NCBI RefSeq assembly: GCF_000214355.1
Contig: NC_015577.1
Location: 2,409,389 to 2,473,388 of the forward strand
Source of the DNA: Leadbettera azotonutricia ZAS-9
Lineage (GTDB): Bacteria; Spirochaetota; Spirochaetia; Treponematales; Breznakiellaceae
Direction of reading: 5' to 3'
Length of the DNA: 64,000 nucleotides
Numbering within the stretch: position 1 is the first letter of the stretch; every line of letters begins with the position of its first letter. The translations under genes were made by a program, and so were the position numbers. Below the pieces are notes generated by a model, which worked only from the letters and a program-made list of their open reading frames with translations, was not told the origin of the DNA and did no database searches. Positions 1 through 64,000 of this stretch are shown one piece after another.

Positions 1-2
1 TT

Positions 3-800
3 GACCGCTACGGAACTATGGAAGCGTACATTGCCGACAAGCGCATCATCTACCAGGGCCAGGACAGTTGCGATGCCACTGTGGCGAGGGATGACGAATG
101 GGGCAGAAGTTTCCACCGGGAAAGCAAAGGCCGCCCCCTGGTTTATTCAGCACAGCCCCTGCTCGAAGGGATTGCGGGCGGCTGGCTCACCCCCAATGGC
201 GGGCCGGGCATCGCCAGGATTGCAAATGGAAAGCTTGTCGAGGTAGTCCCCGAAAAACTCCTTACCCCCGGGGATCACCAAAAGATGAACCTCCTGGCAG
301 CATCCCTTGCTCTGCTTGATCTGGGCATCGACGCGGATTTTATCAGGGAGAGCATAGGCCGCTTCCCCGGCATAGAACACAGGCTGGAATTCTTTATGGA
401 ATCAAAAGGCGTACGTTTCTATAACGACAGCGCGGCCACCATACCCGAAGCAGCCGCCGCCGCAATAGCAGCCCTCGGTTCCCCGGTGCTGGTCACGGGC
501 GGCACGGACAAGAACCTTGACTATGCGCCCTTTATCAAGGCTGCCCCAAAAGCAAAGGCGATATTGCTTCTTGCAGGCACAGGGAGCGAAAAAATCAGAA
601 AGCTCCTGGATGCAGCAGGAACCCCCTATAAAGGCCCTTACGATTCCGCGGGGGCTGCCGCAAAAGCCGCCATGGAAATCGCGCAAAGGGGCGACGCAAT
701 AGCGCTGTCGCCGGGCTGTACCAGCTTCGGCATGTTCCTCAATGAATTCGACAGGGGAAACAAATGGAAAGAAGCAGTGCGCAAATACGCGGAAGCATAA
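3..800 (+). CDS. murD: UDP-N-acetylmuramoyl-L-alanine--D-glutamate ligase, 3' part
   Basis: MurD adds D-glutamate to UDP-MurNAc-L-Ala in the cytoplasm during peptidoglycan synthesis. The reading frame is open from the first in-frame codon (position 3), so the N-terminus with the Mur ATP-binding P-loop lies off the window. What remains is about 265 residues: the end of the central domain (the DRYGTMEAYI stretch resembles the MurD segment after the ATPase core) and the C-terminal domain, with the family motifs VTGGTDKNLDY and LSPGCTSFGMF followed by FDRG near the end. The stop is 3 bp before epmA, so the two are probably co-transcribed. The family call rests on these C-terminal motifs. Confidence 0.93.
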   Translation, partial: DRYGTMEAYIADKRIIYQGQDSCDATVARDDEWGRSFHRESKGRPLVYSAQPLLEGIAGGWLTPNGGPGIARIANGKLVEVVPEKLLTPGDHQKMNLLAASLALLDLGIDADFIRESIGRFPGIEHRLEFFMESKGVRFYNDSAATIPEAAAAAIAALGSPVLVTGGTDKNLDYAPFIKAAPKAKAILLLAGTGSEKIRKLLDAAGTPYKGPYDSAGAAAKAAMEIAQRGDAIALSPGCTSFGMFLNEFDRGNKWKEAVRKYAEA

Positions 801-803
801 ATT

Positions 804-1793
804 ATGATGGATTTGGAATTGCTCGCAAACAGGGCAAGCATAATCCGCCATGCGCGTGATTTCTTTGACAATCGCAATTACCTTGAAACAGACACCCCCC
901 TGCTGGCGCCGGATTTAATCCCCGAGTCCTGTCTCGAAGTTTTTGAAACCCCACGCCTTGCGCCCCACGGCAGCCGCAAAGGGCAGCAGCCCTACTGGCT
1001 TATACCCTCCCCTGAAATCTGGATGAAGAAGATTATAGCCGCCCATCATAAAAGCATTTACCAGATCTGCAAATGCTTCCGCAACGGAGAATCTTCGGGA
1101 CGCATGCACAGCCCCGAGTTCACCATGCTTGAGTATTACACCATGGACGCGGATTACAGGGATTCCCTCAAAATCACCGGGGAGCTTCTTGCGGCAATCG
1201 GCAATCCCCTGCTTGCCAATATTGAGTGCATTACAATGGAACAAGCCTTTGCCCGATGGGCAGGGTTCAATCTCTATGAAGCGGCAGGAAAAAAGGGAAC
1301 CCAAACAAGCGAGGGCGTCCTTGAAAAAGAAGCCCGCCGCCTTGGCATTGATCCCCCTTCGGGTTTGGACACAGCCGCCCTCTATGATCTTATCTTTATC
1401 CATGCAGTGGAACCAAACCTGCCAAAAGATCACCCTGTGGCGTTAATGGATTATCCCGCCTTCGTCCCCTGCCTGGCGAAAAAAAACGCGGACGGCAAAA
1501 CCGTCGAACGCTGGGAGCTTTACCTGCGGGGCGTTGAACTGGCCAATTGTTATTCAGAAGAAACAGATCCTGATGAAGTGCAAAAATTTTTTGAATCCGA
1601 GGCAAGGGCAAAAAAAGAACACGCTTTGGTTCAGCACAAGGTCGATGCTGATTATTATAAAGTGTTTAACAATTTCCCAAAATGCTCGGGCGTTGCCCTG
1701 GGGCTGGACAGGCTCATCATGATCCTCACAGGGCGGTCCACGATTGACGGAGTCCTGCCCTTTCCCATGGAAAGCTCACGGGTTGAATCTTAA
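804..1793 (+). CDS. epmA: EF-P--(R)-beta-lysine ligase (class II LysRS-like)
   Basis: EpmA (PoxA/GenX) is a paralogue of the lysyl-tRNA synthetase catalytic core that attaches a (R)-beta-lysyl group to a conserved lysine of elongation factor P. At 329 aa it has the short EpmA length and lacks the anticodon-binding domain of LysRS. Class II motif 2 is visible as FRNGE (residues 92-96) followed by HSPEFTMLEYY, and motif 3 as GVALGLDRL near the C-terminus. The substrate gene efp lies about 7 kb downstream. The aminomutase EpmB is not in the window. It starts 3 bp after murD and its stop overlaps by 4 bp the stop of the convergent lipoprotein gene. Confidence 0.93.
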   Translation: MMDLELLANRASIIRHARDFFDNRNYLETDTPLLAPDLIPESCLEVFETPRLAPHGSRKGQQPYWLIPSPEIWMKKIIAAHHKSIYQICKCFRNGESSGRMHSPEFTMLEYYTMDADYRDSLKITGELLAAIGNPLLANIECITMEQAFARWAGFNLYEAAGKKGTQTSEGVLEKEARRLGIDPPSGLDTAALYDLIFIHAVEPNLPKDHPVALMDYPAFVPCLAKKNADGKTVERWELYLRGVELANCYSEETDPDEVQKFFESEARAKKEHALVQHKVDADYYKVFNNFPKCSGVALGLDRLIMILTGRSTIDGVLPFPMESSRVES

Positions 1794-2668
1794 TTGTCAA
1801 ACACCTGGGAATACCCTGAAAGATCAAAAGCGGTGCGGAATTGGGGGAGATAATCCACCTCGGTCTTGACCAGTGCCTCCCCTTTGAAACGGTAATTCAC
1901 ATCCTGGAGATTGACAATCAAATCGAAAAGGTCCCGCTTCATATCGATAAAATTCATTACAAGGAAAAGCCTTGTCTCCGCAGCGCCATGGGCGGGAATT
2001 TTAAGCACGTTTCTCTCCTGGCCATCAGCCCAGAAGCGGCCTTCGCCATAAAGCTCGTACTTAAAGGAAGACAAGTCCATGGGAAAGGGATTGGGGTTCT
2101 CAACCTTGAGGCTGACCCTAAAGCGGGTATTGATGAGCTCCGCTTTTAATATGGCAATGGCAGTAATGGCAAAGACCGGTTCCTGTATGCGCGGGAACAG
2201 AGCGTCGCCGCCGGCTGTCACTTTGACCATGCCTGCATCATAGACAAATTCCAAATCAGTCCCGATGCTCACATGGTAATCGTCTTTCAGGGTAAGCCCT
2301 GCCCTGGTAAGGGCAGCTATGTCCAGCTCAAGCTTCACGGGAACCTCGGCGTCCGAAGCAGCATCCACATTGAAGCCGGAAGCTTCCGGCAGTATGCGCA
2401 CCCCTTCGTCAACTTTTCGGTTGTTTATCAAGACAGACCAGACGCCGACAGTCACCGCTGCGGATTCGGACCGGGGATTCTCGGCCTTAAGCACAAAGGC
2501 AAGGTTGATGGAATTCACGCCCTGGGCTTCGATGCCTTCAAGGAAGATGGAAGCCCTGGGGTCTTTGGGCATCTCTGCGGGAGGAGGAGGCGGTGGGCTT
2601 TTGCAGCTATTGAAAACCGCCAGGAATAAAACCGCTGAAATTCCGGCATATAGAAAAGTTTTGCTCAT
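1790..2668 (-). CDS. LEA/WHy-domain lipoprotein
   Basis: A predicted exported lipoprotein of 292 aa. The N-terminus is a hydrophobic signal ending in a loose lipobox, AVFNSC, followed by a proline run (PPPPPP) typical of a flexible tether. Two repeats resemble the LEA14/WHy fold: each begins with a hydrophobic strand and carries the AENP or VENPNPFPM type motif that marks WHy domains. The start at 2668 (MSKTFLYAG) is preferred over the upstream ATG at 2755 because it places the signal peptide at the N-terminus; the longer frame would run into pepF. A paralogue with three such domains sits at 17384-18619. The molecular function is unknown; periplasmic or membrane-associated binding is inference. 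Confidence 0.78.
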   Translation of the reverse strand: MSKTFLYAGISAVLFLAVFNSCKSPPPPPPAEMPKDPRASIFLEGIEAQGVNSINLAFVLKAENPRSESAAVTVGVWSVLINNRKVDEGVRILPEASGFNVDAASDAEVPVKLELDIAALTRAGLTLKDDYHVSIGTDLEFVYDAGMVKVTAGGDALFPRIQEPVFAITAIAILKAELINTRFRVSLKVENPNPFPMDLSSFKYELYGEGRFWADGQERNVLKIPAHGAAETRLFLVMNFIDMKRDLFDLIVNLQDVNYRFKGEALVKTEVDYLPQFRTAFDLSGYSQVFDN

Positions 2669-2705
2669 TTGATTTAGAATATCGGCATAAACAGGAGAAA
2701 TGCAC

Positions 2706-4505
2706 ATGAGCCAAGAAACCATCCCCTCCCGCAAGGAAGCCAAAAAAGAGGACACCTGGGACCTCTCCAGGCTTTACCCCAATGACGAAGCATGGAGCGC
2801 AGCCCTTTCGGATTTTGAGATACTGGCAGAAAAGATCCCCTCTTTCCGGGGAACCCTGGCAAAGTCGGCGGAAGACCTTGCGGCATGGCTCGATTTCCAA
2901 AAGGAATTCGGCCTCCTCGAAGAAAGGCTCAACTATTACGCCGACCTCAGGCAGACCGAGGACGAGGGCGACAGCGCAGCCCGTACCATGACAGGCCGCC
3001 TCATGATGGCAGCCTCCAAAGCCCAGGCCTCATCCTCATGGGCGGCCCCGGAGATCATGGCCATACCCGACCAGGACATTGTCACCTACATAGTCCATCC
3101 CAAGCTTTCCGAATACCGCGTCTATCTCCAAAAACTGCTCCGCTACAAGCCCCACATTCTGAGCGACAAGGAAGAAAAAATCCTGGCCCTCCATGCGGAA
3201 GGAGAACTGGTAAGCGAAGACGCCTTCTCGGTGCTCACCAATGTGGACATGGATTTCGGCGCCATCGACACCCCCCAGGGCAAGCGGCCCCTCTCCCAGT
3301 CTACCTGGTCGGTCTTTATGGAAAACCCCGACAGGGAACTGCGCAAGAAAGTGTACGGAACTTTCTACGGCCATTTCGAAGCCCACAAGAACACCCTCGC
3401 AAGCCTCTACTCGGGGCAGGTGAAGCTCGACGTAATCCGCGCCAGGGTAAGGGGGTTCCCATCGGCCAGGGCAGCCGCCCTCTTTTCTGACGATGTGGAC
3501 GAATCGGTTTATGACAACCTCATCGACACCATAAGCCGGAACCTTGCGCCCCTGCACCATTACTACAGCCTGAGGAAGAAAACTCTCAAGGTGCCTGAAC
3601 TCCGCCACTACGATGTGTATGTCCCCATGGTTCCGGTGGCCAATACAAAACGGACTACCTGGAACGAAGCAGTGGATCTCGTCTCCAAAGCCCTTGCCCC
3701 CCTTGGGGGCGAGTATGTGGATACATTGCGCGGGGGCCTTCTGGGCCGCTGGGCCGACCGATACGAGAACAAGGGCAAACGCTCAGGCGCTTTCTCCGCA
3801 GGCAGCTATGTGGGAGACCCTTATATATTGATGAATTACAAAGAGGACGCCATACGGGATGTGTTCACCATGGCCCATGAAGGAGGCCACTCCATGCACT
3901 CCTGGTACTCGGCCAAGTCCAATCCCTTCATGCACTACGGCTACACGATCTTCGAAGCCGAGGTTGCCAGCACCTTTAACGAGGAGCTCCTTTTCCGTTA
4001 TCTCATGCAAAACGCGGATTCAAAGGAACTCAAGCTCTACCTGGTGAACAAACGCGTTGACGAGACCTTGGCTACCCTCTACCGCCAGACCATGTTCGCG
4101 GAATTCGAAAAACTCAGCCACCAGCTCGAAGAAGGCGGCACACCCCTCACAGTGGATGTGCTGAGGGGAGAATACCGCAAACTCCTGGAAAAATACTTCG
4201 GCCCCGAAATGGTCCTCGAAAATGAAAGCGACCTCGAAGGTCTCCGCATCCCCCACTTCTACCGGGCCTTCTATGTCTACAAATACGCCACAGGCATCTC
4301 CGCTTCCCTCGCCCTCTCCGAGCGGGTGCTGTCCGGGGGCTCCAAAGAGCGGGAGGATTATTTCTGTTTCCTGAAATCGGGCGGTTCCCGTTTCCCCATC
4401 GAGTCATTGAAGGTAGCGGGGGTGGACATGTCTTCGCCCGCCCCGGTAGAAGCGGCTTGCCGGAGCTTTGGGAGACTGGTCGATCAACTGGAGGGGATGC
4501 TGTAA
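2706..4505 (+). CDS. pepF: Oligoendopeptidase F (M3 metallopeptidase)
   Basis: A cytoplasmic zinc peptidase of family M3B that trims short peptides. The zinc site is clear: HEGGH at about residues 391-395 within MAHEGGHSMHSW, and the downstream FEAEVASTFNE segment supplies the third ligand glutamate. At 599 aa it has the usual PepF length, with the all-helical N-terminal half (the PepF N-terminal domain) ahead of the catalytic domain. The ATG at 2706 is preferred to that at 2700 because AGGAG at 2693-2697 is then 8 bases upstream. It is divergent from the LEA lipoprotein gene, with only 37 bp between the starts. Confidence 0.95.
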   Translation: MSQETIPSRKEAKKEDTWDLSRLYPNDEAWSAALSDFEILAEKIPSFRGTLAKSAEDLAAWLDFQKEFGLLEERLNYYADLRQTEDEGDSAARTMTGRLMMAASKAQASSSWAAPEIMAIPDQDIVTYIVHPKLSEYRVYLQKLLRYKPHILSDKEEKILALHAEGELVSEDAFSVLTNVDMDFGAIDTPQGKRPLSQSTWSVFMENPDRELRKKVYGTFYGHFEAHKNTLASLYSGQVKLDVIRARVRGFPSARAAALFSDDVDESVYDNLIDTISRNLAPLHHYYSLRKKTLKVPELRHYDVYVPMVPVANTKRTTWNEAVDLVSKALAPLGGEYVDTLRGGLLGRWADRYENKGKRSGAFSAGSYVGDPYILMNYKEDAIRDVFTMAHEGGHSMHSWYSAKSNPFMHYGYTIFEAEVASTFNEELLFRYLMQNADSKELKLYLVNKRVDETLATLYRQTMFAEFEKLSHQLEEGGTPLTVDVLRGEYRKLLEKYFGPEMVLENESDLEGLRIPHFYRAFYVYKYATGISASLALSERVLSGGSKEREDYFCFLKSGGSRFPIESLKVAGVDMSSPAPVEAACRSFGRLVDQLEGML

Positions 4506-4510
4506 TCACT

Positions 4511-4659
4511 ACGAATCAACAACCCCGCGGCAAGCCGCGAGGTATGTTGTTCTCTTAAGGAATTGGACTCGGGGCTTAATACCTTTTTAACCGCCCCAAG
4601 GGGCGGGGTATTAACCCCCTCGCCACGAATCAACAAGCCGGGGGCAAAGCCCCCCGGCC
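4511..4659. repeat. Cluster of nested inverted repeats with a 12-bp direct repeat
   Basis: The gap between convergent pepF and the GH3 gene is packed with structure. The 12-mer acgaatcaacaa occurs at 4511-4522 and again at 4625-4636. After the first copy comes a stem AACAAC/GTTGTT (4518-4523 with 4546-4551) enclosing a CGCGGC/GCCGCG stem. Next is TTAATACC/GGTATTAA (4576-4583 with 4607-4614) enclosing CCGCCCC/GGGGCGG (4591-4597 with 4600-4606). After the second copy comes GCCGGGGGC/GCCCCCCGGC (4637-4658). It may act as a bidirectional transcript end, or be a REP/MITE-like element. No convincing T-run follows any stem. Confidence 0.7.
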
Positions 4660-4660
4660 C

Positions 4661-6370
4661 TTAGCTCGCGTTCTTCACAAGCTCCTTGAACATATCGTGG
4701 CGTTTTTCGTCCTGCATAAGAAGATTCACCTTGAACTGGCCATCGCGGAACCCCTGGTCTATGCATTTTGACTTGAACAGCTCAAAGGCTTCGCTTTTAA
4801 GAAGATAGGTTTCGGGCGCCTTGAGCCGGTCCGAAGACCGCTTCTCCTTGTATTCCACATTGTACTGCTGCAGCTCGGCGTCCACCATTTTGGTGAATTC
4901 CCCGGCTTCGCGGTCGGTGATGCTCTGATCCGCAAATTCATAGTAAAACCGGTAATTGGAATTGGCTATATCCGCGAATCCCACAAAGAAAGCAACCTTG
5001 TAGCGGGTTACCTGTTCTACCGCCCGCACGGCCTCGATAAACTGCCGCTCGTGGAGTTTTTCTCCAGTCAGACTCACGGTCCCGTTGAGCTTCTGGATGA
5101 ATTTGAGGGTGGGGAACTGGTTATGATACCCGGTGATTTCCAGGAGATCGTTCATATTGTACCGGTAGAGCCCCGATGATGTGGTAATCAGCATGCAATA
5201 GCGCTGCCCGGGCTGCACCTCGTACATCTGGGTAATGGCGGGGTTCTCTTTTTCCATTTCCGATTCGTGGATGAATTCGAAATAGGTCTTGTGGCCAAAG
5301 AGCACCGTGTCCTGGATACCGGTTTTCAGCACCAAGCCAGCGCGACATTCGGAAGAAAAATAACCGAATTCATTGAAGACACAGTCCTTGGGAAAGGAAT
5401 CCTTGATCTTGTCGAAATAGACCTGGGTATTGCCGCAGAACCAGACATTGACCACCTGCATTTCCGGCCAGTAATGCTTCGGCAGGACATTGCCGTATTT
5501 TTCCTTCAGCGCCCGCAATTCAGCCGCCCGTTTGCGATTCGGCTTGAGCAATGGCTCCAATTCGGCGCGGATTTCATCGGAAATGTTGAATAAATGGCTC
5601 AAAGTGCCTTTTTCGATGTCGTTCACATACTCATCGTAGAATTCATTGGCGTTTTTCTGCATTTCCACCAGGGTGCTGGGATTGGCGGTGATGATTCCGT
5701 GGGTGTTCCGCTCAATGGCCATGCGCATAATCGCATAATACCGGGCCTTGTAATCGGAAATCTTGAACACCGCCGCCGGGGCGGTATGGATAGCCTGCAT
5801 GAAACCGGGAATGTCCCGCTGCATCACCCCGGAAATCGAGCCATATACGGTCCCGTCCGGCGCGGCCCCTTCAATGGCCTTGCCCACAATGGAAGCGAAG
5901 GGGCCATAAAAAGCCTTGGGCTTGGCCAGCACCAAGGTAGCCAGCCAGAAAGCATTCATTTTTTTATATACTTCCTTATAATACCGCTCTGTGACAGGTA
6001 TCCACTTGGGCTCCTTGGTGGTGCCGCTGGTAGTGGCGTACATCTTGGGCTTGCCGGGGAACAGGATATTGCTCCCCCCCTCTTTATGCCGCTCCACATA
6101 GGGCCGAAGATCCTCATACTCGTTCGGGGAAACATATTTTTGATATAAACCAAAAAGCTCCTCCGCCGTCGACGCCTTGAGGATATCCCCAAAGTGATGC
6201 TCTATCCCGTATACAGTATCCTTTGCATACTCCAGAATGCTCCGCAGGGTTTCTTCCTGGGCCTTCTTACCATCCCTGGAAGCTTTATCCAGCTCTTTGA
6301 GCCCTTTTTTCCCGATAATAGTCAAGGCAAGCCTGATGAGCCACCATTTCTTTAGCCGTCTTTCTTTCAT
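4661..6370 (-). CDS. GH3-family acyl-adenylate-forming protein
   Basis: This 569-aa protein belongs to the GH3 family, known from plants as acyl-acid amido synthetases that adenylate a carboxylic acid and join it to an amino acid. The adenylation P-loop is visible as ATTSGTTKEPKWIPVT around residues 110-125, and further GH3-like segments include FGYFSSECRAG and TTSSGLYRYNMNDLLEITGY. Members occur in Bacteroidetes and spirochaetes, where the substrate is unknown. No signal peptide is seen, so it should be cytoplasmic. It stands alone: the upstream gene on the same strand is 217 bp away and the downstream neighbour is convergent. The substrate cannot be predicted from this context. Confidence 0.85.
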   Translation of the reverse strand: MKERRLKKWWLIRLALTIIGKKGLKELDKASRDGKKAQEETLRSILEYAKDTVYGIEHHFGDILKASTAEELFGLYQKYVSPNEYEDLRPYVERHKEGGSNILFPGKPKMYATTSGTTKEPKWIPVTERYYKEVYKKMNAFWLATLVLAKPKAFYGPFASIVGKAIEGAAPDGTVYGSISGVMQRDIPGFMQAIHTAPAAVFKISDYKARYYAIMRMAIERNTHGIITANPSTLVEMQKNANEFYDEYVNDIEKGTLSHLFNISDEIRAELEPLLKPNRKRAAELRALKEKYGNVLPKHYWPEMQVVNVWFCGNTQVYFDKIKDSFPKDCVFNEFGYFSSECRAGLVLKTGIQDTVLFGHKTYFEFIHESEMEKENPAITQMYEVQPGQRYCMLITTSSGLYRYNMNDLLEITGYHNQFPTLKFIQKLNGTVSLTGEKLHERQFIEAVRAVEQVTRYKVAFFVGFADIANSNYRFYYEFADQSITDREAGEFTKMVDAELQQYNVEYKEKRSSDRLKAPETYLLKSEAFELFKSKCIDQGFRDGQFKVNLLMQDEKRHDMFKELVKNAS

Positions 6371-6480
6371 GTTTTCCCCTTGGCTTTATTATGACAATTT
6401 CTTTAGAATGTGTCAAACATAAAATCAGCAACTACGCGCAAAGGTGTTGCCGATCATGCTGCCGTGCTGTCATCTGACGC

Positions 6481-6496
6481 ACGACCGTACGGTCGT
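6481..6496. other. 16-bp perfect palindrome
   Basis: acgaccgtacggtcgt reads the same on both strands. It lies in the 217-bp gap between the GH3 start and the DUF4469 gene, about 110 bp upstream of the GH3 start codon. A dimeric regulator could bind it, but no partner is evident. Confidence 0.4.
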
Positions 6497-6540
6497 CTGT
6501 CACGCGACTTGCCAGTCGTTTATATGGGACTAATGGTGAC

Positions 6541-6572
6541 GGAAGCCCTGCACCTTTTGACGCAGGGCTTCC
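6541..6572. terminator. 11-bp perfect stem-loop downstream of the DUF4469 gene
   Basis: GGAAGCCCTGC (6541-6551) and GCAGGGCTTCC (6562-6572) are perfect complements around a 10-base loop. It sits 16 bases past the stop of the minus-strand DUF4469 gene, where a terminator would be expected. No T-run follows on the minus strand; a short one (tttttag) follows on the plus strand. Termination is therefore plausible but not canonical. Confidence 0.45.
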
Positions 6573-6587
6573 TGGAATTATCAGTTT

Positions 6588-7334
6588 TTAGTTTACTTTA
6601 AGATCTGTAAGGCAGGCTATAATACGGGGATCTTTTAGTTCCGTGTGGCCGGTAAATTGGGTAACTACCTCGATATGGTAGACCCCTTTCTTCAAAACAG
6701 GCATCTGGAAAACCAATTTTGTACTGACGTTCGTTGCAAAATTGGTGGTTACCCTGGTTTTCTTGCCATCCGCGGTGTTTACGAGATAGAGGCCGCAGGC
6801 TGGGTTTGAGCCGACAATTTTGATGCGCCTGCCCCTAAGCATTACCATTCCGCCGGGGCTTAGGGTACCGTCTTTTAGGCCCGTGGTTATGTCAAGCACC
6901 TCGCCAATGTGGACGTCTGGGGACGCGAGACCTTCAATTTGCACCGTGGTCATTTCGATAATATCCTTGAAGCCCTTGAGACGGCGGAACCTAAAATTAA
7001 TCTTGTTCCGTTTGGCGTCCGGGGAACCTCTTTCCGATTCAAATGTTCCCCCGATTTTGGGATGAATCGAGTAATAGTCGTTCTTCACCGCAAAACCGTC
7101 CGCCAGCATGTAGGCTGCCTCCGAAAAGTAAGCCTTTACCGCCGCAATCATGGTGTTACAGTTCATCCCGGAGCCTCCCCGGGAGGTTGCCGATGCGCAA
7201 ACATCCTCTACGGACAAGGGCATTTCCGCTTTTGCCCGGGCAATGTACTTGCCGCTGGCTTCTTTCAGGTAATTAGGGTAGAGCTTCGCCTTAATGGTAT
7301 GAAGCACATTCTGTGGTTTCTGTAGATTACTCAT
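6588..7334 (-). CDS. HU/IHF-like DNA-binding domain protein with DUF4469-like C-terminus
   Basis: This 248-aa protein has two parts. Residues 1 to about 125 look like the HU/IHF-like DNA-binding domain described in Bacteroidetes (Bvu_2165 type), with a segment on feature recognition and growth of chains followed by a beta-rich arm containing FRRLKGFKDIIEMTTVQIEG. Residues of about 130-248 look like DUF4469, a compact beta domain with GGMVMLRGRRIKIVG. Such proteins are common hypotheticals in anaerobes and spirochaetes; DNA or nucleoid binding is inferred from the fold only. It is flanked by stem-loops downstream and by a gene remnant upstream, in an accessory-looking stretch. Confidence 0.72.
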   Translation of the reverse strand: MSNLQKPQNVLHTIKAKLYPNYLKEASGKYIARAKAEMPLSVEDVCASATSRGGSGMNCNTMIAAVKAYFSEAAYMLADGFAVKNDYYSIHPKIGGTFESERGSPDAKRNKINFRFRRLKGFKDIIEMTTVQIEGLASPDVHIGEVLDITTGLKDGTLSPGGMVMLRGRRIKIVGSNPACGLYLVNTADGKKTRVTTNFATNVSTKLVFQMPVLKKGVYHIEVVTQFTGHTELKDPRIIACLTDLKVN

Positions 7335-7512
7335 AATAATCCAATCTTTCTCCTATAAAGTTTTTAGAATTGCAATTCTATATTACTAAAATACTAATAT
7401 TTAGCGTTAAAGGCAAGTAAATTACGTTCATTTTTTGTCGATAGTTAAATAACAGAGATGGGGAGTATAACTTTAAAGATAAATGGCCAGCCTCCTTGCA
7501 AGGCGGCCAGGC

Positions 7513-7686
7513 TTAAGTGAGCAGTGCTAGTATAAATCCACCACCAGTGACAGCGCCAGGATGGTTAGTGCCCCAGGTAACATGGAGCACCACTGAATTG
7601 GTCCCTGCCGGGGACTGGTAGAATGTGTTTGTTCCAATTTTATCAGTGGGGAGGTCATACAGGTTCAAAGGATGCCTTATGGTAAG
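7513..7686 (-). pseudogene. C-terminal remnant of an unrecognised protein
   Basis: A 57-codon open stretch without a start codon ends in TAA at 7513-7515. It begins directly after an in-frame stop at 7687-7689. Its composition looks coding: LYDLPTDKIGTNTFYQSP and VVLHVTWGTNHPGAVTGGG are well-formed, with few rare residues. It lies just downstream of the MazF toxin gene on the same strand. It is best read as the tail of a decayed gene whose 5' part was lost, possibly when the toxin-antitoxin module arrived. The rest of the 375-bp gap (7335-7709) is AT-rich and shows no other feature I can support. Confidence 0.45.
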
Positions 7687-7709
7687 TCAAAACTTGTATA
7701 TGATGAAAA

Positions 7710-8057
7710 TTACGCTTTACCCATTCCTATTACTTTGCTGATCCCTTCCTGCACTTGCAGTATCTCATCCGTGGTAATTGCCCCAAGATAGTTAATGAGG
7801 CGTTCTTCTGAAACCGACCTGATTTGAAAACAGTCGATAGAAGATGTTTTTACCAAGCCATTATCAGGACGGGGTTCTATTTTTACCATCCAGGGCGCTA
7901 TCCGATAGTGTTCTTTCCAATCGGTGATAGGCACGATGACTTTAAGGGGAAGTTTACCCATAGCATTGTCATTAATGATGAGGGCGGGGCGGGTTTTTTT
8001 CATCTCAGCGCCCAAGGTCGGGTCCAGGGAAACCTGCCAGATTTCACCTTGTTTCAT
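7710..8057 (-). CDS. MazF/PemK-type toxin (mRNA endoribonuclease)
   Basis: A type II toxin of the MazF/PemK family, which cleaves RNA at short sequence motifs. The start at 8057 gives MKQGEIWQVSLDPTLGAEMK, matching the family's N-terminal strand and the G-E/RPALIIND segment (KKTRPALIINDNAMG) that follows. Later strands VIVPITDW and LVKTSSIDCFQIRSV are also typical. The protein is 115 aa, the usual length. The ATG lies inside the antitoxin gene, overlapping it by 14 bp, which is the normal coupling for such pairs. A longer in-frame start at 8075 is possible but adds residues not seen in the family. Confidence 0.88.
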   Translation of the reverse strand: MKQGEIWQVSLDPTLGAEMKKTRPALIINDNAMGKLPLKVIVPITDWKEHYRIAPWMVKIEPRPDNGLVKTSSIDCFQIRSVSEERLINYLGAITTDEILQVQEGISKVIGMGKA

Positions 8058-8256
8058 AAAACTCTTCGTAGTCAAGGCTGGTAAAGGCTGTCAAATTGGG
8101 ATCGTTTTTATAATCTTCATATAAACTATCGGCAGCCTCTTTCAGAGTTGCCGTCTGTTCCTCTTCCCGGACAGAATGAATTATCCGTTCTGCAATAAAC
8201 ATCCGTTGGGGTACTGGCAACCTATCAATTTGACGTATTAATTCTATTGCTTCCAT
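8044..8256 (-). CDS. Antitoxin partner of the MazF-type toxin
   Basis: A 70-aa acidic, mostly helical protein directly upstream of the MazF-type toxin. It lacks a recognisable AbrB/MazE DNA-binding fold. The C-terminus carries SLYEDYKNDPNLTAFTSLD followed by YEEFYETR, a pattern I know from small proteins encoded just ahead of MazF-type toxins in Bacteroidetes and other anaerobes. The disordered acidic tail would be the toxin-neutralising part. The start at 8256 (MEAIELIRQ) is preferred over 8319 because it begins the helical domain. Antitoxin function is inferred from position, overlap and tail. Confidence 0.75.
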   Translation of the reverse strand: MEAIELIRQIDRLPVPQRMFIAERIIHSVREEEQTATLKEAADSLYEDYKNDPNLTAFTSLDYEEFYETR

Positions 8257-8517
8257 ATTTGATATGATAGCCAACTTATGGGACTTTGTATATGGTGCCT
8301 TTACATTGCCGCTAGACAAATTTGGTGACAGGTGCCTTTATATTATCCCATTGTAAGATTTCCATTTGAGAATAGCAAGGGCTTTTTGTTTTTTCCAACA
8401 GTTGCAGGGGTTTGGGGGCTTTGCCCCTTGGGAGAAGGGGGAAGCGGAAAAGCCGCAGGCTTTGAAGCGTGGGGGAAGGCTTTCCCCCTCCATAATGCCC
8501 TCTTCCCTAAAAGCCCT
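8257..8517. other. Gene-free stretch with short repeats and G-rich stem-loops
   Basis: No gene is supported here. The 10-mer ggtgccttta occurs twice (about 8294 and 8331), the second within tggtgacaggtgccttta. From 8405 the sequence is G-rich with self-complementary blocks, including GGGGGAA/TTCCCCC (8471-8477 with 8482-8488) and gggggctttgcccc near 8414. The latter echoes the gggggcaaagccccc hairpin at about 4641, suggesting a dispersed REP-like sequence. Confidence 0.4.
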
Positions 8518-8540
8518 CTTTTTGCTATAGTAGCAAAAAG
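8518..8540 (+). promoter_or_regulatory. 10-bp perfect inverted repeat upstream of efp
   Basis: CTTTTTGCTA (8518-8527), a three-base gap tag, then TAGCAAAAAG (8531-8540). The repeat ends 21 bases before the efp start codon, where it could be an operator or a hairpin in the efp leader. No T-run follows on the plus strand, so it is not an intrinsic terminator for efp. Confidence 0.4.
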
Positions 8541-8561
8541 ATAAATTCAAGCGAGGATTAC

Positions 8562-9125
8562 ATGATTCGAGGCGGTGATATTGTTAAGGGGAGCTGTCTG
8601 CTCCAGAAAGGGCAGCCCTATCTTGTGGTGGACCGGGAATTCCATAACCCCGGGAAGGGGACCGCCGTTGCCCGCATAAAAATGAAGAGCATCAAGGATG
8701 GCTCTGTCCTTTCTTTGACTATTCCTACCCAGCAGGAAATAGAAGACGCCCAGGTTGATGTCCACACCTGCCAGTTCCAGTATGCGGATCTGGAAAGCTA
8801 CCACTTTATGGACAACGAGTCCTTTGAGCAGTACGAAGTGCCCCAGGCGGGCATGGAAGACAAAAAACTCTACCTTAAAGACGCGGAAGCCTACGAGCTT
8901 ACCATTTGGGACGGCAAGGTCATCGACATCAAGATTCCCTATAAGGTGGTCTTTACTGTGGCCGAGTCTGAAAACTACGTCAAAGGCGACACGGTCTCGG
9001 GGGCGACCAAGCCGGTAATTACCGAGACGGGTCTTACGGTGCGGGTTCCCCTGTTTATCAAGCAGGGCGAAAGAATCCTCGTGAATACCGAAACCAACGA
9101 ATACCTCGAACGGGTCAATAGCTAA
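8562..9125 (+). CDS. efp: Translation elongation factor P
   Basis: EF-P binds between the P and E sites of the ribosome and rescues stalling at polyproline. The 187-aa protein has the standard three beta-barrel layout. The modification loop is present as NPGKGTA with the acceptor Lys32, matching Lys34 of the E. coli protein. The C-terminus TETGLTVRVPLFIKQGERIL with NTETNEYLERV is the family OB-fold end. With epmA in the same window, this lysine is likely beta-lysylated, although EpmB is not seen here. GAGGA at 8553-8557 lies 4-5 bases ahead of the ATG. The giant surface protein and other secreted proteins here include proline runs that could depend on EF-P. Confidence 0.97.
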   Translation: MIRGGDIVKGSCLLQKGQPYLVVDREFHNPGKGTAVARIKMKSIKDGSVLSLTIPTQQEIEDAQVDVHTCQFQYADLESYHFMDNESFEQYEVPQAGMEDKKLYLKDAEAYELTIWDGKVIDIKIPYKVVFTVAESENYVKGDTVSGATKPVITETGLTVRVPLFIKQGERILVNTETNEYLERVNS

Positions 9126-10440
9126 TCCCTGCATCCCGGCCTTCAGCAACAGGGAAGTTCCCTTCAAGTTTCGGGGCCGGAATTATGTTTTCTCCTTATC
9201 CCACGCTATTTTCAGTTCCGCAGGAATAGATACAGGTTCGAGGCTGCTCCTCAAGGTTTTTTCCAAATATATTGATGAAGATGTCCATGAGCGCAAGCCC
9301 CTGCCTCTTTCGGTTTTGGACGCGGGTTCCGGCTGCGGGGTGCTTGGGGTCTGCGCTGCGGGGGCATTGCTGGACATCATAAAAGAACCAGCTGCTTCCC
9401 CTGAGGGCAAGGCTTCTTCGTCTGGCCAATTCCATGTCCGGGCCCAGGATCGTGACGAACTTGCCAGGGGTTTCACCGAATACAACGCGTGCCGAAACAA
9501 TATCCCTGCCGCTGTTTTGGAAGCCCGAGCGGAGCCCCTGCTCGCGGGGCCTTTGGGCGCGCGCTGGGATCTCATCATTACCAATATCCCAGCCAAGGCG
9601 GGGGGGCCGGTGCTTGAGGATTTTGTTCGGCGTTCTGCTGCCCTCCTCAACCCAAACGGACGGGTCTTCATGGTGGCGGTAAATACCCTGGCGGATTTTT
9701 TCCGCGAGCGGATCGATGAGGCAGGGGCTGCACTGCTCCATGAAGAGCAGGGCACGGAGCATAGGGTGTTTGTGTATGGGCATGGGGATGCCAAAGATGC
9801 AACGGCTGCGGTTCAAACCGGTCCGGGCTTCCTGGATCGCTATCCTTTTTACATCAGGCACAGCGATACTTACGCGATAGAAAACATCCCCGTCCATATC
9901 GATGCTATCCATGGCTGCGGGGATTTCGACAGCCCTGGGGATGATATTTTGGCGGCTGCGAAGCTCTGTTCCCGCATGGGGGAAAATCTTTCCTCTGGTT
10001 CCTGGCTTATCCACGAACCGTGTCAGGGCCATTTTGCGGTGTGGCTTGCAAAGTTCACGGGGGAAGCCCCGGCTCCGAAATTGGCTCTCGCGGGCAGGAA
10101 TATTCTGGCCCTGGAAGCTTCGCAGCACAATTTGGAAACCAATAGCCCCGGGATAGCGCCCCTGCTGATCCCGGCTGCGGATTTGCTCTGCGATAGAGAA
10201 GCCCTTCTCGGCGCGGGGCCTTATTCCTTTATTGCAGCCTTCCCCGAAATTGTCCCCCAGGCGAACCGCCATACTGCTGCCTGGGAATCGTTGGAGGCCC
10301 TTCTTGCTCCTGGCGGTATCTTCCTCGTCTCCCTGGGCTCATCGGATGCGGAGCGTTTTGACAGGCTCAAGCCTAAAGGCTTTTCCCGGCTGGGGGACGC
10401 AAAGCGCAAAGGGTTTAGGGCATTGGCATATACTAGATAG
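9118..10440 (+). CDS. Class I SAM-dependent methyltransferase, two-domain, start unresolved
   Basis: The frame shows a methyltransferase of the small-domain (RsmC/RlmG-like) type. The stretch VPFKFRGRNYVFSLSHAIFS followed by SAGIDTGSRLLLK resembles the segment that normally precedes the SAM motif, then VLDAGSGCGVLGV (motif I) and WDLIITNIPAKAGG (motif IV, NIPAK in place of NPPF). A second half of about 190 residues looks like a degenerate methyltransferase repeat. Coding similarity begins before 9150, but the frame has no ATG, GTG or TTG between its upstream stop (9082-9084) and the TTG at 9316, which falls at motif I. The start given (ATA at 9118, overlapping the efp stop) is a placeholder. 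Target RNA or protein is unknown. Confidence 0.68.
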   Translation: MANPCIPAFSNREVPFKFRGRNYVFSLSHAIFSSAGIDTGSRLLLKVFSKYIDEDVHERKPLPLSVLDAGSGCGVLGVCAAGALLDIIKEPAASPEGKASSSGQFHVRAQDRDELARGFTEYNACRNNIPAAVLEARAEPLLAGPLGARWDLIITNIPAKAGGPVLEDFVRRSAALLNPNGRVFMVAVNTLADFFRERIDEAGAALLHEEQGTEHRVFVYGHGDAKDATAAVQTGPGFLDRYPFYIRHSDTYAIENIPVHIDAIHGCGDFDSPGDDILAAAKLCSRMGENLSSGSWLIHEPCQGHFAVWLAKFTGEAPAPKLALAGRNILALEASQHNLETNSPGIAPLLIPAADLLCDREALLGAGPYSFIAAFPEIVPQANRHTAAWESLEALLAPGGIFLVSLGSSDAERFDRLKPKGFSRLGDAKRKGFRALAYTR

Positions 10441-10511
10441 CCCCTGCCTTGCAATGAAAGCCTCTAGCCGGATATTATATATAGAATAAATTTGTAAGAG
10501 GAGTGCCTTGC

Positions 10512-12977
10512 ATGGCGAAATATCCCTTTGAAACTATAGAACCCAAATGGCAGAAATTCTGGGCGGATCATAAAACCTTTAAGGCTGTCGAAGATCCTGG
10601 CTTTGCCCAGGACAAGCGCCGCTATGTGCTGGATATGTTCCCCTACCCTTCGGCCCAGGGCCTCCATGTTGGCCATCCCGAGGGATACACCGCCACCGAT
10701 ATTTATTGCCGCTTCCTCCGCATGAAGGGTTTTAACGTTCTCCACCCCATGGGCTTTGACGCCTTCGGCCTCCCTGCCGAGAACTATGCCATCAAAACCG
10801 GAACCCACCCGGCAATAACCACCGCAGCCAACATCAACCACTTCCGCACCCAGATCAAATCCCTGGGTTTTTCCTACGATTGGGATCGGGAAGTGGATAC
10901 ATCCCAGGAAGATTATTACAAATGGACTCAATGGATCTTTCTCAAGCTTTTTGAAAAGGGCCTGGCCTACGAGGCCGAGAGCCCCATCAATTTTTGCCCC
11001 TCCTGCAAGACCGGCCTTGCCAACGAAGAAGTCAAAGACGGTCTCTGCGAGCGCTGCGGCACTAAAGTTACGCGCAAGCGCATACGCCAGTGGATCCTGA
11101 AGATAACCGCCTATGCCGAACGGCTCCTCGAAGACCTGGACGGTCTCGACTGGCCCGAGCCTGTGAAGCTCATGCAACGGAACTGGATAGGCCGCTCCGA
11201 AGGCGCCAACGTGATCTTCAAAATCGACGGCTATCCCGACACCCTCGAAATTTACACCACCAGGCCCGATACCCTTTTCGGCGCTACCTATATGGTTCTT
11301 TCCCCTGAGCATCCTCTGGTCGGGAAGATCACCACTGCCGGTCAACAGGACGCCGTCAAGGCTTATGTGGACTCTGCGGCCAAGAAGAGTGATCTTGAAC
11401 GGACTGATCTGGCAAAAGAAAAAACCGGCGTATTCTCGGGGGCTTATGCTGTTAATCCGGTTAACAATAAGAAGATACCCATCTGGATTGCCGATTATGT
11501 TCTTATTTCCTACGGCACAGGGGCCATCATGGCTGTTCCTGCCCACGACGAGCGGGACTGGGATTTTGCCAAGGTTTACAAGTTGCCGATTATCCAGGTG
11601 GTATCCCCGACCAAACCGGGAAGCAGCGAAGATGTTTCACGGGAACCTGCCGAGTGTACTGTTGCCGATGGCTTCTCAGTGAATTCCGGTTCTTTCGACG
11701 GCCTCCCTACTGACGAAGCTAAGGCTAAGGTAACTGCCTGGATCGAAGAGCAGGGCATAGGCAAAAAGGCAATCAATTACAAACTCCGGGACTGGATATT
11801 CAGCCGCCAGAGGTATTGGGGCGAGCCCATTCCTTTAGTGCACTGCGAAAAATGCGGCATTGTTGCGGTTCCCGAAAAAGATCTCCCCTTAAAGCTTCCG
11901 GAAGTGACATCCTACGCCCCCACCGGCACAGGCGAATCCCCCCTGGCCCTCATCAGCGATTGGGTGAATACGAGCTGCCCGAAATGCGGGGGAAAGGCCA
12001 AGCGAGAAACCAACACCATGCCTCAGTGGGCAGGCTCTTGCTGGTACTATCTCCGTTACCTTGATCCCCACAACGACAAGGCTTTTGCCGCAAAGGACAA
12101 AGTTGAATACTGGGCGCCGGTGGATCTCTACGTGGGCGGTGTGGAACACGCAGTATTGCACTTGCTTTACAGCCGCTTCTGGCACAAAGTGCTTTACGAT
12201 TTGGGTCTCGTAAACACCAAAGAGCCCTTCCAGCGTCTTGTGAATCAGGGCATGATCCTGGGCGAAGACAACCAAAAGATGAGCAAGAGCCGGGGCAATG
12301 TTATCAATCCGGACGACATTGTGAAAGAATTCGGCGCCGATTCCATGCGCATGTACGAAATGTTCATGGGCCCTCTGGAAGTTACCAAGCCCTGGCTCAC
12401 CGCCGGCCTCGTTGGCGTCTCCCGCTTTTTGGAGCGTCTCTGGAGCATAGCCGAGAAATGCCATTTGGCAGAGCCAAATGGCACAGTCATTGAAGCCCCT
12501 GACGCAAGCCATGCCGATTTAACGCGTTTGCTGCACAAGACTATCAAAAAAGTTGGGCAAGACACTGATACGCTTAACTTTAATACAGCAATAAGCCAGA
12601 TGATGATCTATTCCAACGAGCTTGCCAAACTTGCCGAGGTTCCACGTTCGCTCTGGGAACCCCTGGTGCAGATGATAGCCCCCTATGCCCCCCACCTGGG
12701 CGAAGAACTCTGGGAACGCCTTGGCCACAAGGAATCAATCTCCAAAACGCAATGGCCTGTGTATGACGAAAAACTTTGCGTTGAGAGCGAAGCTACCATT
12801 GTGGTGCAGGTCAACGGAAAAATCCGCGACAAATTCACTGCCCCTGTAGGAACGGCAAAAGCGGAACTTGAGAAAACGGCCCTTGCCCTGCCGGGGACCG
12901 TTAAATGGACAGATGGACTGACGGTAGTAAAAGTAATTACCGTTCAGGACAAGCTTGTGAACATTGTGGCGAAATAG
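10512..12977 (+). CDS. leuS: Leucyl-tRNA synthetase
   Basis: Class Ia synthetase charging tRNA-Leu. HVGH (the HIGH motif) is at residues 52-55 and KMSKS at 589-593, with a zinc-binding knob of CPSCKTG...CERCG around residue 165 and the CP1 editing domain between them. At 821 aa it has the bacterial length. The ATG at 10512 is chosen because AGGAG (10499-10503) sits 8 bases upstream; a GTG at 10503 is inside that ribosome binding site. No T-box-like leader is evident upstream. Confidence 0.98.
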
Positions 12978-13018
12978 AAATAATTGAAACTTTGAATTTT
13001 CTACTTTAGGATTTATAT

Positions 13019-14020
13019 ATGAACAGAAAAGGAATTTGCGTTGCCGGCAATATGATCGTGGATATACTCTACCCGGTGCAGGGGCTTCCAAAACCAGGAG
13101 AGCTGACATCCATACAAGAAGGGATTACCCGGGCTTCAGGCGGCGCCCTCTGCAATGTTATTGGGGATCTGGCTTTAATGGACCCCGGCCTTCCCCTTAC
13201 TGCCCTTGGAAGAATTGGGAATGATACTGAGGGGGATTTTATCCTTGATCAGATGAAGAAGCACAAAAACATCGATCTTTCAAATGTCATAAGAGAGGGG
13301 AAAACTTCTTTTACCGCAGTCATGGCCGATCAAATATCAAAAGAACGTTCCTTCTTCCATTACCGTGGCGCCAATGCCCGCTTCTGCGAAGAGGACATTA
13401 ATTGGGACAAGATAGACACTGCCTTTCTGCACATAGGCTATATACTGCTCCTTGACACCCTGGATTCTGAAGATGCCGAATACGGCACAAAGATGGCGCG
13501 TCTCCTCTGCCATGCCAAAGAGCGGGGGATTAAGACTTCCATAGACGTGGTGAGCGAAGCCGGAGACCGTTTTAAACGCCTGGTGCCGCCTTCCCTTAAA
13601 TATGCGGATTATTGCGTTATCAATGAAGTTGAAGCCGGCCAGGTTACAGGGGTTGAGCTGCGGGATGCCTCAGGCGGGCTTATCAAAAACAATATCCCCA
13701 GGGCCCTCGAAAAAATAATGAACTTTGGCGTTTCAACCTGGGCTGTCATCCACAGCCCCGAAGGCGGTTACGGCATTGACGGCAAAGGTTCCTGCAAAGA
13801 GTCCCCTACCATAAATCTCCCCCCGGGATATATCAAAGGAAAGGTCGGCGCGGGCGACGCTTTCTGTTCAGGGGTACTCTATGCGGCGAGCCAGGGCGGA
13901 AGCCTTGAAGCAGGGCTTGAACTTGGCAATGCCGCTGCGGCTGCTTCCCTCTCGGCGCCCGGGGCAACAGAGGGTATGAAACCTGTTTCCGTATTGAAAA
14001 CACTCAGAGCTTCTTTTTAA
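13019..14020 (+). CDS. PfkB-family carbohydrate kinase
   Basis: A ribokinase/fructokinase-fold sugar kinase of 333 aa. The N-terminal signature region (GGALCNVIGDLALM, with nearby gly-rich GRIGNDTEGD) and the C-terminal anion hole KGKVGAGDAFCSGVLY, with its catalytic Asp near residue 280, are both present. The gene sits 9 bp before mtlD, so the two are likely co-transcribed. This pairing suggests a fructose, mannitol or related hexose route, but the substrate cannot be fixed from sequence alone. Confidence 0.9.
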   Translation: MNRKGICVAGNMIVDILYPVQGLPKPGELTSIQEGITRASGGALCNVIGDLALMDPGLPLTALGRIGNDTEGDFILDQMKKHKNIDLSNVIREGKTSFTAVMADQISKERSFFHYRGANARFCEEDINWDKIDTAFLHIGYILLLDTLDSEDAEYGTKMARLLCHAKERGIKTSIDVVSEAGDRFKRLVPPSLKYADYCVINEVEAGQVTGVELRDASGGLIKNNIPRALEKIMNFGVSTWAVIHSPEGGYGIDGKGSCKESPTINLPPGYIKGKVGAGDAFCSGVLYAASQGGSLEAGLELGNAAAAASLSAPGATEGMKPVSVLKTLRASF

Positions 14021-14029
14021 GGGGATATC

Positions 14030-15235
14030 ATGAAAGCAGTGATGTACGGCGCCGGCAATATAGGCAGGGGTTTTATAGGCCAGCTTTTTGCTGCGTCGGG
14101 TTATGAAGTTACTTTTATTGATGTGGCTGAGCCTGTCATCGACGCCATTAACCGGGAAGGGAAATACCCTGTAAGGCTGCTCTCTTCCTCCGGCCATGAG
14201 GATGTTTGGGTTGAAGGGGTAAAGGCGATAAACGGCAGGGATATTCAAAAAGCAGCCGAGGCTATAGCAGGGGCCGACATCATGGCAACTGCAGTTGGGG
14301 TGAGGGTACTCCCCTTTATTGCGCCTGTCCTCGCTGAGGGGATACGGAACAGATTTTCAAAAACAACGGCTCCTCTCAATATCATCATTTGCGAAAATCT
14401 CATTGACGCAAACAAGCTCCTTGAAAGGCTCATCAAAGAAAAATTGGATACTGAAGGAACAAAGCTTTTTAATGAACGTGTCGGGCTTGTGGAAGCTTCC
14501 ATAGGGCGCATGGTTCCCATACAGACCGAAGCGATGCAGGACGGAAATCCCTTGCGGGTTTGTACTGAACATTACGGCTTCCTGCCTGTGGACAAAGATG
14601 CCTTTAAGGGCGAGATTCCGGAAATTAAAAACATGAAGCCCTTTGGCTGCTTCGATTTTTATATACATCGCAAACTTTTTATTCACAACATGGGTCACGC
14701 TATTTGTGCCTACCTGGGGATGCTTAAGTCTGATACCTTTATTTACGAAACGGTTAAACGGGGCGACATACTCTATATTGCCCAGAATGCAATGATGGAA
14801 AGCGCCCTGGCACTTTCAGCAAAATTTAAAATCCCCATTGAAGATATTTACTTTCATATTAAGGATCTTTTAAGCCGTTTTTCCAACAAAGCCCTGGGCG
14901 ACACCTGTGCCAGGGTCGGCGGGGATACGGTACGCAAGCTCGGCCCCAATGACAGGCTCATAGGCGCCATTAATTGCTGCAACGCCATGGGCATTAGTCC
15001 CGGTTTTATTTCGGCAGGCGCAGGGGCTGCCCTCTATTGCCACCTCAAAGAAAAAAATCTTCCCCAAACCAGGGAGGCTGCCGAAGCTGCGCTGGCGGAA
15101 GTTTCGGGCCTTGCCAAAGGAGCGGGGGAAGCAGCACTCATACTGAATATGCATGGGCTTTTTGCCAAAGGCGCAGAGTTCTCCGAAGCAATCAGGGCAG
15201 CAACAGAGGCAGGAAACAGGAAAGACATCATCTAG
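14030..15235 (+). CDS. mtlD: Mannitol-1-phosphate 5-dehydrogenase family protein
   Basis: NAD-dependent oxidoreductase converting mannitol 1-phosphate to fructose 6-phosphate. The Rossmann motif is at the N-terminus (YGAGNIGRGFIG, residues 6-17). The conserved ICENLIDAN segment and the catalytic-region HNMGHAICAYLG are both present. Length is 401 aa versus about 385 in typical MtlD. AGGGGAT precedes the ATG. No PTS mannitol transporter is in the window, so mannitol 1-phosphate could be an end product or osmolyte precursor instead of an imported substrate. The stop overlaps the convergent tyrA stop by 4 bp. Confidence 0.9.
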   Translation: MKAVMYGAGNIGRGFIGQLFAASGYEVTFIDVAEPVIDAINREGKYPVRLLSSSGHEDVWVEGVKAINGRDIQKAAEAIAGADIMATAVGVRVLPFIAPVLAEGIRNRFSKTTAPLNIIICENLIDANKLLERLIKEKLDTEGTKLFNERVGLVEASIGRMVPIQTEAMQDGNPLRVCTEHYGFLPVDKDAFKGEIPEIKNMKPFGCFDFYIHRKLFIHNMGHAICAYLGMLKSDTFIYETVKRGDILYIAQNAMMESALALSAKFKIPIEDIYFHIKDLLSRFSNKALGDTCARVGGDTVRKLGPNDRLIGAINCCNAMGISPGFISAGAGAALYCHLKEKNLPQTREAAEAALAEVSGLAKGAGEAALILNMHGLFAKGAEFSEAIRAATEAGNRKDII

Positions 15236-16095
15236 CCTTTCATAATCGTACGCCGCTCCCTCACCGCACCCAGGCGGGCTTCAAGCTCATGGGCAGATCC
15301 ATTGGCGATGAGCGCTTTTAAAGCGTCAAGGCTGCCTTCAAACTGTTCAATGCGTTTTATCAGCTCGCTTTTATTTTCGATGAAAATTTCAGACCACATG
15401 GATGCATTGAGCATGGCAATGCGGGTAAGGTCTTCAAAACTGCCCCCGCCGAATCGGGTAATTTGTGTATCCTGTTCGCAGTCAATGAGGGCTGCCGCGA
15501 TTACATGGCAGAGCTGGGATGTAAACGCGATCTTCCTGTCATGCTCTTCCGGCGTAGTTTCAGTAATTCTGCCAAAGCCCATACGATAAAGCAGATTTTT
15601 CACAAACTCAAGGTTCTCTGGTTTGTTCCGTTTGAGGGGGGTGAGTATATAGTTCTTGCCCTTAAAATTGCAATGTCCGGCATTGGCAAAGCCCCCCTTC
15701 TCAGATCCTGCCATGGGATGCCCGGGGATAAAATCCAAATCGGGCCTCAGGTTTTTTTCCAAGGCAGCAACGATATTCACTTTAATCCCTGCAATATCGG
15801 TAATAAGCGCCCCACTTTTAAAAAAAGCAGCCCAACTTTCCCAAAACTTAAGCAGCGTCGAAGGATTTAAACAGAGAAAAATAAAATCGCTGCGCTTAAC
15901 AATTTCCCCTGGTGTTGCAAAACCTTCGTCAATAACCCCCTGCGCCAAGGCCAGTGCCAAAGTTTCTTCATCCTTGTCGCAGGCTATGAGATGATCCGGA
16001 GATGCAGCCCCGCAGTGGCGCAAAGCCATAGCAACAGCCCCGCCCATGAGACCCAGGCCCACTATGCCTATAGTGCACTCTTCGATGGGCTTCAT
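15232..16095 (-). CDS. tyrA: Prephenate dehydrogenase
   Basis: Oxidative decarboxylation of prephenate (or arogenate) in tyrosine synthesis. The dinucleotide-binding motif GIVGLGLMGG begins at residue 10, and the active-site segment DFIPGHPMAGSEKGG, which holds the conserved His and Ser, follows around residue 125. The length of 287 aa fits a monofunctional TyrA without chorismate mutase or ACT domain. The ATG overlaps the aroF stop by 4 bp (ATGA), so translation is coupled. No feedback domain is evident, so the operon-level attenuator upstream may carry the Tyr response. Confidence 0.93.
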   Translation of the reverse strand: MKPIEECTIGIVGLGLMGGAVAMALRHCGAASPDHLIACDKDEETLALALAQGVIDEGFATPGEIVKRSDFIFLCLNPSTLLKFWESWAAFFKSGALITDIAGIKVNIVAALEKNLRPDLDFIPGHPMAGSEKGGFANAGHCNFKGKNYILTPLKRNKPENLEFVKNLLYRMGFGRITETTPEEHDRKIAFTSQLCHVIAAALIDCEQDTQITRFGGGSFEDLTRIAMLNASMWSEIFIENKSELIKRIEQFEGSLDALKALIANGSAHELEARLGAVRERRTIMKG

Positions 16096-17117
16096 ATTGT
16101 TTTTCCTTCTATCGCCGCATATTTCCGCAGAACCTCCATGAGTTCAGCAAAGGCCGCAGGCGTGATAGATTGCTCGCCGTCGCACAGGGCTTTCTCGGGG
16201 TTGTTGTGCACTTCTATGATGAGGCCGTCGGCGCCGGCTGCAATAGCGGCCTTTGCCATGGCCGGCACCATCCAGGAAAAGCCAGTGCCGTGGCTGGGGT
16301 CTACAATGACCGGAAGATGGCTTTGTTTTTTGAGGAAGGGGATTGCCGCAAGATCCAGGGTATTGCGGGTGTAAGTGTCGTAAGTGCGTATGCCCCGCTC
16401 GCAGAGTATGATTCTGTCGTTGCCGCCTGCCATGATGTATTCAGCCGCCATAAGCAATTCGGTAACGGTACAGGCATAGCCGCGCTTTAACAGTATTGGC
16501 TTGCGGCAATGGCCAAGCTCTTTGAGGAGGGTGAAATTCTGCATATTCCTCGCGCCGATCTGGATGATATCAACAGGATCGAAAAGTTCCAGCTGATGTA
16601 TGGCCATGAGTTCCGTCACTATAGGGAGGCCTGAAGCCTTTTTGGCTTCCAAGAGCAGATCGAGGCCTTCGAAGCCCAGGCCCTGAAAACTGTAAGGCGA
16701 AGTGCGGGGCTTGAAGACCCCTCCCCTAAGGAAGCCTGCGCCGGCTTTCTTAACCGCCACAGCGACTTCCACTATCTGTTCCCTGGTTTCTACAGAACAG
16801 GGGCCCGCTATGATGCCGAGTTTTCCGCCCCCTATGCTTTGAACACCCCCTGCCTCAAGGGCTATGTCCAGCCGCGAATCCTCGGGATGGAAAAGCCGGT
16901 TTGCCCGCTTGTAAGGCTCCTGAACCCGAATGACCTTTTCCACAAGGTGGTGGGCCTGGAGGGCTTCAGCGTCTATGCCGGTAGTATCGCCCACAAGGCC
17001 GATGATGGTCTGAATGGCCCCTTCGGAAAGATGGATCTTTACACCTTTTTTCTCCAGATTGGCTGAGAATTCTTTCACTTCCTCGCTGGAAGCCCCTCTC
17101 TTAATCGCAATTATCAT
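16092..17117 (-). CDS. aroF: 3-deoxy-7-phosphoheptulonate synthase (DAHP synthase, type I beta)
   Basis: Catalyses the first step of the shikimate pathway from PEP and erythrose 4-phosphate. The 341-aa protein has an N-terminal ferredoxin-like regulatory domain (residues 1 to about 75) followed by a TIM barrel of the KDO8PS/AroA-Tm type. GPCSVE is at 105-110. Other hallmark segments are GGVFKPRTSPYSFQG, ILLKRG and IVDPSHGTG. AAGGGG precedes the ATG. It is the first gene of a two-gene operon with tyrA and is preceded by a Tyr/Phe-rich leader peptide and terminator, so it is probably controlled by tyrosine or phenylalanine supply. Confidence 0.95.
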   Translation of the reverse strand: MIIAIKRGASSEEVKEFSANLEKKGVKIHLSEGAIQTIIGLVGDTTGIDAEALQAHHLVEKVIRVQEPYKRANRLFHPEDSRLDIALEAGGVQSIGGGKLGIIAGPCSVETREQIVEVAVAVKKAGAGFLRGGVFKPRTSPYSFQGLGFEGLDLLLEAKKASGLPIVTELMAIHQLELFDPVDIIQIGARNMQNFTLLKELGHCRKPILLKRGYACTVTELLMAAEYIMAGGNDRIILCERGIRTYDTYTRNTLDLAAIPFLKKQSHLPVIVDPSHGTGFSWMVPAMAKAAIAAGADGLIIEVHNNPEKALCDGEQSITPAAFAELMEVLRKYAAIEGKTI

Positions 17118-17158
17118 AACACAACCCCTTTAGGCTTTCGCCTCTAAAATTTGGACAT

Positions 17159-17198
17159 AAAAAAGGGGAGGTTCGAGGGCATTGCCCGGGAACCTCCC
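17159..17198 (-). terminator. Attenuator terminator in the aroF-tyrA leader
   Basis: Read on the minus strand, GGGAGGTTC (17198-17190) pairs with GAACCTCCC, followed inward by GGGC/GCCC with an AAT loop, and the stem is followed by CTTTTTT (17164-17159 are the T positions). This is a canonical intrinsic terminator 41 bp before the aroF start codon, inside the operon leader and not at a gene end. It comes after a leader-peptide ORF rich in Tyr and Phe codons. Confidence 0.85.
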
Positions 17199-17203
17199 TG
17201 AAT

Positions 17204-17241
17204 AACCAAGGTTGGCTTAAGTTTATAACTTAAGCATGGTT
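17204..17241 (-). promoter_or_regulatory. Leader stem that competes with the attenuator
   Basis: On the minus strand, AACCA (17241-17237) can pair with TGGTT (17208-17204), with the inner GCTTAAG/CTTAAGC stem (17235-17229 with 17221-17215). The same GGAACC at 17243-17238 is complementary to GGTTCC (17194-17189) in the 5' arm of the terminator. The two pairings are mutually exclusive, as expected of an antiterminator. The leader peptide's last codons and stop (17232-17230) overlap this stem, so ribosome position would choose the fold. Confidence 0.65.
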
Positions 17242-17328
17242 CCTTTTGGGCAGAGGAAAATAATAGTAATAATAAAAGTAAGCCCCTGTGAGGGTTGAGA
17301 CTGATTCTGCCATGTTGAAGCTTTCCAT
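17230..17328 (-). CDS. Aromatic amino-acid leader peptide (Tyr/Phe-rich)
   Basis: A 32-codon ORF, ATG at 17328-17326, TAA at 17232-17230. Residues 17-24 are YFYYYYYF: six Tyr and two Phe codons in eight, a run almost impossible by chance. AAGGA lies about 6 bases upstream of the ATG, so it should be translated. Its stop lies inside the leader stem and its downstream side is the terminator ahead of aroF-tyrA. This is the layout of ribosome-mediated attenuation: stalling at Tyr (or Phe) codons when charged tRNA is scarce would allow antitermination and expression of DAHP synthase and prephenate dehydrogenase. Confidence 0.85.
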   Translation of the reverse strand: MESFNMAESVSTLTGAYFYYYYYFPLPKRNHA

Positions 17329-17342
17329 AATTTCCTTAAAAT

Positions 17343-17371
17343 ATCCTTGCATAAGCAAAGAAAATTGTCAA
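17343..17371 (-). promoter_or_regulatory. Candidate promoter for the aroF leader transcript
   Basis: A perfect TTGACA lies at 17371-17366 on the minus strand, in the 55-bp gap between the LEA lipoprotein stop and the leader-peptide ATG. The hexamer at the ideal 17-bp spacing is AAGGAT, a weak match to TATAAT. The -35 box is convincing; the -10 is not. Confidence 0.35.
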
Positions 17372-17383
17372 GCCCTCATGCCT

Positions 17384-18619
17384 TTATCTCACCAACCTGG
17401 TGCTGCCTGTCAAATTAAGGGGCAATTCCAGCTTGTCCAAACCTGGGAAGTCGCTCAGGAGACTCATATCGCCCAGGCAGCTGTAATTTACGCTGGTTCC
17501 GGCGCTGATTATGCCCACAAGATCTTTTACCATGTCAAGTGAAGAAATAGTAACCGAAAGGGGAATGGCGGTTTTAGTATTTGGCTTAAGCTTCGGAGGG
17601 GTTTCCAAAAAACCCTGGGCCCAATTATTGTTATTCACCTTAAAGTTATAGTTGAATTTGCCGATGTCCATGGCAAAACTGTTTTTATTTTCCACTTCCC
17701 AGTTGATGACAAATTCCAGTTTCTGCAAACCTAAATTCTTTATGTTGATGCCTTTTACTGCAACATTGGGCTTTTGCAATATGGGAAGCAGCCCGGGAAT
17801 ATCAAGCATATCTTTTACATCCTCAAGACCCGGTACAGAAAGGGAGCTTACCAAAGACATGAGCGATTTTGCTTCACCTGAATTGCCCAAAGACCCAATC
17901 GCTTTTATAACATCTTCATATTTTAAGCTTACGTTGATATCGGCCTGGCCCTTCGCATTGGCCGCAATTTCTTTGCCCGCAACAATACTGCTCGTGAGCA
18001 GGGTTGCGCCATTGACCCCGTATTCCCAGTCCACCTTGGGGAAGGGTATGGGGAAATTATTGGGGTTGTCAACATTGAAACCGCAGGCAAGTTCAATGCC
18101 TGAAAAATCAATCTTCCCGATACGGATAGAGCCCGGGCTGAGTTTAGGCAGCTGCAAAAGGGGCAGAACCCCTGAAAAATCAAGGTTATAAACTTTATCC
18201 TGCAATACGGGAAGAGGAAAGCTTATGCCCAGGGCTATATTATAAGCGGCCTCTTTGGTTTCCCACAGGCTCGTAAAGGTTTTATAGAGACCCTCGTAAG
18301 TAACGCTAAAGGGGACATCAACTGTAACAGTATTGCGTTTTGTTATTTTCGTACCCTGGTTCAGAATTCCGTTTACAAAGGAAGCTTCATTGACAAACAC
18401 TTTCCAGTCAATCTTGGGGAAGGGAATATCAAAGCCATTGGGGTTCTCCACATTAATACGGCAGATAAGGTCTACACCCTTAAGACTAATGCCTGCAAGA
18501 TCAACGGATTTGACTGAAAGTTTTGGCTCCTGCAGTATTCCGCTTAGGGACTGGCAGGAAAAAACAGACAACCCCAGAAGAGCTGCAAGAAGCATTATTA
18601 CACTTTTTCTTGTCTGCAT
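17384..18619 (-). CDS. LEA/WHy-domain lipoprotein, three domains
   Basis: A predicted lipoprotein of 411 aa. The N-terminal signal ends in LGLSVFSCQS. Three WHy-type domains follow, each with the ENPNGF, DNPNNFPIPFPKVDW or VENKNSFAMD variant of the asparagine-proline motif, at about residues 57-65, 190-205 and 310-325. It is a paralogue of the lipoprotein at 1790-2668. It starts 8 bp after the serS stop on the same strand and so is probably read through from serS. Its role is unknown; association with the cell envelope is inferred from the lipobox. Confidence 0.8.
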   Translation of the reverse strand: MQTRKSVIMLLAALLGLSVFSCQSLSGILQEPKLSVKSVDLAGISLKGVDLICRINVENPNGFDIPFPKIDWKVFVNEASFVNGILNQGTKITKRNTVTVDVPFSVTYEGLYKTFTSLWETKEAAYNIALGISFPLPVLQDKVYNLDFSGVLPLLQLPKLSPGSIRIGKIDFSGIELACGFNVDNPNNFPIPFPKVDWEYGVNGATLLTSSIVAGKEIAANAKGQADINVSLKYEDVIKAIGSLGNSGEAKSLMSLVSSLSVPGLEDVKDMLDIPGLLPILQKPNVAVKGINIKNLGLQKLEFVINWEVENKNSFAMDIGKFNYNFKVNNNNWAQGFLETPPKLKPNTKTAIPLSVTISSLDMVKDLVGIISAGTSVNYSCLGDMSLLSDFPGLDKLELPLNLTGSTRLVR

Positions 18620-18627
18620 TTTATCCT

Positions 18628-19920
18628 CTATTTCTTTTTGATAACATCAAAGCCGCAGTAGGGAACCAGGGCTTTAGGCAGTTTCACCGAGCCATCGGCC
18701 TGCTGGAAATTTTCAAGCACTGCGATAATGCCCCGGGAAATGGCAATGGCAGTCCCGTTGAGCATGTGGACGAATTTGTTTTTGCCTTCATCATCCTTGT
18801 ACTTGATATTGAGCCGCCGCGCCTGGTAATCGGTGCAATTGGAAGTGGAAGTAACCTCCCCCCATTCGCCGCCGTTGCGCGAGGGCGGATTTGCCCGTCC
18901 GGGCATCCAGGCTTCAAGATCCCATTTGCGGTATGCGGGGGCGCCAAGGTCGCCTGTGCAGGTATCCACTACCCTGAAGGGAATTTCCAACCCCGAGAAA
19001 ATTTCTTCCTCCACACCCCGGAGTTCCTCGTGGAATTTGCCGGACTCTTCGGGGAGGCAGTAGACAAACATTTCGAGCTTGGTGAATTGATGTACCCGAT
19101 AAAGACCCTTGGAGAACTGGCCGGCTGCCCCCGCTTCCCTGCGGAAACAATGGGAAAGGCCTGCCATGCGCAGGGGGAGTTTTTCTTTGGGGAGTATCAT
19201 ATTGGAATAATAGCCCCCGAGAGTGATTTCGGCAGTACCCACGAGACAGGAATCCTCGCCTTCAATGGTGTATACATTGGACTCAGCCCCCCGGGGGTTA
19301 AAGCCAATGCCTTCGAGAATCTCCTCTTTGGCAACATCGGGAGTAATAAAGGGGGTAAAGCCATTCTTCTGCAAAATATCCAGGGCATAACGCACCAGGC
19401 CAAGTTCGAGGAAGACCCCTTCATTCTTGAGGTAATAAAACTTGGTGCCCGAAACTTTGGTGCCCGAATCAAAATCGATAATGTCCAGATCCTGACCCAG
19501 CTTGACATGATCGGCAGGTTCAAAATCAAATTTGGTAGGCTCCCCCACCCGCTTGACCTCGAGGTTATCCTTGTCTTCCTTGCCCAGAGGGGCTTCGGGA
19601 TGGGCCATATTGGGGATCTTCCTGGCCTCGGTTTCAAGGCTGGATTCAACACCGGAAAGCTCAGCCTCCGAAGCGGCAATGCTTTCCTTGAGCTTCTTGC
19701 CTTCTTCGATGAGCGCATTGCGGGCATCAGGTTCAAGTTTGCCTTTCATGGCTGCGGCATTGGCATTGCGCTGCTGCTGGAGGCCCTGGAGGCTGGTTGT
19801 AAGCTCGGTGCGGCGGTTAAAAAGGCGGACCACAGCATCGGCATCGGCTTTCATATACCTGGATTCTATATTTTTCTTGACTGCATCCAGGTTGTCCACA
19901 ATAAAACGATAGTCTAACAT
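18628..19920 (-). CDS. serS: Seryl-tRNA synthetase
   Basis: Class II synthetase charging tRNA-Ser (and tRNA-Sec where present). At 430 aa it has the standard length, with an N-terminal antiparallel coiled coil (about residues 25-105) that grips the long variable arm of tRNA-Ser. Motif 2 is CFRREAGAAG and motif 3 is HMLNGTAIAISRGIIAVLEN. The start ATG at 19920 gives MLDYRFIVDNLDAV, the family N-terminus. The downstream lipoprotein gene begins 8 bp after the stop. Confidence 0.98.
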   Translation of the reverse strand: MLDYRFIVDNLDAVKKNIESRYMKADADAVVRLFNRRTELTTSLQGLQQQRNANAAAMKGKLEPDARNALIEEGKKLKESIAASEAELSGVESSLETEARKIPNMAHPEAPLGKEDKDNLEVKRVGEPTKFDFEPADHVKLGQDLDIIDFDSGTKVSGTKFYYLKNEGVFLELGLVRYALDILQKNGFTPFITPDVAKEEILEGIGFNPRGAESNVYTIEGEDSCLVGTAEITLGGYYSNMILPKEKLPLRMAGLSHCFRREAGAAGQFSKGLYRVHQFTKLEMFVYCLPEESGKFHEELRGVEEEIFSGLEIPFRVVDTCTGDLGAPAYRKWDLEAWMPGRANPPSRNGGEWGEVTSTSNCTDYQARRLNIKYKDDEGKNKFVHMLNGTAIAISRGIIAVLENFQQADGSVKLPKALVPYCGFDVIKKK

Positions 19921-19971
19921 GATGATTTATTGTATCCTTAAGAGGAGCTATAGTCTAGCATAAGGGGATTT

Positions 19972-20460
19972 ATGAAACCTGCATTACTCGTCATTGACAT
20001 GCAAAAAGCATCCTATTTCGGCCCGTCATCTGCTTCCATGGATAAGGCGGCGGAAGTCATTAACAAGGCCGCCGCCCTTTTCAGGAAAAAGGGCCTGGCC
20101 GTAGTATGGATACAGCAGGACAACGGCACAGATGCAATACAGGGCACTGAAAAATTCAAGCTTCTCGATTCCCTCATCCCTCTGGATTCAGAAAAGAAGA
20201 TAGTAAAACACTATGAAAACAGCTTTATCAAAACGGATCTTGCTGAATTCCTCAAGCTCGAAAAAGTCGATACTCCAATAATCTCAGGCTACTGCGCCGA
20301 ATACTGTGTGCTTTCAACATACCGTGGCGCCAAAGAACAGGATCTTGACCCCCTGCTTCTCAAAAACGGCATAGCCGGCGGAACGCCGGAATATTTATGT
20401 ATGGTAGAGCAAATCTGCGAGAGCCTCTCGCCCCTGGCCCTGGAAAAGCTCCTGCATTAA
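19972..20460 (+). CDS. Isochorismatase-like cysteine hydrolase
   Basis: A small (162 aa) cytoplasmic hydrolase of the isochorismatase-like fold. The catalytic triad positions are visible: Asp9 in LLVIDMQ, Lys79 in KKIVKHY and Cys112 in GYCAEYCVLST. Members act on nicotinamide, isochorismate, peroxyureidoacrylate and other amides, and the substrate here cannot be assigned. AGGGG precedes the ATG. The gene is divergent from serS and its stop overlaps the birA stop by 4 bp. Confidence 0.85.
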   Translation: MKPALLVIDMQKASYFGPSSASMDKAAEVINKAAALFRKKGLAVVWIQQDNGTDAIQGTEKFKLLDSLIPLDSEKKIVKHYENSFIKTDLAEFLKLEKVDTPIISGYCAEYCVLSTYRGAKEQDLDPLLLKNGIAGGTPEYLCMVEQICESLSPLALEKLLH

Positions 20461-21221
20461 TACACATCCAATTCCCCGGTTACAAAAGCCCTGGGATCTT
20501 TTTCCCCGTCGGGCTTTATAAGAAGCTCGCCGTCCCGGCCGATGCCGGAAAGCAGGCCTTCCACCACCCGCCCTGATTCTGCGGCTCCGTCAATAAAGCG
20601 GATCATTTCACCCTTCCTGTAAAGGCGAGCTTCAAGGCTGCTCCGCCATGGAGGCGCCGCATTATTTAATTCCAGGTATAAATGCTTAAGTATCTTCTCT
20701 AACAGATCAAACCGTTCCGGTATCTCTTGATCGCCCAGCGCCTGAAAAATACTCACCGCCTTACCCCGCAAGGCTTCGGGAAATTCCTTCTGCCCTACAT
20801 TCACTCCAATGCCGATGAACACATTTTTGCCATCCCCTTCGGTGAGTATACCCGCAACCTTTTTGGAATCCACCATTATATCATTGGGCCATTTGACCTG
20901 AACCCTTGCTGCAAGGGAAGGGGCAAAATCTTCTATTGCAAGGGATATTGCAAGGCCCGTCCGGAGAGTAAGGGCCCGGGGAATGGCGAAAAAATCCTTA
21001 AACGCGAAGAACAAAGTAAACGAAAGGCTGACGCCCTTGTCCATTTTCCAGGGGCGTCCGGGAATTCGGCCCCTGCCTTTTTCCTGAAAATCCGCAGCGA
21101 TAACCGTGCCGTGGGGTTCGCCCCGGGCAGCCAAAACGCGGGACACATCCATGGTACTTGGGAGAGTTTCTTCAAAATAGACCGGCGCCCCAAAGGGGTT
21201 TTGCAGATCAAGCTGAATCAT
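20457..21221 (-). CDS. birA: Biotin--[acetyl-CoA-carboxylase] ligase, monofunctional
   Basis: Transfers biotin to the carrier lysine of biotin-dependent carboxylases via biotinyl-AMP. The 254-aa protein starts with STMDVSRVLAA, then carries QEKGRGRIPGRPW (the biotinyl-AMP binding loop GRGR), VKWPNDIMVDSKKVAGIL and GIGVNVG, all hallmarks. It lacks the N-terminal winged helix of E. coli BirA, so it should not act as a repressor. The start at 21221 (MIQLDLQN) is chosen over the ATG at 21236 because it gives the shorter, family-like N-terminus; this choice is not certain. The C-terminal domain is complete. Confidence 0.93.
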   Translation of the reverse strand: MIQLDLQNPFGAPVYFEETLPSTMDVSRVLAARGEPHGTVIAADFQEKGRGRIPGRPWKMDKGVSLSFTLFFAFKDFFAIPRALTLRTGLAISLAIEDFAPSLAARVQVKWPNDIMVDSKKVAGILTEGDGKNVFIGIGVNVGQKEFPEALRGKAVSIFQALGDQEIPERFDLLEKILKHLYLELNNAAPPWRSSLEARLYRKGEMIRFIDGAAESGRVVEGLLSGIGRDGELLIKPDGEKDPRAFVTGELDVY

Positions 21222-21277
21222 AAGGCATTGTACCACATTACTTGCTTCCTTAGCTCCCCCTGTGCTATGTTTATCTT

Positions 21278-21883
21278 ATGCGGATAGTGTGCTTGGATCT
21301 TGAAGGCGTATTGGTCCCCGAAATATGGATCGCTTTTTCAGAAGCTGTGGGAATTCCCGAGCTGCGGCGAACCACACGGGATGAACCCGATTATGATAAG
21401 CTTATGCGATTCAGGCTGGATTTGCTTGAAAAAAACAAGCTAAAGCTGCCTGATATTCAAAAAGTGATAGGCGCTATGGATCCCCTGCCGGGGGCAATTG
21501 ACTTTGCCAAGGCCCTCAGGGAAAAAACCCAGCTCATCATTCTGTCGGACACCTTTGAGCAGTTTGCAAAACCCCTTATGGCCAAACTTGGCTACCCTAC
21601 CCTTTTCTGCAATAGCCTCGAAGCCGGAAAAGACGGCAGTATTACCGGTTATAAGCTCAGGCAGAAGGAAGGGAAGAAACACGCAGTAGCTGCCCTTAAA
21701 ACCCTCAATATGGAAGTCTTTGCGGCCGGCGATTCTTTTAACGATTTGGCAATGATACAGGAATCCGACGGCGGCTGTCTATTCAGGGCGCCGCAAAAAA
21801 TACGGGACGATTATCCCCACATACCCTGTGTTGATATTTACGATGATCTATTGAGCCAGATTGATAATTTTCTGGAAAAATAA
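21278..21883 (+). CDS. thrH: ThrH-type phosphoserine phosphatase/homoserine phosphotransferase
   Basis: A HAD-superfamily enzyme of 201 aa. It matches ThrH, which hydrolyses phosphoserine and can transfer the phosphate to homoserine. The nucleophile motif is at the N-terminus: CLDLEGVLVPE, with Asp7. The second HAD motif is in IILSDTFEQF and the metal motif in AAGDSFNDLAMI. Length and the DLEGVLVPE variant separate it from SerB. It may feed serine or threonine biosynthesis. The gene is divergent from birA and its stop touches the stop of convergent era. Confidence 0.9.
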   Translation: MRIVCLDLEGVLVPEIWIAFSEAVGIPELRRTTRDEPDYDKLMRFRLDLLEKNKLKLPDIQKVIGAMDPLPGAIDFAKALREKTQLIILSDTFEQFAKPLMAKLGYPTLFCNSLEAGKDGSITGYKLRQKEGKKHAVAALKTLNMEVFAAGDSFNDLAMIQESDGGCLFRAPQKIRDDYPHIPCVDIYDDLLSQIDNFLEK

Positions 21884-22807
21884 TTATTGGCGATCTATAA
21901 TGCGGTGAAGCACATGGTCATTATGACGCCAATCTTTGCCGGTTTTTACCCTGAGATCCAATTCCACTTTCCAGTCGAATATTGAATTAAGCTCCTTCTG
22001 GGCTGCCTGGCGGATTGCCTTGATCATTTCGCCGCCCTTCCCCACTACCATGCCTTTTTGGGATTCCCTTTCTGTGATGATAAAAGCCCTGACCCAAAGC
22101 TTCTGTACTATCTCCCCGCTTTCTTTTACTGTGTCTTTTAACTCCGTGTCGGCGACCTCGACATAAAGCGAATGAGGCAGCTCATCCCTGAGACGGTTCA
22201 TGGCCTTTTCACGGATGATCTCGGCAATGCGGAAAGGTATATCCTGATCGGTGTAATATTCTTCGGGATAAAAAGGATCGCCAGGCTCCGCCATTTCAAA
22301 GAGACAGGCCAAAAGCGGTTCAATGCCTTCTTTTTTTAAGCAGGAGATATTGAAAATATGTTCACGGGGAAGATCGGGAAGCTGTTCCTGTAAAAACACT
22401 ATTGCCTTTTCAGCATTTGCGCCCTGCATATCCATTTTATTAATGGCAACAATAGTTTTGCCGATCAGGGGTTTAATCATTTCAGCGACCGCTTCTTCCT
22501 CAGAGCCCGGGGCACGGGAAGCATCCAGCACATAAAGGATAAGCTCGGAATCGCCTACTGCACGGTCAGAAACTTCCATGAGTTTTTTATTGAGTTTGCG
22601 TTCCGAAGTATGACGGCCTGGGGTATCCACAAAGACAAGCTGTCCATCGGGTTTTGAGACAATTCCCCGAATGGCATTCCTTGTCGTTTGGGGAACAGAG
22701 CTGACTATGGCAACCTTTGCGCCGCACAGCAGATTGACCAGGGTGGACTTGCCCACCGACGGCCTTCCAACCACGGCTACAAAGGCCGACTTCTTTTTAT
22801 CTTCCAT
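21884..22807 (-). CDS. era: GTPase Era (ribosome assembly)
   Basis: Era binds the 3' end of 16S rRNA and helps assemble the 30S subunit. G1 is GRPSVGKST (residues 14-22), G3 is DTPGRH, G4 is NKMD, and the C-terminal KH domain contains VVGKGGEMIKAIRQAAQ. The length of 307 aa is normal. It starts 2 bp after the stop of the giant repeat protein on the same strand, so an essential gene sits directly behind a very long surface-protein gene. Whether it has its own promoter inside the end of that gene is not visible. Confidence 0.97.
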   Translation of the reverse strand: MEDKKKSAFVAVVGRPSVGKSTLVNLLCGAKVAIVSSVPQTTRNAIRGIVSKPDGQLVFVDTPGRHTSERKLNKKLMEVSDRAVGDSELILYVLDASRAPGSEEEAVAEMIKPLIGKTIVAINKMDMQGANAEKAIVFLQEQLPDLPREHIFNISCLKKEGIEPLLACLFEMAEPGDPFYPEEYYTDQDIPFRIAEIIREKAMNRLRDELPHSLYVEVADTELKDTVKESGEIVQKLWVRAFIITERESQKGMVVGKGGEMIKAIRQAAQKELNSIFDWKVELDLRVKTGKDWRHNDHVLHRIIDRQ

Positions 22808-22809
22808 AA

Positions 22810-25800
22810 TTATTTTACAACCATAACCTTACGAATTTCGTCGATGTCCGGACCCACCACACGGATAAAGTACATACCCCGGGCAACAGCGCGGCCTCCC
22901 CTGTTGGTGCCTTTCCAGGCCGCCCGGTATTCACCCGCCTCACGATAACCTCGGTAGAGGATATCCACCATGGTTCCGTCCATAGTAAATACCTGAATAG
23001 TCACTTGTCCACCCTTTGCAAGGTGGTACTGCACATAGGCGGATTCACCGTTATTCGGATTTATCACATTGTTCAAAACAGTGACACCGCTTCGCTGCAA
23101 GGTAATATCGTGGATCTCAAAACCAAAGGGGCGTACCAGACGGTACCAGTTGGCGGGGATAGCCGCCTTAGGAGCAATGTCGAGACGGCCTGCAAAAAGA
23201 TCATCCGGAGAACCTGAAAGATGGAAAAAGAAGTCCAGAATTTTGCCGCTGTCATAATTTGGTTCATCTTTGCTAAACTTGTACTGAAAAAGAATGCTTC
23301 CCGCATTCCCGTCAGGCGATCTGGCAGGAGGGTTGAACCAGAAGTAAGGAACTATATTGGTAAAATAAGGATTGGTTTCAGTATTCGGCGGAGAAGGAGG
23401 AATTGCTATATCCCGGGGCAACCAAAGACCGTGATCCAACCGGTTAAAGCCCTGAGTCCTATAAGTCTGATTGACACTATAATCATAAACAATTTTCGGA
23501 ACTATGGAACTTGAAGCAAGGTTATCGTTCAGCCTTGCCTGAAGCACAGAATCCCGCTCTTCAAGGTATTTCTTCCCTGTGAATTCCCAAATAAGCCCTG
23601 TATCCGAACCATCCTGGCCCCAGAACGAATCGGCGTCTAGCGAAGGAATATTCGCATTGGAGGACTGATCGTACCTTGCCCATACAGGCCATACAAAATA
23701 CCGGGTATCAGTACCATTCGAAGGGGGCACGGAAATGAGCACATCGGTAACACGATGGGTTGCATAACCCGGAATACCGGAAGAAATATCATAGGTTTTG
23801 TTAGGCGGATAAACTATGCCGGCGGGGTTGTCGGTATCTATTACGATTTTATAAGGCTGGAATGCTCCGCCATTGACTTCATAATTATAATTTTGAGGAT
23901 ACTTAGGATGAGGATACATAAAATAGTAAGGCCGCGTTGAGGATGGAGTGCATAGATCTTCTACCCGCACAGCCAGATCTACTGCATTATGAAGCGTAAA
24001 ATATTGCATTTCTGCGGCAAGGTCTGAAACACTATACCCCGTAGTCAAATCCATGCGGAATTCACGGTATTCATCTGCGTCAAGCGATTCAAGAGTCCCC
24101 GAAGAAGCGGGACTGTTCACACTTACGGAAAGGACCGCGCTTGAATCAAGCTTTTCGGATAATTGGAAGAATAGTTCCGGATGTTCCGGTATCGCGAGGG
24201 CATAACTTATACGCGGCGCTGCAGTATCCGTAGTAATCCCTTTATCCTGAGCCGGATCGCTTGCTTTTTGCGGAGGCGGGTTTCCAATTATTGTATATCC
24301 TGTAGCAAGATCCTTTAAGGAAGTATTGCGTACAATTTCCCATTCAAGAGTTACGTCCGAGTCTGTATAAGGTTTTTCTTCCAAAAACACATAGATAGAA
24401 TCCAAATCATGGTCAGGAGAAGAAGTAATATACTCTTCTACCCTCCGGTATCCATTGGCTTTAACTTTATACGGCTCACCGGTATGCTTGTTTCTGACAT
24501 TTATTTCAAAGTCAGAAAAATCCCCGTTAAGATCAAATGCGGACTGTAGGCGTATCCTGTCTATTCTTCCATTATGGTTTGAATCTTCAGTAAAGGAATA
24601 AAAGAAATTATTAATTATAAACCAGTTAACATTAAAACGGTTGTCAGGCGCAGTAAGGTGGGCATAATTTCTTTTGGCAGGATCAGGCTCAAGAGGATCT
24701 ATAAGCACAGGGTCATTGCCTATATTGATTTTATCTATCAATACATATGGGAAGGCGGAAATATAATAATTTCCGGAGCCATCGGATTCGGAGGGCACCG
24801 GGATTTTAGTAGCCGAATAACTATAAAAAATCTCAAGATGGTTTATTATCATTTCCGCGCTTGGGTTTAATGAAAAAAGCCAGAAATGTTCATTGGCGTC
24901 ATTAGGCGGAAGCCATTGAGGTGAATTTGGATAAACCCCTGTATTGGCCTCATTTTTGTCATTTTCCCTGGTCAAGGTAATGGCTGTACTGTGATCTGGA
25001 AATAGATCCATTGTATTGGGTGCTATAAAGAGGCCGCCATAAATAGTATGTCCGGCTGTAGCAGCATCTACCCAGTTTGAAAATTTTAGTATTGCCTTGT
25101 TCTCATGGCAGGCAAGAATCCACCAGGTTGTGTCTCCGCTGATTGTATGGCTTACAGCGGCTCCGGTATATGAAGAATCTCCAATTTCTACCATGCTTTT
25201 ATTGTAATTAAATTTTCCCCCGGATTTTTGGATCCAGTTTTCGTTGACAATAATGCGGGGGTAATAAGCTGCAGAATAAGGAAGCGGGGGGATTACGGAA
25301 TTGGTCCCAAGCTCTGCATTATTCCCTATGGTTATACTGCCCTTAAAGACCGTATTGGTAAAAATAATTGCTTTTGAATCATCTTCAACAACAAGATTGC
25401 CTAAGGTAACCTGGGGTATAAATGGAGAGGCGATATTTTCGCGTACCCGTAATTGTTTTGCGGCAGTGCTATTCATGACAAGGGTAAGGTCTTTTATTCC
25501 ATTAGGCGAAGCGCCTGTATCAAAGTCATAATTTATAAAAACATTACCCCTAGCTATTATTTTATTTGCTTCATTTATTTCAATTTTATGATTGGCAGCA
25601 GGAGCATTATAAAAATCCTCAGTTTGGAGTATAGCGCCTTTATCCATAATCAATGTTCCATTGAGCCCTATAAATCCTTTTGAAAAAGCAGGCGTTGTTG
25701 CAGGAGCCGTAATAACAGTTCCACCCATCTGCCAGGAAAAAGAAGGCGATGGGGATGCGGTTCCGATAGAAAGATGAAGTTCGTTAGCCGGACTCGTAAG

Positions 25801-28800
25801 GGTTTCAGGCTTTATTTCCAAAGTCATAGCATCCATCTGAATTACATCACCGGTAAGCTGAACAATATTTGGATGTGTAGTGGCTGGCGCTGTCGGTTCG
25901 CTTCTATTTTCGATAATAACATTGCCCAGGGGGGATGCTACGTTATGCTGGAATGTTTGTATTTCACTCATAGGAACAATATAGTCACCACGGAGTACAA
26001 TGGTATTATGACGGTGGTAAAAAATACCCAGATCAGCAATCTGGCCATTAAAGACGATGGCATCTTCAGGGTCGCCAGTGAGAGGCACACGGTTATTACC
26101 ATTCAGATAACCAGCGGCTCCTGAATAATTGCCATTAAAGATGATTACCTCTGTATAAATGCCTGTTTCTCCTGCTGTAATGGTCCCGGTATTTGTGGTG
26201 GTTCCGCTAATGGTCAAGGTAGTACCGGGCTGAATATCACCGTAATTACCCACTGCAAAAGTTCCGGTATCTTTAATATAAATAGTGGTACCGGTTATCA
26301 GGGTATTGTTTACTGTTAGGTTTACCCCGCTAGTTGATGCTGTTCCAAAAACAAAACTCCCGGAATAATCCTGAGTTCCCTCGAACGTCGTCATTCCCGT
26401 TCCGATGGTCTGGGCGAAACTTTCAGCCCTTACCCCCGCGTTAAATGTAACATCTTCTGCGTTGGAAACGGTAATGGCTCCAAGCCGGCTCACGCCGGTT
26501 CCACCTATCGCACCGAATACGACAATATCTCCTGCGGCGCCGGTATCAAGGATCAGATTTTTGCCCGCACCGGTAATTGGTCCTTCGATAGTAATACCGG
26601 CGGCAGTGATAATATTGGCAGCAGTGTTTGCCAGCGCAATAGGCCCTGCGCCGGTCTGGGTAAAGGTACCGTTTATAACAATATTCCCGTTCAGTGTAAT
26701 GGTTCCTGCACCATTGGTAAGTCCAAGATTTCCTCCTGGTACAACATCATCCACTGTCTGTAAGCTAATACTTCCTCCGCTGCCTGCAGAATTCAAGATA
26801 ACATTATCAATTAAAGTTAAAGGAGCGGCAAAAGTGATTTCGGCTTTTGCGGATACAACATTTGTCGTAGTGATATTTGCCCCTATCTGATTGGTTCCTC
26901 CGGAATTGATTTGGGAAAAAACGTCCCCGGAACTAATAGTCGCTCCTGTATTTACACTGAGGGTACCACTATTGTCAAGAGTTATTGAACCTGTGGTGGT
27001 CAGAGTATTATTCAAGGTCAAATCGTTACCGGTAAACGCAAAGTCGCCGGTATAATTCTGTATTCCGTTAAAGGCCGTTGTTCCAGTTCCCGCAGCTTGG
27101 GTAAAGCTGACGGCAGCAACCGCCGCACTGACGCCAAAGGTCACATTCACGGCATTGGGAATCGTTATCGTTGTCCCGGCCGTCATTGTATTATTAACCG
27201 AAAGATCCGTTCCGGTAAACGCAAAGGAGCCGCCATAATTCTGAGTACTATTAAAGGTTGTTGCACCTGATCCTGCGGCTTGGGTAAAGCTGGCGGCGTA
27301 AACAGCGTTTTCGAAAGCTGCATCAGCTGCATTACTAACTGTTATATCACCCAGACCGAGAGAGGTGGTTCCCATATCACCGTTCACGTTTATATGCAAA
27401 CTGGTACTGGTATTTTTGGAATCCAGGGTTAAATCATTATTTTGTCCGGCGGTCCCCTCAACAGAAACAAGATTAATCCCGGCGGCAGTGATGTTTCCAC
27501 TTCCCCGTAGAATTGTTAACGGGGATGTCGTAGTAAAGTATGCAGCATCCCCCATATTGATTGTGGCTGTGCCCGAGACATCGAGTAGCGCCCAGAAACG
27601 AACATTACCCGAACCGGGTTTTAAAGTAAGATGGTTGACAGTAGGACCGGTATAGCTAAAAGAATTGTAAAATTCTATAAAGCCGCCGGTTCCTAAAGTA
27701 CTATCCGCCTCCAGCGTCTTGGCTGTGGCATCTGAAACATTTACAAAATAGATACTTTTATTACTCTTGGTCTTTAAGAAAACCTGCGCTCCCGTTGCTG
27801 CTGAATTAATTTTAGCGGCAGAACCGGGAAGATGGGTATCCGCTGAGGGGAATGTTCCGGAATAATAAATTATATCCCTTGCTCCCCGGGAACTAATATA
27901 AATATGTCCCCCGGGGGCTGGTCCTGTAGCGGACATAGCGGCATAACTACCTGTAAGATCATCCAGCTCCAAATAGATATTCCCGGCGGTGGCATGAGTA
28001 CTTCCGGTTCCACTCACATTATTCGCTTGAATTACTATTGATTCATCTGCTATACCAGTAACAGCTATCGTTGAACTCGGACCTATTGTTAGATCACCGC
28101 TTCCACTATCCGGCCCGGCGATAATAGTCAAGGTTTCGGCTGCCAGGGCACCATTGGAAAATATAATAGCATTATTAAGAGGAGCAGCATTATTTGTTTC
28201 TATTTTTACTGCCCGGACTGATCCTGTGTAGTTGGTATTTATGTCCGCACTTACCGATATTGGTCCGTTTGCGGTTATATCCACTGTCCCGTTGCTTGCT
28301 ATACCACCGGAACTTATTGTCACTTCACCGTTATTTGTTGCAATTAGAGTAACATTTCCTACACGCGCGCCACTGGTTCCTATTGCACCGTTTACCGTTA
28401 TTGTTCCACTTGCATTTACATTTAGTGATCCTACCGCACTTACACCGCCTATAGCTAACGCCTGGCCGTTCTTGAAGTCTACATCTCCGCCTGCCCCGGT
28501 TACCGTAAATGTATCTACTTCGTTTGTGGTATTATCCAGATCTATCGCACCTGCGGAATCTACCGTCAGATTCATACCAGTTATTATACCGTTCCCGCTT
28601 ATCCCGTCGTCCCCTGTCAGCGTTACCGTCCCGGCATCAGACGTTACTCCCGTTACAGACAGGGTCCCGCTCTCCGTTACCTCTACGGCCCCACCGCTGG
28701 TTTCATTGACCGCAGTAAGAGACAGGGCTCCCCCCGACGCATTCGTAAATTCTATATCCCCCGTGGGTGTTCCCTCGGTATTATTCAGTTCCGCGCTCAC

Positions 28801-31566
28801 TGTTATCGTATTATTCCCGCTCAGTGTTATTCCGTCCTGCGCGTTTACCGTTAGTGTCGTCCCGCTTATTATTCCGCTCTCGTGTACCGCGCCTCCGCTT
28901 GAGGTCAGCTCTATAGGCGCTCCTGCTGCTGTAATATCCCCGTTCCCGCTTATCCCGTCGTCCCCTGTCAGCGTTACCGTCCCGGCATCAGACGTTACTC
29001 CCGTTACAGACAGGGTCCCGCTCTCCGTTACCTCTACGGCCCCACCGCTGGTTTCATTGACCGCAGTAAGAGACAGGGCTCCCCCCGACGCATTCGTAAA
29101 TTCTATATCCCCCGTGGGTGTTCCCTCGGTATTATTCAGTTCCGCGCTCACTGTTATCGTATTATTCCCGCTCAGTGTTATTCCGTCCTGCGCGTTTACC
29201 GTTAGTGTCGTCCCGCTTATTATTCCTGTCTCGTGTACCGCGCCTCCGCTTGAGGTCAGCTCTATAGGCGCTCCTGCTGCTGTAATATCCCCGTTCCCGC
29301 TTATCCCGTCGTCCCCTGTCAGCGTTACCGTCCCGGCATCAGACGTTACTCCCGTTACAGACAGGGTCCCGCTCTCCGTTACCTCTACGGCCCCACCGCT
29401 GGTTTCATTGACCGCAGTAAGAGACAGGGCTCCCCCCGACGCATTCGTAAATTCTATATCCCCCGTGGGTGTTCCCTCGGTATTATTCAGTTCCGCGCTC
29501 ACTGTTATCGTATTATTCCCGCTCAGTGTTATTCCGTCCTGCGCGTTTACCGTTAGTGTCGTCCCGCTTATTATTCCTGTCTCGTGTACCGCGCCTCCGC
29601 TTGAGGTCAGCTCTATAGGCGCTCCTGCTGCTGTAATATCCCCGTTCCCGCTTATCCCGTCGTCCCCTGTCAGCGTTACCGTCCCGGCATCAGACGTTAC
29701 TCCCGTTACAGACAGGGTCCCGCTCTCCGTTACCTCTACGGCCCCACCGCTGGTTTCATTGACCGCAGTAAGAGACAGGGCTCCCCCCGACGCATTCGTA
29801 AATTCTATATCCCCCGTGGGTGTTCCCTCGGTATTATTCAGTTCCGCGCTCACTGTTATCGTATTATTCCCGCTCAGTGTTATTCCGTCCTGCGCGTTTA
29901 CCGTTAGTGTCGTCCCGCTTATTATTCCGCTCTCGTGTACCGCGCCTCCGCTTGAGGTCAGCTCTATAGGCGCTCCTGCTGCTGTAATATCCCCGTTCCC
30001 GCTTATCCCGTCGTCCCCTGTCAGCGTTACCGTCCCGGCATCAGACGTTACTCCCGTTACAGACAGGGTCCCGCTCTCCGTTACCTCTACGGCCCCACCG
30101 CTGGTTTCATTGACCGCAGTAAGAGACAGGGCTCCCCCCGACGCATTCGTAAATTCTATATCCCCCGTGGGTGTTCCCTCGGTATTATTCAGTTCCGCGC
30201 TCACTGTTATCGTATTATTCCCGCTCAGTGTTATTCCGTCCTGCGCGTTTACCGTTAGTGTCGTCCCGCTTATTATTCCTGTCTCGTGTACCGCGCCTCC
30301 GCTTGAGGTCAGCTCTATAGGCGCTCCTGCTGCTGTAATATCCCCGTTCCCGCTTATCCCGTCGTCCCCTGTCAGCGTTACCGTCCCGGCATCAGACGTT
30401 ACTCCCGTTACAGACAGGGTCCCGCTCTCCGTTACCTCTACGGCCCCACCGCTGGTTTCATTGACCGCAGTAAGAGACAGGGCTCCCCCCGACGCATTCG
30501 TAAATTCTATATCCCCCGTGGGTGTTCCCTCGGTATTATTCAGTTCCGCGCTCACTGTTATCGTATTATTCCCGCTCAGTGTTATTCCGTCCTGCGCGTT
30601 TACCGTTAGTGTCGTCCCGCTTATTATTCCGCTCTGCGTTAACGCCCCGCCAGTGGTCAGGACTATACTTCCTAATGAGCTTAGCGCGCTTCCTATCTCA
30701 AACCCGCCTATATCGGTATAGCTTATCGCACTTGGCGCTGTTCCCGATGTTTGCAGAGTAGTTATATCGTTGTCTGTAAGTTCAAGGGTAAAGTCTCCGC
30801 CGCCCCCAAGTTCCAGCGTGACTGCGGCAATGGCCCCAGTGCCGCTTTGTGTTACAGGCCCTGCGCTTTTAAGTACCACCGTATTCCCTACGATACCATA
30901 TCCCTCCAACACTATCCCGTCGCTGCCGACATCAATAGTGACATCGCCTCCGCTAATGTAAGCGCTGTTGCTCTGAGTTACAGCAGTGGCAGCGCTCAAG
31001 GTTCCCCCCGCGCTAGTAATAACCCCGCCGTCCTGAATGATATTTGTGCCGGAAACCTTGTGAACCCCAATGCCAAGCGCCCCGTCATTTGTATTTAGCA
31101 ATAATACAGTTCCTGTAACAGTGAGATCGGTCATAAGCGTCGCTATGGTACTGCCCGTCTTGTTTACCGTCACATTCATAATGTCTGTTGTACCACTGAG
31201 GGTTATGTTCTGCGCTCCGGTACCGTTCAGGGTTAATAGCGTAGACACCACAAGCCCTCCGGAGCCCACAGAGTTAATCAAATCCCCGCTGACTGTCAGA
31301 TTAGCCACGCTTAGCACTCCGGCGCTTATTGTCAGATTGCCGTTGACGACAAGAGATGAAGGTACATTTGGATTCGTACCTGTGCCGCTAGTAGTGTTAA
31401 TTATTAAGTTATTGCCATCTGCTGCCGTATAAGCGATGCCGCCGTACCAATTACCTGGGGTAGCCCAAACATCGTCTGTGGTTCCTCTCCATTCAAAATC
31501 GACTCCCCACAAGGCGAAATTCGCGAAAAATATACCAAATACAACGGCAATCCAGAGTTTCTTCAT
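22810..31566 (-). CDS. Giant secreted repeat protein with FlgD-like C-terminus
   Basis: A protein of 2,918 aa that I do not recognise as a named family. The N-terminus is a signal peptide (MKKLWIAVVFGIFFANFALW) followed by W-rich residues with a GNWYG pattern. The first ~1,900 residues are dominated by short beta-strand repeats rich in T, S, G, N and V (LTVNNTL, GTITLNG, ITAAGI), typical of filamentous-haemagglutinin or beta-helix adhesins. Residues of about 310-995 are nearly six copies of a 117-residue unit. The last ~80 residues, VQYHLAKGGQVTIQVFTMDG and GYREAGEYRAAWKG with MYFIRVV, resemble FlgD Ig-like or secretion tails. No autotransporter barrel, LPxTG or transmembrane anchor is seen. 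Adhesion or matrix function is inference. Confidence 0.8.
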   Translation of the reverse strand: MKKLWIAVVFGIFFANFALWGVDFEWRGTTDDVWATPGNWYGGIAYTAADGNNLIINTTSGTGTNPNVPSSLVVNGNLTISAGVLSVANLTVSGDLINSVGSGGLVVSTLLTLNGTGAQNITLSGTTDIMNVTVNKTGSTIATLMTDLTVTGTVLLLNTNDGALGIGVHKVSGTNIIQDGGVITSAGGTLSAATAVTQSNSAYISGGDVTIDVGSDGIVLEGYGIVGNTVVLKSAGPVTQSGTGAIAAVTLELGGGGDFTLELTDNDITTLQTSGTAPSAISYTDIGGFEIGSALSSLGSIVLTTGGALTQSGIISGTTLTVNAQDGITLSGNNTITVSAELNNTEGTPTGDIEFTNASGGALSLTAVNETSGGAVEVTESGTLSVTGVTSDAGTVTLTGDDGISGNGDITAAGAPIELTSSGGAVHETGIISGTTLTVNAQDGITLSGNNTITVSAELNNTEGTPTGDIEFTNASGGALSLTAVNETSGGAVEVTESGTLSVTGVTSDAGTVTLTGDDGISGNGDITAAGAPIELTSSGGAVHESGIISGTTLTVNAQDGITLSGNNTITVSAELNNTEGTPTGDIEFTNASGGALSLTAVNETSGGAVEVTESGTLSVTGVTSDAGTVTLTGDDGISGNGDITAAGAPIELTSSGGAVHETGIISGTTLTVNAQDGITLSGNNTITVSAELNNTEGTPTGDIEFTNASGGALSLTAVNETSGGAVEVTESGTLSVTGVTSDAGTVTLTGDDGISGNGDITAAGAPIELTSSGGAVHETGIISGTTLTVNAQDGITLSGNNTITVSAELNNTEGTPTGDIEFTNASGGALSLTAVNETSGGAVEVTESGTLSVTGVTSDAGTVTLTGDDGISGNGDITAAGAPIELTSSGGAVHESGIISGTTLTVNAQDGITLSGNNTITVSAELNNTEGTPTGDIEFTNASGGALSLTAVNETSGGAVEVTESGTLSVTGVTSDAGTVTLTGDDGISGNGIITGMNLTVDSAGAIDLDNTTNEVDTFTVTGAGGDVDFKNGQALAIGGVSAVGSLNVNASGTITVNGAIGTSGARVGNVTLIATNNGEVTISSGGIASNGTVDITANGPISVSADINTNYTGSVRAVKIETNNAAPLNNAIIFSNGALAAETLTIIAGPDSGSGDLTIGPSSTIAVTGIADESIVIQANNVSGTGSTHATAGNIYLELDDLTGSYAAMSATGPAPGGHIYISSRGARDIIYYSGTFPSADTHLPGSAAKINSAATGAQVFLKTKSNKSIYFVNVSDATAKTLEADSTLGTGGFIEFYNSFSYTGPTVNHLTLKPGSGNVRFWALLDVSGTATINMGDAAYFTTTSPLTILRGSGNITAAGINLVSVEGTAGQNNDLTLDSKNTSTSLHINVNGDMGTTSLGLGDITVSNAADAAFENAVYAASFTQAAGSGATTFNSTQNYGGSFAFTGTDLSVNNTMTAGTTITIPNAVNVTFGVSAAVAAVSFTQAAGTGTTAFNGIQNYTGDFAFTGNDLTLNNTLTTTGSITLDNSGTLSVNTGATISSGDVFSQINSGGTNQIGANITTTNVVSAKAEITFAAPLTLIDNVILNSAGSGGSISLQTVDDVVPGGNLGLTNGAGTITLNGNIVINGTFTQTGAGPIALANTAANIITAAGITIEGPITGAGKNLILDTGAAGDIVVFGAIGGTGVSRLGAITVSNAEDVTFNAGVRAESFAQTIGTGMTTFEGTQDYSGSFVFGTASTSGVNLTVNNTLITGTTIYIKDTGTFAVGNYGDIQPGTTLTISGTTTNTGTITAGETGIYTEVIIFNGNYSGAAGYLNGNNRVPLTGDPEDAIVFNGQIADLGIFYHRHNTIVLRGDYIVPMSEIQTFQHNVASPLGNVIIENRSEPTAPATTHPNIVQLTGDVIQMDAMTLEIKPETLTSPANELHLSIGTASPSPSFSWQMGGTVITAPATTPAFSKGFIGLNGTLIMDKGAILQTEDFYNAPAANHKIEINEANKIIARGNVFINYDFDTGASPNGIKDLTLVMNSTAAKQLRVRENIASPFIPQVTLGNLVVEDDSKAIIFTNTVFKGSITIGNNAELGTNSVIPPLPYSAAYYPRIIVNENWIQKSGGKFNYNKSMVEIGDSSYTGAAVSHTISGDTTWWILACHENKAILKFSNWVDAATAGHTIYGGLFIAPNTMDLFPDHSTAITLTRENDKNEANTGVYPNSPQWLPPNDANEHFWLFSLNPSAEMIINHLEIFYSYSATKIPVPSESDGSGNYYISAFPYVLIDKINIGNDPVLIDPLEPDPAKRNYAHLTAPDNRFNVNWFIINNFFYSFTEDSNHNGRIDRIRLQSAFDLNGDFSDFEINVRNKHTGEPYKVKANGYRRVEEYITSSPDHDLDSIYVFLEEKPYTDSDVTLEWEIVRNTSLKDLATGYTIIGNPPPQKASDPAQDKGITTDTAAPRISYALAIPEHPELFFQLSEKLDSSAVLSVSVNSPASSGTLESLDADEYREFRMDLTTGYSVSDLAAEMQYFTLHNAVDLAVRVEDLCTPSSTRPYYFMYPHPKYPQNYNYEVNGGAFQPYKIVIDTDNPAGIVYPPNKTYDISSGIPGYATHRVTDVLISVPPSNGTDTRYFVWPVWARYDQSSNANIPSLDADSFWGQDGSDTGLIWEFTGKKYLEERDSVLQARLNDNLASSSIVPKIVYDYSVNQTYRTQGFNRLDHGLWLPRDIAIPPSPPNTETNPYFTNIVPYFWFNPPARSPDGNAGSILFQYKFSKDEPNYDSGKILDFFFHLSGSPDDLFAGRLDIAPKAAIPANWYRLVRPFGFEIHDITLQRSGVTVLNNVINPNNGESAYVQYHLAKGGQVTIQVFTMDGTMVDILYRGYREAGEYRAAWKGTNRGGRAVARGMYFIRVVGPDIDEIRKVMVVK
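28589..30633 (-). repeat. 351-bp tandem repeat array inside the giant protein gene (5.8 copies)
   Basis: Copy boundaries recur at exactly 351 bp: the same cccgcttattattcc block is at 28861, 29212, 29563, 29914, 30265 and 30616. Copies look nearly identical at the DNA level, including third positions. The one variant I see is a Ser or Thr codon at each unit junction (after VHE): in coding order after the first copy, T, S, T, T, S. The last copy is cut after GISGNG. The unit encodes 117 aa with SGIISGTTLTVNAQDGI at its start. Such near identity points to recent expansion or gene conversion; copy number probably varies between strains. Confidence 0.95.
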
Positions 31567-31688
31567 CTAAACATATCCTGTATAAAATATGGCTGGGGAA
31601 GTGTCCCTGCTAAAGTACTATCAATACCGGAACCAATAGCGGCAGCGCAAAACATGAGTATAACAGTAAATATCCCAGACTTCTTCAT
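31563..31688 (-). CDS. Small secreted-peptide ORF overlapping the giant gene start
   Basis: A 41-codon ORF starting at 31688 (MKKSGIFTVILMFCAAA), with a further in-frame ATG at 31700. It has a signal peptide: two lysines then a hydrophobic core ending near CAAAIGSG. A short mature part ends in PQPYFIQDMFR. The stop TGA (31563-31565) overlaps the ATG of the giant protein (31564-31566) as ATGA, so translation is probably coupled. An extended -10 element lies just upstream. GGAAAG lies near the 31688 start. Nothing is known of the function; it may be a partner or translational leader of the giant protein. Confidence 0.6.
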   Translation of the reverse strand: MKKSGIFTVILMFCAAAIGSGIDSTLAGTLPQPYFIQDMFR

Positions 31689-31711
31689 TATTCTTTCCAT
31701 CACTTACCTAT

Positions 31712-31720
31712 AGTATATCA
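31712..31720 (-). promoter_or_regulatory. Extended -10 promoter for the small ORF and giant gene
   Basis: Read on the minus strand, TGATATACT at 31720-31712 fits the extended -10 pattern TGnTATAAT with one mismatch. The -35 region (TAGGGT near 31740) is poor, as tolerated by extended -10 promoters. The transcript would start near 31705, favouring the 31688 start for the small ORF. Confidence 0.45.
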
Positions 31721-31800
31721 AATATAGAGAAAAAACCCTACTCCTCCAGGGAAAAGGGTAAATTTTGAGCCTTTGCCAGAGATTCCCCTTTTATTATCGG

Positions 31801-31824
31801 CCTCTTAAAACCCGGGTTTTGAGG
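31801..31824. other. Inverted repeat with AAAACCCGGGTTTT core
   Basis: CCTC (31801-31804) and GAGG (31821-31824) flank the perfect 14-bp palindrome aaaacccgggtttt (31807-31820). It lies in the 166-bp stretch between the giant gene's promoter and the transposase remnant. It may be a bidirectional terminator, a binding site or debris; no T-run follows. The rest of 31721-31866 has nothing I can support. Confidence 0.3.
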
Positions 31825-31866
31825 TACTTTAGGAATGAATAAGTCCCGGCGTGAATCCAGGAAAGC

Positions 31867-32190
31867 TCATATAGTTAGATATAGATCGTCAAAATTTGGA
31901 GAAAATGGATATAAAAACCCGCTATCACTTTTGGGCAGTTTCGGCAGCTCCAAAATATTGATTTCGACCAGGTTCGTAAACTGCTTTCCGCTTTCCCGGT
32001 TATATAATCCATATCTATTATAATAATTTCCCTCCTCGGAACCAGTATGTCATCCATAATAATAATACTGATTACCCGTTCCGCCCTGCTCCAGCTTTCG
32101 CCGCGTTTAAGTTGTTCGGTGAGTATCTTGCTGCTGTAAAAGTGAGAAATCAGGCGGTTTAAGAAAAAATCAACGTCCGCGAACTTGACA
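31867..32190 (-). pseudogene. Frameshifted internal fragment of a PD-(D/E)XK nuclease-family transposase
   Basis: Two minus-strand frames together give the middle part of a PDDEXK_2/TIGR01784-type transposase. The first part reads SHFYSSKILTEQLKRGESW and VISIIIMDDI. The frame then shifts, and YNRESGKQFTNLVEINILEL followed by PKLPKSDSG continues, with the family's Glu-Leu-Pro-Lys motif. The N-terminal nuclease region and the C-terminal tail are absent, so it is a decayed copy. A second broken copy lies 800 bp away on the other strand. It is not a copy of that fragment's missing middle: both include the corresponding RL/V-S-x-Q region. Confidence 0.7.
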
Positions 32191-32219
32191 TTTTTCCGCT
32201 AACAGGCTAGACTGTCTAG

Positions 32220-32489
32220 ATGAAAGAAACGGATACATGGCAGCTTTACACTGCCAAAAATAAATTGAGCCACATCGTAGAACGCGCCGGGAATACGCCG
32301 CAAACCATTACGGTTCGCGGGAAAGAGACGGTCGTCATTCTGTCATGCCGGGAATACCAAAAACTTACGGCGCCCAAAACGAACCTTGCCGGGTTTCTTT
32401 GCGGTTCCCTTGATGACGGCAATGCGCCCGATTTTATACGCGATAAAACAACAGAAGAACGGGGAACGCGTCTTGAATTACCTGGTTGA
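32220..32489 (+). CDS. Phd/YefM-type antitoxin
   Basis: An 89-aa antitoxin of the Phd/YefM type. The N-terminal domain is clear: WQLYTAKNKLSHIVERA followed by PQTITVRGKETVVILSCREY and QKL, the pattern of dimerising DNA-binding antitoxins that repress their own operon. The C-terminal acidic tail should wrap the toxin. It starts with ATG at 32220. The overlap with the PIN toxin gene is 17 bp. It lies between two broken transposase copies, in a small island. Confidence 0.9.
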   Translation: MKETDTWQLYTAKNKLSHIVERAGNTPQTITVRGKETVVILSCREYQKLTAPKTNLAGFLCGSLDDGNAPDFIRDKTTEERGTRLELPG

Positions 32490-32883
32490 TACCAATGTGC
32501 TTTCCGAACTCGGAAAAAAACTGCCAAATCCCGGCGTTGTTACATTTATGAATTCATTGACCCAGTCATCGCTTTACATCAGTGTTGTTTCCCTTGGCGA
32601 AATTGCAAAAGGCATTGAGATGGCATCTGACATTAACAAAAAAAATCAATTATCCGCTTGGTCTGAAAAAATTTGCCATTGGTTCGATGGAAATATCATA
32701 AACCTTGATCAACCAATTTTTACTGAATGGGGGCGCCTGGCCGGTTCCCATAACAGGACGCTGCCGGTACTGGATTCCCTCATAGCCGCAACTTGCCTGA
32801 ATTATCACTTCACGTTACTAACAAGAAACGTAAAGGATTTTGCTGATATAAAAGGGCTGGCCTGTCAAAATCCCTGGGCCTGA
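32473..32883 (+). CDS. vapC: VapC-type PIN-domain toxin ribonuclease
   Basis: A PIN-domain ribonuclease of 136 aa. The N-terminus NYLVDTNVLSELGK carries the first acidic residue (Asp6 from the TTG start), then SLGEIAKG holds the glutamate, and VLDSLIAATCLNY and TRNVKDF the later acidic residues. The start is the TTG at 32473, with GGGGA at 32461-32465 eight bases upstream; other starts would extend the protein beyond the PIN fold. It overlaps the antitoxin by 17 bp, the usual operon arrangement. A Phd-type antitoxin with a PIN toxin is a known combination. Confidence 0.9.
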   Translation: MNYLVDTNVLSELGKKLPNPGVVTFMNSLTQSSLYISVVSLGEIAKGIEMASDINKKNQLSAWSEKICHWFDGNIINLDQPIFTEWGRLAGSHNRTLPVLDSLIAATCLNYHFTLLTRNVKDFADIKGLACQNPWA

Positions 32884-32978
32884 TTATCACTTTTTTTAAG
32901 CTTTTTAAAAAAAACGCAGAAAAAATGAAGCGCCATGCATCCCAATGCCATATATAGGTAAACGGAGCGCAGTGACGC

Positions 32979-33667
32979 ATGAAACCATTCTTTCACAAAG
33001 TCCGGTACGACCCGGAAATCATGCGGCAGGCCAAAGCCAACGCCGCCGAAGGCAAACTCCTGGATGTTACTTTGGACGTGGTGTTTAAAGCACTCCTTTC
33101 AGGGGATAACGAAGACAGCCGCCTGGCCCGGCAGTCCCTCCTCTCAAGCTGCATCCACAGGCCCGTAAAGGATGCAAAAGTTCAAAACCCCGAGATACTC
33201 CCCGAGTTCCTCGAAGGCAAAACAGCCATGCTTGATGTCCATGTTACCTTTAACAACAACGAACAGGCGGACATTGAGATGCAGATGAATAATTCCGGCG
33301 AAGACCTTAAAAACCGCGCCATTTTCTACGCCTCCCGCCTTGTTTCGGACCAGGGATATAAAGGCCATTATTACCGGAGTATGAAACGGGTCTACCAGAT
33401 TTTCTTCTTTAATTTTACGTATTTCCCGGAAAGGTCCAGTTCTAGGAGGTAGGAAGCATGCGTGCAGAACAGGCAATAAAGAAGATGAACCGGGACTATG
33501 AACAATGGGCCCGCGCCCTATTCCGCGAAAAGGCCGATTTAGACTACCGGTCAGGCATGTATGGCGCTAGGCAAAGCGGGATAGAAGAAGGCCGTGAGGA
33601 TATCCTCTCCCTGATGGACCAGGGCTACACCGCCGAGCAAATCCGCGCCAAGCTGAAGCAGAAATAG
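32979..33667 (+). pseudogene. PD-(D/E)XK nuclease-family transposase with internal deletion
   Basis: Two ORFs in different frames. The first (32979-33452, 157 aa) contains the family N-terminus: LDVTLDVVFKALLSGDNEDS, then GKTAMLDVHVTFNNNEQADI followed by EMQMNN, where D and E-x-Q supply the nuclease site. It ends at FFNFTYFPERSSSRR. The second (33458-33667, 69 aa) is the C-terminal segment (EGREDILSLMDQGYTAEQIR). The roughly 70-90 residue middle normally found between them is absent. A perfect AGGAGG precedes the second ORF, so it could be translated. The element is inactive by this reading. Confidence 0.8.
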
Positions 33668-33684
33668 GCGTACAGCCCTCTCCC

Positions 33685-34575
33685 CTACTTCTTCGGCCTC
33701 ACCACCTGCTCCCCGGTTTTCAGATAAACCGTGGAATCCGGGGGTACTGATTCGGTGATCCAGACCGAGCCGCCTATGATGGAACCCCGGCCTATGACGG
33801 TCTCGCCCCCCAGAATGGTGGCGTTGGCGTAGATAGTTACGTCGTCTTCGATGGTGGGGTGGCGTTTGTGGTTGGCTTCGATTTTTTTGACCGACAGGGC
33901 GCCCAGGGTAACGCCCTGGTAGAGTTTGACGTTTTTGCCGATGATGGTGGTTTCGCCTATGACTATGCCCGTACCGTGATCGATGAAGAAGGATTCGCCG
34001 ATTTCGGCGCCCGGGTGTATGTCTATGCCGGTTTGGCTGTGGACAAGCTCGCTCATCATCCGGGGGATAAGGGGGACACCGGCTTTCCAGAAGAAGTTGG
34101 CAAAACGGTGGACGGCTATGGCTTCAAAGCCGGGGTAGGAGACTATCACCTCTTCGATGCTTTTGGCTGCGGGATCGCCCCTGAAGGCGGCGCTGATGTC
34201 GTCGGCCAGCAGCACCCTGAGCTGGGGGAGTTCATCGAAGAAATTTTCTACAATAATCTCTGCGTCTTCGTGGCAGCTGTCTTTTCCTGACCAGAGGCTG
34301 TTTCCGCTTTTGGCGGCAAAGGCGAGGCTCTTTTCCACTTCCTTTATAAGTTCCCGCGCTACGCGATAGACCTTTTCGGAAGTGGCAAGCAGGAGATTGT
34401 CGCGGTCTACGGCCTCGTCTTCCCTGAAGCCGGGGAAAACGAGTTCCTCAAAACCTGAGACTATAGTCGCAACTCCCTGTGTTGAAGGGAGCAGTTCACC
34501 GCCTGAGAAATTCACGAGGCCGTATGTGGTATAGGACTCGGTTAAAGCTTCGATACTCTTATCAAGATGCCGCAC
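33685..34575 (-). CDS. cysE: Serine O-acetyltransferase
   Basis: Acetylates serine with acetyl-CoA, the first step of cysteine synthesis. The 296-aa protein has an N-terminal helical domain and a C-terminal left-handed beta-helix of hexapeptide repeats: [20 protein letters not shown] followed by [20 protein letters not shown] and TLGAL. The HGTGIVIGE segment with its His is the catalytic site. The start is a GTG at 34575 preceded by AGGAGG, a strong ribosome binding site. It begins 23 bp after the CoA-activase stop on the same strand. Confidence 0.95.
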
Positions 34576-34598
34576 AGGAATCCTCCTTCGGCTTGCCG

Positions 34599-37500
34599 CT
34601 AAACAACGGCGGGTTCTTTTTCTTTCTTTGCCTTCACGTCCGCTTTCTCGATATGGTCAAAGGCGGAGTTGTGGCTGCCTGCCTTGTCCACAAGGCTCGA
34701 AAGGTCTGTGCCGCCCCGGAAGCGCAATACATTCACCATAAAGATATTGAGCTTGTTCACAATATTGGGGGGGAGAAGGTTGCCGTCTACCTCGACCGAG
34801 AGGGTCGGATAATTCCGTTCCCTGGCCCAGGGGGTAAAGAGGCCCTCGATGACCCGGCCTATGAGGCAGGCAAAGGGCGAAATATTCACAATCCCCGAAT
34901 AGCCTGAACTCATGGCGGCGGCGGCGCTGCCCGACGAAACAGCGATCTCGGAGTTGAGTTCCAGGTTCACAAAGTGTTCCTGGGTGTACTTCATGATCTC
35001 GTGCATGTCGTGGGGGGTTTCGGGGATGAGGCCTGTGGGTTCGAGTATGGACAGCACCTTTTTTTCAACCGAGTGTTTCCACCATTCTTCAATACCCAGA
35101 ACTTTGAGATCCTTCCAGGGTTTGGAGAGGAAACGCTTGCCGGGCTTTTGCAGCTTGATGTAGTTTTTTGAGGGCGTATTCGCGCACAAAGTCCAGGTAG
35201 TGTATCCATTCGGAAATACCTGCCACTTTTACTACTATGCCCCGCTCGCTCATAAGGTCTGTAAGTTCGCCCACTGCAAAGTCGTCACGGCGCACGTAGA
35301 TTTCGCCCACCACCAGTACCTTGGGGCAGTCGACAAGCTTGCGCTTTAAGGGGATTTTCTTTACGTCCTTGGCGACATTCTTCAATTCTTTGTAGGTGTT
35401 TTTGGGGTTGTGTTCCACCACATGCATAAGCCTGCGCCATGATTTTTCAAATTCTGCAATGGCGGTAACAGGATTGGCAGCGGTGGTTTTAAGGGCGTTT
35501 TGAATATCCTTGAGGTAATCGGCCAGCACAAAGCCCCGCCACATTTCCTTGACAAAGTCGCCGCCCAGTTCGCCGTAGGAATTATCCGCAGACAGAATAA
35601 AAATCACTACGTTTTCGAGGCGCAGATCCTTAAAGAGGTTTTCGTAGTACACGTAATACTGTCCGGTTCTGCAGGGACCGGTCGTAATGGGCACAAAGAG
35701 AAGATAAAGTTCGTCCTTGCGGTATTGATCGCCAAAGAAGAATTGCAGGGCACTGCCCAACACCAAATGGCTGGGAACACATTCCTTGCCCGACGCATGG
35801 CCCCGGGCTATCTGAATGGTCTTACTGGTAGCCACCGGCAGGGGTATGGCGTTGATCCCCATGTGGTTCACGGCGGCGCTCATGTACTCGGTGGAAATGG
35901 CGCCCATGCTGGAGAGGAGTACTTTTACCCGCTTGTTCCCCTTTATGGGTACCCGTTCGCCGGTTTTTGTATTATCAATGCGGAGGTCGAAATTCTTCCC
36001 TTGTTTCTCGGCCACGAACTTCCAGCCGTTATTGTAACGCTCCCCTTCAATTTCAGTTTTCTTGGCCCTGTAACCGTCGATGATGTCGAGGAAGGCTTCG
36101 ACGCGGGTATCAACGCCCGCATCCGCAGAGTGGGAGTCCAGTTCCAAAACGAGGAAGGGCTTCTGGCCCATGGCCCATTTAATATAATGGAGGATAAACG
36201 AATCCGGCGCGCAGGAAAAGTTTGTGATGTAGGTGAGGTAAATGTTATCCTCTTTTTTAAGGAGGTTTGCAGACTTTACATCCTGCTGACCGTAGTACCA
36301 GTACATATTGGGGAAGATCTCTTCACCTTCAAAGGGAAGTATATCAAAGGGAACAATGGAAAAACCACGGGTGGTAAATTTGCGGGGAATACCCATGTTG
36401 GCTTCGGGGGTAAAGGCGTTGTAGGGGCGGCCCAAGAGGGCGATCACCGGACGGTTGGCCTTGCGCGCTTCGGTCAGGGCTTCCTGGCCGAGTTTTTTGA
36501 CAGCCGCAAAATACTCGTTCTGTTTTGCCAGGGCCTTGTCAAAGGCGGCCTGGGTTTCTTCGGCGCTGATGCCCATACGGTCGCTCATCACCTGGAAAAG
36601 TTCGAGGGCCTTGCCATCGCCGAATTTAAAACTCACCACCAAAGGCAGCCAACGCTTCTTGTCGATGTCCGGGAAGGCCTTTTCTATATAATAGGGAAGG
36701 CTCTGGGTAATGGGGCAGAAATTGGCGTGGACTTTTTCCTCATAACTGGGCATGTCGCGGAAATGGGGAAGCAGCACAAAGTCGGCGCCCTTGTCCAGGC
36801 AATCCTGCACTGCACCATGGGCAATTTCCGCAGGGAAGCAGTAGGTGGATTCGGCCCGGGCAACGCCGGCGTGGGCCACTTCTGTGGAGAGGAAGGTTTT
36901 GATCCCCAGTTCGTGGAAGAACCAACTGTACAATGGGTACAGGGTATGCACCGAGAAGGCCCGGGGAATACCGACTATGTAATCGCGTTTGGGCTTTCCT
37001 GAATTCTGCGGAACGCTGGTTCCCACTTTCTCGTCAACAATAGTTGCGGAGGGAGCGGCGTATTCTTCAAAGATCATCTTCTGCCGTTTTTCAACATAGT
37101 CGAAGACCGGCACATCTTTAACAGATTTACGCATATTGGTGTACTTGTTGCAACGTCCGCCGAACATGTACTTGTGGCTGTTAACGTTGAGCACCTGAAT
37201 GGGGCAATGGTTTTCGCAGGACTGGCAGGTAAAGACCCGCTCATAGCCGATTTCGCTTTTGATGACATCGTCGATGACCACGGCTTTTTCTTCGAGGAGG
37301 CCGTCGGCGCTCTTGCGTTTTGCAAGAAGGGCCACGCCGAAACAGCCCATGAGTTCCGGCGAAGGGGGCACGAGGATTTCCTTGTCCAGCATCATGGCAA
37401 AGGCCAAAGGCACTGCGGGATTTTTGGCGACCCCGCCCTGGAGGAAAATCTTCCCCCCTATGGTGCGGTTCCCCACCACGCGGTTTAAATAATTGGCCAC

Positions 37501-38994
37501 GATGGAACAGGCAATGCCCGCAGTGATGTTTTCCCTTGTTGCGCCCTGCTGGACTGCCTTGCGTATATCGCTGTTGATAAAGGCAGAGCAATGTTCCCCG
37601 AATTTGAGGGGGGCCGTGGCGTTGAGGGCAATGGGGCCAATGTCCTTGGCGCTGTGTATGGAAAGGTCGCCGGAGGCTGATTCCTCAAGGAAGGAACCGG
37701 TACCGGCAGAGCAGGCTTCGTTCATGGCGTAGTCGATGGGCACGCCGTTTTTGAGGAGCACGTACTTGGCGTCCTGACCGCCTATTTCGAAGATGGTCTC
37801 GACGCCGGGATCGAAGTAGGTGGTACCCACGGCGTGGGCGATAATCTCGTTATAGACGCCGGGGGTCTCCAAAAACACGCCGAGGATTTCGCGGCTGGAA
37901 CCGGTGGTGGACACAAGGCGTATATCGATCTGCTTGCTGCCCGTGTCTGCCACGACTTTGTCCTGTATAATAGAAAGACATTCTTTAAGGGCTTTGACGG
38001 GGTCGCCGTGGGTGCGGCCATAGTGGCTTGCCACGATCTCGTCTGTTTCCATATCCACAAGGCAGGCCTTGGTCGTAGTGGAACCGCCGTCAACGCCGAG
38101 TATGTATTTTCTGCCCGCCTGAACTTTGCCGTCGGCTTTATCAAAACTCTTTACTTTTCCCGTCCAGTCCTTGAGGGCCCCCAGGGAGCCGAAACGTATG
38201 GCGTTGGGTTTGAGGAGCTTGTCCACCGGGGGAAGGGGGCTGCCCGACTGGGGGGCCAGGACTGCGGCGCCCAGGGCTTCAAAGACCGAAGCCGCGTCGG
38301 GAATGATAAATTCAATATGCGGGGCCTTGTCCCTGATAAAGCGGATGATGTGCCTGTTCAGGGTGATACCCCCTGCCAGCACTACCCTGCCTGAGGTAAC
38401 TTTGGCGCGCTTCAAAAAGTCGATGACCTTGACCGCCATAACGTCCGAAAGGGAAAGGACTATATCGTCCTTGGTGGCTTCCCGCTTGTTGAGCCTGTGG
38501 GTACAATCGCTTTTCATAAAGACCGAGCAGCGGGTCGAAAGGGGATAGACCTTGGCGGTGTCAGGCACCTTGTCGATATCTTCGAGCTTCATGTCCATAC
38601 GGGCAAGCTGCTGCTTGAGGAATTCGCCAGTGCCCGAGGCGCACTTGTTCCCCGAGAAGTTGTTGATGATCTTTCCGTTCTTGTCGAGGGAGTAGACCAC
38701 GAGATCTTCGCCGCCCATACTCACCACGGCGTCGGCGCTCAAATTGAGGGCCTTGAGGGCCGATTCCACGCAGAGGGGCTCAAGGGTGCCTGCTGCGTCG
38801 AACATAAACCGGCCTTCGTTACCGGTAACCAGGGCGGGTATGCCCTGGGGGATATTTCCGTCCGCAATAAGCTTGCGGGTAGCGGCAGCGAAATCGCCCT
38901 CGTGGGGAACTGCGGCGCTCCATTTTACTTTACCATCTTCCGCCAAGACCATTTTAAGGCTTGTGGAACCTATGTTAATACCTAAAGATTGCAT
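34599..38994 (-). CDS. CoA-dehydratase activase, fused BcrAD/BcrAD/DUF2229 protein, frameshifted
   Basis: An ATP-dependent activator of the 2-hydroxyacyl-CoA dehydratase family in a long fused form of about 1,465 residues. ASKHA ATPase domains occur at the N-terminus ([11 protein letters not shown]) and from about residue 295 ([13 protein letters not shown]). Cysteines in [11 protein letters not shown], about residue 588, begin DUF2229, which is expected to bind an Fe-S cluster. The remainder is dehydratase-like. Near residue 1275 the frame breaks at an A6 run (35164-35169): downstream family-like sequence ([20 protein letters not shown]) continues in another frame. The start at 38994 (MQSLGINIG) has AGAGG upstream. 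Dehydratase partners are not in the window. A sequencing indel, slippage or true inactivation are all possible. Confidence 0.8.
35164..35169 (-). other. A6 homopolymer frameshift site in the CoA activase
   Basis: On the coding strand the sequence is CTC AAA AAA CTA; family-like sequence resumes if one A is dropped (CTC AAA AAC TAC). Without that change translation ends at 35089. Downstream codons in the other frame look normal over 190 residues, so the split is recent or artificial. Confidence 0.75.
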
Positions 38995-39165
38995 AGTACC
39001 TCTTTCCCTGACATTCCTGCCTAATTTGCTCAATATAATAGCGTTTTGTCCTGCCTGTTGCAAGCGCAGGGGTTTGCTGAAATCCAGCCGCTATATCCAA
39101 ACTTTCACTCATCTATCTAAAACACTAAAAAATTCTCCTTTTTCCAAATTTTTTTCAAAATTCGC

Positions 39166-39210
39166 TTGACAATTTACCTAGCTTTCAGTATTATAATAAC
39201 AGTTATCATT
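39166..39210 (+). promoter_or_regulatory. perR promoter with overlapping PerR/Fur-like operator
   Basis: TTGACA (39166-39171) and TATTAT (39189-39194) are spaced by 17 bp. An inverted repeat around A39201, ATAATAAC/GTTATCAT (39193-39209), matches at 7 of 8 pairs and overlaps the -10 and start site. It contains TTATAAT (39191-39197), one half of the PerR box as known from Bacillus. The layout suggests autorepression. Confidence 0.7.
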
Positions 39211-39230
39211 ATTAAAATCAAGAGGTAAAT

Positions 39231-39644
39231 TTGATTTTAGGATCAAGAAAGCACAGCAAGAAGCGGGATGCCATACTCGGGCTGATACGCGCCACAGAGA
39301 CCCATCCCGGGGCGCAGTGGGTCTATGACCAGCTTAAGCCATCCATTCCGGATCTGTCCCTTGGCACAGTGTACCGGAACATAGCCATTTTTAAGGAAGA
39401 AGGGCTTGTGGAATCTGTGGGTGTGGTTTCGGGCGAGGAGCGTTTCGATGCGGACACTTCCCCCCACCCCCATGCGGTGTGCAAAAAGTGCGGAAAGGTC
39501 ACAGACCTCTCCGAAGAAGTACAGGCGGAGTTAATCCGGAATTTTTCGGTAAATATTCCGGGTTTTTCTATTGATAAGCGCAATACCGTGTTTTATGGTA
39601 TATGCATGGAGTGCAACGAGGAAACTGCGGCCCTAGGCCGTTAG
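39231..39644 (+). CDS. perR: PerR-type peroxide-sensing regulator (Fur family)
   Basis: A 137-aa Fur-family repressor. The DNA-binding domain includes LGTVYRNIAIFKEEGLV. The structural zinc site is CKKC (84-87) and CMEC (125-128). The regulatory metal ligands of Bacillus PerR align: His25, Asp73, His79, His81 and Asp92, where Asp in the last position favours PerR over Fur. The start is a TTG at 39231, preceded by AGAGG. The next gene is reverse rubrerythrin, 28 bp downstream. Peroxide would oxidise the histidines and release DNA. This is predicted from the family. Confidence 0.9.
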   Translation: MILGSRKHSKKRDAILGLIRATETHPGAQWVYDQLKPSIPDLSLGTVYRNIAIFKEEGLVESVGVVSGEERFDADTSPHPHAVCKKCGKVTDLSEEVQAELIRNFSVNIPGFSIDKRNTVFYGICMECNEETAALGR

Positions 39645-39672
39645 CATATTTTATTTTTAAGGACGGAGAGTT

Positions 39673-40212
39673 ATGAAGAAATGGGTATGTACAGTATGTG
39701 GTTATGTTTTTACCGGCGATCAGCCCCCTGAGGCCTGCCCCCAGTGCAAGGCGCCTGCTTCCAAATTCAAGGAGCAGACCGCCACAGGCGGTTTTGCCGC
39801 AGAGCATGTAGTCGGCGTAGCGAAAGGCGTTGAGAAAGACATCGCCGACGACCTCAGGGCTCACTTTAACGGCGAATGCTCGGAAGTGGGCATGTACCTT
39901 GCCATGAGCAGGGTTGCGGAACGCGAGGGCTATCCCGAAGTAGCGGAAGCCTACAAACGCTATGCCTTCGAAGAGGCCGAACACGCGGCCAAGTTTGCGG
40001 AACTCCTGGGCGAAGTCATCACCGACAGCACCAAGAAGAACCTGGAACTCCGGGTGGAAGCCGAACACGGCGCCTGCGCCGGCAAGACCGACATTGCCAA
40101 GCGCGCCAAGGAAAAAGGCTATGACGCCATCCACGACACAGTCCACGAAATGGCCCGGGACGAAGCCCGCCACTGCGCCGGCTTCACAGGCCTTCTCAAG
40201 AGATATTTCTAA
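39673..40212 (+). CDS. Reverse rubrerythrin (NADH-linked peroxidase)
   Basis: A 179-aa peroxide-reducing protein of anaerobes. The rubredoxin domain is N-terminal, with iron-binding Cys6, Cys9, Cys22 and Cys25 (CTVCGY and CPQCKAP), and the ferritin-like diiron domain follows from about residue 55: [13 protein letters not shown], then EEAEHAAKF and DEARHCAGF. This order is reversed relative to classical rubrerythrin. In clostridia, such proteins are among the most strongly PerR-regulated genes, which fits the neighbour. It sits 28 bp after perR. Its stop overlaps the AraC gene's stop by 4 bp. Confidence 0.93.
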
Positions 40213-41171
40213 TTGATATTGTTCTCCCTCAGCGCGTTTTTACGCCATGCTGAGGGGGACATGCCGGTTTTATTTTTAAAAAGATGCGAAAAATGATAGG
40301 GATCTTCAAACCCCAGATCCAGGGCTGCGCTTTGAATCGTAACCCCTTCCTGCTCCAGTAGGCTCTGCGCCTTCTGAATTTTGATATGGATATAATATTG
40401 ATAGGGCGTCATGGACGTGTAGGTTTTGAACACCTCGTTAAGCCATGAAGTGCTGATGCCTATTTGGTCCGCAATGGCAGTCAAATTAATCGAACCGTAG
40501 ACATTGGCAATCATCAGGCTTTTAGCTTTTTCTACAATTTTCTGGTAATAATTGGGCTGATCCCTGCGCCGCTCGTAGGTTAGGATTTCGGAGATGATAT
40601 CCAGAATGCAGGCGCAGGCCTTGATCTGAAAAAGGGGCTGCTGGGCTTTTACCTCGTCCAAAATCCGGTTATAGAGGGAAATGATGTAGTCCTTTAATCC
40701 TAAATTGATAAAAAAATGATCCTTTGAAAGCAGTCCCTGATCCAGAAAGCGCTTGAAAAAATCCCCGTTAAATCCAACCCAATATTCATGCCAGCCCGTT
40801 TCGGGGGCAGGCTTATACTTATGCTTCAAGCCCGGAAGGAGGAGTATCATGCTGCCGGGCAAGATATGGTAGGTTTTGCCCTCAGCCTCGAAAGTCCCCT
40901 CCCCTTTTGTGATATAGACAAAATTGAAATCCGGAAGGGAACGGCCTTCCGCTACAGAGCGGTAAATGGCCGGATGGTTCCCCCTGTTGGGCGGGTACGG
41001 CGTATTGGGCCTGGTTTCGACACTGCCTGCTGAAACGCAGAACATGCCCAGCTTGGCATCCTCGCTGCTGGAAGGGATATAATGGAGAAATGAGAGTTTA
41101 TTTTCGCTGCCCTGGCCTTTCATGCCCAGACTATAGCTTGTTTTAGACATTTTCTCAATAGAAATAAACAT
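40209..41171 (-). CDS. AraC-family transcriptional regulator
   Basis: A 320-aa regulator with an N-terminal cupin sugar-binding domain ([20 protein letters not shown] is a cupin-like segment) and two C-terminal helix-turn-helix motifs: the first near [20 protein letters not shown] and the second near [20 protein letters not shown]. It is divergent from the rhamnose import operon with a 54-bp gap, so it is the probable local regulator. A second ATG at 41150 is possible. Sugar response is inferred from context. Confidence 0.88.
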
Positions 41172-41225
41172 TTACGGATCAGAAAATCCCCCTGATAATT
41201 AAGCTAGTCTATTTATGGGGTGATT
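41172..41225. promoter_or_regulatory. Divergent promoter region, AraC regulator and rhamnose operon
   Basis: Only 54 bp separate the two start codons, so the promoters and any AraC-type operator must overlap. The half-sites ggatcagaaaat and ccctgat are near each other, but no convincing paired operator can be read. GGGGTG (41217-41222) is the ribosome binding site of rhaM. Confidence 0.45.
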
Positions 41226-41543
41226 ATGGAACGGTTTGTTTGGAAAGCCCGGCTCCTTCCGGGGAAGCGCGAAGAATACATACGCCGCCACGATGAAATA
41301 TGGCCGGAAATGACCGAACTCCTCAACAAGGCGGGAATTCACAATTATACCATCTGGCGGGCAGGCGACGAACTGATTGGCTACTACGAGGCTGAGAAAG
41401 GAATCGCTTTCGCCTCCAGTACCCAGGCAGAAAGCCCCCTGGTGGACAAGTGGAACGAGTACATGAAGGATGTAATGGTAATGGAGAAAGATCCCGCCAC
41501 GGGCACCCACTACGCACTGGAACAGGTTTTTTATCACAAATAA
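41226..41543 (+). CDS. rhaM: L-rhamnose mutarotase
   Basis: Interconverts alpha and beta L-rhamnose. The 105-aa protein matches RhaM/YiiL (DUF718): VWKARLLPGKREEYIRRHDE followed by IWPEM. His22 and Tyr18, the active-site residues in the E. coli enzyme, are conserved. The start at 41226 follows GGGGTG. It is the first gene of the import operon, 10 bp before the ATPase gene. Mutarotases of this type are encoded with rhamnose transport or catabolism, so it gives the best clue to the operon's substrate. Confidence 0.92.
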   Translation: MERFVWKARLLPGKREEYIRRHDEIWPEMTELLNKAGIHNYTIWRAGDELIGYYEAEKGIAFASSTQAESPLVDKWNEYMKDVMVMEKDPATGTHYALEQVFYHK

Positions 41544-41553
41544 GGAAAAAGCC

Positions 41554-43056
41554 GTGCAAGAATTGGCCATGCGTCTTGAATCAATAGTAAAAACCTTTCC
41601 CGGCGTCATTGCCCTGGAGAACATGAACTTCGAGCTTAAAGCAGGGGAGATTCACGCCATCTGTGGCGAGAACGGCGCCGGGAAGTCCACCCTTATGAAG
41701 GTAGTTTCGGGGGTCTATGAGCCCGATACGGGAAAGATTTTCCTTTTCGGCAAGGAAGTCACCATTAAAGGCCCTCTGGATGCCCTGTCCAAGGGGGTAG
41801 GTATCATTTACCAGGAGACAAGCCTTTTCGAAGCCATGACGGTTCTGGAGAACCTTTTTCTGGGCCGCGAGATTGTCAAAAAAGCTGGCCCTTTTTCCAT
41901 CCTGGATTACAAAGCCATGGCTGCCCAGGTGGAGGAGATTTTCAAAACCCTGGGCATGACCCTTTCGCCGGACGAAAAAATCAAACACCTCGGCATGGCA
42001 CAGAAGCAGATGGTAGAAATCGCCAAGGCCCTCACCTTTAAATCAAGAATCCTTATTCTCGATGAGCCTACCGCGAGCCTTACCCAGCAGGAAGTTGACT
42101 CCCTTTTCAATGTGATTCGGGATCTTCGCAGCAAAGGCGTGAGCATCGTATACATCAGCCACAGGCTGGAAGAAATTTTTACCCTCTGCGACAGGGTTAC
42201 AGTTATTCGGGATGGCCGTTATATCTCCACCCGTGAAGTTTCCAAAACCAACAAGGACGAGCTTGTGGCTGACATGGTAGGCCGCAGTATGGATAATTAT
42301 TATCCAAAAACAAATGTTGAAATCGGTGGGGAGCTTCTTTCGGTTAAGGGCCTTAATTGCAAAGAGCTTCTCCACAATATCGATTTTAATGTGCGCAAGG
42401 GCGAGATTCTGGGCTTTGCCGGCCTTGCCGGTTCCGGGAGGACCGAACTTGCCCAGGCACTCTGCGGCTTTACGCCCATAGAATCAGGGGATATCAGGCT
42501 TGAAGGAAAAAATGTGCGCCTTACTTCTTATAAACAGGCCATGCAGAACGGCCTTGTCTATGTATCGGAAGATCGGGGTAAGTACGGGGTCATACTCAGG
42601 ATGAGCGTCAAGGACAATATCGTCATGCCCCAGCTTGATAAAATTTCCCGCCTCGGGGTGATAAACACTATTGAAGAATACGCGGTAGCGGAAAAAATGC
42701 GAAACGAAGTGGGCATTAAGGCGCCAAACACCAACTTCCCGGTGAACAACCTTTCCGGTGGGAATCAGCAGAAAGTCTCTGTCAGCAAAGCCCTGGCATT
42801 GAACCCCAAACTGCTCCTCCTTGACGAGCCCACCCGGGGGGTGGATGTAAACGCCAAGGCGGAAATACACCGCATCATAAGCAATATGGCGGCCTCGGGC
42901 CTTACCATCATGATGATATCAAGCGAGCTGCCCGAGCTTATCGGCATGTGCGACAGGATCTATGTGATGAAAGACGGAACCATTGCGGGCTCGTTTAACC
43001 GCAGCGAATTCTCCCAGGAGGAAATATTACACGTTGCCCTTGCAACGGTTGCGTAA
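41554..43056 (+). CDS. Sugar ABC transporter ATP-binding protein (two ABC domains)
   Basis: A 500-aa RbsA/RhaT-like ATPase with tandem ABC domains. The first has Walker A CGENGAGKST at about residue 40 and LSxxQ-like signature HLGMAQKQMVEIAKAL. The second has a degenerate Walker A, GLAGSGRTEL, and signature LSGGNQQKVSVSKAL, as is usual for this subfamily. A Walker B (LILDEPTASL) and switch His (ISHRLEE) are present in the first. It starts with GTG at 41554. It powers the two permeases encoded next. Rhamnose is inferred from the adjacent mutarotase. Confidence 0.95.
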   Translation: MQELAMRLESIVKTFPGVIALENMNFELKAGEIHAICGENGAGKSTLMKVVSGVYEPDTGKIFLFGKEVTIKGPLDALSKGVGIIYQETSLFEAMTVLENLFLGREIVKKAGPFSILDYKAMAAQVEEIFKTLGMTLSPDEKIKHLGMAQKQMVEIAKALTFKSRILILDEPTASLTQQEVDSLFNVIRDLRSKGVSIVYISHRLEEIFTLCDRVTVIRDGRYISTREVSKTNKDELVADMVGRSMDNYYPKTNVEIGGELLSVKGLNCKELLHNIDFNVRKGEILGFAGLAGSGRTELAQALCGFTPIESGDIRLEGKNVRLTSYKQAMQNGLVYVSEDRGKYGVILRMSVKDNIVMPQLDKISRLGVINTIEEYAVAEKMRNEVGIKAPNTNFPVNNLSGGNQQKVSVSKALALNPKLLLLDEPTRGVDVNAKAEIHRIISNMAASGLTIMMISSELPELIGMCDRIYVMKDGTIAGSFNRSEFSQEEILHVALATVA

Positions 43057-43064
43057 CACACATT

Positions 43065-44009
43065 ATGAACACAAAGAAGATTTTAACCGCCGAAGCTTAC
43101 CTTGGGCTTTTCCTCCTGGCAATACTTTTGCTGCTGGCTGTTTTTACCAAGGGCTTCTTTTCCATAAACAATGTGATGAGCATGCTCAACCGTTTCAGCT
43201 ATGTGCTCATAGCTGCTATCGGCATGAACCTCATCATCATTACGTCCAATATCGATGTGTCCGCAGGCGCCCTGATTTCCGTGGTCTGCCTTGTCCTGGC
43301 GGCCCTCGGCAAACTCGGCCTGGGCCTCCCGGTGCTTCTCCCTGCGGCAATTATCACAGGCGGCTTACTCAGCCTGATAAACGCAGTGTTTATCACCAAG
43401 TTCAGGATTCCTGCCATTGTGGCGACTTTGGCGACTGCCCAATTGTTTTCGGGTATTTTACCCCTCGTGGTGGAAGGCTCACTTTACGACCTGCCCGCGA
43501 GTTTTACCTGGCTTGCATTTGAAGCAAAAATATTCGGGATTTTTCCTGCCAGTGTTTTGCTCATGTTCATCATCGCAATTGCAGCCCTTGTTTTTATGAA
43601 TTATTCGAGGCTCTCCAAAAAAATATACGCTGTGGGCAACAACCCTGAGGCTGCGCGCCTTGCGGGCATCGACGTAAACAAAGTCGTCATCATTGCCTAT
43701 GTTATTGCAGGCTGTCTATTCGGCATTACCGGAACCATCATCGCCACTGCGGGCCAGCGGGTAACTACTACCATGGGAACAGGCCTTGAAATGACCTTTA
43801 TAGCCGCTGTGGTCCTGGGCGGTACCAGCGTAGCGGGGGGCAGCGGAAAAATTCTGGGGACCATTTTCGGTACTGCGGTTCTTTCGGTAATTTCCCCTGC
43901 CACTAACTACCTGGGCATAAGCTCAGACTGGTCTGACGCTATTATGGGCGCCATCATTATTGTGGCGGTCATCGTGAGCGCATTGAGAAAGGAAGTCCGC
44001 CATGGATAA
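43065..44009 (+). CDS. Sugar ABC transporter permease
   Basis: A 314-aa multi-spanning membrane protein of the RbsC/RhaP type, with about 8-10 hydrophobic segments. The family motifs GNNPEAARLAGI and VLGGTSVAGGSGKILGT are present near residues 190-270. It starts 8 bp after the ATPase stop and overlaps the next permease by 8 bp, so the two are coupled and probably form a heterodimeric channel. Substrate is inferred from the operon only. Confidence 0.93.
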   Translation: MNTKKILTAEAYLGLFLLAILLLLAVFTKGFFSINNVMSMLNRFSYVLIAAIGMNLIIITSNIDVSAGALISVVCLVLAALGKLGLGLPVLLPAAIITGGLLSLINAVFITKFRIPAIVATLATAQLFSGILPLVVEGSLYDLPASFTWLAFEAKIFGIFPASVLLMFIIAIAALVFMNYSRLSKKIYAVGNNPEAARLAGIDVNKVVIIAYVIAGCLFGITGTIIATAGQRVTTTMGTGLEMTFIAAVVLGGTSVAGGSGKILGTIFGTAVLSVISPATNYLGISSDWSDAIMGAIIIVAVIVSALRKEVRHG

Positions 44010-45000
44010 TGAACAAAAAAGCAAATTCAAATTCACTTTTAACTGGATTCTGGCAGCTATACTGGTGATCCTTTTTATCACCATTTCCGCAATTAACAGC
44101 GTGTTCCTTTCGTTCGGTTATCTGGCAGGCATTATGCTGAGGAACATAGTCGAAATCGGCCTCCTGGCGCTGCCGGGAACCCTCATTGTCATAACCGGGG
44201 GCATAGATCTTTCCATGGGTTCAACCCTGGTATTGAGCGCCATGGTGGGCGGTATGGCGGCAGTAACTTTCGGAAGCGCGGGCGGCATCATTGCGACCCT
44301 GTTAACCGGAGCCGGCTGCGGCCTCTTTAATGGTTTTCTTATCGCCAAAATAAAAATATCCCCCATGGTTACAACTTTGGCGACCATGTATCTCTTCATG
44401 GGCCTGGCCCGGAGCCTCTCCAAAGGCGACTCGGTGTATACCTATCCTGCAAGCCAGGCTATGGGAACCACCTACATAGGTGGAAGCTTTCCTTTGCAGA
44501 TAGTTTTCTACATCGTACTGGCATTTATTTTCTGGTTCATCCTCTCAAAAACAATATTGGGACGCAGCCTTTTCGGTATAGGCCTCAATGAAAATGCCAC
44601 GTATTACAGCGGCGTCAACACGGATCGTGTTAAAATGATCACCTATCTTCTCAGCGGCCTCATGTGCGCCTTTGCAAGCATTGTCTGGCTCGGAAGGTTC
44701 ACGAGCATCAAATATGACGCAGGTACCAGCCTCGGCTTAAAAGTGGTAACAGTAATAGTGTTAGGTGGAACAAGCATATTGGGCGGCGTCGGGGACATGA
44801 AAAGCACCATACTTGCAACTTTTATTATCGCGGTTCTTAACAGCGGCCTTACGGTATTGAATATCCCCATCACAACACAGACCATCGTGCACGGCATGAT
44901 CCTGGTTATCAGCTTAATCAGCTACAGCGTACTGAATGATAAAGCAGGCCGGGCTATATCGGCCCCGAAGAAATTGGTATCCCGCGGCACTGCCGCTTGA
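44002..45000 (+). CDS. Sugar ABC transporter permease, second subunit
   Basis: A 332-aa membrane protein of the same family as the preceding gene, with VITGGIDLSMGSTLVLSAM near residue 65 and VIVLGGTSILGGVGDM near residue 250. It has a longer N-terminal hydrophilic lead and more hydrophobic segments. It overlaps the first permease by 8 bp. The two permeases are paralogues and not identical. A 38-bp gap separates it from the binding-protein gene. Confidence 0.93.
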   Translation: MDNEQKSKFKFTFNWILAAILVILFITISAINSVFLSFGYLAGIMLRNIVEIGLLALPGTLIVITGGIDLSMGSTLVLSAMVGGMAAVTFGSAGGIIATLLTGAGCGLFNGFLIAKIKISPMVTTLATMYLFMGLARSLSKGDSVYTYPASQAMGTTYIGGSFPLQIVFYIVLAFIFWFILSKTILGRSLFGIGLNENATYYSGVNTDRVKMITYLLSGLMCAFASIVWLGRFTSIKYDAGTSLGLKVVTVIVLGGTSILGGVGDMKSTILATFIIAVLNSGLTVLNIPITTQTIVHGMILVISLISYSVLNDKAGRAISAPKKLVSRGTAA

Positions 45001-45044
45001 TATGAACTTTGTAAAAAGTTCAAATTTGTCTCAGGAGGATGATT

Positions 45045-46118
45045 ATGAAGAAGATTTTCGGGTCAGCACTGATACTGCTGGCGGTGTGTTCAAGCCTGGC
45101 ATTTGCTTCCGGCTCCAGTGCCTCAAGCGGTTTAAAAATTGCCATGCTGCCCAAGTTCAAAGGCGAAAACTATTTTGACGCCGTAAAAGTCGGAGCCCAG
45201 GAAGCGGTTGACGAGCTCAACAAGGGCGGAGCCGGAATCCAGTTCCTTTATGACGGCCCCACCCAGGATCAGGCCACCAACCAGAAACAGGTTGACATTC
45301 TCGAGGGCTGGATTGCCCAGAAAGTAAGTGTCATCATCGTATCCCCCAATGATCCCACCGCTATTGCGCCCACTCTCAAGAGGGCTCAGTCACAGGGAAT
45401 CAAAGTGCTCACCTACGATGCGGACGCCCAGGCAGATGCCCGCGACCTCTTTGTAAACCAGGTAGTCTCTGCAGGCGTTGCCCAGGGTCTTGTAAAGAGT
45501 ATGGCTGACAAACTCCAGGCCAAAGGTTACGGCCCCAGCAAAACCGCCAACCTTGCTATAGTATCTTCTGCCAAGACAGACGCCAACCAGCAGGAATGGC
45601 TGGCGGAAGTAAAAAAGCTTCTGGCCTCCAGCCAGTACAGCTGGATGGTCATCAGGAACGAAGACACCGATGTATACTATCCCGGCCCGGATGAGACCAA
45701 CAACCTGACCCAGAGCGGCACCGTCATCGGGCGCATGGGCCCCGGAGCAGACCAGATTCAGGGCGCCATCGGCCTCACCTCCATGTCGGTCCCGGCCCTC
45801 GGCTCACAGTACGAAGCGGCTTCCCAGAAACCCGATCCCACCAAAGTGGCTATCACCGGTCTTGCAACCCCCAATGCCATCAAGAGCTATATCAAGAGTT
45901 CAAGCAATCCTCTTGATGCCGGCGTGCTTTGGAATTGCATGGATCTCGGTTACCTGGCCATTCAGAGCGGATATCAGATGTCAAAAGGAACCATTACCGG
46001 TTCTTCAGCATCGGTTACCGCAGGCCGCCTGGGCGCAAAAGACATCGCCAATAAAATGGTAGTCCTCGGCCCGGCCCTCGTGTTTGACGCTGCCAACGTA
46101 GATAAGTTCAATTACTAA
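45045..46118 (+). CDS. Sugar ABC transporter substrate-binding protein
   Basis: A 357-aa periplasmic-binding protein of the ribose/rhamnose (type I) family. The signal peptide is MKKIFGSALILLAVCSSLAF ahead of ASGSS. The mature start is KIAMLPKFKGENYFDAV, then the VSPNDPTAIAPTLKRAQSQG ligand-binding region. The start at 45045 is preferred over 45039 because AGGAGG (45033-45038) is then 6 bases upstream. It may be a lipoprotein; the signal end has no clear Cys. It fits the RhaS type of Rhizobium rhamnose importers. Confidence 0.9.
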   Translation: MKKIFGSALILLAVCSSLAFASGSSASSGLKIAMLPKFKGENYFDAVKVGAQEAVDELNKGGAGIQFLYDGPTQDQATNQKQVDILEGWIAQKVSVIIVSPNDPTAIAPTLKRAQSQGIKVLTYDADAQADARDLFVNQVVSAGVAQGLVKSMADKLQAKGYGPSKTANLAIVSSAKTDANQQEWLAEVKKLLASSQYSWMVIRNEDTDVYYPGPDETNNLTQSGTVIGRMGPGADQIQGAIGLTSMSVPALGSQYEAASQKPDPTKVAITGLATPNAIKSYIKSSSNPLDAGVLWNCMDLGYLAIQSGYQMSKGTITGSSASVTAGRLGAKDIANKMVVLGPALVFDAANVDKFNY

Positions 46119-46135
46119 AAAGGGTTTAAGGCATC

Positions 46136-47230
46136 ATGACTTCCAGGGAAAGAGTTTTACGGGCTTTCGGCAAAATGGCCGGCAAGCCCGATCGCGTGCC
46201 CATTCAGTTTGACCTGTGCAAGAGCTTAATCGAGCACTTCAGCAAACAGTACGGAATCGAAAGTGATTATTCGATTTCCTATTACGAAGATTTGAGTTAC
46301 AGGATTTCTGCAAACGAACTCCGTACAAAAATGGGAAGCGATTGCATTGTTGTGGGTGGAGAGGTGGCAAGCGATTTTACATCTCAAAAAATCCGCGACA
46401 ATGTTGCTACCAATGAACTTGGAATGCACATGATGCCTACCTCTCTCTATGTAGAAGTAGTTAAATGCCCCCTTGACGGCGTGGAGGATGCAAAAGATGT
46501 AGAAGCCTACAATCTTCCCAATCCCCGCGCCCCGGGGCGTTTTGAAAAAGCCAAGAGGGACATTGCCCGTTTCGGCAAAGATTATTTTGTCATAGGGGAC
46601 TGCGAAATCTCCCTCTTCGAAATGGCATGGCACCTCACGGGGCTTGAAAATTACATGATGGGCCTTGCGGGCGAAGAGGACTGGGTCGAAGCCCTGAATG
46701 ACAAAGTCGAGCAGTTTTCAACAGGCATCTGCGAAGAACTGGTAAAAGCAGGGGTCGATGCCATCTGGCTCGGCGAAGATTTAGGCAGCCAGGTCTCAAC
46801 CCTCATATCCCCGTCTATGTGGCGCCAATTCTTCCGGCCCCGCTATGAACGGCTCATTAAAAAACTCAAAGCCATTAATCCCGGTATCATCATCATCATG
46901 CACAGCGACGGCGCGGTAGCTCCCCTTCTGGACGACTTTATCGAAATGGGCATAGGGGTCTTTAACCCCGTGCAGCCCAATGTCCCCGGTTCCGACCCCG
47001 CAGAGCTGGCTCAAAAATACGGAGGCCGCATCAATTTCTTCGGCGGTATAGACCAGCAGGGCCTACTCCCCGCAGGCAACATTGCAGCCATCGAAAAGGA
47101 AATGCGCCGCTATGCGGAAACCTTGGGCAAAAACGGCGGTTACCTCATGGCCCCGGCCCACATCATCCAGGCCGATGTAAATCCTGAGACTGTAGAAGCT
47201 ATGCTGAGGATTGCCAAGACATTGACCTGA
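46136..47230 (+). CDS. Uroporphyrinogen decarboxylase (URO-D) family protein
   Basis: A 364-aa TIM-barrel protein of the URO-D superfamily (also includes cobalamin-dependent methyltransferases such as MtaA). The N-terminus TSRERVLRAFGKMAGKPDRV followed by PIQFDL is typical, as is NFFGGIDQQGLLPAGN. The haem-pathway Arg and Asp pattern at the N-terminus (family NAWRQAGR-like) is not obvious, so haem synthesis is unlikely. It closes the sugar import operon, 18 bp after the binding protein. URO-D-family genes are often found beside sugar transporters in anaerobes with unknown role; methyl-transfer to an unknown acceptor is a guess. Confidence 0.82.
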   Translation: MTSRERVLRAFGKMAGKPDRVPIQFDLCKSLIEHFSKQYGIESDYSISYYEDLSYRISANELRTKMGSDCIVVGGEVASDFTSQKIRDNVATNELGMHMMPTSLYVEVVKCPLDGVEDAKDVEAYNLPNPRAPGRFEKAKRDIARFGKDYFVIGDCEISLFEMAWHLTGLENYMMGLAGEEDWVEALNDKVEQFSTGICEELVKAGVDAIWLGEDLGSQVSTLISPSMWRQFFRPRYERLIKKLKAINPGIIIIMHSDGAVAPLLDDFIEMGIGVFNPVQPNVPGSDPAELAQKYGGRINFFGGIDQQGLLPAGNIAAIEKEMRRYAETLGKNGGYLMAPAHIIQADVNPETVEAMLRIAKTLT

Positions 47231-47326
47231 CCCAGGGGACTTACTTTAAGCGATGTGTTTGCAGGATGATGCTAACACTGTTTTAGTGAACTATAAAATC
47301 AATCATTCTTATAGTATATTCAGGTG

Positions 47327-50176
47327 ATGGCTGGCTTTGCGTCTCTCCTTTCAGAACCGTTTTTCTCTATCCAGTATGATCCGGAAAAGGCATGCTTTGC
47401 GCGGAACATCCCCCGTAATGCCGAAGATCTGGGCGGAGGAAAGTTTAGGCGGGATGGAGAATCCTTCAGGCTGCCTGAAGATCATGCCGGGGAATATCAG
47501 ATTTTTGAAAGCAAGATTATCAATGCCAGGGATGCGGCGGCCCTTGCCAGGAGGGGGTATAACCCGCTGATTAAGACAGGGCCGAGCATGGCTGAACGGG
47601 GCGACCGTCTTATGGAATTGGGGATAAATGGCGGCCTCCCGGCGCTGGGCAAAAAAATGCGTCCCGGCGCCAGGGTCGATATCCGGAAACTTCCCCAAGA
47701 GGCAGAACTCTGCATCATCTGGCAGGAAAAAATCCCCCAGGCCAAGTGGCTGCCCCTTGAAGGGCTTCCCAATTACAGGTTCTATGACAATAAAATTTAC
47801 GAAGTTATCCCTGACGACGCCTTATCCCGGCTTTTTCCGCTGCGGCCTGACGGCAGCCGTTCCGCCCTTGTTTTAAAGGATGAGGAGATACCGGCTTTTG
47901 CGGATGATTATGCAAAGCTCATCTATGTATTTGCGGAAGAAAAACTCTATAGCTTCCTTTCCCAGAACAATCTTTTTGTGGACGGGGCAAAAATTTCCCT
48001 CATTCTTCGCTGTGCCCCTGTAATGGAAAATGGCGTGGGCAGGGCTATGGCTTCTCCTGCATTAAAATATGGGAAAAAGCTCTACTCGCCCCAGGTCTTG
48101 TCAAAAAAGTTCCGGCAAAGGTACATGGCACTTGATAACCAGTGGGTAAGGCGGGAAGCCCTGGAAAGCATAGGCATTGGCCCTTTGGGCAGGTACATTT
48201 CCGGGGAAGCCCTCTCGCCATTCAAAGTCAAGCCAAAAGAAATCATTCAGAGGGGAAGCGAAAAGACCCAGGGACTTTGGCAGGGTTTTGAATGGGACAA
48301 GGATCGCTGGGTCCGGTATGGAAGCGAAAATGAAATATTTTGCAGCCATTTGGAATTCCTCAGAGTCTGGGGCATACAAGGCGGAATAGTTTCGGGGGGC
48401 AGGGAAAAAACTGCATCCTACACTGCCGAATGGCTCAGATCCATTGAAGGCGAAACAAGCAAACAAAGAGTGTTACTCATAGTGCCAAAAAGTTTTTGGG
48501 ATCACTGGCTCAAAAAAGAGCTGCCCCGGCTTTTTTTTGAGCGTCATGACAGCGCGGCAGCAGTATGGGACCCGGCCTTCAGGGGCATAGGGGTTGCCTT
48601 TTACAGCGAGATTTCCAAACACAAAAACACCGTACCCTGGGATATTATTGTCCCCATAGGAATGGAAGAAGCCCTTGCAGGGGAAACAGGATTCAGGGAC
48701 GATCTTTATCAGGCTATTTGCCAAATACCAGCCCGGCTCAGGCTGGGGGTCTTCTTCAGCCCTGCGGAAATTTACAAAGTCAATAATTCAAAAACCCTTA
48801 AGGCTTTTTTTGGCATCAGGGGCAATTTAACGGAATTCGAGAAATACTTAATCCGCGAATGCGGCGATTTTCTTTCTGTTCCCCAAGGCTTTGAATATGG
48901 GGGCATAAATATTTTAAGGCCTCCAAGTCCCTGGGGTAAGGACCAGAAACTGCCGGATAATTGCTTTGTTATTGGAAGCGGCCGCTTCATTATTGAATCC
49001 CGGTTTCAGAATATTCCTTATCACTTTGTTTCGGAAGCATCAGACAAAAAGCTCAGGGATATCATCCTCTGCATGGGGGGCAGAAAACCCGAGGAAGCCA
49101 TGGCCGAGCTTGGGCAATTCCTGATTAAAGCTCAAAGCAAACAAAAGGAATTAAAAAAATACCTCCCCCAATGGCTGCTGGATTTCGCAGTTATATATAA
49201 ATGCCCTCTGGCAGATTTAAAAGACTTTTTGGGATTTGAAAATACCCCTCCGATTCTGCGGGATCTTTATCTGCATAAAAAATATATTGAAGAAAACAAT
49301 ATCCTTAAGTTTAAGGATTTTAGCTTTCTCATCCCCCAAAAAATCCTCGTCGGCGCTTTCCGCAGAAGCGATGACGGACATCTCCTTGACGAAGCCATTG
49401 AATCGGCTGTCAACACAGCTGACAGAATGCTCCGTTCAAATTATGGAAAGAAACTTTTGGAATTCTTTTATCCCCTTCCGGCAAGAAAAGAAAGCTTCAG
49501 GGCCTTTGAAAAAATAGACGGTATGGGGAAAAATGTTTATACAGCTGAATGGATTTCTTTTAGCCATCACAAGCCCCTGAAAGCATTTCTGGGCGCCCTC
49601 TCTGTCTGGATTGAACACCGGCTCCGGAAGGAAAAGGATTTTGGGCCCTCTGAAAACACGCCAATGCTTGATCCGCTCTGGGGTTACCTTTCAGGTCTGG
49701 GACAGGAACCTAAGGCAGAAGATTCAATTGTACGGATTGAACTGGAATCGGAAAAAATCAAGCGCCTCAGGGAAGAATCGAATGCGGTCATGGAGCTGCT
49801 CAAAGTGGAAAATCCCCTGGATTATTCCGAGTATAGGATGGAAAATTTTGAGACCCTCTCTTCCGCAATCCTTCTCGGGGACGAAACAGAGGCTGGGGTT
49901 AAAAACAATTTTTCCATGCCTGCTTTTATCGAAACCCTGGGGGAAGCCGACAAGGCATGCCTTGAACTTATATCCGCAGGGGCTTCTCAAAAAGATATTG
50001 AAGAGCTTGCCCTGGGTTGGGGTACCATGGCGGAAGTCATTATTGATGGGATAAACGAACACTTTATAGAAGAGAAAGGGGACCTCTTGATTGAGAATAC
50101 GCTAGACGAAAAGCCGCTTATTCAAGCAGAATACAGGGATGAGGTTTTATGGGCCCTAACATTCCAAAAAGACTGA
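47327..50176 (+). CDS. TerB-C-like protein with degenerate SF2/SNF2-like region; first gene of a three-gene system
   Basis: A 949-aa protein I do not recognise as a named family. Near residues 348-370 a P-loop-like GGIVSGGREKTASYTAEWL has EKT in place of GKT; VLLIVPKSFWDHWLKKE follows as in SNF2 helicases, and WDIIVPIGMEEA (about 438-449) occupies the DExH position without it. It appears to be a helicase-like domain that lost ATP binding. The C-terminus (about 900-932), MAEVIIDGINEHF with GDLLIE, resembles TerB-C. The middle is mostly helical. It overlaps the ATPase gene by 28 bp. GTG at 47324 is an alternative start. DNA processing or defence is inferred from the partners. Confidence 0.55.
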   Translation: MAGFASLLSEPFFSIQYDPEKACFARNIPRNAEDLGGGKFRRDGESFRLPEDHAGEYQIFESKIINARDAAALARRGYNPLIKTGPSMAERGDRLMELGINGGLPALGKKMRPGARVDIRKLPQEAELCIIWQEKIPQAKWLPLEGLPNYRFYDNKIYEVIPDDALSRLFPLRPDGSRSALVLKDEEIPAFADDYAKLIYVFAEEKLYSFLSQNNLFVDGAKISLILRCAPVMENGVGRAMASPALKYGKKLYSPQVLSKKFRQRYMALDNQWVRREALESIGIGPLGRYISGEALSPFKVKPKEIIQRGSEKTQGLWQGFEWDKDRWVRYGSENEIFCSHLEFLRVWGIQGGIVSGGREKTASYTAEWLRSIEGETSKQRVLLIVPKSFWDHWLKKELPRLFFERHDSAAAVWDPAFRGIGVAFYSEISKHKNTVPWDIIVPIGMEEALAGETGFRDDLYQAICQIPARLRLGVFFSPAEIYKVNNSKTLKAFFGIRGNLTEFEKYLIRECGDFLSVPQGFEYGGINILRPPSPWGKDQKLPDNCFVIGSGRFIIESRFQNIPYHFVSEASDKKLRDIILCMGGRKPEEAMAELGQFLIKAQSKQKELKKYLPQWLLDFAVIYKCPLADLKDFLGFENTPPILRDLYLHKKYIEENNILKFKDFSFLIPQKILVGAFRRSDDGHLLDEAIESAVNTADRMLRSNYGKKLLEFFYPLPARKESFRAFEKIDGMGKNVYTAEWISFSHHKPLKAFLGALSVWIEHRLRKEKDFGPSENTPMLDPLWGYLSGLGQEPKAEDSIVRIELESEKIKRLREESNAVMELLKVENPLDYSEYRMENFETLSSAILLGDETEAGVKNNFSMPAFIETLGEADKACLELISAGASQKDIEELALGWGTMAEVIIDGINEHFIEEKGDLLIENTLDEKPLIQAEYRDEVLWALTFQKD

Positions 50177-51459
50177 GCGCCGCCATTCTCAATTCCCTCC
50201 AGGGGGGTGTAGTGCCCCGGGTGGGTCTTGAATATGTGGCAGTGGGCCGGAAGCGGGAAATTGAAACCGTCCTCAGGGATCTCGAAAACATCAGCCAGGG
50301 GGCGGCTGCCTTCCGTTTTGTTTCAGGATCATACGGTTCGGGCAAAAGCTTTTTCCTTCAGGCTCTGCGGAATTTTGCCCTGGAAAAAGATTTTCTCGCT
50401 GCCGACGCCGACCTTTCCCCGGAGAAACGCCTGTCCGGTTCGGGCAACCAGGGTCTCGAAACCTACCGTGAACTCATGGAAAGGCTGAGCACCAAGGTTC
50501 GCCCCGAGGGCGGCGCCCTTGAGTCCATGCTGCAAAAATGGATTGCCAGGGTTAAGACCGAGCTAATCAAGGAAGGCCTTGCCCCCTCTGACGAGAATTT
50601 CGATTCCCAGGTGGAAATAAAGATATTTGAAACTATTAACGAAATGCAGGATTACGCCCACGGCTACGATTTTGCCGCTGCTGTCTCAACTTATTACCAT
50701 GCCTATGTCCAGGGGGATGAAGAAAAACGCAATGCCGCCCTGCGCTGGCTGCGGGGCGAATTTGCCACAAAGACCGAAGCAAGGGCTTTTCTCCCGGTGG
50801 GGGAAGTCATCACCGACGAAAATTGGTATGAATATATCAGGCTCTTTGCGGCCTTTTGCGCCCGCATTGGGTACAGGGGCTTTCTCATCTTTATTGATGA
50901 ATGTGTCAATCTCTATAAAATAAGCAACAGGCAATCCAGGGAAAACAACTACGAAAAAGTCCTGGCAATGTTCAACGATGTGATGCAGGGCAAGGCCGCA
51001 AATCTGGGTATCTACATGGCGGGCACTCCCCAGTTTATCGAAGACGAACGCAGAGGCCTTGCAAGCTATGCCGCCCTAAAAAGCCGTCTTGCGGAGAGCC
51101 GCTTTGCCCGCGAGGGCTATGCCGATTCAGGCAGCCCCGTGATACGCCTTGACCAGCTAAGCAGGGAAGAAATATATGTGCTTCTTGAACGCCTCACGAA
51201 CATCCATGCACAGCATTACGATTACTCCGTGCATCTTGGGGAAAGGGAGCTGCTTGCTTTTCTTGAACTGGCATTCTCTGTTCCCGGTGCGGAAGAATTT
51301 ATCACCCCCAGGGAAATCACCAGGGATTTCCTGGGCCTTCTCAATATACTCCACGATGATCCAAACGCGGATTTTGATGTTTTGATTAAACGGGAAAATA
51401 TAATCCATACCTCGGCAGGGCACGACACGGACAATCTCTATGCAGACTTCGAGCTCTAG
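50149..51459 (+). CDS. BrxD-like P-loop ATPase (DUF2791 type)
   Basis: A 436-aa ATPase. Walker A is GSYGSGKS at residues 60-67 and Walker B is FLIFIDE near residue 246, with AGTPQF (about 290) in the sensor I position. The N-terminus (RLSAAILNSLQGGVVP, then VGLEYVAVGR) matches the BrxD/DUF2791 ATPases of BREX type 2 and of Ter-associated systems. It overlaps both neighbours: 28 bp upstream and 20 bp with the helicase. BrxD-type ATPases usually act with an Lhr-type helicase, which is encoded next. Exact role is unknown. Confidence 0.8.
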   Translation: MGPNIPKRLSAAILNSLQGGVVPRVGLEYVAVGRKREIETVLRDLENISQGAAAFRFVSGSYGSGKSFFLQALRNFALEKDFLAADADLSPEKRLSGSGNQGLETYRELMERLSTKVRPEGGALESMLQKWIARVKTELIKEGLAPSDENFDSQVEIKIFETINEMQDYAHGYDFAAAVSTYYHAYVQGDEEKRNAALRWLRGEFATKTEARAFLPVGEVITDENWYEYIRLFAAFCARIGYRGFLIFIDECVNLYKISNRQSRENNYEKVLAMFNDVMQGKAANLGIYMAGTPQFIEDERRGLASYAALKSRLAESRFAREGYADSGSPVIRLDQLSREEIYVLLERLTNIHAQHYDYSVHLGERELLAFLELAFSVPGAEEFITPREITRDFLGLLNILHDDPNADFDVLIKRENIIHTSAGHDTDNLYADFEL

Positions 51460-53638
51460 GCTGGCCCCGTTTATCAGGGAGTACATCTACGATAAAAAAT
51501 GGCAGTCTATCAAGGAAATACAGGAAGACGCCATCAAGGTTATTCTGGATACTGATTCCCATGTACTCATTGCGGCAGGGACAGCGGCAGGTAAAACCGA
51601 GGCGTGTTTTTTCCCCATACTCACCCTGATTGAAAAAGAAAGCAAATCATACACCGGGGGCATCAATGTCCTCTACATAGGCCCTCTAAAGGCATTGATA
51701 AACGATCAATTTGAACGCCTCTCCCCTCTTTTGGAAAGGGCAGAAATCCCTCTTTGGCGATGGCATGGCGATGTAGCCCAGGGGCATAAACACAAGCTTC
51801 TTGAAAACCCCGGCGGGATACTGCAAATCACCCCGGAATCCCTGGAAGCTCTGCTTCTGAGGCAGCCTCAAAAAATTAAGCTGCTTTTTAATGACCTGAA
51901 ATTTGCGATCATTGATGAAGTCCACGCTTTTTTAGGAGAAGACAGGGGTGCCCAGCTCATCTGCCTGCTGGAGCGTATCAAAGGCATATCCGGGTGCGAT
52001 CCCCGCAGGGTCGGGCTTTCGGCAACCCTGGGAGATTATTCATCTGCCCTTGAATGGCTCAAAGCCGGATCTGACAGGAATACTGTCATTATTTCTGAGG
52101 GTATTGACAGTAACACTGCGAAAAAACTGCCAAGAAGAAAAATAAGCCTGGCGGTGGATTTTTACAAAGATTCGCGTTTCTACCCCGCGCTTTATGACCA
52201 ATGCCAGGGCGATTCTGGAGTTCCTTTCAGGAAGTGCATCATCTTTACAAACAGCCGGGTCGAAGCAGAAGAAACTACCGCGAATCTTAAGGCAATAGCA
52301 AGAGAGAGAAACGAAGAGGATCATTACCATGTGCACCATGGCAGTATCGCTGCGAGCCTCAGGGCAGAGGCCGAGCAGAAGCTTAAAGAAAGCGGAGCCC
52401 AAACTATTGCGGCTACCGCAACTCTGGAACTGGGAATAGATATAGGCCAGCTTGATCGCATCATTCAAATAGGGGCCCCCATGGGGGTTTCATCATTTGT
52501 GCAGCGCCTAGGCCGTTCAGGTAGGAGGAGCGGTGTATCCCAGATGTACTTTAGCTCCCGGGAATACCCGGAAAACGCTTTCAATATCCTGGGGAACATC
52601 CCCTGGGAGCTCCTTAAAACTATCGCGGTCATTCAACTCTACCTCGAGGAAAGATGGATCGAAGATTCGCGTCCCAAGCCCCTGCCATTCAGTCTCCTCT
52701 GCCACCAGACCTTCAGCGTCCTGGCTTCTCTTGGGGAACACAGCTTTGGGGATCTTTCAAACCAGCTCCTTGCCCTTCCGCCTTTTCGCGGCATTGGCGA
52801 AGAAGATTATGCAACCCTCTTGCGGTATCTCATAACAAATGGCTTCATCGATGTTATTGAGGGGGGAAAACTTATCATAGGCCTTGAAGGCGAAAGGATA
52901 GTCAACCATTATTCGTTTTATTCTGTCTTCCCGGACGAAGAAGAATTCCGGGTGTGCTTTGGCGGCAGGGAAATAGGAAAAGTGAATTTTATCCCTCCCG
53001 AGGGCAGCGGCCTTGTTCTTGCTGGCAAGAGCTGGAAAGTTACCTATGTTAATTTAAAATCCCGGGAAATAAATGTCAGCCCCGGTTCAGGAGAAGTCTC
53101 AAAAATATGGCAGGGCGGCCTTGGAAATGTCCACCTCCGCATAGCCCGCCGCATGAAACAGGCTCTTTTGGAAAAAGTACGCTACCCCTATTTATCTGCC
53201 TCCGCTGCAGAAAGAATGAATGAAGCCAGGCAATACGCAGAAGCAATGAATATAAGGAATACTGATTTTATTCCCATCAGCGAAGATGATTCAAGCCATA
53301 ACTTCATACTCCTCCCTTGGCTGGGGAGCCGGGGCATGAGGACTCTCTACCTTGCCTTGCAAAAACAAATATACCGGAAAGATCTGGGAATAACGTTTAT
53401 TGAACGCAAAAATGAATATGCTTTAAGCATCAGCTCGAAACTTGGTATTGATATGTTTGAAGAAATCTTGCTGGGCATTATTAATACAGTAAAAAATCCT
53501 GAAGAAATGCTGGACTCCGCAAGAATCCCCTACACTGATAAATACGATTACCTCCTCCCGCCGGAGCTGCTTTTAAAGCAGTATGCGGCCAATATGCTGG
53601 ATTTGGAGGAAGCCGGCTTGATAACAGGGCATACTTAG
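51440..53638 (+). CDS. DEAD/DEAH-box helicase (Lhr/BrxHI-like)
   Basis: A 732-aa superfamily 2 helicase. Walker A is AAGTAAGKTEA at about residues 45-55, DEVH at about 158-161, LSATLGD near 192 and motif VI QRLGRSGRR near 355. The second RecA domain contains ATLELGIDIGQLD. The architecture resembles the Lhr-type helicases that pair with BrxD. It overlaps the ATPase gene by 20 bp and its stop overlaps the convergent kinase gene's stop by 4 bp. A longer Lhr is encoded at 62278 and is a different protein. It probably unwinds DNA for the three-gene system. Confidence 0.85.
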   Translation: MQTSSSRLAPFIREYIYDKKWQSIKEIQEDAIKVILDTDSHVLIAAGTAAGKTEACFFPILTLIEKESKSYTGGINVLYIGPLKALINDQFERLSPLLERAEIPLWRWHGDVAQGHKHKLLENPGGILQITPESLEALLLRQPQKIKLLFNDLKFAIIDEVHAFLGEDRGAQLICLLERIKGISGCDPRRVGLSATLGDYSSALEWLKAGSDRNTVIISEGIDSNTAKKLPRRKISLAVDFYKDSRFYPALYDQCQGDSGVPFRKCIIFTNSRVEAEETTANLKAIARERNEEDHYHVHHGSIAASLRAEAEQKLKESGAQTIAATATLELGIDIGQLDRIIQIGAPMGVSSFVQRLGRSGRRSGVSQMYFSSREYPENAFNILGNIPWELLKTIAVIQLYLEERWIEDSRPKPLPFSLLCHQTFSVLASLGEHSFGDLSNQLLALPPFRGIGEEDYATLLRYLITNGFIDVIEGGKLIIGLEGERIVNHYSFYSVFPDEEEFRVCFGGREIGKVNFIPPEGSGLVLAGKSWKVTYVNLKSREINVSPGSGEVSKIWQGGLGNVHLRIARRMKQALLEKVRYPYLSASAAERMNEARQYAEAMNIRNTDFIPISEDDSSHNFILLPWLGSRGMRTLYLALQKQIYRKDLGITFIERKNEYALSISSKLGIDMFEEILLGIINTVKNPEEMLDSARIPYTDKYDYLLPPELLLKQYAANMLDLEEAGLITGHT

Positions 53639-54765
53639 GCTATTGTCAATTCCTTTACTATCCTCTCGGCCTCATCCCATTGATTATCCATGGAATGGAT
53701 GAGGGCAAGCTGATTGCGGCAGCGGTCAAGGTTATGATCAGGCCTGGCAATATGATAGTAATGGTCGCCCTCAAGGTAGTCGGTGAGGAAGCGGAGTCCC
53801 ATAATCTGGGTGATGTTCCTGCCTGCTTCGACAAGGAGTTTGAGTTCTTCGGGAATAAGGAAGTCCCGGGCTTCAGAAAGATAGCCTTCAAGAAGCGCCC
53901 TGAAATATGCGGTGTCAAATATCACCTTCGAAAGATCCCGTTCGTCTTCTTCGGCCCTGGTAGTAACAGTGCGGACAAGATCCCCCCAGTCAAAGAGGCT
54001 TGAGCCGGGCATGACTGTATCAAGATCAATAACGCAGAGGCTGCCGCCCCCTGCATCGTCCAGGAGTATATTATTCATCTTGGTATCGTTGTGGCAAATG
54101 CGTTCGGGGATACGGCCTTCCCTCATGGAACGTATGAGAACACCTCCGCGCTTTTCATTCTCAAGAAGAAAGGCAGTTTCCTTTTCGCTGGTTTTAGCCC
54201 GCTTATGCTCATCCTTATCAAGGGCTTCGTGAAAGCGGGTATAGCGGGTTTCCATATTGTGGAAATTGGGGATGGCTTCAAAGAGGCGGGGGCCGCCAAG
54301 ATCCGCAAGCTGTTTCTGAAAAAGGCCGGCACTCTGGCCAAGAAGCTTCGCCTCCTCAGGGGACTCTGCAAGTTCCCGGGCATGGGCATTTTCGATAAAA
54401 CAATAGCTGCGCCACCAACCGCCATCAGCATCCTTCACCCAGGGCTTTCCGTCCCTTGAGAGTATTACTGTCAAAGCACGGCGACTTCTGTCAGGTATCT
54501 CCTGGTCTGAAAGCTTTTTGGCAATATGATTCGCTACCCGCAATATATTATCCATCACTTCATCGGGTTTGGCAAAAACATGATCATTGATGCGCTGGTG
54601 GGTATAGCGCACCCTGGCCCCCGCCTGGTTCCATGTTGAAAGAAATGTATCGTTAATATGCCCCTTGCCAAAAGGTTTGAGGTTTTCGAGTTCCCCGTAA
54701 ATGGCAAATTGTGGGATTATCTCTTCCAGAAGGGATATCTTTCCTCGTTCTGCAGGAATTGCCAA
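53635..54765 (-). CDS. Aminoglycoside phosphotransferase-family kinase, NahK-like
   Basis: A 376-aa kinase of the APH fold. The catalytic motif is ERICHNDTKMNNILL (HxDxxxxN), and the metal-binding VIDLDTVMPG (DxD) follows. The N-terminal PFGKGHINDTFL glycine loop fits N-acetylhexosamine 1-kinase of bifidobacteria (once annotated as mucin desulfatase). It is divergent from the GH29 fucosidase with 64 bp between starts, suggesting joint use in glycan breakdown. The true sugar is inferred from neighbours. Confidence 0.8.
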   Translation of the reverse strand: MAIPAERGKISLLEEIIPQFAIYGELENLKPFGKGHINDTFLSTWNQAGARVRYTHQRINDHVFAKPDEVMDNILRVANHIAKKLSDQEIPDRSRRALTVILSRDGKPWVKDADGGWWRSYCFIENAHARELAESPEEAKLLGQSAGLFQKQLADLGGPRLFEAIPNFHNMETRYTRFHEALDKDEHKRAKTSEKETAFLLENEKRGGVLIRSMREGRIPERICHNDTKMNNILLDDAGGGSLCVIDLDTVMPGSSLFDWGDLVRTVTTRAEEDERDLSKVIFDTAYFRALLEGYLSEARDFLIPEELKLLVEAGRNITQIMGLRFLTDYLEGDHYYHIARPDHNLDRCRNQLALIHSMDNQWDEAERIVKELTIA

Positions 54766-54829
54766 TCTGTACTCCTTATATATATAATAGCTGAGATATT
54801 AAATTCAGTCAAATATAAGGGAGAAAATC

Positions 54830-56125
54830 ATGGCAAAGCTGCTTTCAAAACCTGAATACGAAGCATCTACTGCAAAGAGCCGGGACAAGAGGATGGCATG
54901 GTGGCGCGAAGCGCGCTTCGGCATGTTTGTCCACTTCGGTCTTTACACTGTATTGGGCAGGCATGAATGGGCAATGGCCATCGAAAACTGGCCGGTACAG
55001 GAATATGAAAAACTGGCGGATAAATTCCTCCCCAAACCCGGAGCGCCCAAAGAATGGGCCAGGCTTGCAAAAGCCGCGGGCATGAAGTACATGGTGCTGA
55101 CCACCAGGCACCACGAAGGCTTCTCCCTCTGGGATTCCAAAGCCAATCCCTATAACAGCGTCAACTACGGACCCAAACGGGACATCGTAAAAGAATTCGT
55201 AGAAGCCTGTAGGGAGCAGGGCCTCCGTATTGGTTTCTATTCTTCCTGTATGGACTGGCACCATCCCGACGGCGGGGCCGCCGCGTACGATAGCGCGGCA
55301 AGAAAACGCTTTAACGATTACATCTATGCGCTTAACGAAGAGCTCCTCACCCAGTATGGGAAAATCGACATACTCTGGTACGATGTGCCCGAGCCCATGA
55401 ATAACTGGGAAGGCTGGAATTCCCTGGAAATGAACCAGCGGCTGCGGAAATTGCAGCCCGGCCTCATCATCGACAACAGAAGCCGTCTGGACGAGGATTT
55501 CGGCACCCCCGAAGAGCATGTGACTGCCGAGAAAGACAGGGATTGGGAAGCCTGCATGACCTTCAATGGTCTTTCATGGGGTTATGTAGACGCTGCTCAG
55601 GTTGAGCCATACAGCTACAATGCCCAGCGCATTTTAAGGATGCTTGCGACCTGCGCCCATGGCGGCGGGAACCTTCTCCTAAACATCGGCCCTGCCCCCG
55701 ACGGCTCGGTTCCCCCGGAGGCAATTGGGCCTCTTGCCACTGTGGGCAAATGGCTTGCCAAATACGGCGAGTGCGCTTATGGCAAAATGAATAAGGTCAC
55801 CGAGACCTGGGGCTATGGTTCAGGCATCTGTTCTGTCAGCATTAAAGGCAATACTGCATACCTGTGGAACTGGATCTGGTCAAAGAGCGGCGACTTTGTT
55901 GTGGGCGGCTTTACGACCAAACTCAAATCGGCAAAAATTTTAGGAACCGGGGCAAGCCTTAAATTCACCCAGGAAAAGTACCGCATCATTTTCAGCGGAG
56001 TTCCCAAAGAGCCCCAGGACAAGATTGCGGGGGTCGCGGTCATTGCCCTGGAATTTGAAGGGAAACCCAAGTATGTGCGTTTCGCCGCAAGGCCCCCCCT
56101 CAACCAGGGGAAAATTTTTTCATAA
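54830..56125 (+). CDS. Alpha-L-fucosidase, GH29
   Basis: Hydrolyses alpha-L-fucosyl ends. The 431-aa protein has the GH29 N-terminus (RFGMFVHFGLYTVLGRHEWA), the TTRHHEGFSLWDSK segment and the nucleophile Asp185 in IDILWYD. No signal peptide is present, so it acts on imported oligosaccharides in the cytoplasm. It lies opposite the NahK-like kinase and 35 bp before oppA. The C-terminal beta domain is short compared with some GH29 members. Fucosylated glycans from host or food are the likely source. Confidence 0.92.
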   Translation: MAKLLSKPEYEASTAKSRDKRMAWWREARFGMFVHFGLYTVLGRHEWAMAIENWPVQEYEKLADKFLPKPGAPKEWARLAKAAGMKYMVLTTRHHEGFSLWDSKANPYNSVNYGPKRDIVKEFVEACREQGLRIGFYSSCMDWHHPDGGAAAYDSAARKRFNDYIYALNEELLTQYGKIDILWYDVPEPMNNWEGWNSLEMNQRLRKLQPGLIIDNRSRLDEDFGTPEEHVTAEKDRDWEACMTFNGLSWGYVDAAQVEPYSYNAQRILRMLATCAHGGGNLLLNIGPAPDGSVPPEAIGPLATVGKWLAKYGECAYGKMNKVTETWGYGSGICSVSIKGNTAYLWNWIWSKSGDFVVGGFTTKLKSAKILGTGASLKFTQEKYRIIFSGVPKEPQDKIAGVAVIALEFEGKPKYVRFAARPPLNQGKIFS

Positions 56126-56152
56126 TTGACACCCTATTAAGCTATCTATAGT
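56126..56152 (+). promoter_or_regulatory. Candidate oppA promoter, nearly leaderless
   Basis: TTGACA (56126-56131) and TATAGT (56147-56152) lie between the fucosidase stop and oppA, with a spacer of 15 bp, shorter than ideal. A transcript would begin near 56159, two bases before the oppA ATG (56161). No Shine-Dalgarno sequence is visible. A leaderless mRNA is possible. Confidence 0.45.
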
Positions 56153-56160
56153 ATGAAGCC

Positions 56161-57984
56161 ATGAATAAGATGGCATTGATTCTTGGGGCTGTCCTCGCAG
56201 CAGCCCTTTTTTCCTGCTCCAAAAGCGATGAAATATCCATTGAAGAAGCTGAAGCAATGGCCGGGGGCGGTGTGGACGAAATGGTCGCAAAAACCACGGC
56301 CAAGCCCTATAAGGGCCAGGACTTTGTCTCCGGCAAACTGGGGGGAACCTGGAACAGCGTTATGATCCAGGACCCCAAAAGTTTTAACCTTCTCATTGCC
56401 GAGACAGACTCCCAGACCGCAGGCGTTACGGACATGATGCTGGATTACCTCGTTGATTACGACAGGGTCAAACGGGAATGGATACCCCACGGGGCTTCTT
56501 TTGAAATTATTGCCGATGAAGCGGCGGACAAACTTGACGTGATCTATACCCTGAGGGATGATCTTTACTGGACCTGGTACAACTCGGACCGCAAAATAAA
56601 AGTTACCAGCGACGACATCGTTTTCTGGTATAACGAAATTCGGGGAGATCCGGAGTGCCAGAGTTCAGGGTACTACCAGCAGTTCCTCACCATGGAAGAT
56701 GGCAGCGATGCCCATATCGAAATAGAAAAAATCGATGATCGCCGCTTTGTGTTCCACTTTCCCCGCATTGTTGCCGAGCCCCTTTTGGCAACCAATATGG
56801 ATATCGCGCCCAGAATCAATTATGAAGAAGCCAAGAAAAACGGCGGCGCCCAGGGGGTGATGGATATTTTTTCCGTGAACACAGACCCGAAAAATATCCC
56901 CTCCTGCGGACAGTGGTATCTGGTCGAATACATACCCGGCCAAAGGCTTGTGTATAAACGCAATCCCAACTATTGGGAAAAGGACAGCAATAACGTTTCC
57001 ATTCCCTATTACGAAGAAGAAGTAGTGCGCATTATCCCCGACGAAAACACCCGGTTCCTTCTTTTCAAACAGGGAGAGACCGAGAGCTGGGGCCTCCGTC
57101 CTGAAGACATGGATGAACTTTTAAACAAGCCCAACCCCGATTATACAGTTTACAATAACGACGGCGCCCTTTCGGCAAGCTTCTGGGCTTTTAACCAGAA
57201 CCCGGTAAACGCAAAAACGCCCCAGTATTCCTGGTTCGTCCAAAAAGAATTCCGCCAGGCCATGAGCAGCCTCCTGAACCGGGATCGGATTATCAACCAG
57301 GTGTACCGGGGGCTGGCGTCCCCCAAGCTCTACTTCTTCCCCGAGACAAACCGCTATTTTGACGAAAAGATAAAGCTCGCGTTTTTGTACGACACGAAAA
57401 AAGCAATAGAGCTTTTTTCGTCCATCGGCATCAAACAGGACGAACAGGGGATCATGCGGGACAGGGAAAACAGAGCCATTGAATTCAATCTGACCATCGC
57501 CTCGGACAATTCTGTCACTAACGATATTGCTTCGATTATTGCCGATGAACTTTCCAAGGTCGGAATCAAGATAAACATTCGGGTTCTCGATTTTCAGAAA
57601 CTGGTGGAACAGCTTACCCGGACCTTTGACTGGGAATCCCTTATCATGGGGCTTTCGGGGGACAACACCTTCCCCAGCCAGGGGAGCAACGTATGGGCTT
57701 CCGATGGAAATCTCCATTTATGGAACCCCAATCAGGAAAGCCCCGCCACAGAATGGGAGGCCAGGGTAGACTACCTTTATAACGAGGGCGCCTATACAGT
57801 AGACGAGGAGAAAGCCAAGGTTATTTGGGATGAATTCCAGACGATTATTCTAGAGCAAAGCCCCCTGATTTATCTGGTGCGGCCCAAAGGTTTTTGGGCG
57901 CTGGGGAACCGCTGGGATCACGCCAATGTCTATTATGACAACCTCAGAGGCGCAGAAACTTCCCACATATTTTTGAAGCAGTAA
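56161..57984 (+). CDS. oppA: Peptide ABC transporter substrate-binding lipoprotein (family 5)
   Basis: A 607-aa family 5 extracellular solute-binding protein. The signal peptide MNKMALILGAVLAAALFSC ends at a lipobox Cys. Characteristic segments are LRDDLYWTWYN, GQRLVYKRNPNYWEKD and FRQAMSSLLNRDRIINQVY. It delivers oligopeptides (or other ligands of this family, such as nickel or sugars) to the permease. It begins an operon of four genes (A, B, C-D fusion, F). It has no visible ribosome binding site, see the promoter entry. Confidence 0.93.
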   Translation: MNKMALILGAVLAAALFSCSKSDEISIEEAEAMAGGGVDEMVAKTTAKPYKGQDFVSGKLGGTWNSVMIQDPKSFNLLIAETDSQTAGVTDMMLDYLVDYDRVKREWIPHGASFEIIADEAADKLDVIYTLRDDLYWTWYNSDRKIKVTSDDIVFWYNEIRGDPECQSSGYYQQFLTMEDGSDAHIEIEKIDDRRFVFHFPRIVAEPLLATNMDIAPRINYEEAKKNGGAQGVMDIFSVNTDPKNIPSCGQWYLVEYIPGQRLVYKRNPNYWEKDSNNVSIPYYEEEVVRIIPDENTRFLLFKQGETESWGLRPEDMDELLNKPNPDYTVYNNDGALSASFWAFNQNPVNAKTPQYSWFVQKEFRQAMSSLLNRDRIINQVYRGLASPKLYFFPETNRYFDEKIKLAFLYDTKKAIELFSSIGIKQDEQGIMRDRENRAIEFNLTIASDNSVTNDIASIIADELSKVGIKINIRVLDFQKLVEQLTRTFDWESLIMGLSGDNTFPSQGSNVWASDGNLHLWNPNQESPATEWEARVDYLYNEGAYTVDEEKAKVIWDEFQTIILEQSPLIYLVRPKGFWALGNRWDHANVYYDNLRGAETSHIFLKQ

Positions 57985-57992
57985 GCAGACAG

Positions 57993-59090
57993 ATGAAAGC
58001 ATTGCTGCAGAAATTGTCAGGCATCGCAAGGACACTGTTTTCGCCGATACATTCCCTGCGCAGAAGCTTTCCCCTTTTATCCTACATCATCGGGCGTTTT
58101 ATCATCATGGCCGCGATGCTCTTCCTTCTGGGTTTCGCCGTATTCGGGCTTATGGAACTTGCCCCGGGAGACATTGTAGACCAGATCATGATTCAGCAGC
58201 TTTTCAGCGAGAACCAGAGTCGGGGCAGCAGCAGAACCAACGAGACGGTAAACATGGAACAGTACGAAGCCCAAAGGGCCTACCTGGGCCTGGACCAGCC
58301 CTTTTATATCCAGTACTTCCGCTGGATTAACCGGGTAGTAGTCTACCACGATCTGGGAGTAAGCCTTATTTCACGGGCGCCTGTTTCGTTCCTGATAGCT
58401 TCACGGCTCTTTAACTCCCTACTGCTCAATTTAATATCATTAGTGTTAATCACGGTTTTTTCTTTTATCCTGGGGGTTTACTTTTCTGCCAAAGCAGGAA
58501 CAAGGACCGATCTGGCAGTGACTTTTTTTGCCCTGGTGCTCCACGCCTTTCCGGGCATACTGTTACTGATATTGTTGCAGCTTTTCGCCTCGGTTACAAA
58601 TCTTTTCCCCGTAACCGCCTATCCCTCTTTCCCTTTTTCGGAAGCGCCGGGTAAATTTGTATTCTCTTATGCGCACCATGTTTTCCTCCCCCTTTTGGCA
58701 TCTTTTTTGGGGGGCATTGGGGGTACCCTCAGGATGATACGGGCAACTATGCTGGATCAGCTTGGACAGCCCTATATCACAAGCCTGCGGAGCAGGGGCA
58801 TTGCGGAATGGAAAGTTTATTTTTTCCATGCCTTCCGAAACACCCTTAACCCCTATATCACCGGAAGTGCCAATCTTCTGGCGGGTCTTTTTTCCGGCTC
58901 CTTGATCCTCGAAATTATTTTTGCCTATCCCGGCATAGGGCGGCTTATGTACGAGGCGGTGCTGCAGGAGGACATTAACCTGGTGCTCTCCAACATCATG
59001 TTCATTTCGTTTCTGGTGCTCCTGGGCATGGTTCTGGCAGACATACTGCTGGCCCTGGTCGATCCCCGGATACGGTACGGAAAAAACTGA
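57993..59090 (+). CDS. oppB: Peptide ABC transporter permease (OppB)
   Basis: A 365-aa inner-membrane permease with about six hydrophobic segments. The EAA-type loop ITSLRSRGIAEWKVYFFHAF is near residue 255, and DIVDQIMIQQLF is part of the long N-terminal periplasmic loop. It has a longer N-terminus than E. coli OppB, with about 30 extra residues before the first helix. Its last base overlaps the next gene's ATG (ATGA). It pairs with the permease part of the following fusion. Confidence 0.93.
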   Translation: MKALLQKLSGIARTLFSPIHSLRRSFPLLSYIIGRFIIMAAMLFLLGFAVFGLMELAPGDIVDQIMIQQLFSENQSRGSSRTNETVNMEQYEAQRAYLGLDQPFYIQYFRWINRVVVYHDLGVSLISRAPVSFLIASRLFNSLLLNLISLVLITVFSFILGVYFSAKAGTRTDLAVTFFALVLHAFPGILLLILLQLFASVTNLFPVTAYPSFPFSEAPGKFVFSYAHHVFLPLLASFLGGIGGTLRMIRATMLDQLGQPYITSLRSRGIAEWKVYFFHAFRNTLNPYITGSANLLAGLFSGSLILEIIFAYPGIGRLMYEAVLQEDINLVLSNIMFISFLVLLGMVLADILLALVDPRIRYGKN

Positions 59091-61237
59091 TGAAAAAATT
59101 CCTTGTGTATGTTAAAAGCCGGCCTCTGGGCTTTATTTCCCTTGTTCTCCTCTGCCTCCTCTACCTCTGCATGATCTTCGCGGAGTTTATCGCGCCTTAC
59201 CCTGCAGCCACTACCTTCGGGGAAATGAGCTACCATCCGCCCAACGGCCGTTTTTATAACGGCACTTTCCAGGCCCAGGAATTCCGGGTAACCAGCACGG
59301 TCGCGTGGAAATATGCCCGCATACGGGACAGCTATGAAAAAGTGCGGTTCCTCGGCAAGGGCACGCCTTACAAGCTCTTGGGCCTTATCCCCATGGAGCG
59401 GCACCTTTTTACCACAGCCAGGGGCGCATACCCGATCTTCCTGATGGGCGCCGACAATTTGGGGCGGGATATTTTTTCCCGGATCATACACGGTTCCCGG
59501 ATTTCACTGACCATTGGCTTTGTGGCTACTGCCATATCCCTTGCCCTTGCTGTGCTCTTCGGCGGGCTTGCGGGCTACTATGGCGGGGCTACCGACTGGT
59601 CCATTATGAGGATTTGCGAATTCTTCATGCTCATCCCCGGCCTCTACCTCATACTTTTTCTGCGATCACTCCTTTCGTCCAATATGGATTCAGGCCAGGC
59701 TTACATGATGATCACTGTAATACTCTCCCTTGTGGGCTGGCCTGGTTCAGCCCGGACAATACGGGGCATGGTGCATGCCATCAAGCGTGAAGAATTTGTC
59801 ATGAATTCCCAGCTTGAAATGATACCTTCCACGTTGATCATCACCAGGGACATCATCCCCCAAATTTCAAGCCTCCTCATCGTAAGCATAGCCCTCTCCA
59901 TTCCCGGATTCATCATGACCGAGACCACCCTCTCTTACCTCGGCCTGGGCATCGTTGATCCCGCAGTAAGCTGGGGCTCCATGATCAAGCGGGATATTTC
60001 CACACTGAACAACCTTAAAAATTACCCCTGGCTTTTAAACCCCGTCTGGTTCCTCCTGGGGGTAACACTGGCTTTTAATTTTCTGGGAGACGCCCTTAGG
60101 GATTATTACGATCCCTATCATACGGTGTTTTTCAAATTCCCGCCTTTTTTCAGGAAGAAGAAAAATGAGAATCCTCCGGACAGTAAAAGTGTTAACATGA
60201 ACAGTAATACTGCTAATTATGACAGTATTGCTGCTAATACACCTTTGCTCGAATTGCATGATGTTACTGTTGATTTCTCGGTGCTCCGAGGCAAGGAGCA
60301 CATCAAGGTACAGGCGGTACGCGGGGTTTCATTCGATTTGGCAAAAGGGGAAATTCTCGGCATAGTAGGCGAAAGCGGCTCAGGAAAAAGCGTTACTACC
60401 CAGGCTATACCTGATCTGCTTCCGAAGAACGCTTCCGTACAGGGCTCAATTTTGTACGAGGGGAAAGAACTCACCGGTCTTGCTATAAACGATTTGAGGC
60501 TATACCGGGGCAAAAAGATAGGCATGATCTTCCAGGAACCCGGAAGATCCTATGATCCCCTGCAAAATATGGGCAGCGTGTTTTTTGAAACCTTCCATAA
60601 CAGCGATCCTTATATTACCCGCGATGCTGCAATGGAAAAAGCAGAAGCTCTCTTAAAAGAGACGGGCCTTGACAACAGCAGGGAGCGGCTTTCGAATTTC
60701 CCCCATCAGTTCTCGGGAGGCCAGCTCCAGCGCATCGGCATTGCGCTGGCATTGGCTCAGGGCTGCGAACTCCTGGTCGCCGATGAACCTACCACAGCCC
60801 TGGATGTAACGATTCAGAAGCAGATAATAGAACTCCTTAGGGCATTGCGCAAAACAAGGCGGATTTCCATTATCTTCATCAGCCATGATATCGATTTGGT
60901 AGCGGATATTTCCGACCGTATCCTTGTAATGTACGGCGGCCTTATCATGGAGGCAGGCGGTTCAGGAACAATTTCCGGCGGCGCGGCTTTGCATCCTTAT
61001 ACCAAGGCCCTCCTTGCAGCCTCCCCTTCCTTTGGCAGCCATTATTCAAAGTCAAGGCTGCTTGCAATACCGGGCAGGGTTACCGATCCTTCAAACCCTG
61101 AGCCGGGATGCCCTTTTGCCCCCCGTTGCACAAAGGCAAAGCCCGAATGTACCAGCGGCATACCTCCTCTTGCTTTGAAGGAAGAAGGGCATGAAGTTCG
61201 CTGTGTCTGCATTGACAACCAGGAGGCTACCTCGTGA
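59090..61237 (+). CDS. Fused OppC permease and OppD ATPase
   Basis: A 715-aa fusion of two subunits normally encoded separately. Residues 1 to about 350 are OppC-like: about six hydrophobic segments with GADNLGRDIFSRIIHGSRIS and a permease loop EFVMNSQLEMIPSTL. A short linker with KKKNENPPD follows. From about residue 385 it is OppD-like, with Walker A GESGSGKS at about 427, the signature FSGGQLQR at about 542 and Walker B LLVADEPTTALD near 565. The C-terminus has the Cys-rich CPFAPRCTKAKPEC motif of OppD. It shares 4 bp with oppF. The fusion is complete on both sides. Confidence 0.92.
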   Translation: MKKFLVYVKSRPLGFISLVLLCLLYLCMIFAEFIAPYPAATTFGEMSYHPPNGRFYNGTFQAQEFRVTSTVAWKYARIRDSYEKVRFLGKGTPYKLLGLIPMERHLFTTARGAYPIFLMGADNLGRDIFSRIIHGSRISLTIGFVATAISLALAVLFGGLAGYYGGATDWSIMRICEFFMLIPGLYLILFLRSLLSSNMDSGQAYMMITVILSLVGWPGSARTIRGMVHAIKREEFVMNSQLEMIPSTLIITRDIIPQISSLLIVSIALSIPGFIMTETTLSYLGLGIVDPAVSWGSMIKRDISTLNNLKNYPWLLNPVWFLLGVTLAFNFLGDALRDYYDPYHTVFFKFPPFFRKKKNENPPDSKSVNMNSNTANYDSIAANTPLLELHDVTVDFSVLRGKEHIKVQAVRGVSFDLAKGEILGIVGESGSGKSVTTQAIPDLLPKNASVQGSILYEGKELTGLAINDLRLYRGKKIGMIFQEPGRSYDPLQNMGSVFFETFHNSDPYITRDAAMEKAEALLKETGLDNSRERLSNFPHQFSGGQLQRIGIALALAQGCELLVADEPTTALDVTIQKQIIELLRALRKTRRISIIFISHDIDLVADISDRILVMYGGLIMEAGGSGTISGGAALHPYTKALLAASPSFGSHYSKSRLLAIPGRVTDPSNPEPGCPFAPRCTKAKPECTSGIPPLALKEEGHEVRCVCIDNQEATS

Positions 61238-62241
61238 CCCATCCTGTGATCTCTGTATCAGGTTTACGAAAGCGTTTCAACCTTGAAGCGGGCTTTTTTG
61301 CCCATTTTGGGCGTTTTGTGTACGCAGTCAACGATGTGTCTTTCTCTATAGGCAAAAACGAAACCTACGGCCTCGTAGGCGAATCGGGCTGCGGCAAGAC
61401 TACCACTGCGCGGCTCCTGGTGCGCATGTATGAAGCTGACGAAGGCGCCATCACTTTTATCGGTGATGATGAAAACGCAGTAAATGTGCGCGCTCTTAAA
61501 GGCAAACAGCTCAGGTTATACCGCCAGCGTGTAAAATATGTGTTTCAGGACCCTGCAAGATCCCTCAACCCCAGGATGAGGATCTTCGATGTATTGACTT
61601 CTGGGCCCCGCTGGACAGTGGGTACCCGTGACAAGAACGCACTATGGGAAGAAGCGGCTGCGATTCTTGAAGAAGTCGGCCTATCGGCAGCTGATCTTGA
61701 AAGGCGGCCTGCGGAATTTTCGGGGGGCCAGAGACAGCGTATTTCCATCGCCCGTGGCCTCCTCATGCGGCCGGATCTCCTCATTTGCGACGAAGTGGTT
61801 TCTGCCCTGGATGTTTCCATACAGGGGCAGATACTCAATCTTTTGCTGGACATACGCAGCAAGCGGGATCTTTCCTTCCTTTTCATAGCTCACGATCTAA
61901 AAGTAGCCTGCTATTTCTGCGACCGCATCGGCGTCATGTACCGGGGCGAACTTATGGAAGAAGCCCCTGCAGCAGAGCTCTACCGCTCGGGGATTCACCC
62001 CTACACGGAGCTGCTTTTTTCGTCGGTGGCCGCCGGAAAAGACGGCCCGGTTCAGGGTCCTACTGTCCCTTCGCCGGAGAAGCCAAAAGCCGTTACCGGC
62101 GAAGTGATTCCCCTTACCAAAGAAGCGCAGGGCTGTGCTTTTGCTTCACGGTGTTCCAGGGCGGACGCCATGTGTTTTAATGAACACCCTGAACTTAAAG
62201 AAATAAGCCCTTCTCATCTGTGCCGCTGTTTTAAAGTTTGA
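61234..62241 (+). CDS. oppF: Peptide ABC transporter ATP-binding protein (OppF)
   Basis: A 335-aa ATPase of the OppF type. Walker A is GESGCGKTT at about residue 50, signature FSGGQRQRISIARG at about 162 and Walker B LLICDEVVSALD. The C-terminal CAFASRCSRADAMCF motif is shared with OppD. It overlaps the fusion gene's stop by 4 bp. Together with the OppD half of the fusion, it supplies the second nucleotide-binding domain. Confidence 0.93.
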   Translation: MTHPVISVSGLRKRFNLEAGFFAHFGRFVYAVNDVSFSIGKNETYGLVGESGCGKTTTARLLVRMYEADEGAITFIGDDENAVNVRALKGKQLRLYRQRVKYVFQDPARSLNPRMRIFDVLTSGPRWTVGTRDKNALWEEAAAILEEVGLSAADLERRPAEFSGGQRQRISIARGLLMRPDLLICDEVVSALDVSIQGQILNLLLDIRSKRDLSFLFIAHDLKVACYFCDRIGVMYRGELMEEAPAAELYRSGIHPYTELLFSSVAAGKDGPVQGPTVPSPEKPKAVTGEVIPLTKEAQGCAFASRCSRADAMCFNEHPELKEISPSHLCRCFKV

Positions 62242-62277
62242 TACAGGGAACTTCCACTGCGGGCCCAAGGAGTAATA

Positions 62278-64000
62278 ATGCTGCCCTTCCACCCTCTAAT
62301 CAACTCCTGGTTCACTGATACCTATGGCAAGCCCACAGCGGTGCAGACCGAGGCGTGGCCCCTCATTGCAAGTGGCGAACATGTGCTTGCTCTTGCGCCC
62401 ACAGGGAGCGGGAAAACCCTCACCGGGTTCCTGGCGGCTATCTCCCGTTTTGCAGAAGGCATATACCCCGCAGATAAACTGTCAGTCCTTTATGTGTCGC
62501 CCCTCAAGGCTCTGAACGAGGATATACGGCGCAATCTTACCGAGCCCCTTGAGGGGATTAAGACGTATTTTGAAAAAGCAGGGGAGACTTTCCCTGCGGT
62601 CAGGGTCGAGACCCGTTCGGGCGATACTCCCCAATCCGAGAGGCGGCGTTTTCTTTTGCGGCCTCCTTCAATCCTGGCCCTCACGCCTGAAAGCCTGGGT
62701 ATCCTCCTCCTCAATCCGAAGGGCAGAAATATACTTTCCAATGTCCGCTATGTAATCCTCGACGAGATACATACAGCCATAGGGACCAAGCGGGGCTGTT
62801 TCCTCTCATGCCAGATCGACAGGCTTGCCATGAGCGCCGGAGAATTCCAGAGGGTGGGGCTTTCGGCAACGGTTAAGCCTCCCGAAGTAGCAGCGGCATT
62901 TGCTGGCGGCCTTAAGGCAGTGAAACCGGGGCGCTATGAGCCGAGGAAAGTTCACATTGTTGCCCCCAAAACAGACAAGCGAATTGATTTCTCGGTCATC
63001 TTCCCTGACGAACCCGAGGTCATTGATGAAACCAAAGCCCAGCGTTACGGAAGGCGCTATACCGCGTTGATTCATTTTCTTATACAAAGGATACGCACAC
63101 ACCGTTCCGACAAGGGAGCTTTTTGCAACGAAGTTTCCCGCGCAGTATTGGTGTTTACCGATTCCAGGCGGAGGGCGGAGCGGATAAGCTTTTTGATAAA
63201 CCAGGATGCGGGAGAAACCCTGGCTTTTACCCATCATGGGAGCCTTTCAAAGGAAGTACGCAGGGCGGTTGAAAAGGGGCTTACAGAAGGGACTATTCCC
63301 TGCGTTGTTGCCACAGGCTCCCTGGAGTTGGGCATAGATATAGGAAATGTGGATGAGGTGATTTTGGCAGGCAGCCCGGGCGCGTCATCCACTGCATTGC
63401 AGCGCATTGGAAGGTCCGGTCACGGTGTGGGTATGACCAGCAAGGGCTGCCTCATTCCCTTTCATGGGTTGGATCTGCTCCAGGCAGCCGCGATTAGCGG
63501 GGCTGTAGAGGAGCGGGAACTTGAAGATACCAAAAGCATTGAAAACCCCCTGGATCTTCTGGCCCAGATCATACTTTCTTTATGCACTGAAAAAGACTGG
63601 AACGAGGATGAATTGTACGATCTCCTCCGTGGTTTTTATGTGTACCGCAGCCTTTCCCGATCCAGCTATGACAGTGTAGTAAAAATGCTTACCGGGGCTT
63701 ATGAGGAAACCCGTTTAAGGGAATTGAAGCGGCGTATCTTCCGTGATGATGAAACCGGAATGCTTGCTGCTGCCCCAGGCGCCCTGCTCCTGCTCTACTC
63801 TTCCGGCGGTGTTATTGCAAGCAGGGGCTATTATTCATTAAGGCTTGCCCCAGGGACTGAAGGGGCCGGCACGAAAATCGGCGAACTGGATGAGGAATTT
63901 GTCTGGGAACGGCGGCTGGGCGATGTATTTGACTTCGGCAATTCGTCCTGGAAGATAACCGCCATTGGAGCGGAAGCAGTCGAAGCCGTTCCCCTGCCCC
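62278..64000 (+). CDS. lhr: Lhr-type ATP-dependent helicase, 5' part
   Basis: An Lhr family SF2 helicase whose 3' end lies off the window. The frame is open for 574 codons from the ATG at 62278, with AAGGAG just upstream. Walker A is APTGSGKT at residues 40-47, DEIH at 162-165, GLSATV follows, and the second RecA domain has ATGSLELGIDIGNVDEV with QRIGRSGHG. A winged-helix and Lhr core domain would follow. It is a different and longer relative of the helicase at 51440. It lies 37 bp after oppF and may be co-transcribed. It may act in DNA repair. Confidence 0.93.
   Translation, partial: MLPFHPLINSWFTDTYGKPTAVQTEAWPLIASGEHVLALAPTGSGKTLTGFLAAISRFAEGIYPADKLSVLYVSPLKALNEDIRRNLTEPLEGIKTYFEKAGETFPAVRVETRSGDTPQSERRRFLLRPPSILALTPESLGILLLNPKGRNILSNVRYVILDEIHTAIGTKRGCFLSCQIDRLAMSAGEFQRVGLSATVKPPEVAAAFAGGLKAVKPGRYEPRKVHIVAPKTDKRIDFSVIFPDEPEVIDETKAQRYGRRYTALIHFLIQRIRTHRSDKGAFCNEVSRAVLVFTDSRRRAERISFLINQDAGETLAFTHHGSLSKEVRRAVEKGLTEGTIPCVVATGSLELGIDIGNVDEVILAGSPGASSTALQRIGRSGHGVGMTSKGCLIPFHGLDLLQAAAISGAVEERELEDTKSIENPLDLLAQIILSLCTEKDWNEDELYDLLRGFYVYRSLSRSSYDSVVKMLTGAYEETRLRELKRRIFRDDETGMLAAAPGALLLLYSSGGVIASRGYYSLRLAPGTEGAGTKIGELDEEFVWERRLGDVFDFGNSSWKITAIGAEAVEAVPLP

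Follow-up and report, generated by a model that had tools for sequence, protein, structure and literature searches.

The aroF-tyrA operon of the termite-gut spirochaete Leadbettera azotonutricia ZAS-9 is very probably controlled by a transcription attenuator of the ribosome-mediated kind, with charged tRNA-Tyr as its signal. By computation on a stretch of 64,000 nucleotides of this genome (the window), and on the corresponding loci of related species, we have found the parts of an attenuator, their conservation, covariation of both of its alternative helices and a fold that depends on the footprint of the ribosome. The window has an ORF rich in tyrosine codons ahead of a biosynthetic operon, an intrinsic terminator and an antiterminator that competes with it, laid out as follows (window coordinates):

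17366..17371, minus strand: -35 element TTGACA of the leader promoter, an exact match to the consensus
17343..17348, minus strand: weak -10 element AAGGAT, with a 17-nt spacer; provisional, and not listed by a generic promoter scan
17333..17337, minus strand: AAGGA, by its sequence a possible ribosome binding site, 4 nt from the ATG
17230..17328, minus strand: leader ORF of 32 codons plus TAA, with a counterpart in 40 genomes of the family
17257..17280, minus strand: regulatory codons 17-24 (YFYYYYYF), the sole stretch of the peptide that relatives share
17238..17243, minus strand: R2, GGAACC, which falls within codons 29-31 of the leader ORF and forms the antiterminator's 5' strand; pairs with 17189-17194
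17215..17235, minus strand: P2, a hairpin of 9 bp found by folding (17235-17227 with 17223-17215, loop ATA), with the stop codon in its 5' strand
17196..17211, minus strand: P3, a hairpin found by folding (CCTTGG/TCAGGG), in the antiterminator state only
17189..17198, minus strand: R3, GGGAGGTTCC, the 5' arm of the terminator, whose GGTTCC doubles as the antiterminator's 3' strand (folding and covariation)
17159..17198, minus strand: intrinsic terminator with a 9-bp outer stem, an inner GGGC/GCCC stem and T6 (folding and covariation)
16092..17117, minus strand: aroF, encoding a DAHP synthase of the PRK08673 subfamily with a ferredoxin-like domain, 341 aa (NF006421, 467 bits; PF00793; PF18152)
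15232..16095, minus strand: tyrA, encoding prephenate dehydrogenase, 287 aa (PF02153, PF20463 and the NCBIfam prephenate dehydrogenases)

The leader ORF sits between a lipoprotein-like gene (17384-18619) and aroF (17117-16092), all three on the minus strand. It runs from an ATG at 17328 to a TAA at 17232-17230 and encodes the peptide MESFNMAESVSTLTGAYFYYYYYFPLPKRNHA, in which codons 17-24 are six for Tyr, with both TAT and TAC in use, and two for Phe. A 32-codon ORF with just this run, YFYYYYYF, had been reported in a preliminary description of the region, as had an AAGGA ribosome binding site; both are present, though the spacing of the latter (17337-17333) to the ATG is only 4 nt. The exact start of the ORF is not certain, there being an alternative in-frame ATG at 17313, preceded by GGAAAG; the first ATG aligns with starts of the MKSS/MKYS type in relatives. 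At the place that matches the leader promoter, relatives have TTGACA, a 17-nt spacer and a TATAxT-like -10 element, and four of them have CAGGAT at the -10 position. We count the weak -10 element of the window and the closeness of the ribosome binding site to the start against the attenuator. A terminator-like inverted repeat (TCTTTGCTTATGCAAGGA, then TATTTT) overlaps the predicted leader promoter at 17344-17361 on the minus strand and may end the transcripts of the upstream gene.

Over both strands of the whole 3.86-Mb genome, just four sites have five Tyr codons in succession. We considered the other three as leaders and rejected them, one lying between dnaA and dnaN and two by unrelated genes, none in a leader-like setting. 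The first of these is a five-Tyr run in a short ORF with the C-terminal sequence PYYYYYYLYI (L092:1420-1530, plus strand). Elsewhere in the window, an ORF of 2918 aa (22810-31566, minus strand) with several near-identical repeats (SGIISGTTLTVNAQDGITLSGNN...) is likely to encode a repetitive surface protein.

The start of tyrA overlaps the end of aroF. The only DAHP synthase in the genome besides AroF is encoded together with prephenate dehydratase in a single ORF of 670 aa (G000:C1:3168861-3170534, minus strand; L271, L273), and because this other enzyme is fused to prephenate dehydratase, aroF-tyrA can be assigned to the tyrosine branch. The chorismate-binding (TrpE/PabB) family was not found in the genome by a search that was positive in 14 of 14 control genomes. 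Thus, given the fused second enzyme and the missing TrpE/PabB family, DAHP synthesis in this organism appears to be shared out between a tyrosine operon (aroF-tyrA) and a phenylalanine fusion, without a tryptophan branch. No Phe leader was found before the fusion of DAHP synthase and prephenate dehydratase, nor before four fused relatives.

The RNA between the Tyr run and aroF can adopt two mutually exclusive structures. In one, the outer stem of the terminator pairs 17198-17190 with 17174-17166; it is followed by T6 at 17164-17159 and ends 41 nt before aroF, so that the terminator with a 9-bp arm and T6 that had been claimed just before aroF is confirmed at 17198-17159. In the other, the segment of its 5' arm at 17194-17189 pairs with 17238-17243, forming an antiterminator in which R2:R3 encloses P2 and P3 and which competes with the terminator for a single strand, R3. 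The stop codon had been placed within a stem said to pair in two ways: it does lie in a stem, P2, but it is the terminator's 5' arm that has two partners. Scans with Rfam covered the window and 20 related loci and detected no known leader in the former or in the treponeme loci among the latter. A T-box leader was rejected on the lack of a match to its covariance model in the window and the related treponeme loci scanned, and a metabolite riboswitch of a kind described in Rfam on the lack of a match in the window.

A Tyr-rich ORF at this place in relatives had been proposed as a check on the attenuator, and such ORFs are indeed there. We examined the 700 bases upstream of aroF orthologues of the same family (87 usable regions) for ORFs within the last 500 bases. 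Regions with an ORF having at least three, at least four or at least five Tyr in seven codons numbered 43, 35 and 22 of the 87; dinucleotide shuffles of the regions gave 2-4, 0-1 and 0, and their reverse strands 4, 0 and 0. When other amino acids were counted at five of seven codons, the next best was Leu, in 5 of the 87. By this comparison the Tyr run upstream of aroF is not a product of chance. We gathered 40 Tyr leaders from the family. In the second family of the order that we examined (f3, apparently that of Treponema proper), about 24 of 28 aroF genes are preceded by a Tyr leader, and a genome of a third family (G227) has one before aroF as well. Outside the Tyr run the peptides differ among relatives, and the length and spacing of the run also vary. 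Counted against the attenuator is that some relatives sharing this aroF (genera g10, g15, g46, g53 and g18) lack such a leader. The leader ORF is absent from three loci of close relatives in genus g46 (L004, from genome G133, L005 and L006); at L004 aroF still has a promoter and a similar terminator before it but no Tyr run, which looks like loss of the leader.

In each of the 40 leaders a hairpin touches the stop codon, and in each a terminator separates the ORF from aroF (an automatic search found 39 and missed G029, in which the stem and T-run are visible by eye). When the R2..R3 stretch, from where the Tyr run ends through the terminator's 5' arm, was folded, the structure of minimum energy contained the antiterminator in 34 of 40 leaders of the first family and 23 of 27 of the second. 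The design common to the 34 is that R2 pairs with R3 around P2, which holds the stop codon, and a small P3, which in most relatives is CCTG..CAGG or CCTTG..CAAGG. R2 usually lies some 10-20 nt downstream of the Tyr run, and most relatives have GGAGCC (R2) and GGCTCC (R3) where the window has GGAACC and GGTTCC. Over the 40 leaders R2 is distributed 25/10/5 among the codon phases, encoding AEP, REP, GA, RS or RN; since it occurs in all three phases, it is kept as RNA and not as peptide.

Both helices covary. In the terminator stem, 24 cells were changed on both sides, as compared with 7.6 in shuffles, and none of 500 shuffles reached this value. For the antiterminator we exchanged R2 and R3 partners between species and compared the energies of the duplexes. 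In the second family the native mean was -12.8 kcal/mol versus -8.3 kcal/mol for swapped partners (0 of 5000 permutations as low), and in the first family it was -12.8 versus -12.0 kcal/mol (35 of 5000). The second-family variants of R2:R3, which include GTGCGGA:TCCGCAC, TGGAAGTC:GACTTCCA, GCAGAGC:GCTCTGC and GGAAGGTT:AACCTTCC among others, differ entirely in sequence from those of the first family and yet keep their complementarity. Against column shuffles the antiterminator helix gave no clear excess in the first-family alignment, because a few rows are misaligned there and the family varies little at these positions; at the level of sequence, it was the swapping of partners in the second family that settled the covariation of the antiterminator.

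How the position of the ribosome bears on the fold was modeled with a 27-nt footprint blocked and RNA polymerase just past R3. In the window the probability of the antiterminator was 1.00 with codons 17-23 in the A site, had fallen to 0.08 at codon 26 and was 0.00 at codon 27 and every later codon up to the stop. Folding of the leader with and without a stalled ribosome, another check proposed at the outset, therefore bore out the expectation: a stall on Tyr gave the antiterminator at 1.0, and a ribosome at the stop codon gave 0. The model also yields the antiterminator in the window when no ribosome is present, whereas an untranslated trp leader terminates. Over the 40 leaders, the median upstream pairing of R3 was 0.70 with the ribosome in the middle of the Tyr run versus 0.45 at the stop (Wilcoxon p=0.001), although stall and stop were clearly separated in only about half of them. 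Ribosome position thus selects the structure in the model of the window and does so in part over the 40 relatives. In many relatives R2 lies at least 20 nt before the stop and is not covered by a ribosome there; where the distance is too great for R2 to be covered, the opening of P2 would have to act instead. In the full-length RNA the model makes the terminator more stable than the antiterminator in every ribosome state, and therefore the choice between them would have to be kinetic. A kinetic decision is accepted for trp attenuation. The fold without a ribosome, the uncovered R2 of many relatives and the stability of the full-length terminator all count against the attenuator.

We infer a transcription start just upstream of the leader ORF, translation of the leader, stalling within it and a response to tyrosine, and propose the following sequence of events. 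RNA polymerase would start at the leader promoter, with a ribosome following it. When Tyr-tRNA is scarce, the ribosome would stall on the six Tyr codons with its footprint short of R2; R2 would then pair with R3 as soon as R3 has been transcribed, and the antiterminator, with P2 and P3 inside, would capture the 5' arm of the terminator, allowing the polymerase to read into aroF-tyrA. With Tyr-tRNA in good supply, the ribosome would instead reach the stop codon, cover R2 and open P2, and R3, left free, would pair with the 3' arm of the terminator, ending transcription at the T-run. That a shortage of Tyr-tRNA (or Phe-tRNA) releases transcription of the tyrosine pathway had been put forward in the preliminary description; the relatives, the antiterminator and the covariation support the proposal, from which a response at the level of expression would follow.

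Could the same attenuator take its signal from phenylalanine, or from aromatic amino acids generally, and not from tyrosine? We consider this unlikely. The run in the window does include two Phe codons, and Phe equals Tyr in some relatives of the second family, but over the best nine codons of each leader the first family averages 4.8 Tyr and 1.3 Phe, with Tyr ahead in 38 of 40, and the second 4.6 and 2.0, with Tyr ahead in 20 of 24; several runs are made up of Tyr alone (YYYYYY, YYYYYYY). The operon, moreover, is aroF-tyrA, and the Phe branch has a fused enzyme of its own without such a leader. Phe and Tyr are mixed in the aroF leaders of clostridia, and the AroR leader of Corynebacterium glutamicum, with Phe-Tyr-Phe before aroF, answers to Phe and not to Tyr (PMC11802643); Brachyspira-like genomes, on the other hand, carry a Tyr leader on one copy of aroF and a Phe leader on the other. 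Of the signal first suggested, "Tyr (or Phe)", the Tyr part stands, given the excess of Tyr over Phe in 38 of 40 leaders and the assignment of aroF-tyrA to the tyrosine branch, and the Phe part is disfavored.

More improbable still is that the leader is an arrest peptide sensing free tyrosine in the exit tunnel, in the manner of TnaC with tryptophan, with the same RNA switch downstream. Stalling of this kind would have an equal consequence for the RNA and is compatible with the folds, but arrest peptides need specific residues and here only the Tyr run is conserved, with varying length and spacing; sensing of free tyrosine, furthermore, would turn the operon on when tyrosine is high, the wrong sense for biosynthesis. 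Hardly any credence can be given to the idea that the terminator serves only the lipoprotein-like gene upstream, by ending its transcripts, and that the Tyr run arose by chance or belongs to a genuine small protein: intergenic terminators are common and the stretch does lie between two same-strand genes, but the run recurs in dozens of species as against 0-1 in shuffles, a promoter-like site separates the upstream gene from the ORF, R2:R3 covaries, and the peptide is not conserved outside the run, with no match to it or to related peptides in Pfam and NCBIfam scans, and as far as sequence comparison allows the idea is already refuted.

Leaders of a similar kind were seen at other loci. In Brachyspira-like genomes (G407, G445, G361, G459 and G386; L175-L182) aroF is duplicated, one copy having a Tyr leader (ending in ..FKSIYAYYFFYYGV or YAYYFFYYGV) and the other a Phe leader (ending in ..SFCFFFSFFGV); in each, a hairpin of the TGGCGTTTAAGGCGCCA type contains the stop codon, and a T-rich stretch follows it. 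Judged by their sequences, these are a natural Tyr/Phe pair with a logic like that of the treponemes in an architecture unlike theirs. The leader of a further spirochaete lineage (G382; MNFIGYYYYLKFIT before the stop) has a 9-base R2 that overlaps the stop codon and is the perfect complement of a part of the terminator hairpin. In the genome of the window itself, hisG is preceded by a His leader (MKRISNHHHNFTSPESIAF before the stop; L272:2140-2300, minus strand; G000:C1 near 2,952,400) with a TTGACA promoter and a terminator, GCCGTGGACT..AGTCCACGGC-T9, just before hisG. This is a second candidate leader-peptide attenuator in the genome, and leader-peptide control is probably a general habit of these spirochaetes. 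Clostridial aroF genes failed as a negative control, in that many carry aromatic leaders themselves. ORFs rich in both Phe and Tyr precede aroF in many Firmicutes, namely Clostridia and relatives (L197, L198, L202, L204, L206, L217, L246, L266 and others), and a WGYFFSAGYF-like motif that recurs in the aroF leaders of Clostridium, Pelosinus and Megasphaera may be more than a codon run.

With somewhat more confidence than doubt, we extend our proposal to the phylum: Tyr-specific leader attenuation of the tyrosine-branch DAHP synthase would be old and widespread in Spirochaetota (in Treponematales and, in another form, in Brachyspira), with duplicated aroF genes divided between Tyr and Phe leaders, and would be the first attenuator with a demonstrated response to tyrosine. 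If confirmed, the amino-acid attenuators would gain a tyrosine member and reach the spirochaetes, a Tyr-tRNA sensor would become available for biotechnology, and it would be explained how gut spirochaetes that are difficult to culture adjust an expensive pathway. Thanks to the cross-species comparison, the mechanism can be put to a direct test in a heterologous host.

Leader-peptide attenuation controls the trp, phe and his operons of enteric bacteria, in which the tyrosine genes are controlled at the level of DNA, through TyrR. The mechanism and parts that we propose are those of the trp, phe and his attenuators. An attenuator at aroR-aroF of C. glutamicum was reportedly described by Neshat et al. 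in 2014. As in pheL-pheA, pheST and trpL-trpE of Escherichia coli, a short ORF in which codons for the relevant amino acid abound is followed by mutually exclusive antiterminator and terminator structures ahead of the operon (PMC11802643). Unlike the phe and trp attenuators of E. coli, the window, which is from a different phylum, has Tyr codons and not Phe or Trp codons, its antiterminator encloses two extra hairpins, one of them with the stop codon, and it has no clear protector (1:2) hairpin. The aroR-aroF locus of C. glutamicum is likened to ours by leader and gene, an aromatic leader peptide preceding the aroF DAHP synthase gene (PMC11802643; PMC4046766), but it too belongs to a different phylum, and its Phe-Tyr-Phe peptide is the one that answers to Phe; the only reported test that we found of a Tyr-codon leader before aroF showed no Tyr response (PMC11802643). 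The uORFC-13-1 motif of Acholeplasma, likened by uORF and gene, likewise combines a uORF with a terminator and lies exclusively upstream of aroF, but has one or more Phe codons and not Tyr, in yet another phylum (PMC8632094). The tyrosine T-box leaders of Firmicutes resemble the proposed attenuator in that charging of tRNA-Tyr controls Tyr genes through a terminator and an antiterminator, and differ from it in having a conserved T-box structure and needing no translation of an ORF; T-boxes are named as the RNA-level control of tyrosine genes (PMC1262725). According to a survey of 2010, leader-peptide systems had been known from no groups other than Proteobacteria and Actinobacteria; the survey itself added Firmicutes (PMC2965389). 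We found no report of a Tyr-responsive attenuator, or of a spirochaete leader-peptide attenuator of any kind, in the open-access literature, from which many relevant papers are absent. As far as can be seen in the literature searched, the aroF-tyrA leader would thus be the first tyrosine member of the amino-acid attenuators and the first from its phylum.

Follow-up and report, generated by a model that had tools for sequence, protein, structure and literature searches.

A Shango operon with a predicted SNF2-derived extension of SngA in Leadbettera azotonutricia

A central question raised by this locus is whether three overlapping genes, which encode a helicase-like protein devoid of catalytic motifs followed by an ATPase and a helicase of kinds known from BREX, constitute a defence unit of their own or belong to a recognized system; and, in either case, what the first protein contributes. 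We analysed the locus within a window of 64,000 nucleotides from L. azotonutricia ZAS-9, the genome of which is a single contig of 3.86 Mb.

Identity of the operon

The ORF coordinates agree with the original prediction, made from the sequence of the window, that the three genes form one operon: all are open frames in one shared direction and each overlaps the next (Table 1). The first gene starts at either a GTG (47324) or an ATG (47327), the latter being the start chosen originally. The second and third products had been described as a BrxD-like ATPase and an Lhr/BrxHI-type helicase with intact motifs, and both descriptions hold. The ATPase has Walker A GSYGSGKS at residue 60 and Walker B IFIDE at residue 247, and the helicase has AGTAAGKT (46), DEVH (159), SAT (194) and QRLGRSGR (355). 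No nuclease was recognized among the three operon products.

Profile matches and gene order together indicate that the operon is Shango (SngA–SngB–SngC), a known anti-phage defence system. The second ORF matches the PADLOC SngB model (PDLC03959) with E = 1.4e-176 over 436 aa, compared with 3.2e-50 for BrxD, and matches PF10923 in Pfam with E = 2.6e-161; it reaches 170 bits against the NCBIfam BrxD model, below the cut-off of 350 bits. The third ORF likewise scores higher as SngC (PDLC03960, E = 4e-215) than as BrxHI (3e-128), and the first matches SngA (PDLC03958, E = 9.9e-24) in a region confined to residues 594–941. The A-B-C order on one strand that Shango requires is present, and SngA bears TerB-family domains, in the form of TerB_C and the SngA profile match, with a degenerate TerB_N. 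Membership of BREX was rejected: a PADLOC search of the 29 other proteins of the window lists no PglZ, methyltransferase or BrxC, consistent with the earlier observation that neither PglZ nor a BREX methylase lies nearby, and PglW and PglX were not recognized in the window either. The proposal of a self-contained antiphage unit is therefore supported in its defensive character, but the unit, previously left unassigned and regarded as loosely akin to BREX, is Shango according to PADLOC. Both this name and the degenerate TerB_N had been overlooked, and an operon that had been read as an unknown unit now has an assignment.

Table 1 Positions in the window of the operon genes, their overlaps and the parts of SngA
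Feature	Coordinates	Strand	Basis
sngA, long variant, 950 aa	47324..50176	+	ORF; directly 5' of sngB, as in relatives
sngB, 436 aa, AAA+ ATPase, BrxC/BrxD family	50149..51459	+	PADLOC SngB, PF10923
sngC, 732 aa, SF2 helicase, SngC/BrxHI clade	51440..53638	+	PADLOC SngC, intact motifs
sngA/sngB overlap, 28 bp	50149..50176	+	ORF coordinates
sngB/sngC overlap, 20 bp	51440..51459	+	ORF coordinates
SngA residues 179-334, resembling the SNF2-associated segment before the motor in bacterial SNF2 proteins	47858..48325	+	hhalign
SngA residues 325-517, predicted single degenerate SNF2-type RecA1 lobe	48296..48874	+	AF2 model, Foldseek, VIA-align, hhalign
GGIVSGGREKT, lost Walker A site, SngA residues 353-363	48380..48412	+	aligns to SNF2 MGLGKT
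SngA residues 588-630, TerB_N remnant	49085..49213	+	canonical SngA profile, domain E 0.0018
SngA residues 794-941, TerB_C domain	49703..50146	+	PF15615 E 3.2e-31

Shango (SngABC) is reportedly to be credited to Millman 2022 and Johnson 2023. It blocks phages, as shown in E. coli and Pseudomonas (PMC10250203). The literature searched contains no Shango mechanism and no account of an SNF2-derived part of SngA; the system is already known, and the novelty is the SngA variant, absent from that literature. A scan of public genomes with an SngB profile returned 515 relatives, 80 of which were kept for analysis; their loci span Spirochaetota, Bacillota, Pseudomonadota, Cyanobacteriota, Planctomycetota, Verrucomicrobiota, Actinomycetota, an archaeon and others. 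The three genes co-occur, as the original prediction implied, and the A-B-C order is nearly universal wherever the contig permits checking. Because the triad keeps this order across nearly all of the ~80 loci, a chance arrangement in the window is excluded.

The N-terminal extension of SngA

Judged by its domain matches, the C-terminal part of the window SngA is ordinary SngA, comprising a degenerate TerB_N and a TerB_C domain that bears out the TerB-C-like tail described before (Table 1). A Pfam scan of this protein found no TerB (PF05099), and TerB is missing from the scanned Spirochaete and Bacillota SngAs and from one proteobacterial-type copy in the window's family (genome G004); the Pseudomonas-type layout is TerB_N–TerB–TerB_C (L144, 764 aa). 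PF13208 (TerB_N) is recognized in homologues including L034, L105 and L236. The first ~540 residues form an extension missing from canonical SngA, and some treponemal extended copies start near window residue 220, thus having only its second half. Other N-terminal additions occur in unrelated SngAs: PG_binding_1, unrelated to the SNF2-derived extension, in L127 (3837-6980), and a different extension of ~560 aa in L128 (1227-4934). Given these other additions, the N-terminus of SngA resembles a slot with variable content.

The extension is probably composed of an SNF2-associated region and the first RecA-like lobe of an SNF2 remodeler, the second lobe having been lost as far as detected. An AlphaFold2 model of the extension (26 homologues) has a mean pLDDT of 83.5 and a pTM of 0.71, and the top rows of a Foldseek search with the predicted model are all Swi2/SNF2 (best E = 3.5e-6), as are nearly all of the remaining rows. 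VIA-align of residues 325–517 with CSB gives Z = 14.8 over 181 residues (rmsd 3.8), and this Z value also covers SNF2h and the Sulfolobus SNF2 core. In hhalign, residues 343–481 fall in register on SNF2 motifs I–III, pairing GREKT with GLGKT, LLIVPKSF with the LVIAPASL segment, IGMEEA with the DEAQ segment, and RLGVFFSP with ALTGTP. The score of the extension against SNF2 is 33.2, compared with a maximum of 26.2 in 120 shuffles, and 35.1 compared with 25.0 in a second run of 100 shuffles; once the region preceding the motor in treponemal SNF2 proteins is included, the collinear alignment spans SngA 179–481 (score 37.4, P = 0.002). The HH-suite probability for the SNF2 match is low (8–14%), so the claim rests on three lines that concur: the fold search, the register and the shuffles. 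Profile and fold matches to SNF2 stop near residue 517, and TerB_N/TerB_C lie beyond; a remnant of the second RecA lobe may still be present.

Several other origins were rejected. The extension is not an elongated TerB_N, as it sits 5' of TerB_N, and kinship with SngC or SngB receives weak scores (22.3 and 15.6, respectively). Canonical SngA aligns with SNF2 over 25 columns only (hhalign score 19.0). Searching the extension directly against PDB sequences with hmmsearch returned nothing, and Foldseek with a model of residues 1–335 alone found no clear match in the PDB, a negative that does not indicate a new fold.

The predicted lobe lacks the motifs of a motor. A motif scan of the 950-aa window SngA yields zero GK[ST] and zero DExH/DExD, as noted originally; GGIVSGGREKT occupies the place of motif I, and both Walker A and DExH/DEAQ are missing at the aligned positions. 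GxxxxGK[ST] was found in the lobe of 0/39 homologues inspected (Treponema relatives and Paenibacillaceae, two phyla), and SngA as a full or active helicase was rejected on this ground. The idea of a dead helicase-like first protein thus survives and becomes more precise, but the dead part is SNF2-type and not Lhr/BrxHI-type, with one lobe detected.

Selection, spread and genomic setting

Purifying selection acts on this lobe without catalytic motifs. In close pairs, dN/dS is 0.03–0.34 for the SNF2 lobe, 0.02–0.25 for the associated region and 0.22–0.44 for TerB_C, and residues 222–334 are the most constrained stretch in most pairs (0.02–0.25). The extension is carried by treponemes of the window's family and by Paenibacillaceae (20/297 genomes) and was found in 0/23 other Shango-bearing genomes. 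Wherever it was examined, it occurs in SngA alone: each of the 17 Paenibacillaceae copies that were inspected lies in SngA, directly 5' of sngB and then sngC where the contig reaches. On the SngB tree the extended forms cluster, requiring 2 changes compared with a shuffled mean of 19.2 (0/500 shuffles as low). Because the lobe Walker A is gone in all 39 homologues, in both groups, its absence is most simply read as an inactivation of the ATP site that came before spread between treponemes and Paenibacillaceae. A lineage in which a dead remodeler lobe is fixed in SngA points to SngA as a targeting or regulatory subunit. Defence annotation also changes, as the current SngA model covers only the C-terminal part of the extended SngAs.

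The copy in the window departs from its relatives within TerB_N, where ~55–75 residues of the core have been lost in frame (window 49040-49130). The W-R-x2-x-R core of this domain is missing in the window SngA and in L094 and is kept by nearly all other homologues, and the window copy may, by its sequence, be impaired or altered in function. We consider it improbable that the operon is decaying in this strain, with SngA inactivated by the TerB_N loss. The missing core would fit decay, as would a PADLOC SngA match that is weaker in the window (9.9e-24) than in L034 (2.2e-38) or L105 (7.7e-105); however, the three frames are open, the SngB and SngC motifs are intact, the deletion in TerB_N preserves the reading frame, and relative to L034 the extension is conserved as much as the remainder of the protein (53% and 50%, respectively).

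Among the 59 genomes searched, counting that of the window, SngB occurs in 13 and SngA in 12. The window Shango has a uroporphyrinogen-decarboxylase-like gene on one side and a phosphotransferase/fucosidase pair on the other, and the right flank in genome G031 is the same. In many treponemes (L094:812-4229, L098, L100, L104 and L034), Shango directly follows a gene for a conserved secreted protein of ~300 aa, found in 36/40 genomes, and an SLT/LysM-domain gene. A defence hotspot at that site was rejected, as Shango-less relatives have ordinary genes there (ORFs, by eye). The defence-island context is weak, given that PADLOC recognized no other defence system around the window locus or the loci of relatives. 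This isolation, together with the frequent position of Shango beside the secreted-protein gene or metabolic genes, would suit a locus that serves chromosome maintenance or stress response instead of phage defence. Nevertheless, such a role is very unlikely: Shango is patchy in relatives (13/59), its chromosomal sites differ between related genomes, G004 has a copy of proteobacterial type, and homologous Shango systems are anti-phage (PMC10250203).

The G004 copy (L049) is distant, with 39% identity in SngB, which suggests separate acquisition. Eight viral-collection contigs (L206-L213) have SngB relatives and are perhaps instances of Shango on prophages or cellular flanks; a search of plasmids for Shango copies gave no match. 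In L106 (3868-6896), whose SngB closely resembles that of L098, no open sngA frame was found 5' of sngB, and this sngA is possibly broken. Elsewhere in the window, a second Lhr-type helicase ORF (62278-64000) lies 9 kb 3' of the operon and is cut by the window end; it seems separate from Shango, and strong DpdJ and BrxHI profile matches in the window flanks fit it. A minus-strand ORF of 2918 aa (22810-31566) has the look of a giant surface protein, and GC and AT skew are locally strong near 28–32 kb; short ORFs at 32386-33452 resemble, by eye, a PIN-type toxin and a transposase-like (Rpn) fragment.

Possible roles of the lobe and relation to known systems

We somewhat favour a model in which this is a Shango system with SngA fused N-terminally to an SNF2 pseudo-remodeler, and in which the dead lobe is an ATP-independent docking surface on SngA, the targeting adaptor. 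The functional steps are ones that we infer. SngB, as an ORC/Cdc6-like AAA+ oligomer, would load or activate SngC, the helicase, on DNA that is foreign or disturbed; SngA would direct (or gate) the pair, telling it where to act, with the TerB_N/TerB_C half holding SngB–SngC and the SNF2 lobe docking DNA, nucleoprotein or a partner protein without ATP. SngC would then translocate and disrupt phage DNA or phage replication or transcription complexes, resulting in defence. In BREX, BrxD is an ORC/Cdc6-like AAA+ protein that may load BrxHI, which has wHTH and HAS-barrel DNA-binding domains and an Lhr-like C terminus (PMC12839542). A more specific proposal, which we regard as unlikely, is that the lobe is a recognition device that, in the manner of RapA or CSB but without ATP, binds RNA polymerase or some other machine on DNA and steers the helicase of Shango to the complexes that transcribe or replicate phage DNA. 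If true, a pseudo-remodeler serves as an immune sensor, plugged into the variable N-terminal slot of SngA.

The SNF2-derived part could instead be a regulatory surface, a pseudo-motor that packs on SngC or SngB and blocks the complex as long as no signal from a phage is received. A fold maintained by purifying selection while its ATP site is gone suits a pseudo-enzyme regulator no less than an adaptor, and the Hachiman helicase HamB is reported to restrain its partner comparably (PMC12278908). However, regulation through the extension cannot be general, given that canonical Shango does not have it, and we consider this account rather unlikely compared with docking by an adaptor.

Comparison with known proteins and systems places the locus as follows. 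The predicted RecA1 lobe has the same fold as that of the Swi2/SNF2 remodelers (CSB, SNF2h, Sulfolobus 1z63 and RapA), and the preceding associated region is shared with the bacterial SNF2 type; unlike the remodelers, SngA has lost motifs I and II, has no detected second RecA lobe and is fused to TerB_N/TerB_C. Hachiman, Druantia and Dpd are likewise centred on SF2 helicases, and SngC, BrxHI, DruE and DpdJ form one SF2 clade (PMC12278908), but these systems have other partners, and a nuclease subunit was not recognized in the window operon. The BrxD–BrxHI pair of Type 2 BREX comprises a homologous ATPase and helicase encoded side by side, as in the window, whereas the window proteins score far higher as SngB and SngC and PglZ, PglX, BrxC and PglW were not recognized. 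Shango itself has the same gene content and order, the same SngB and SngC families and the TerB_C of SngA; the window SngA differs in having no detectable TerB (PF05099), a degenerate TerB_N and a ~540-aa N-terminal extension that appears to derive from SNF2.
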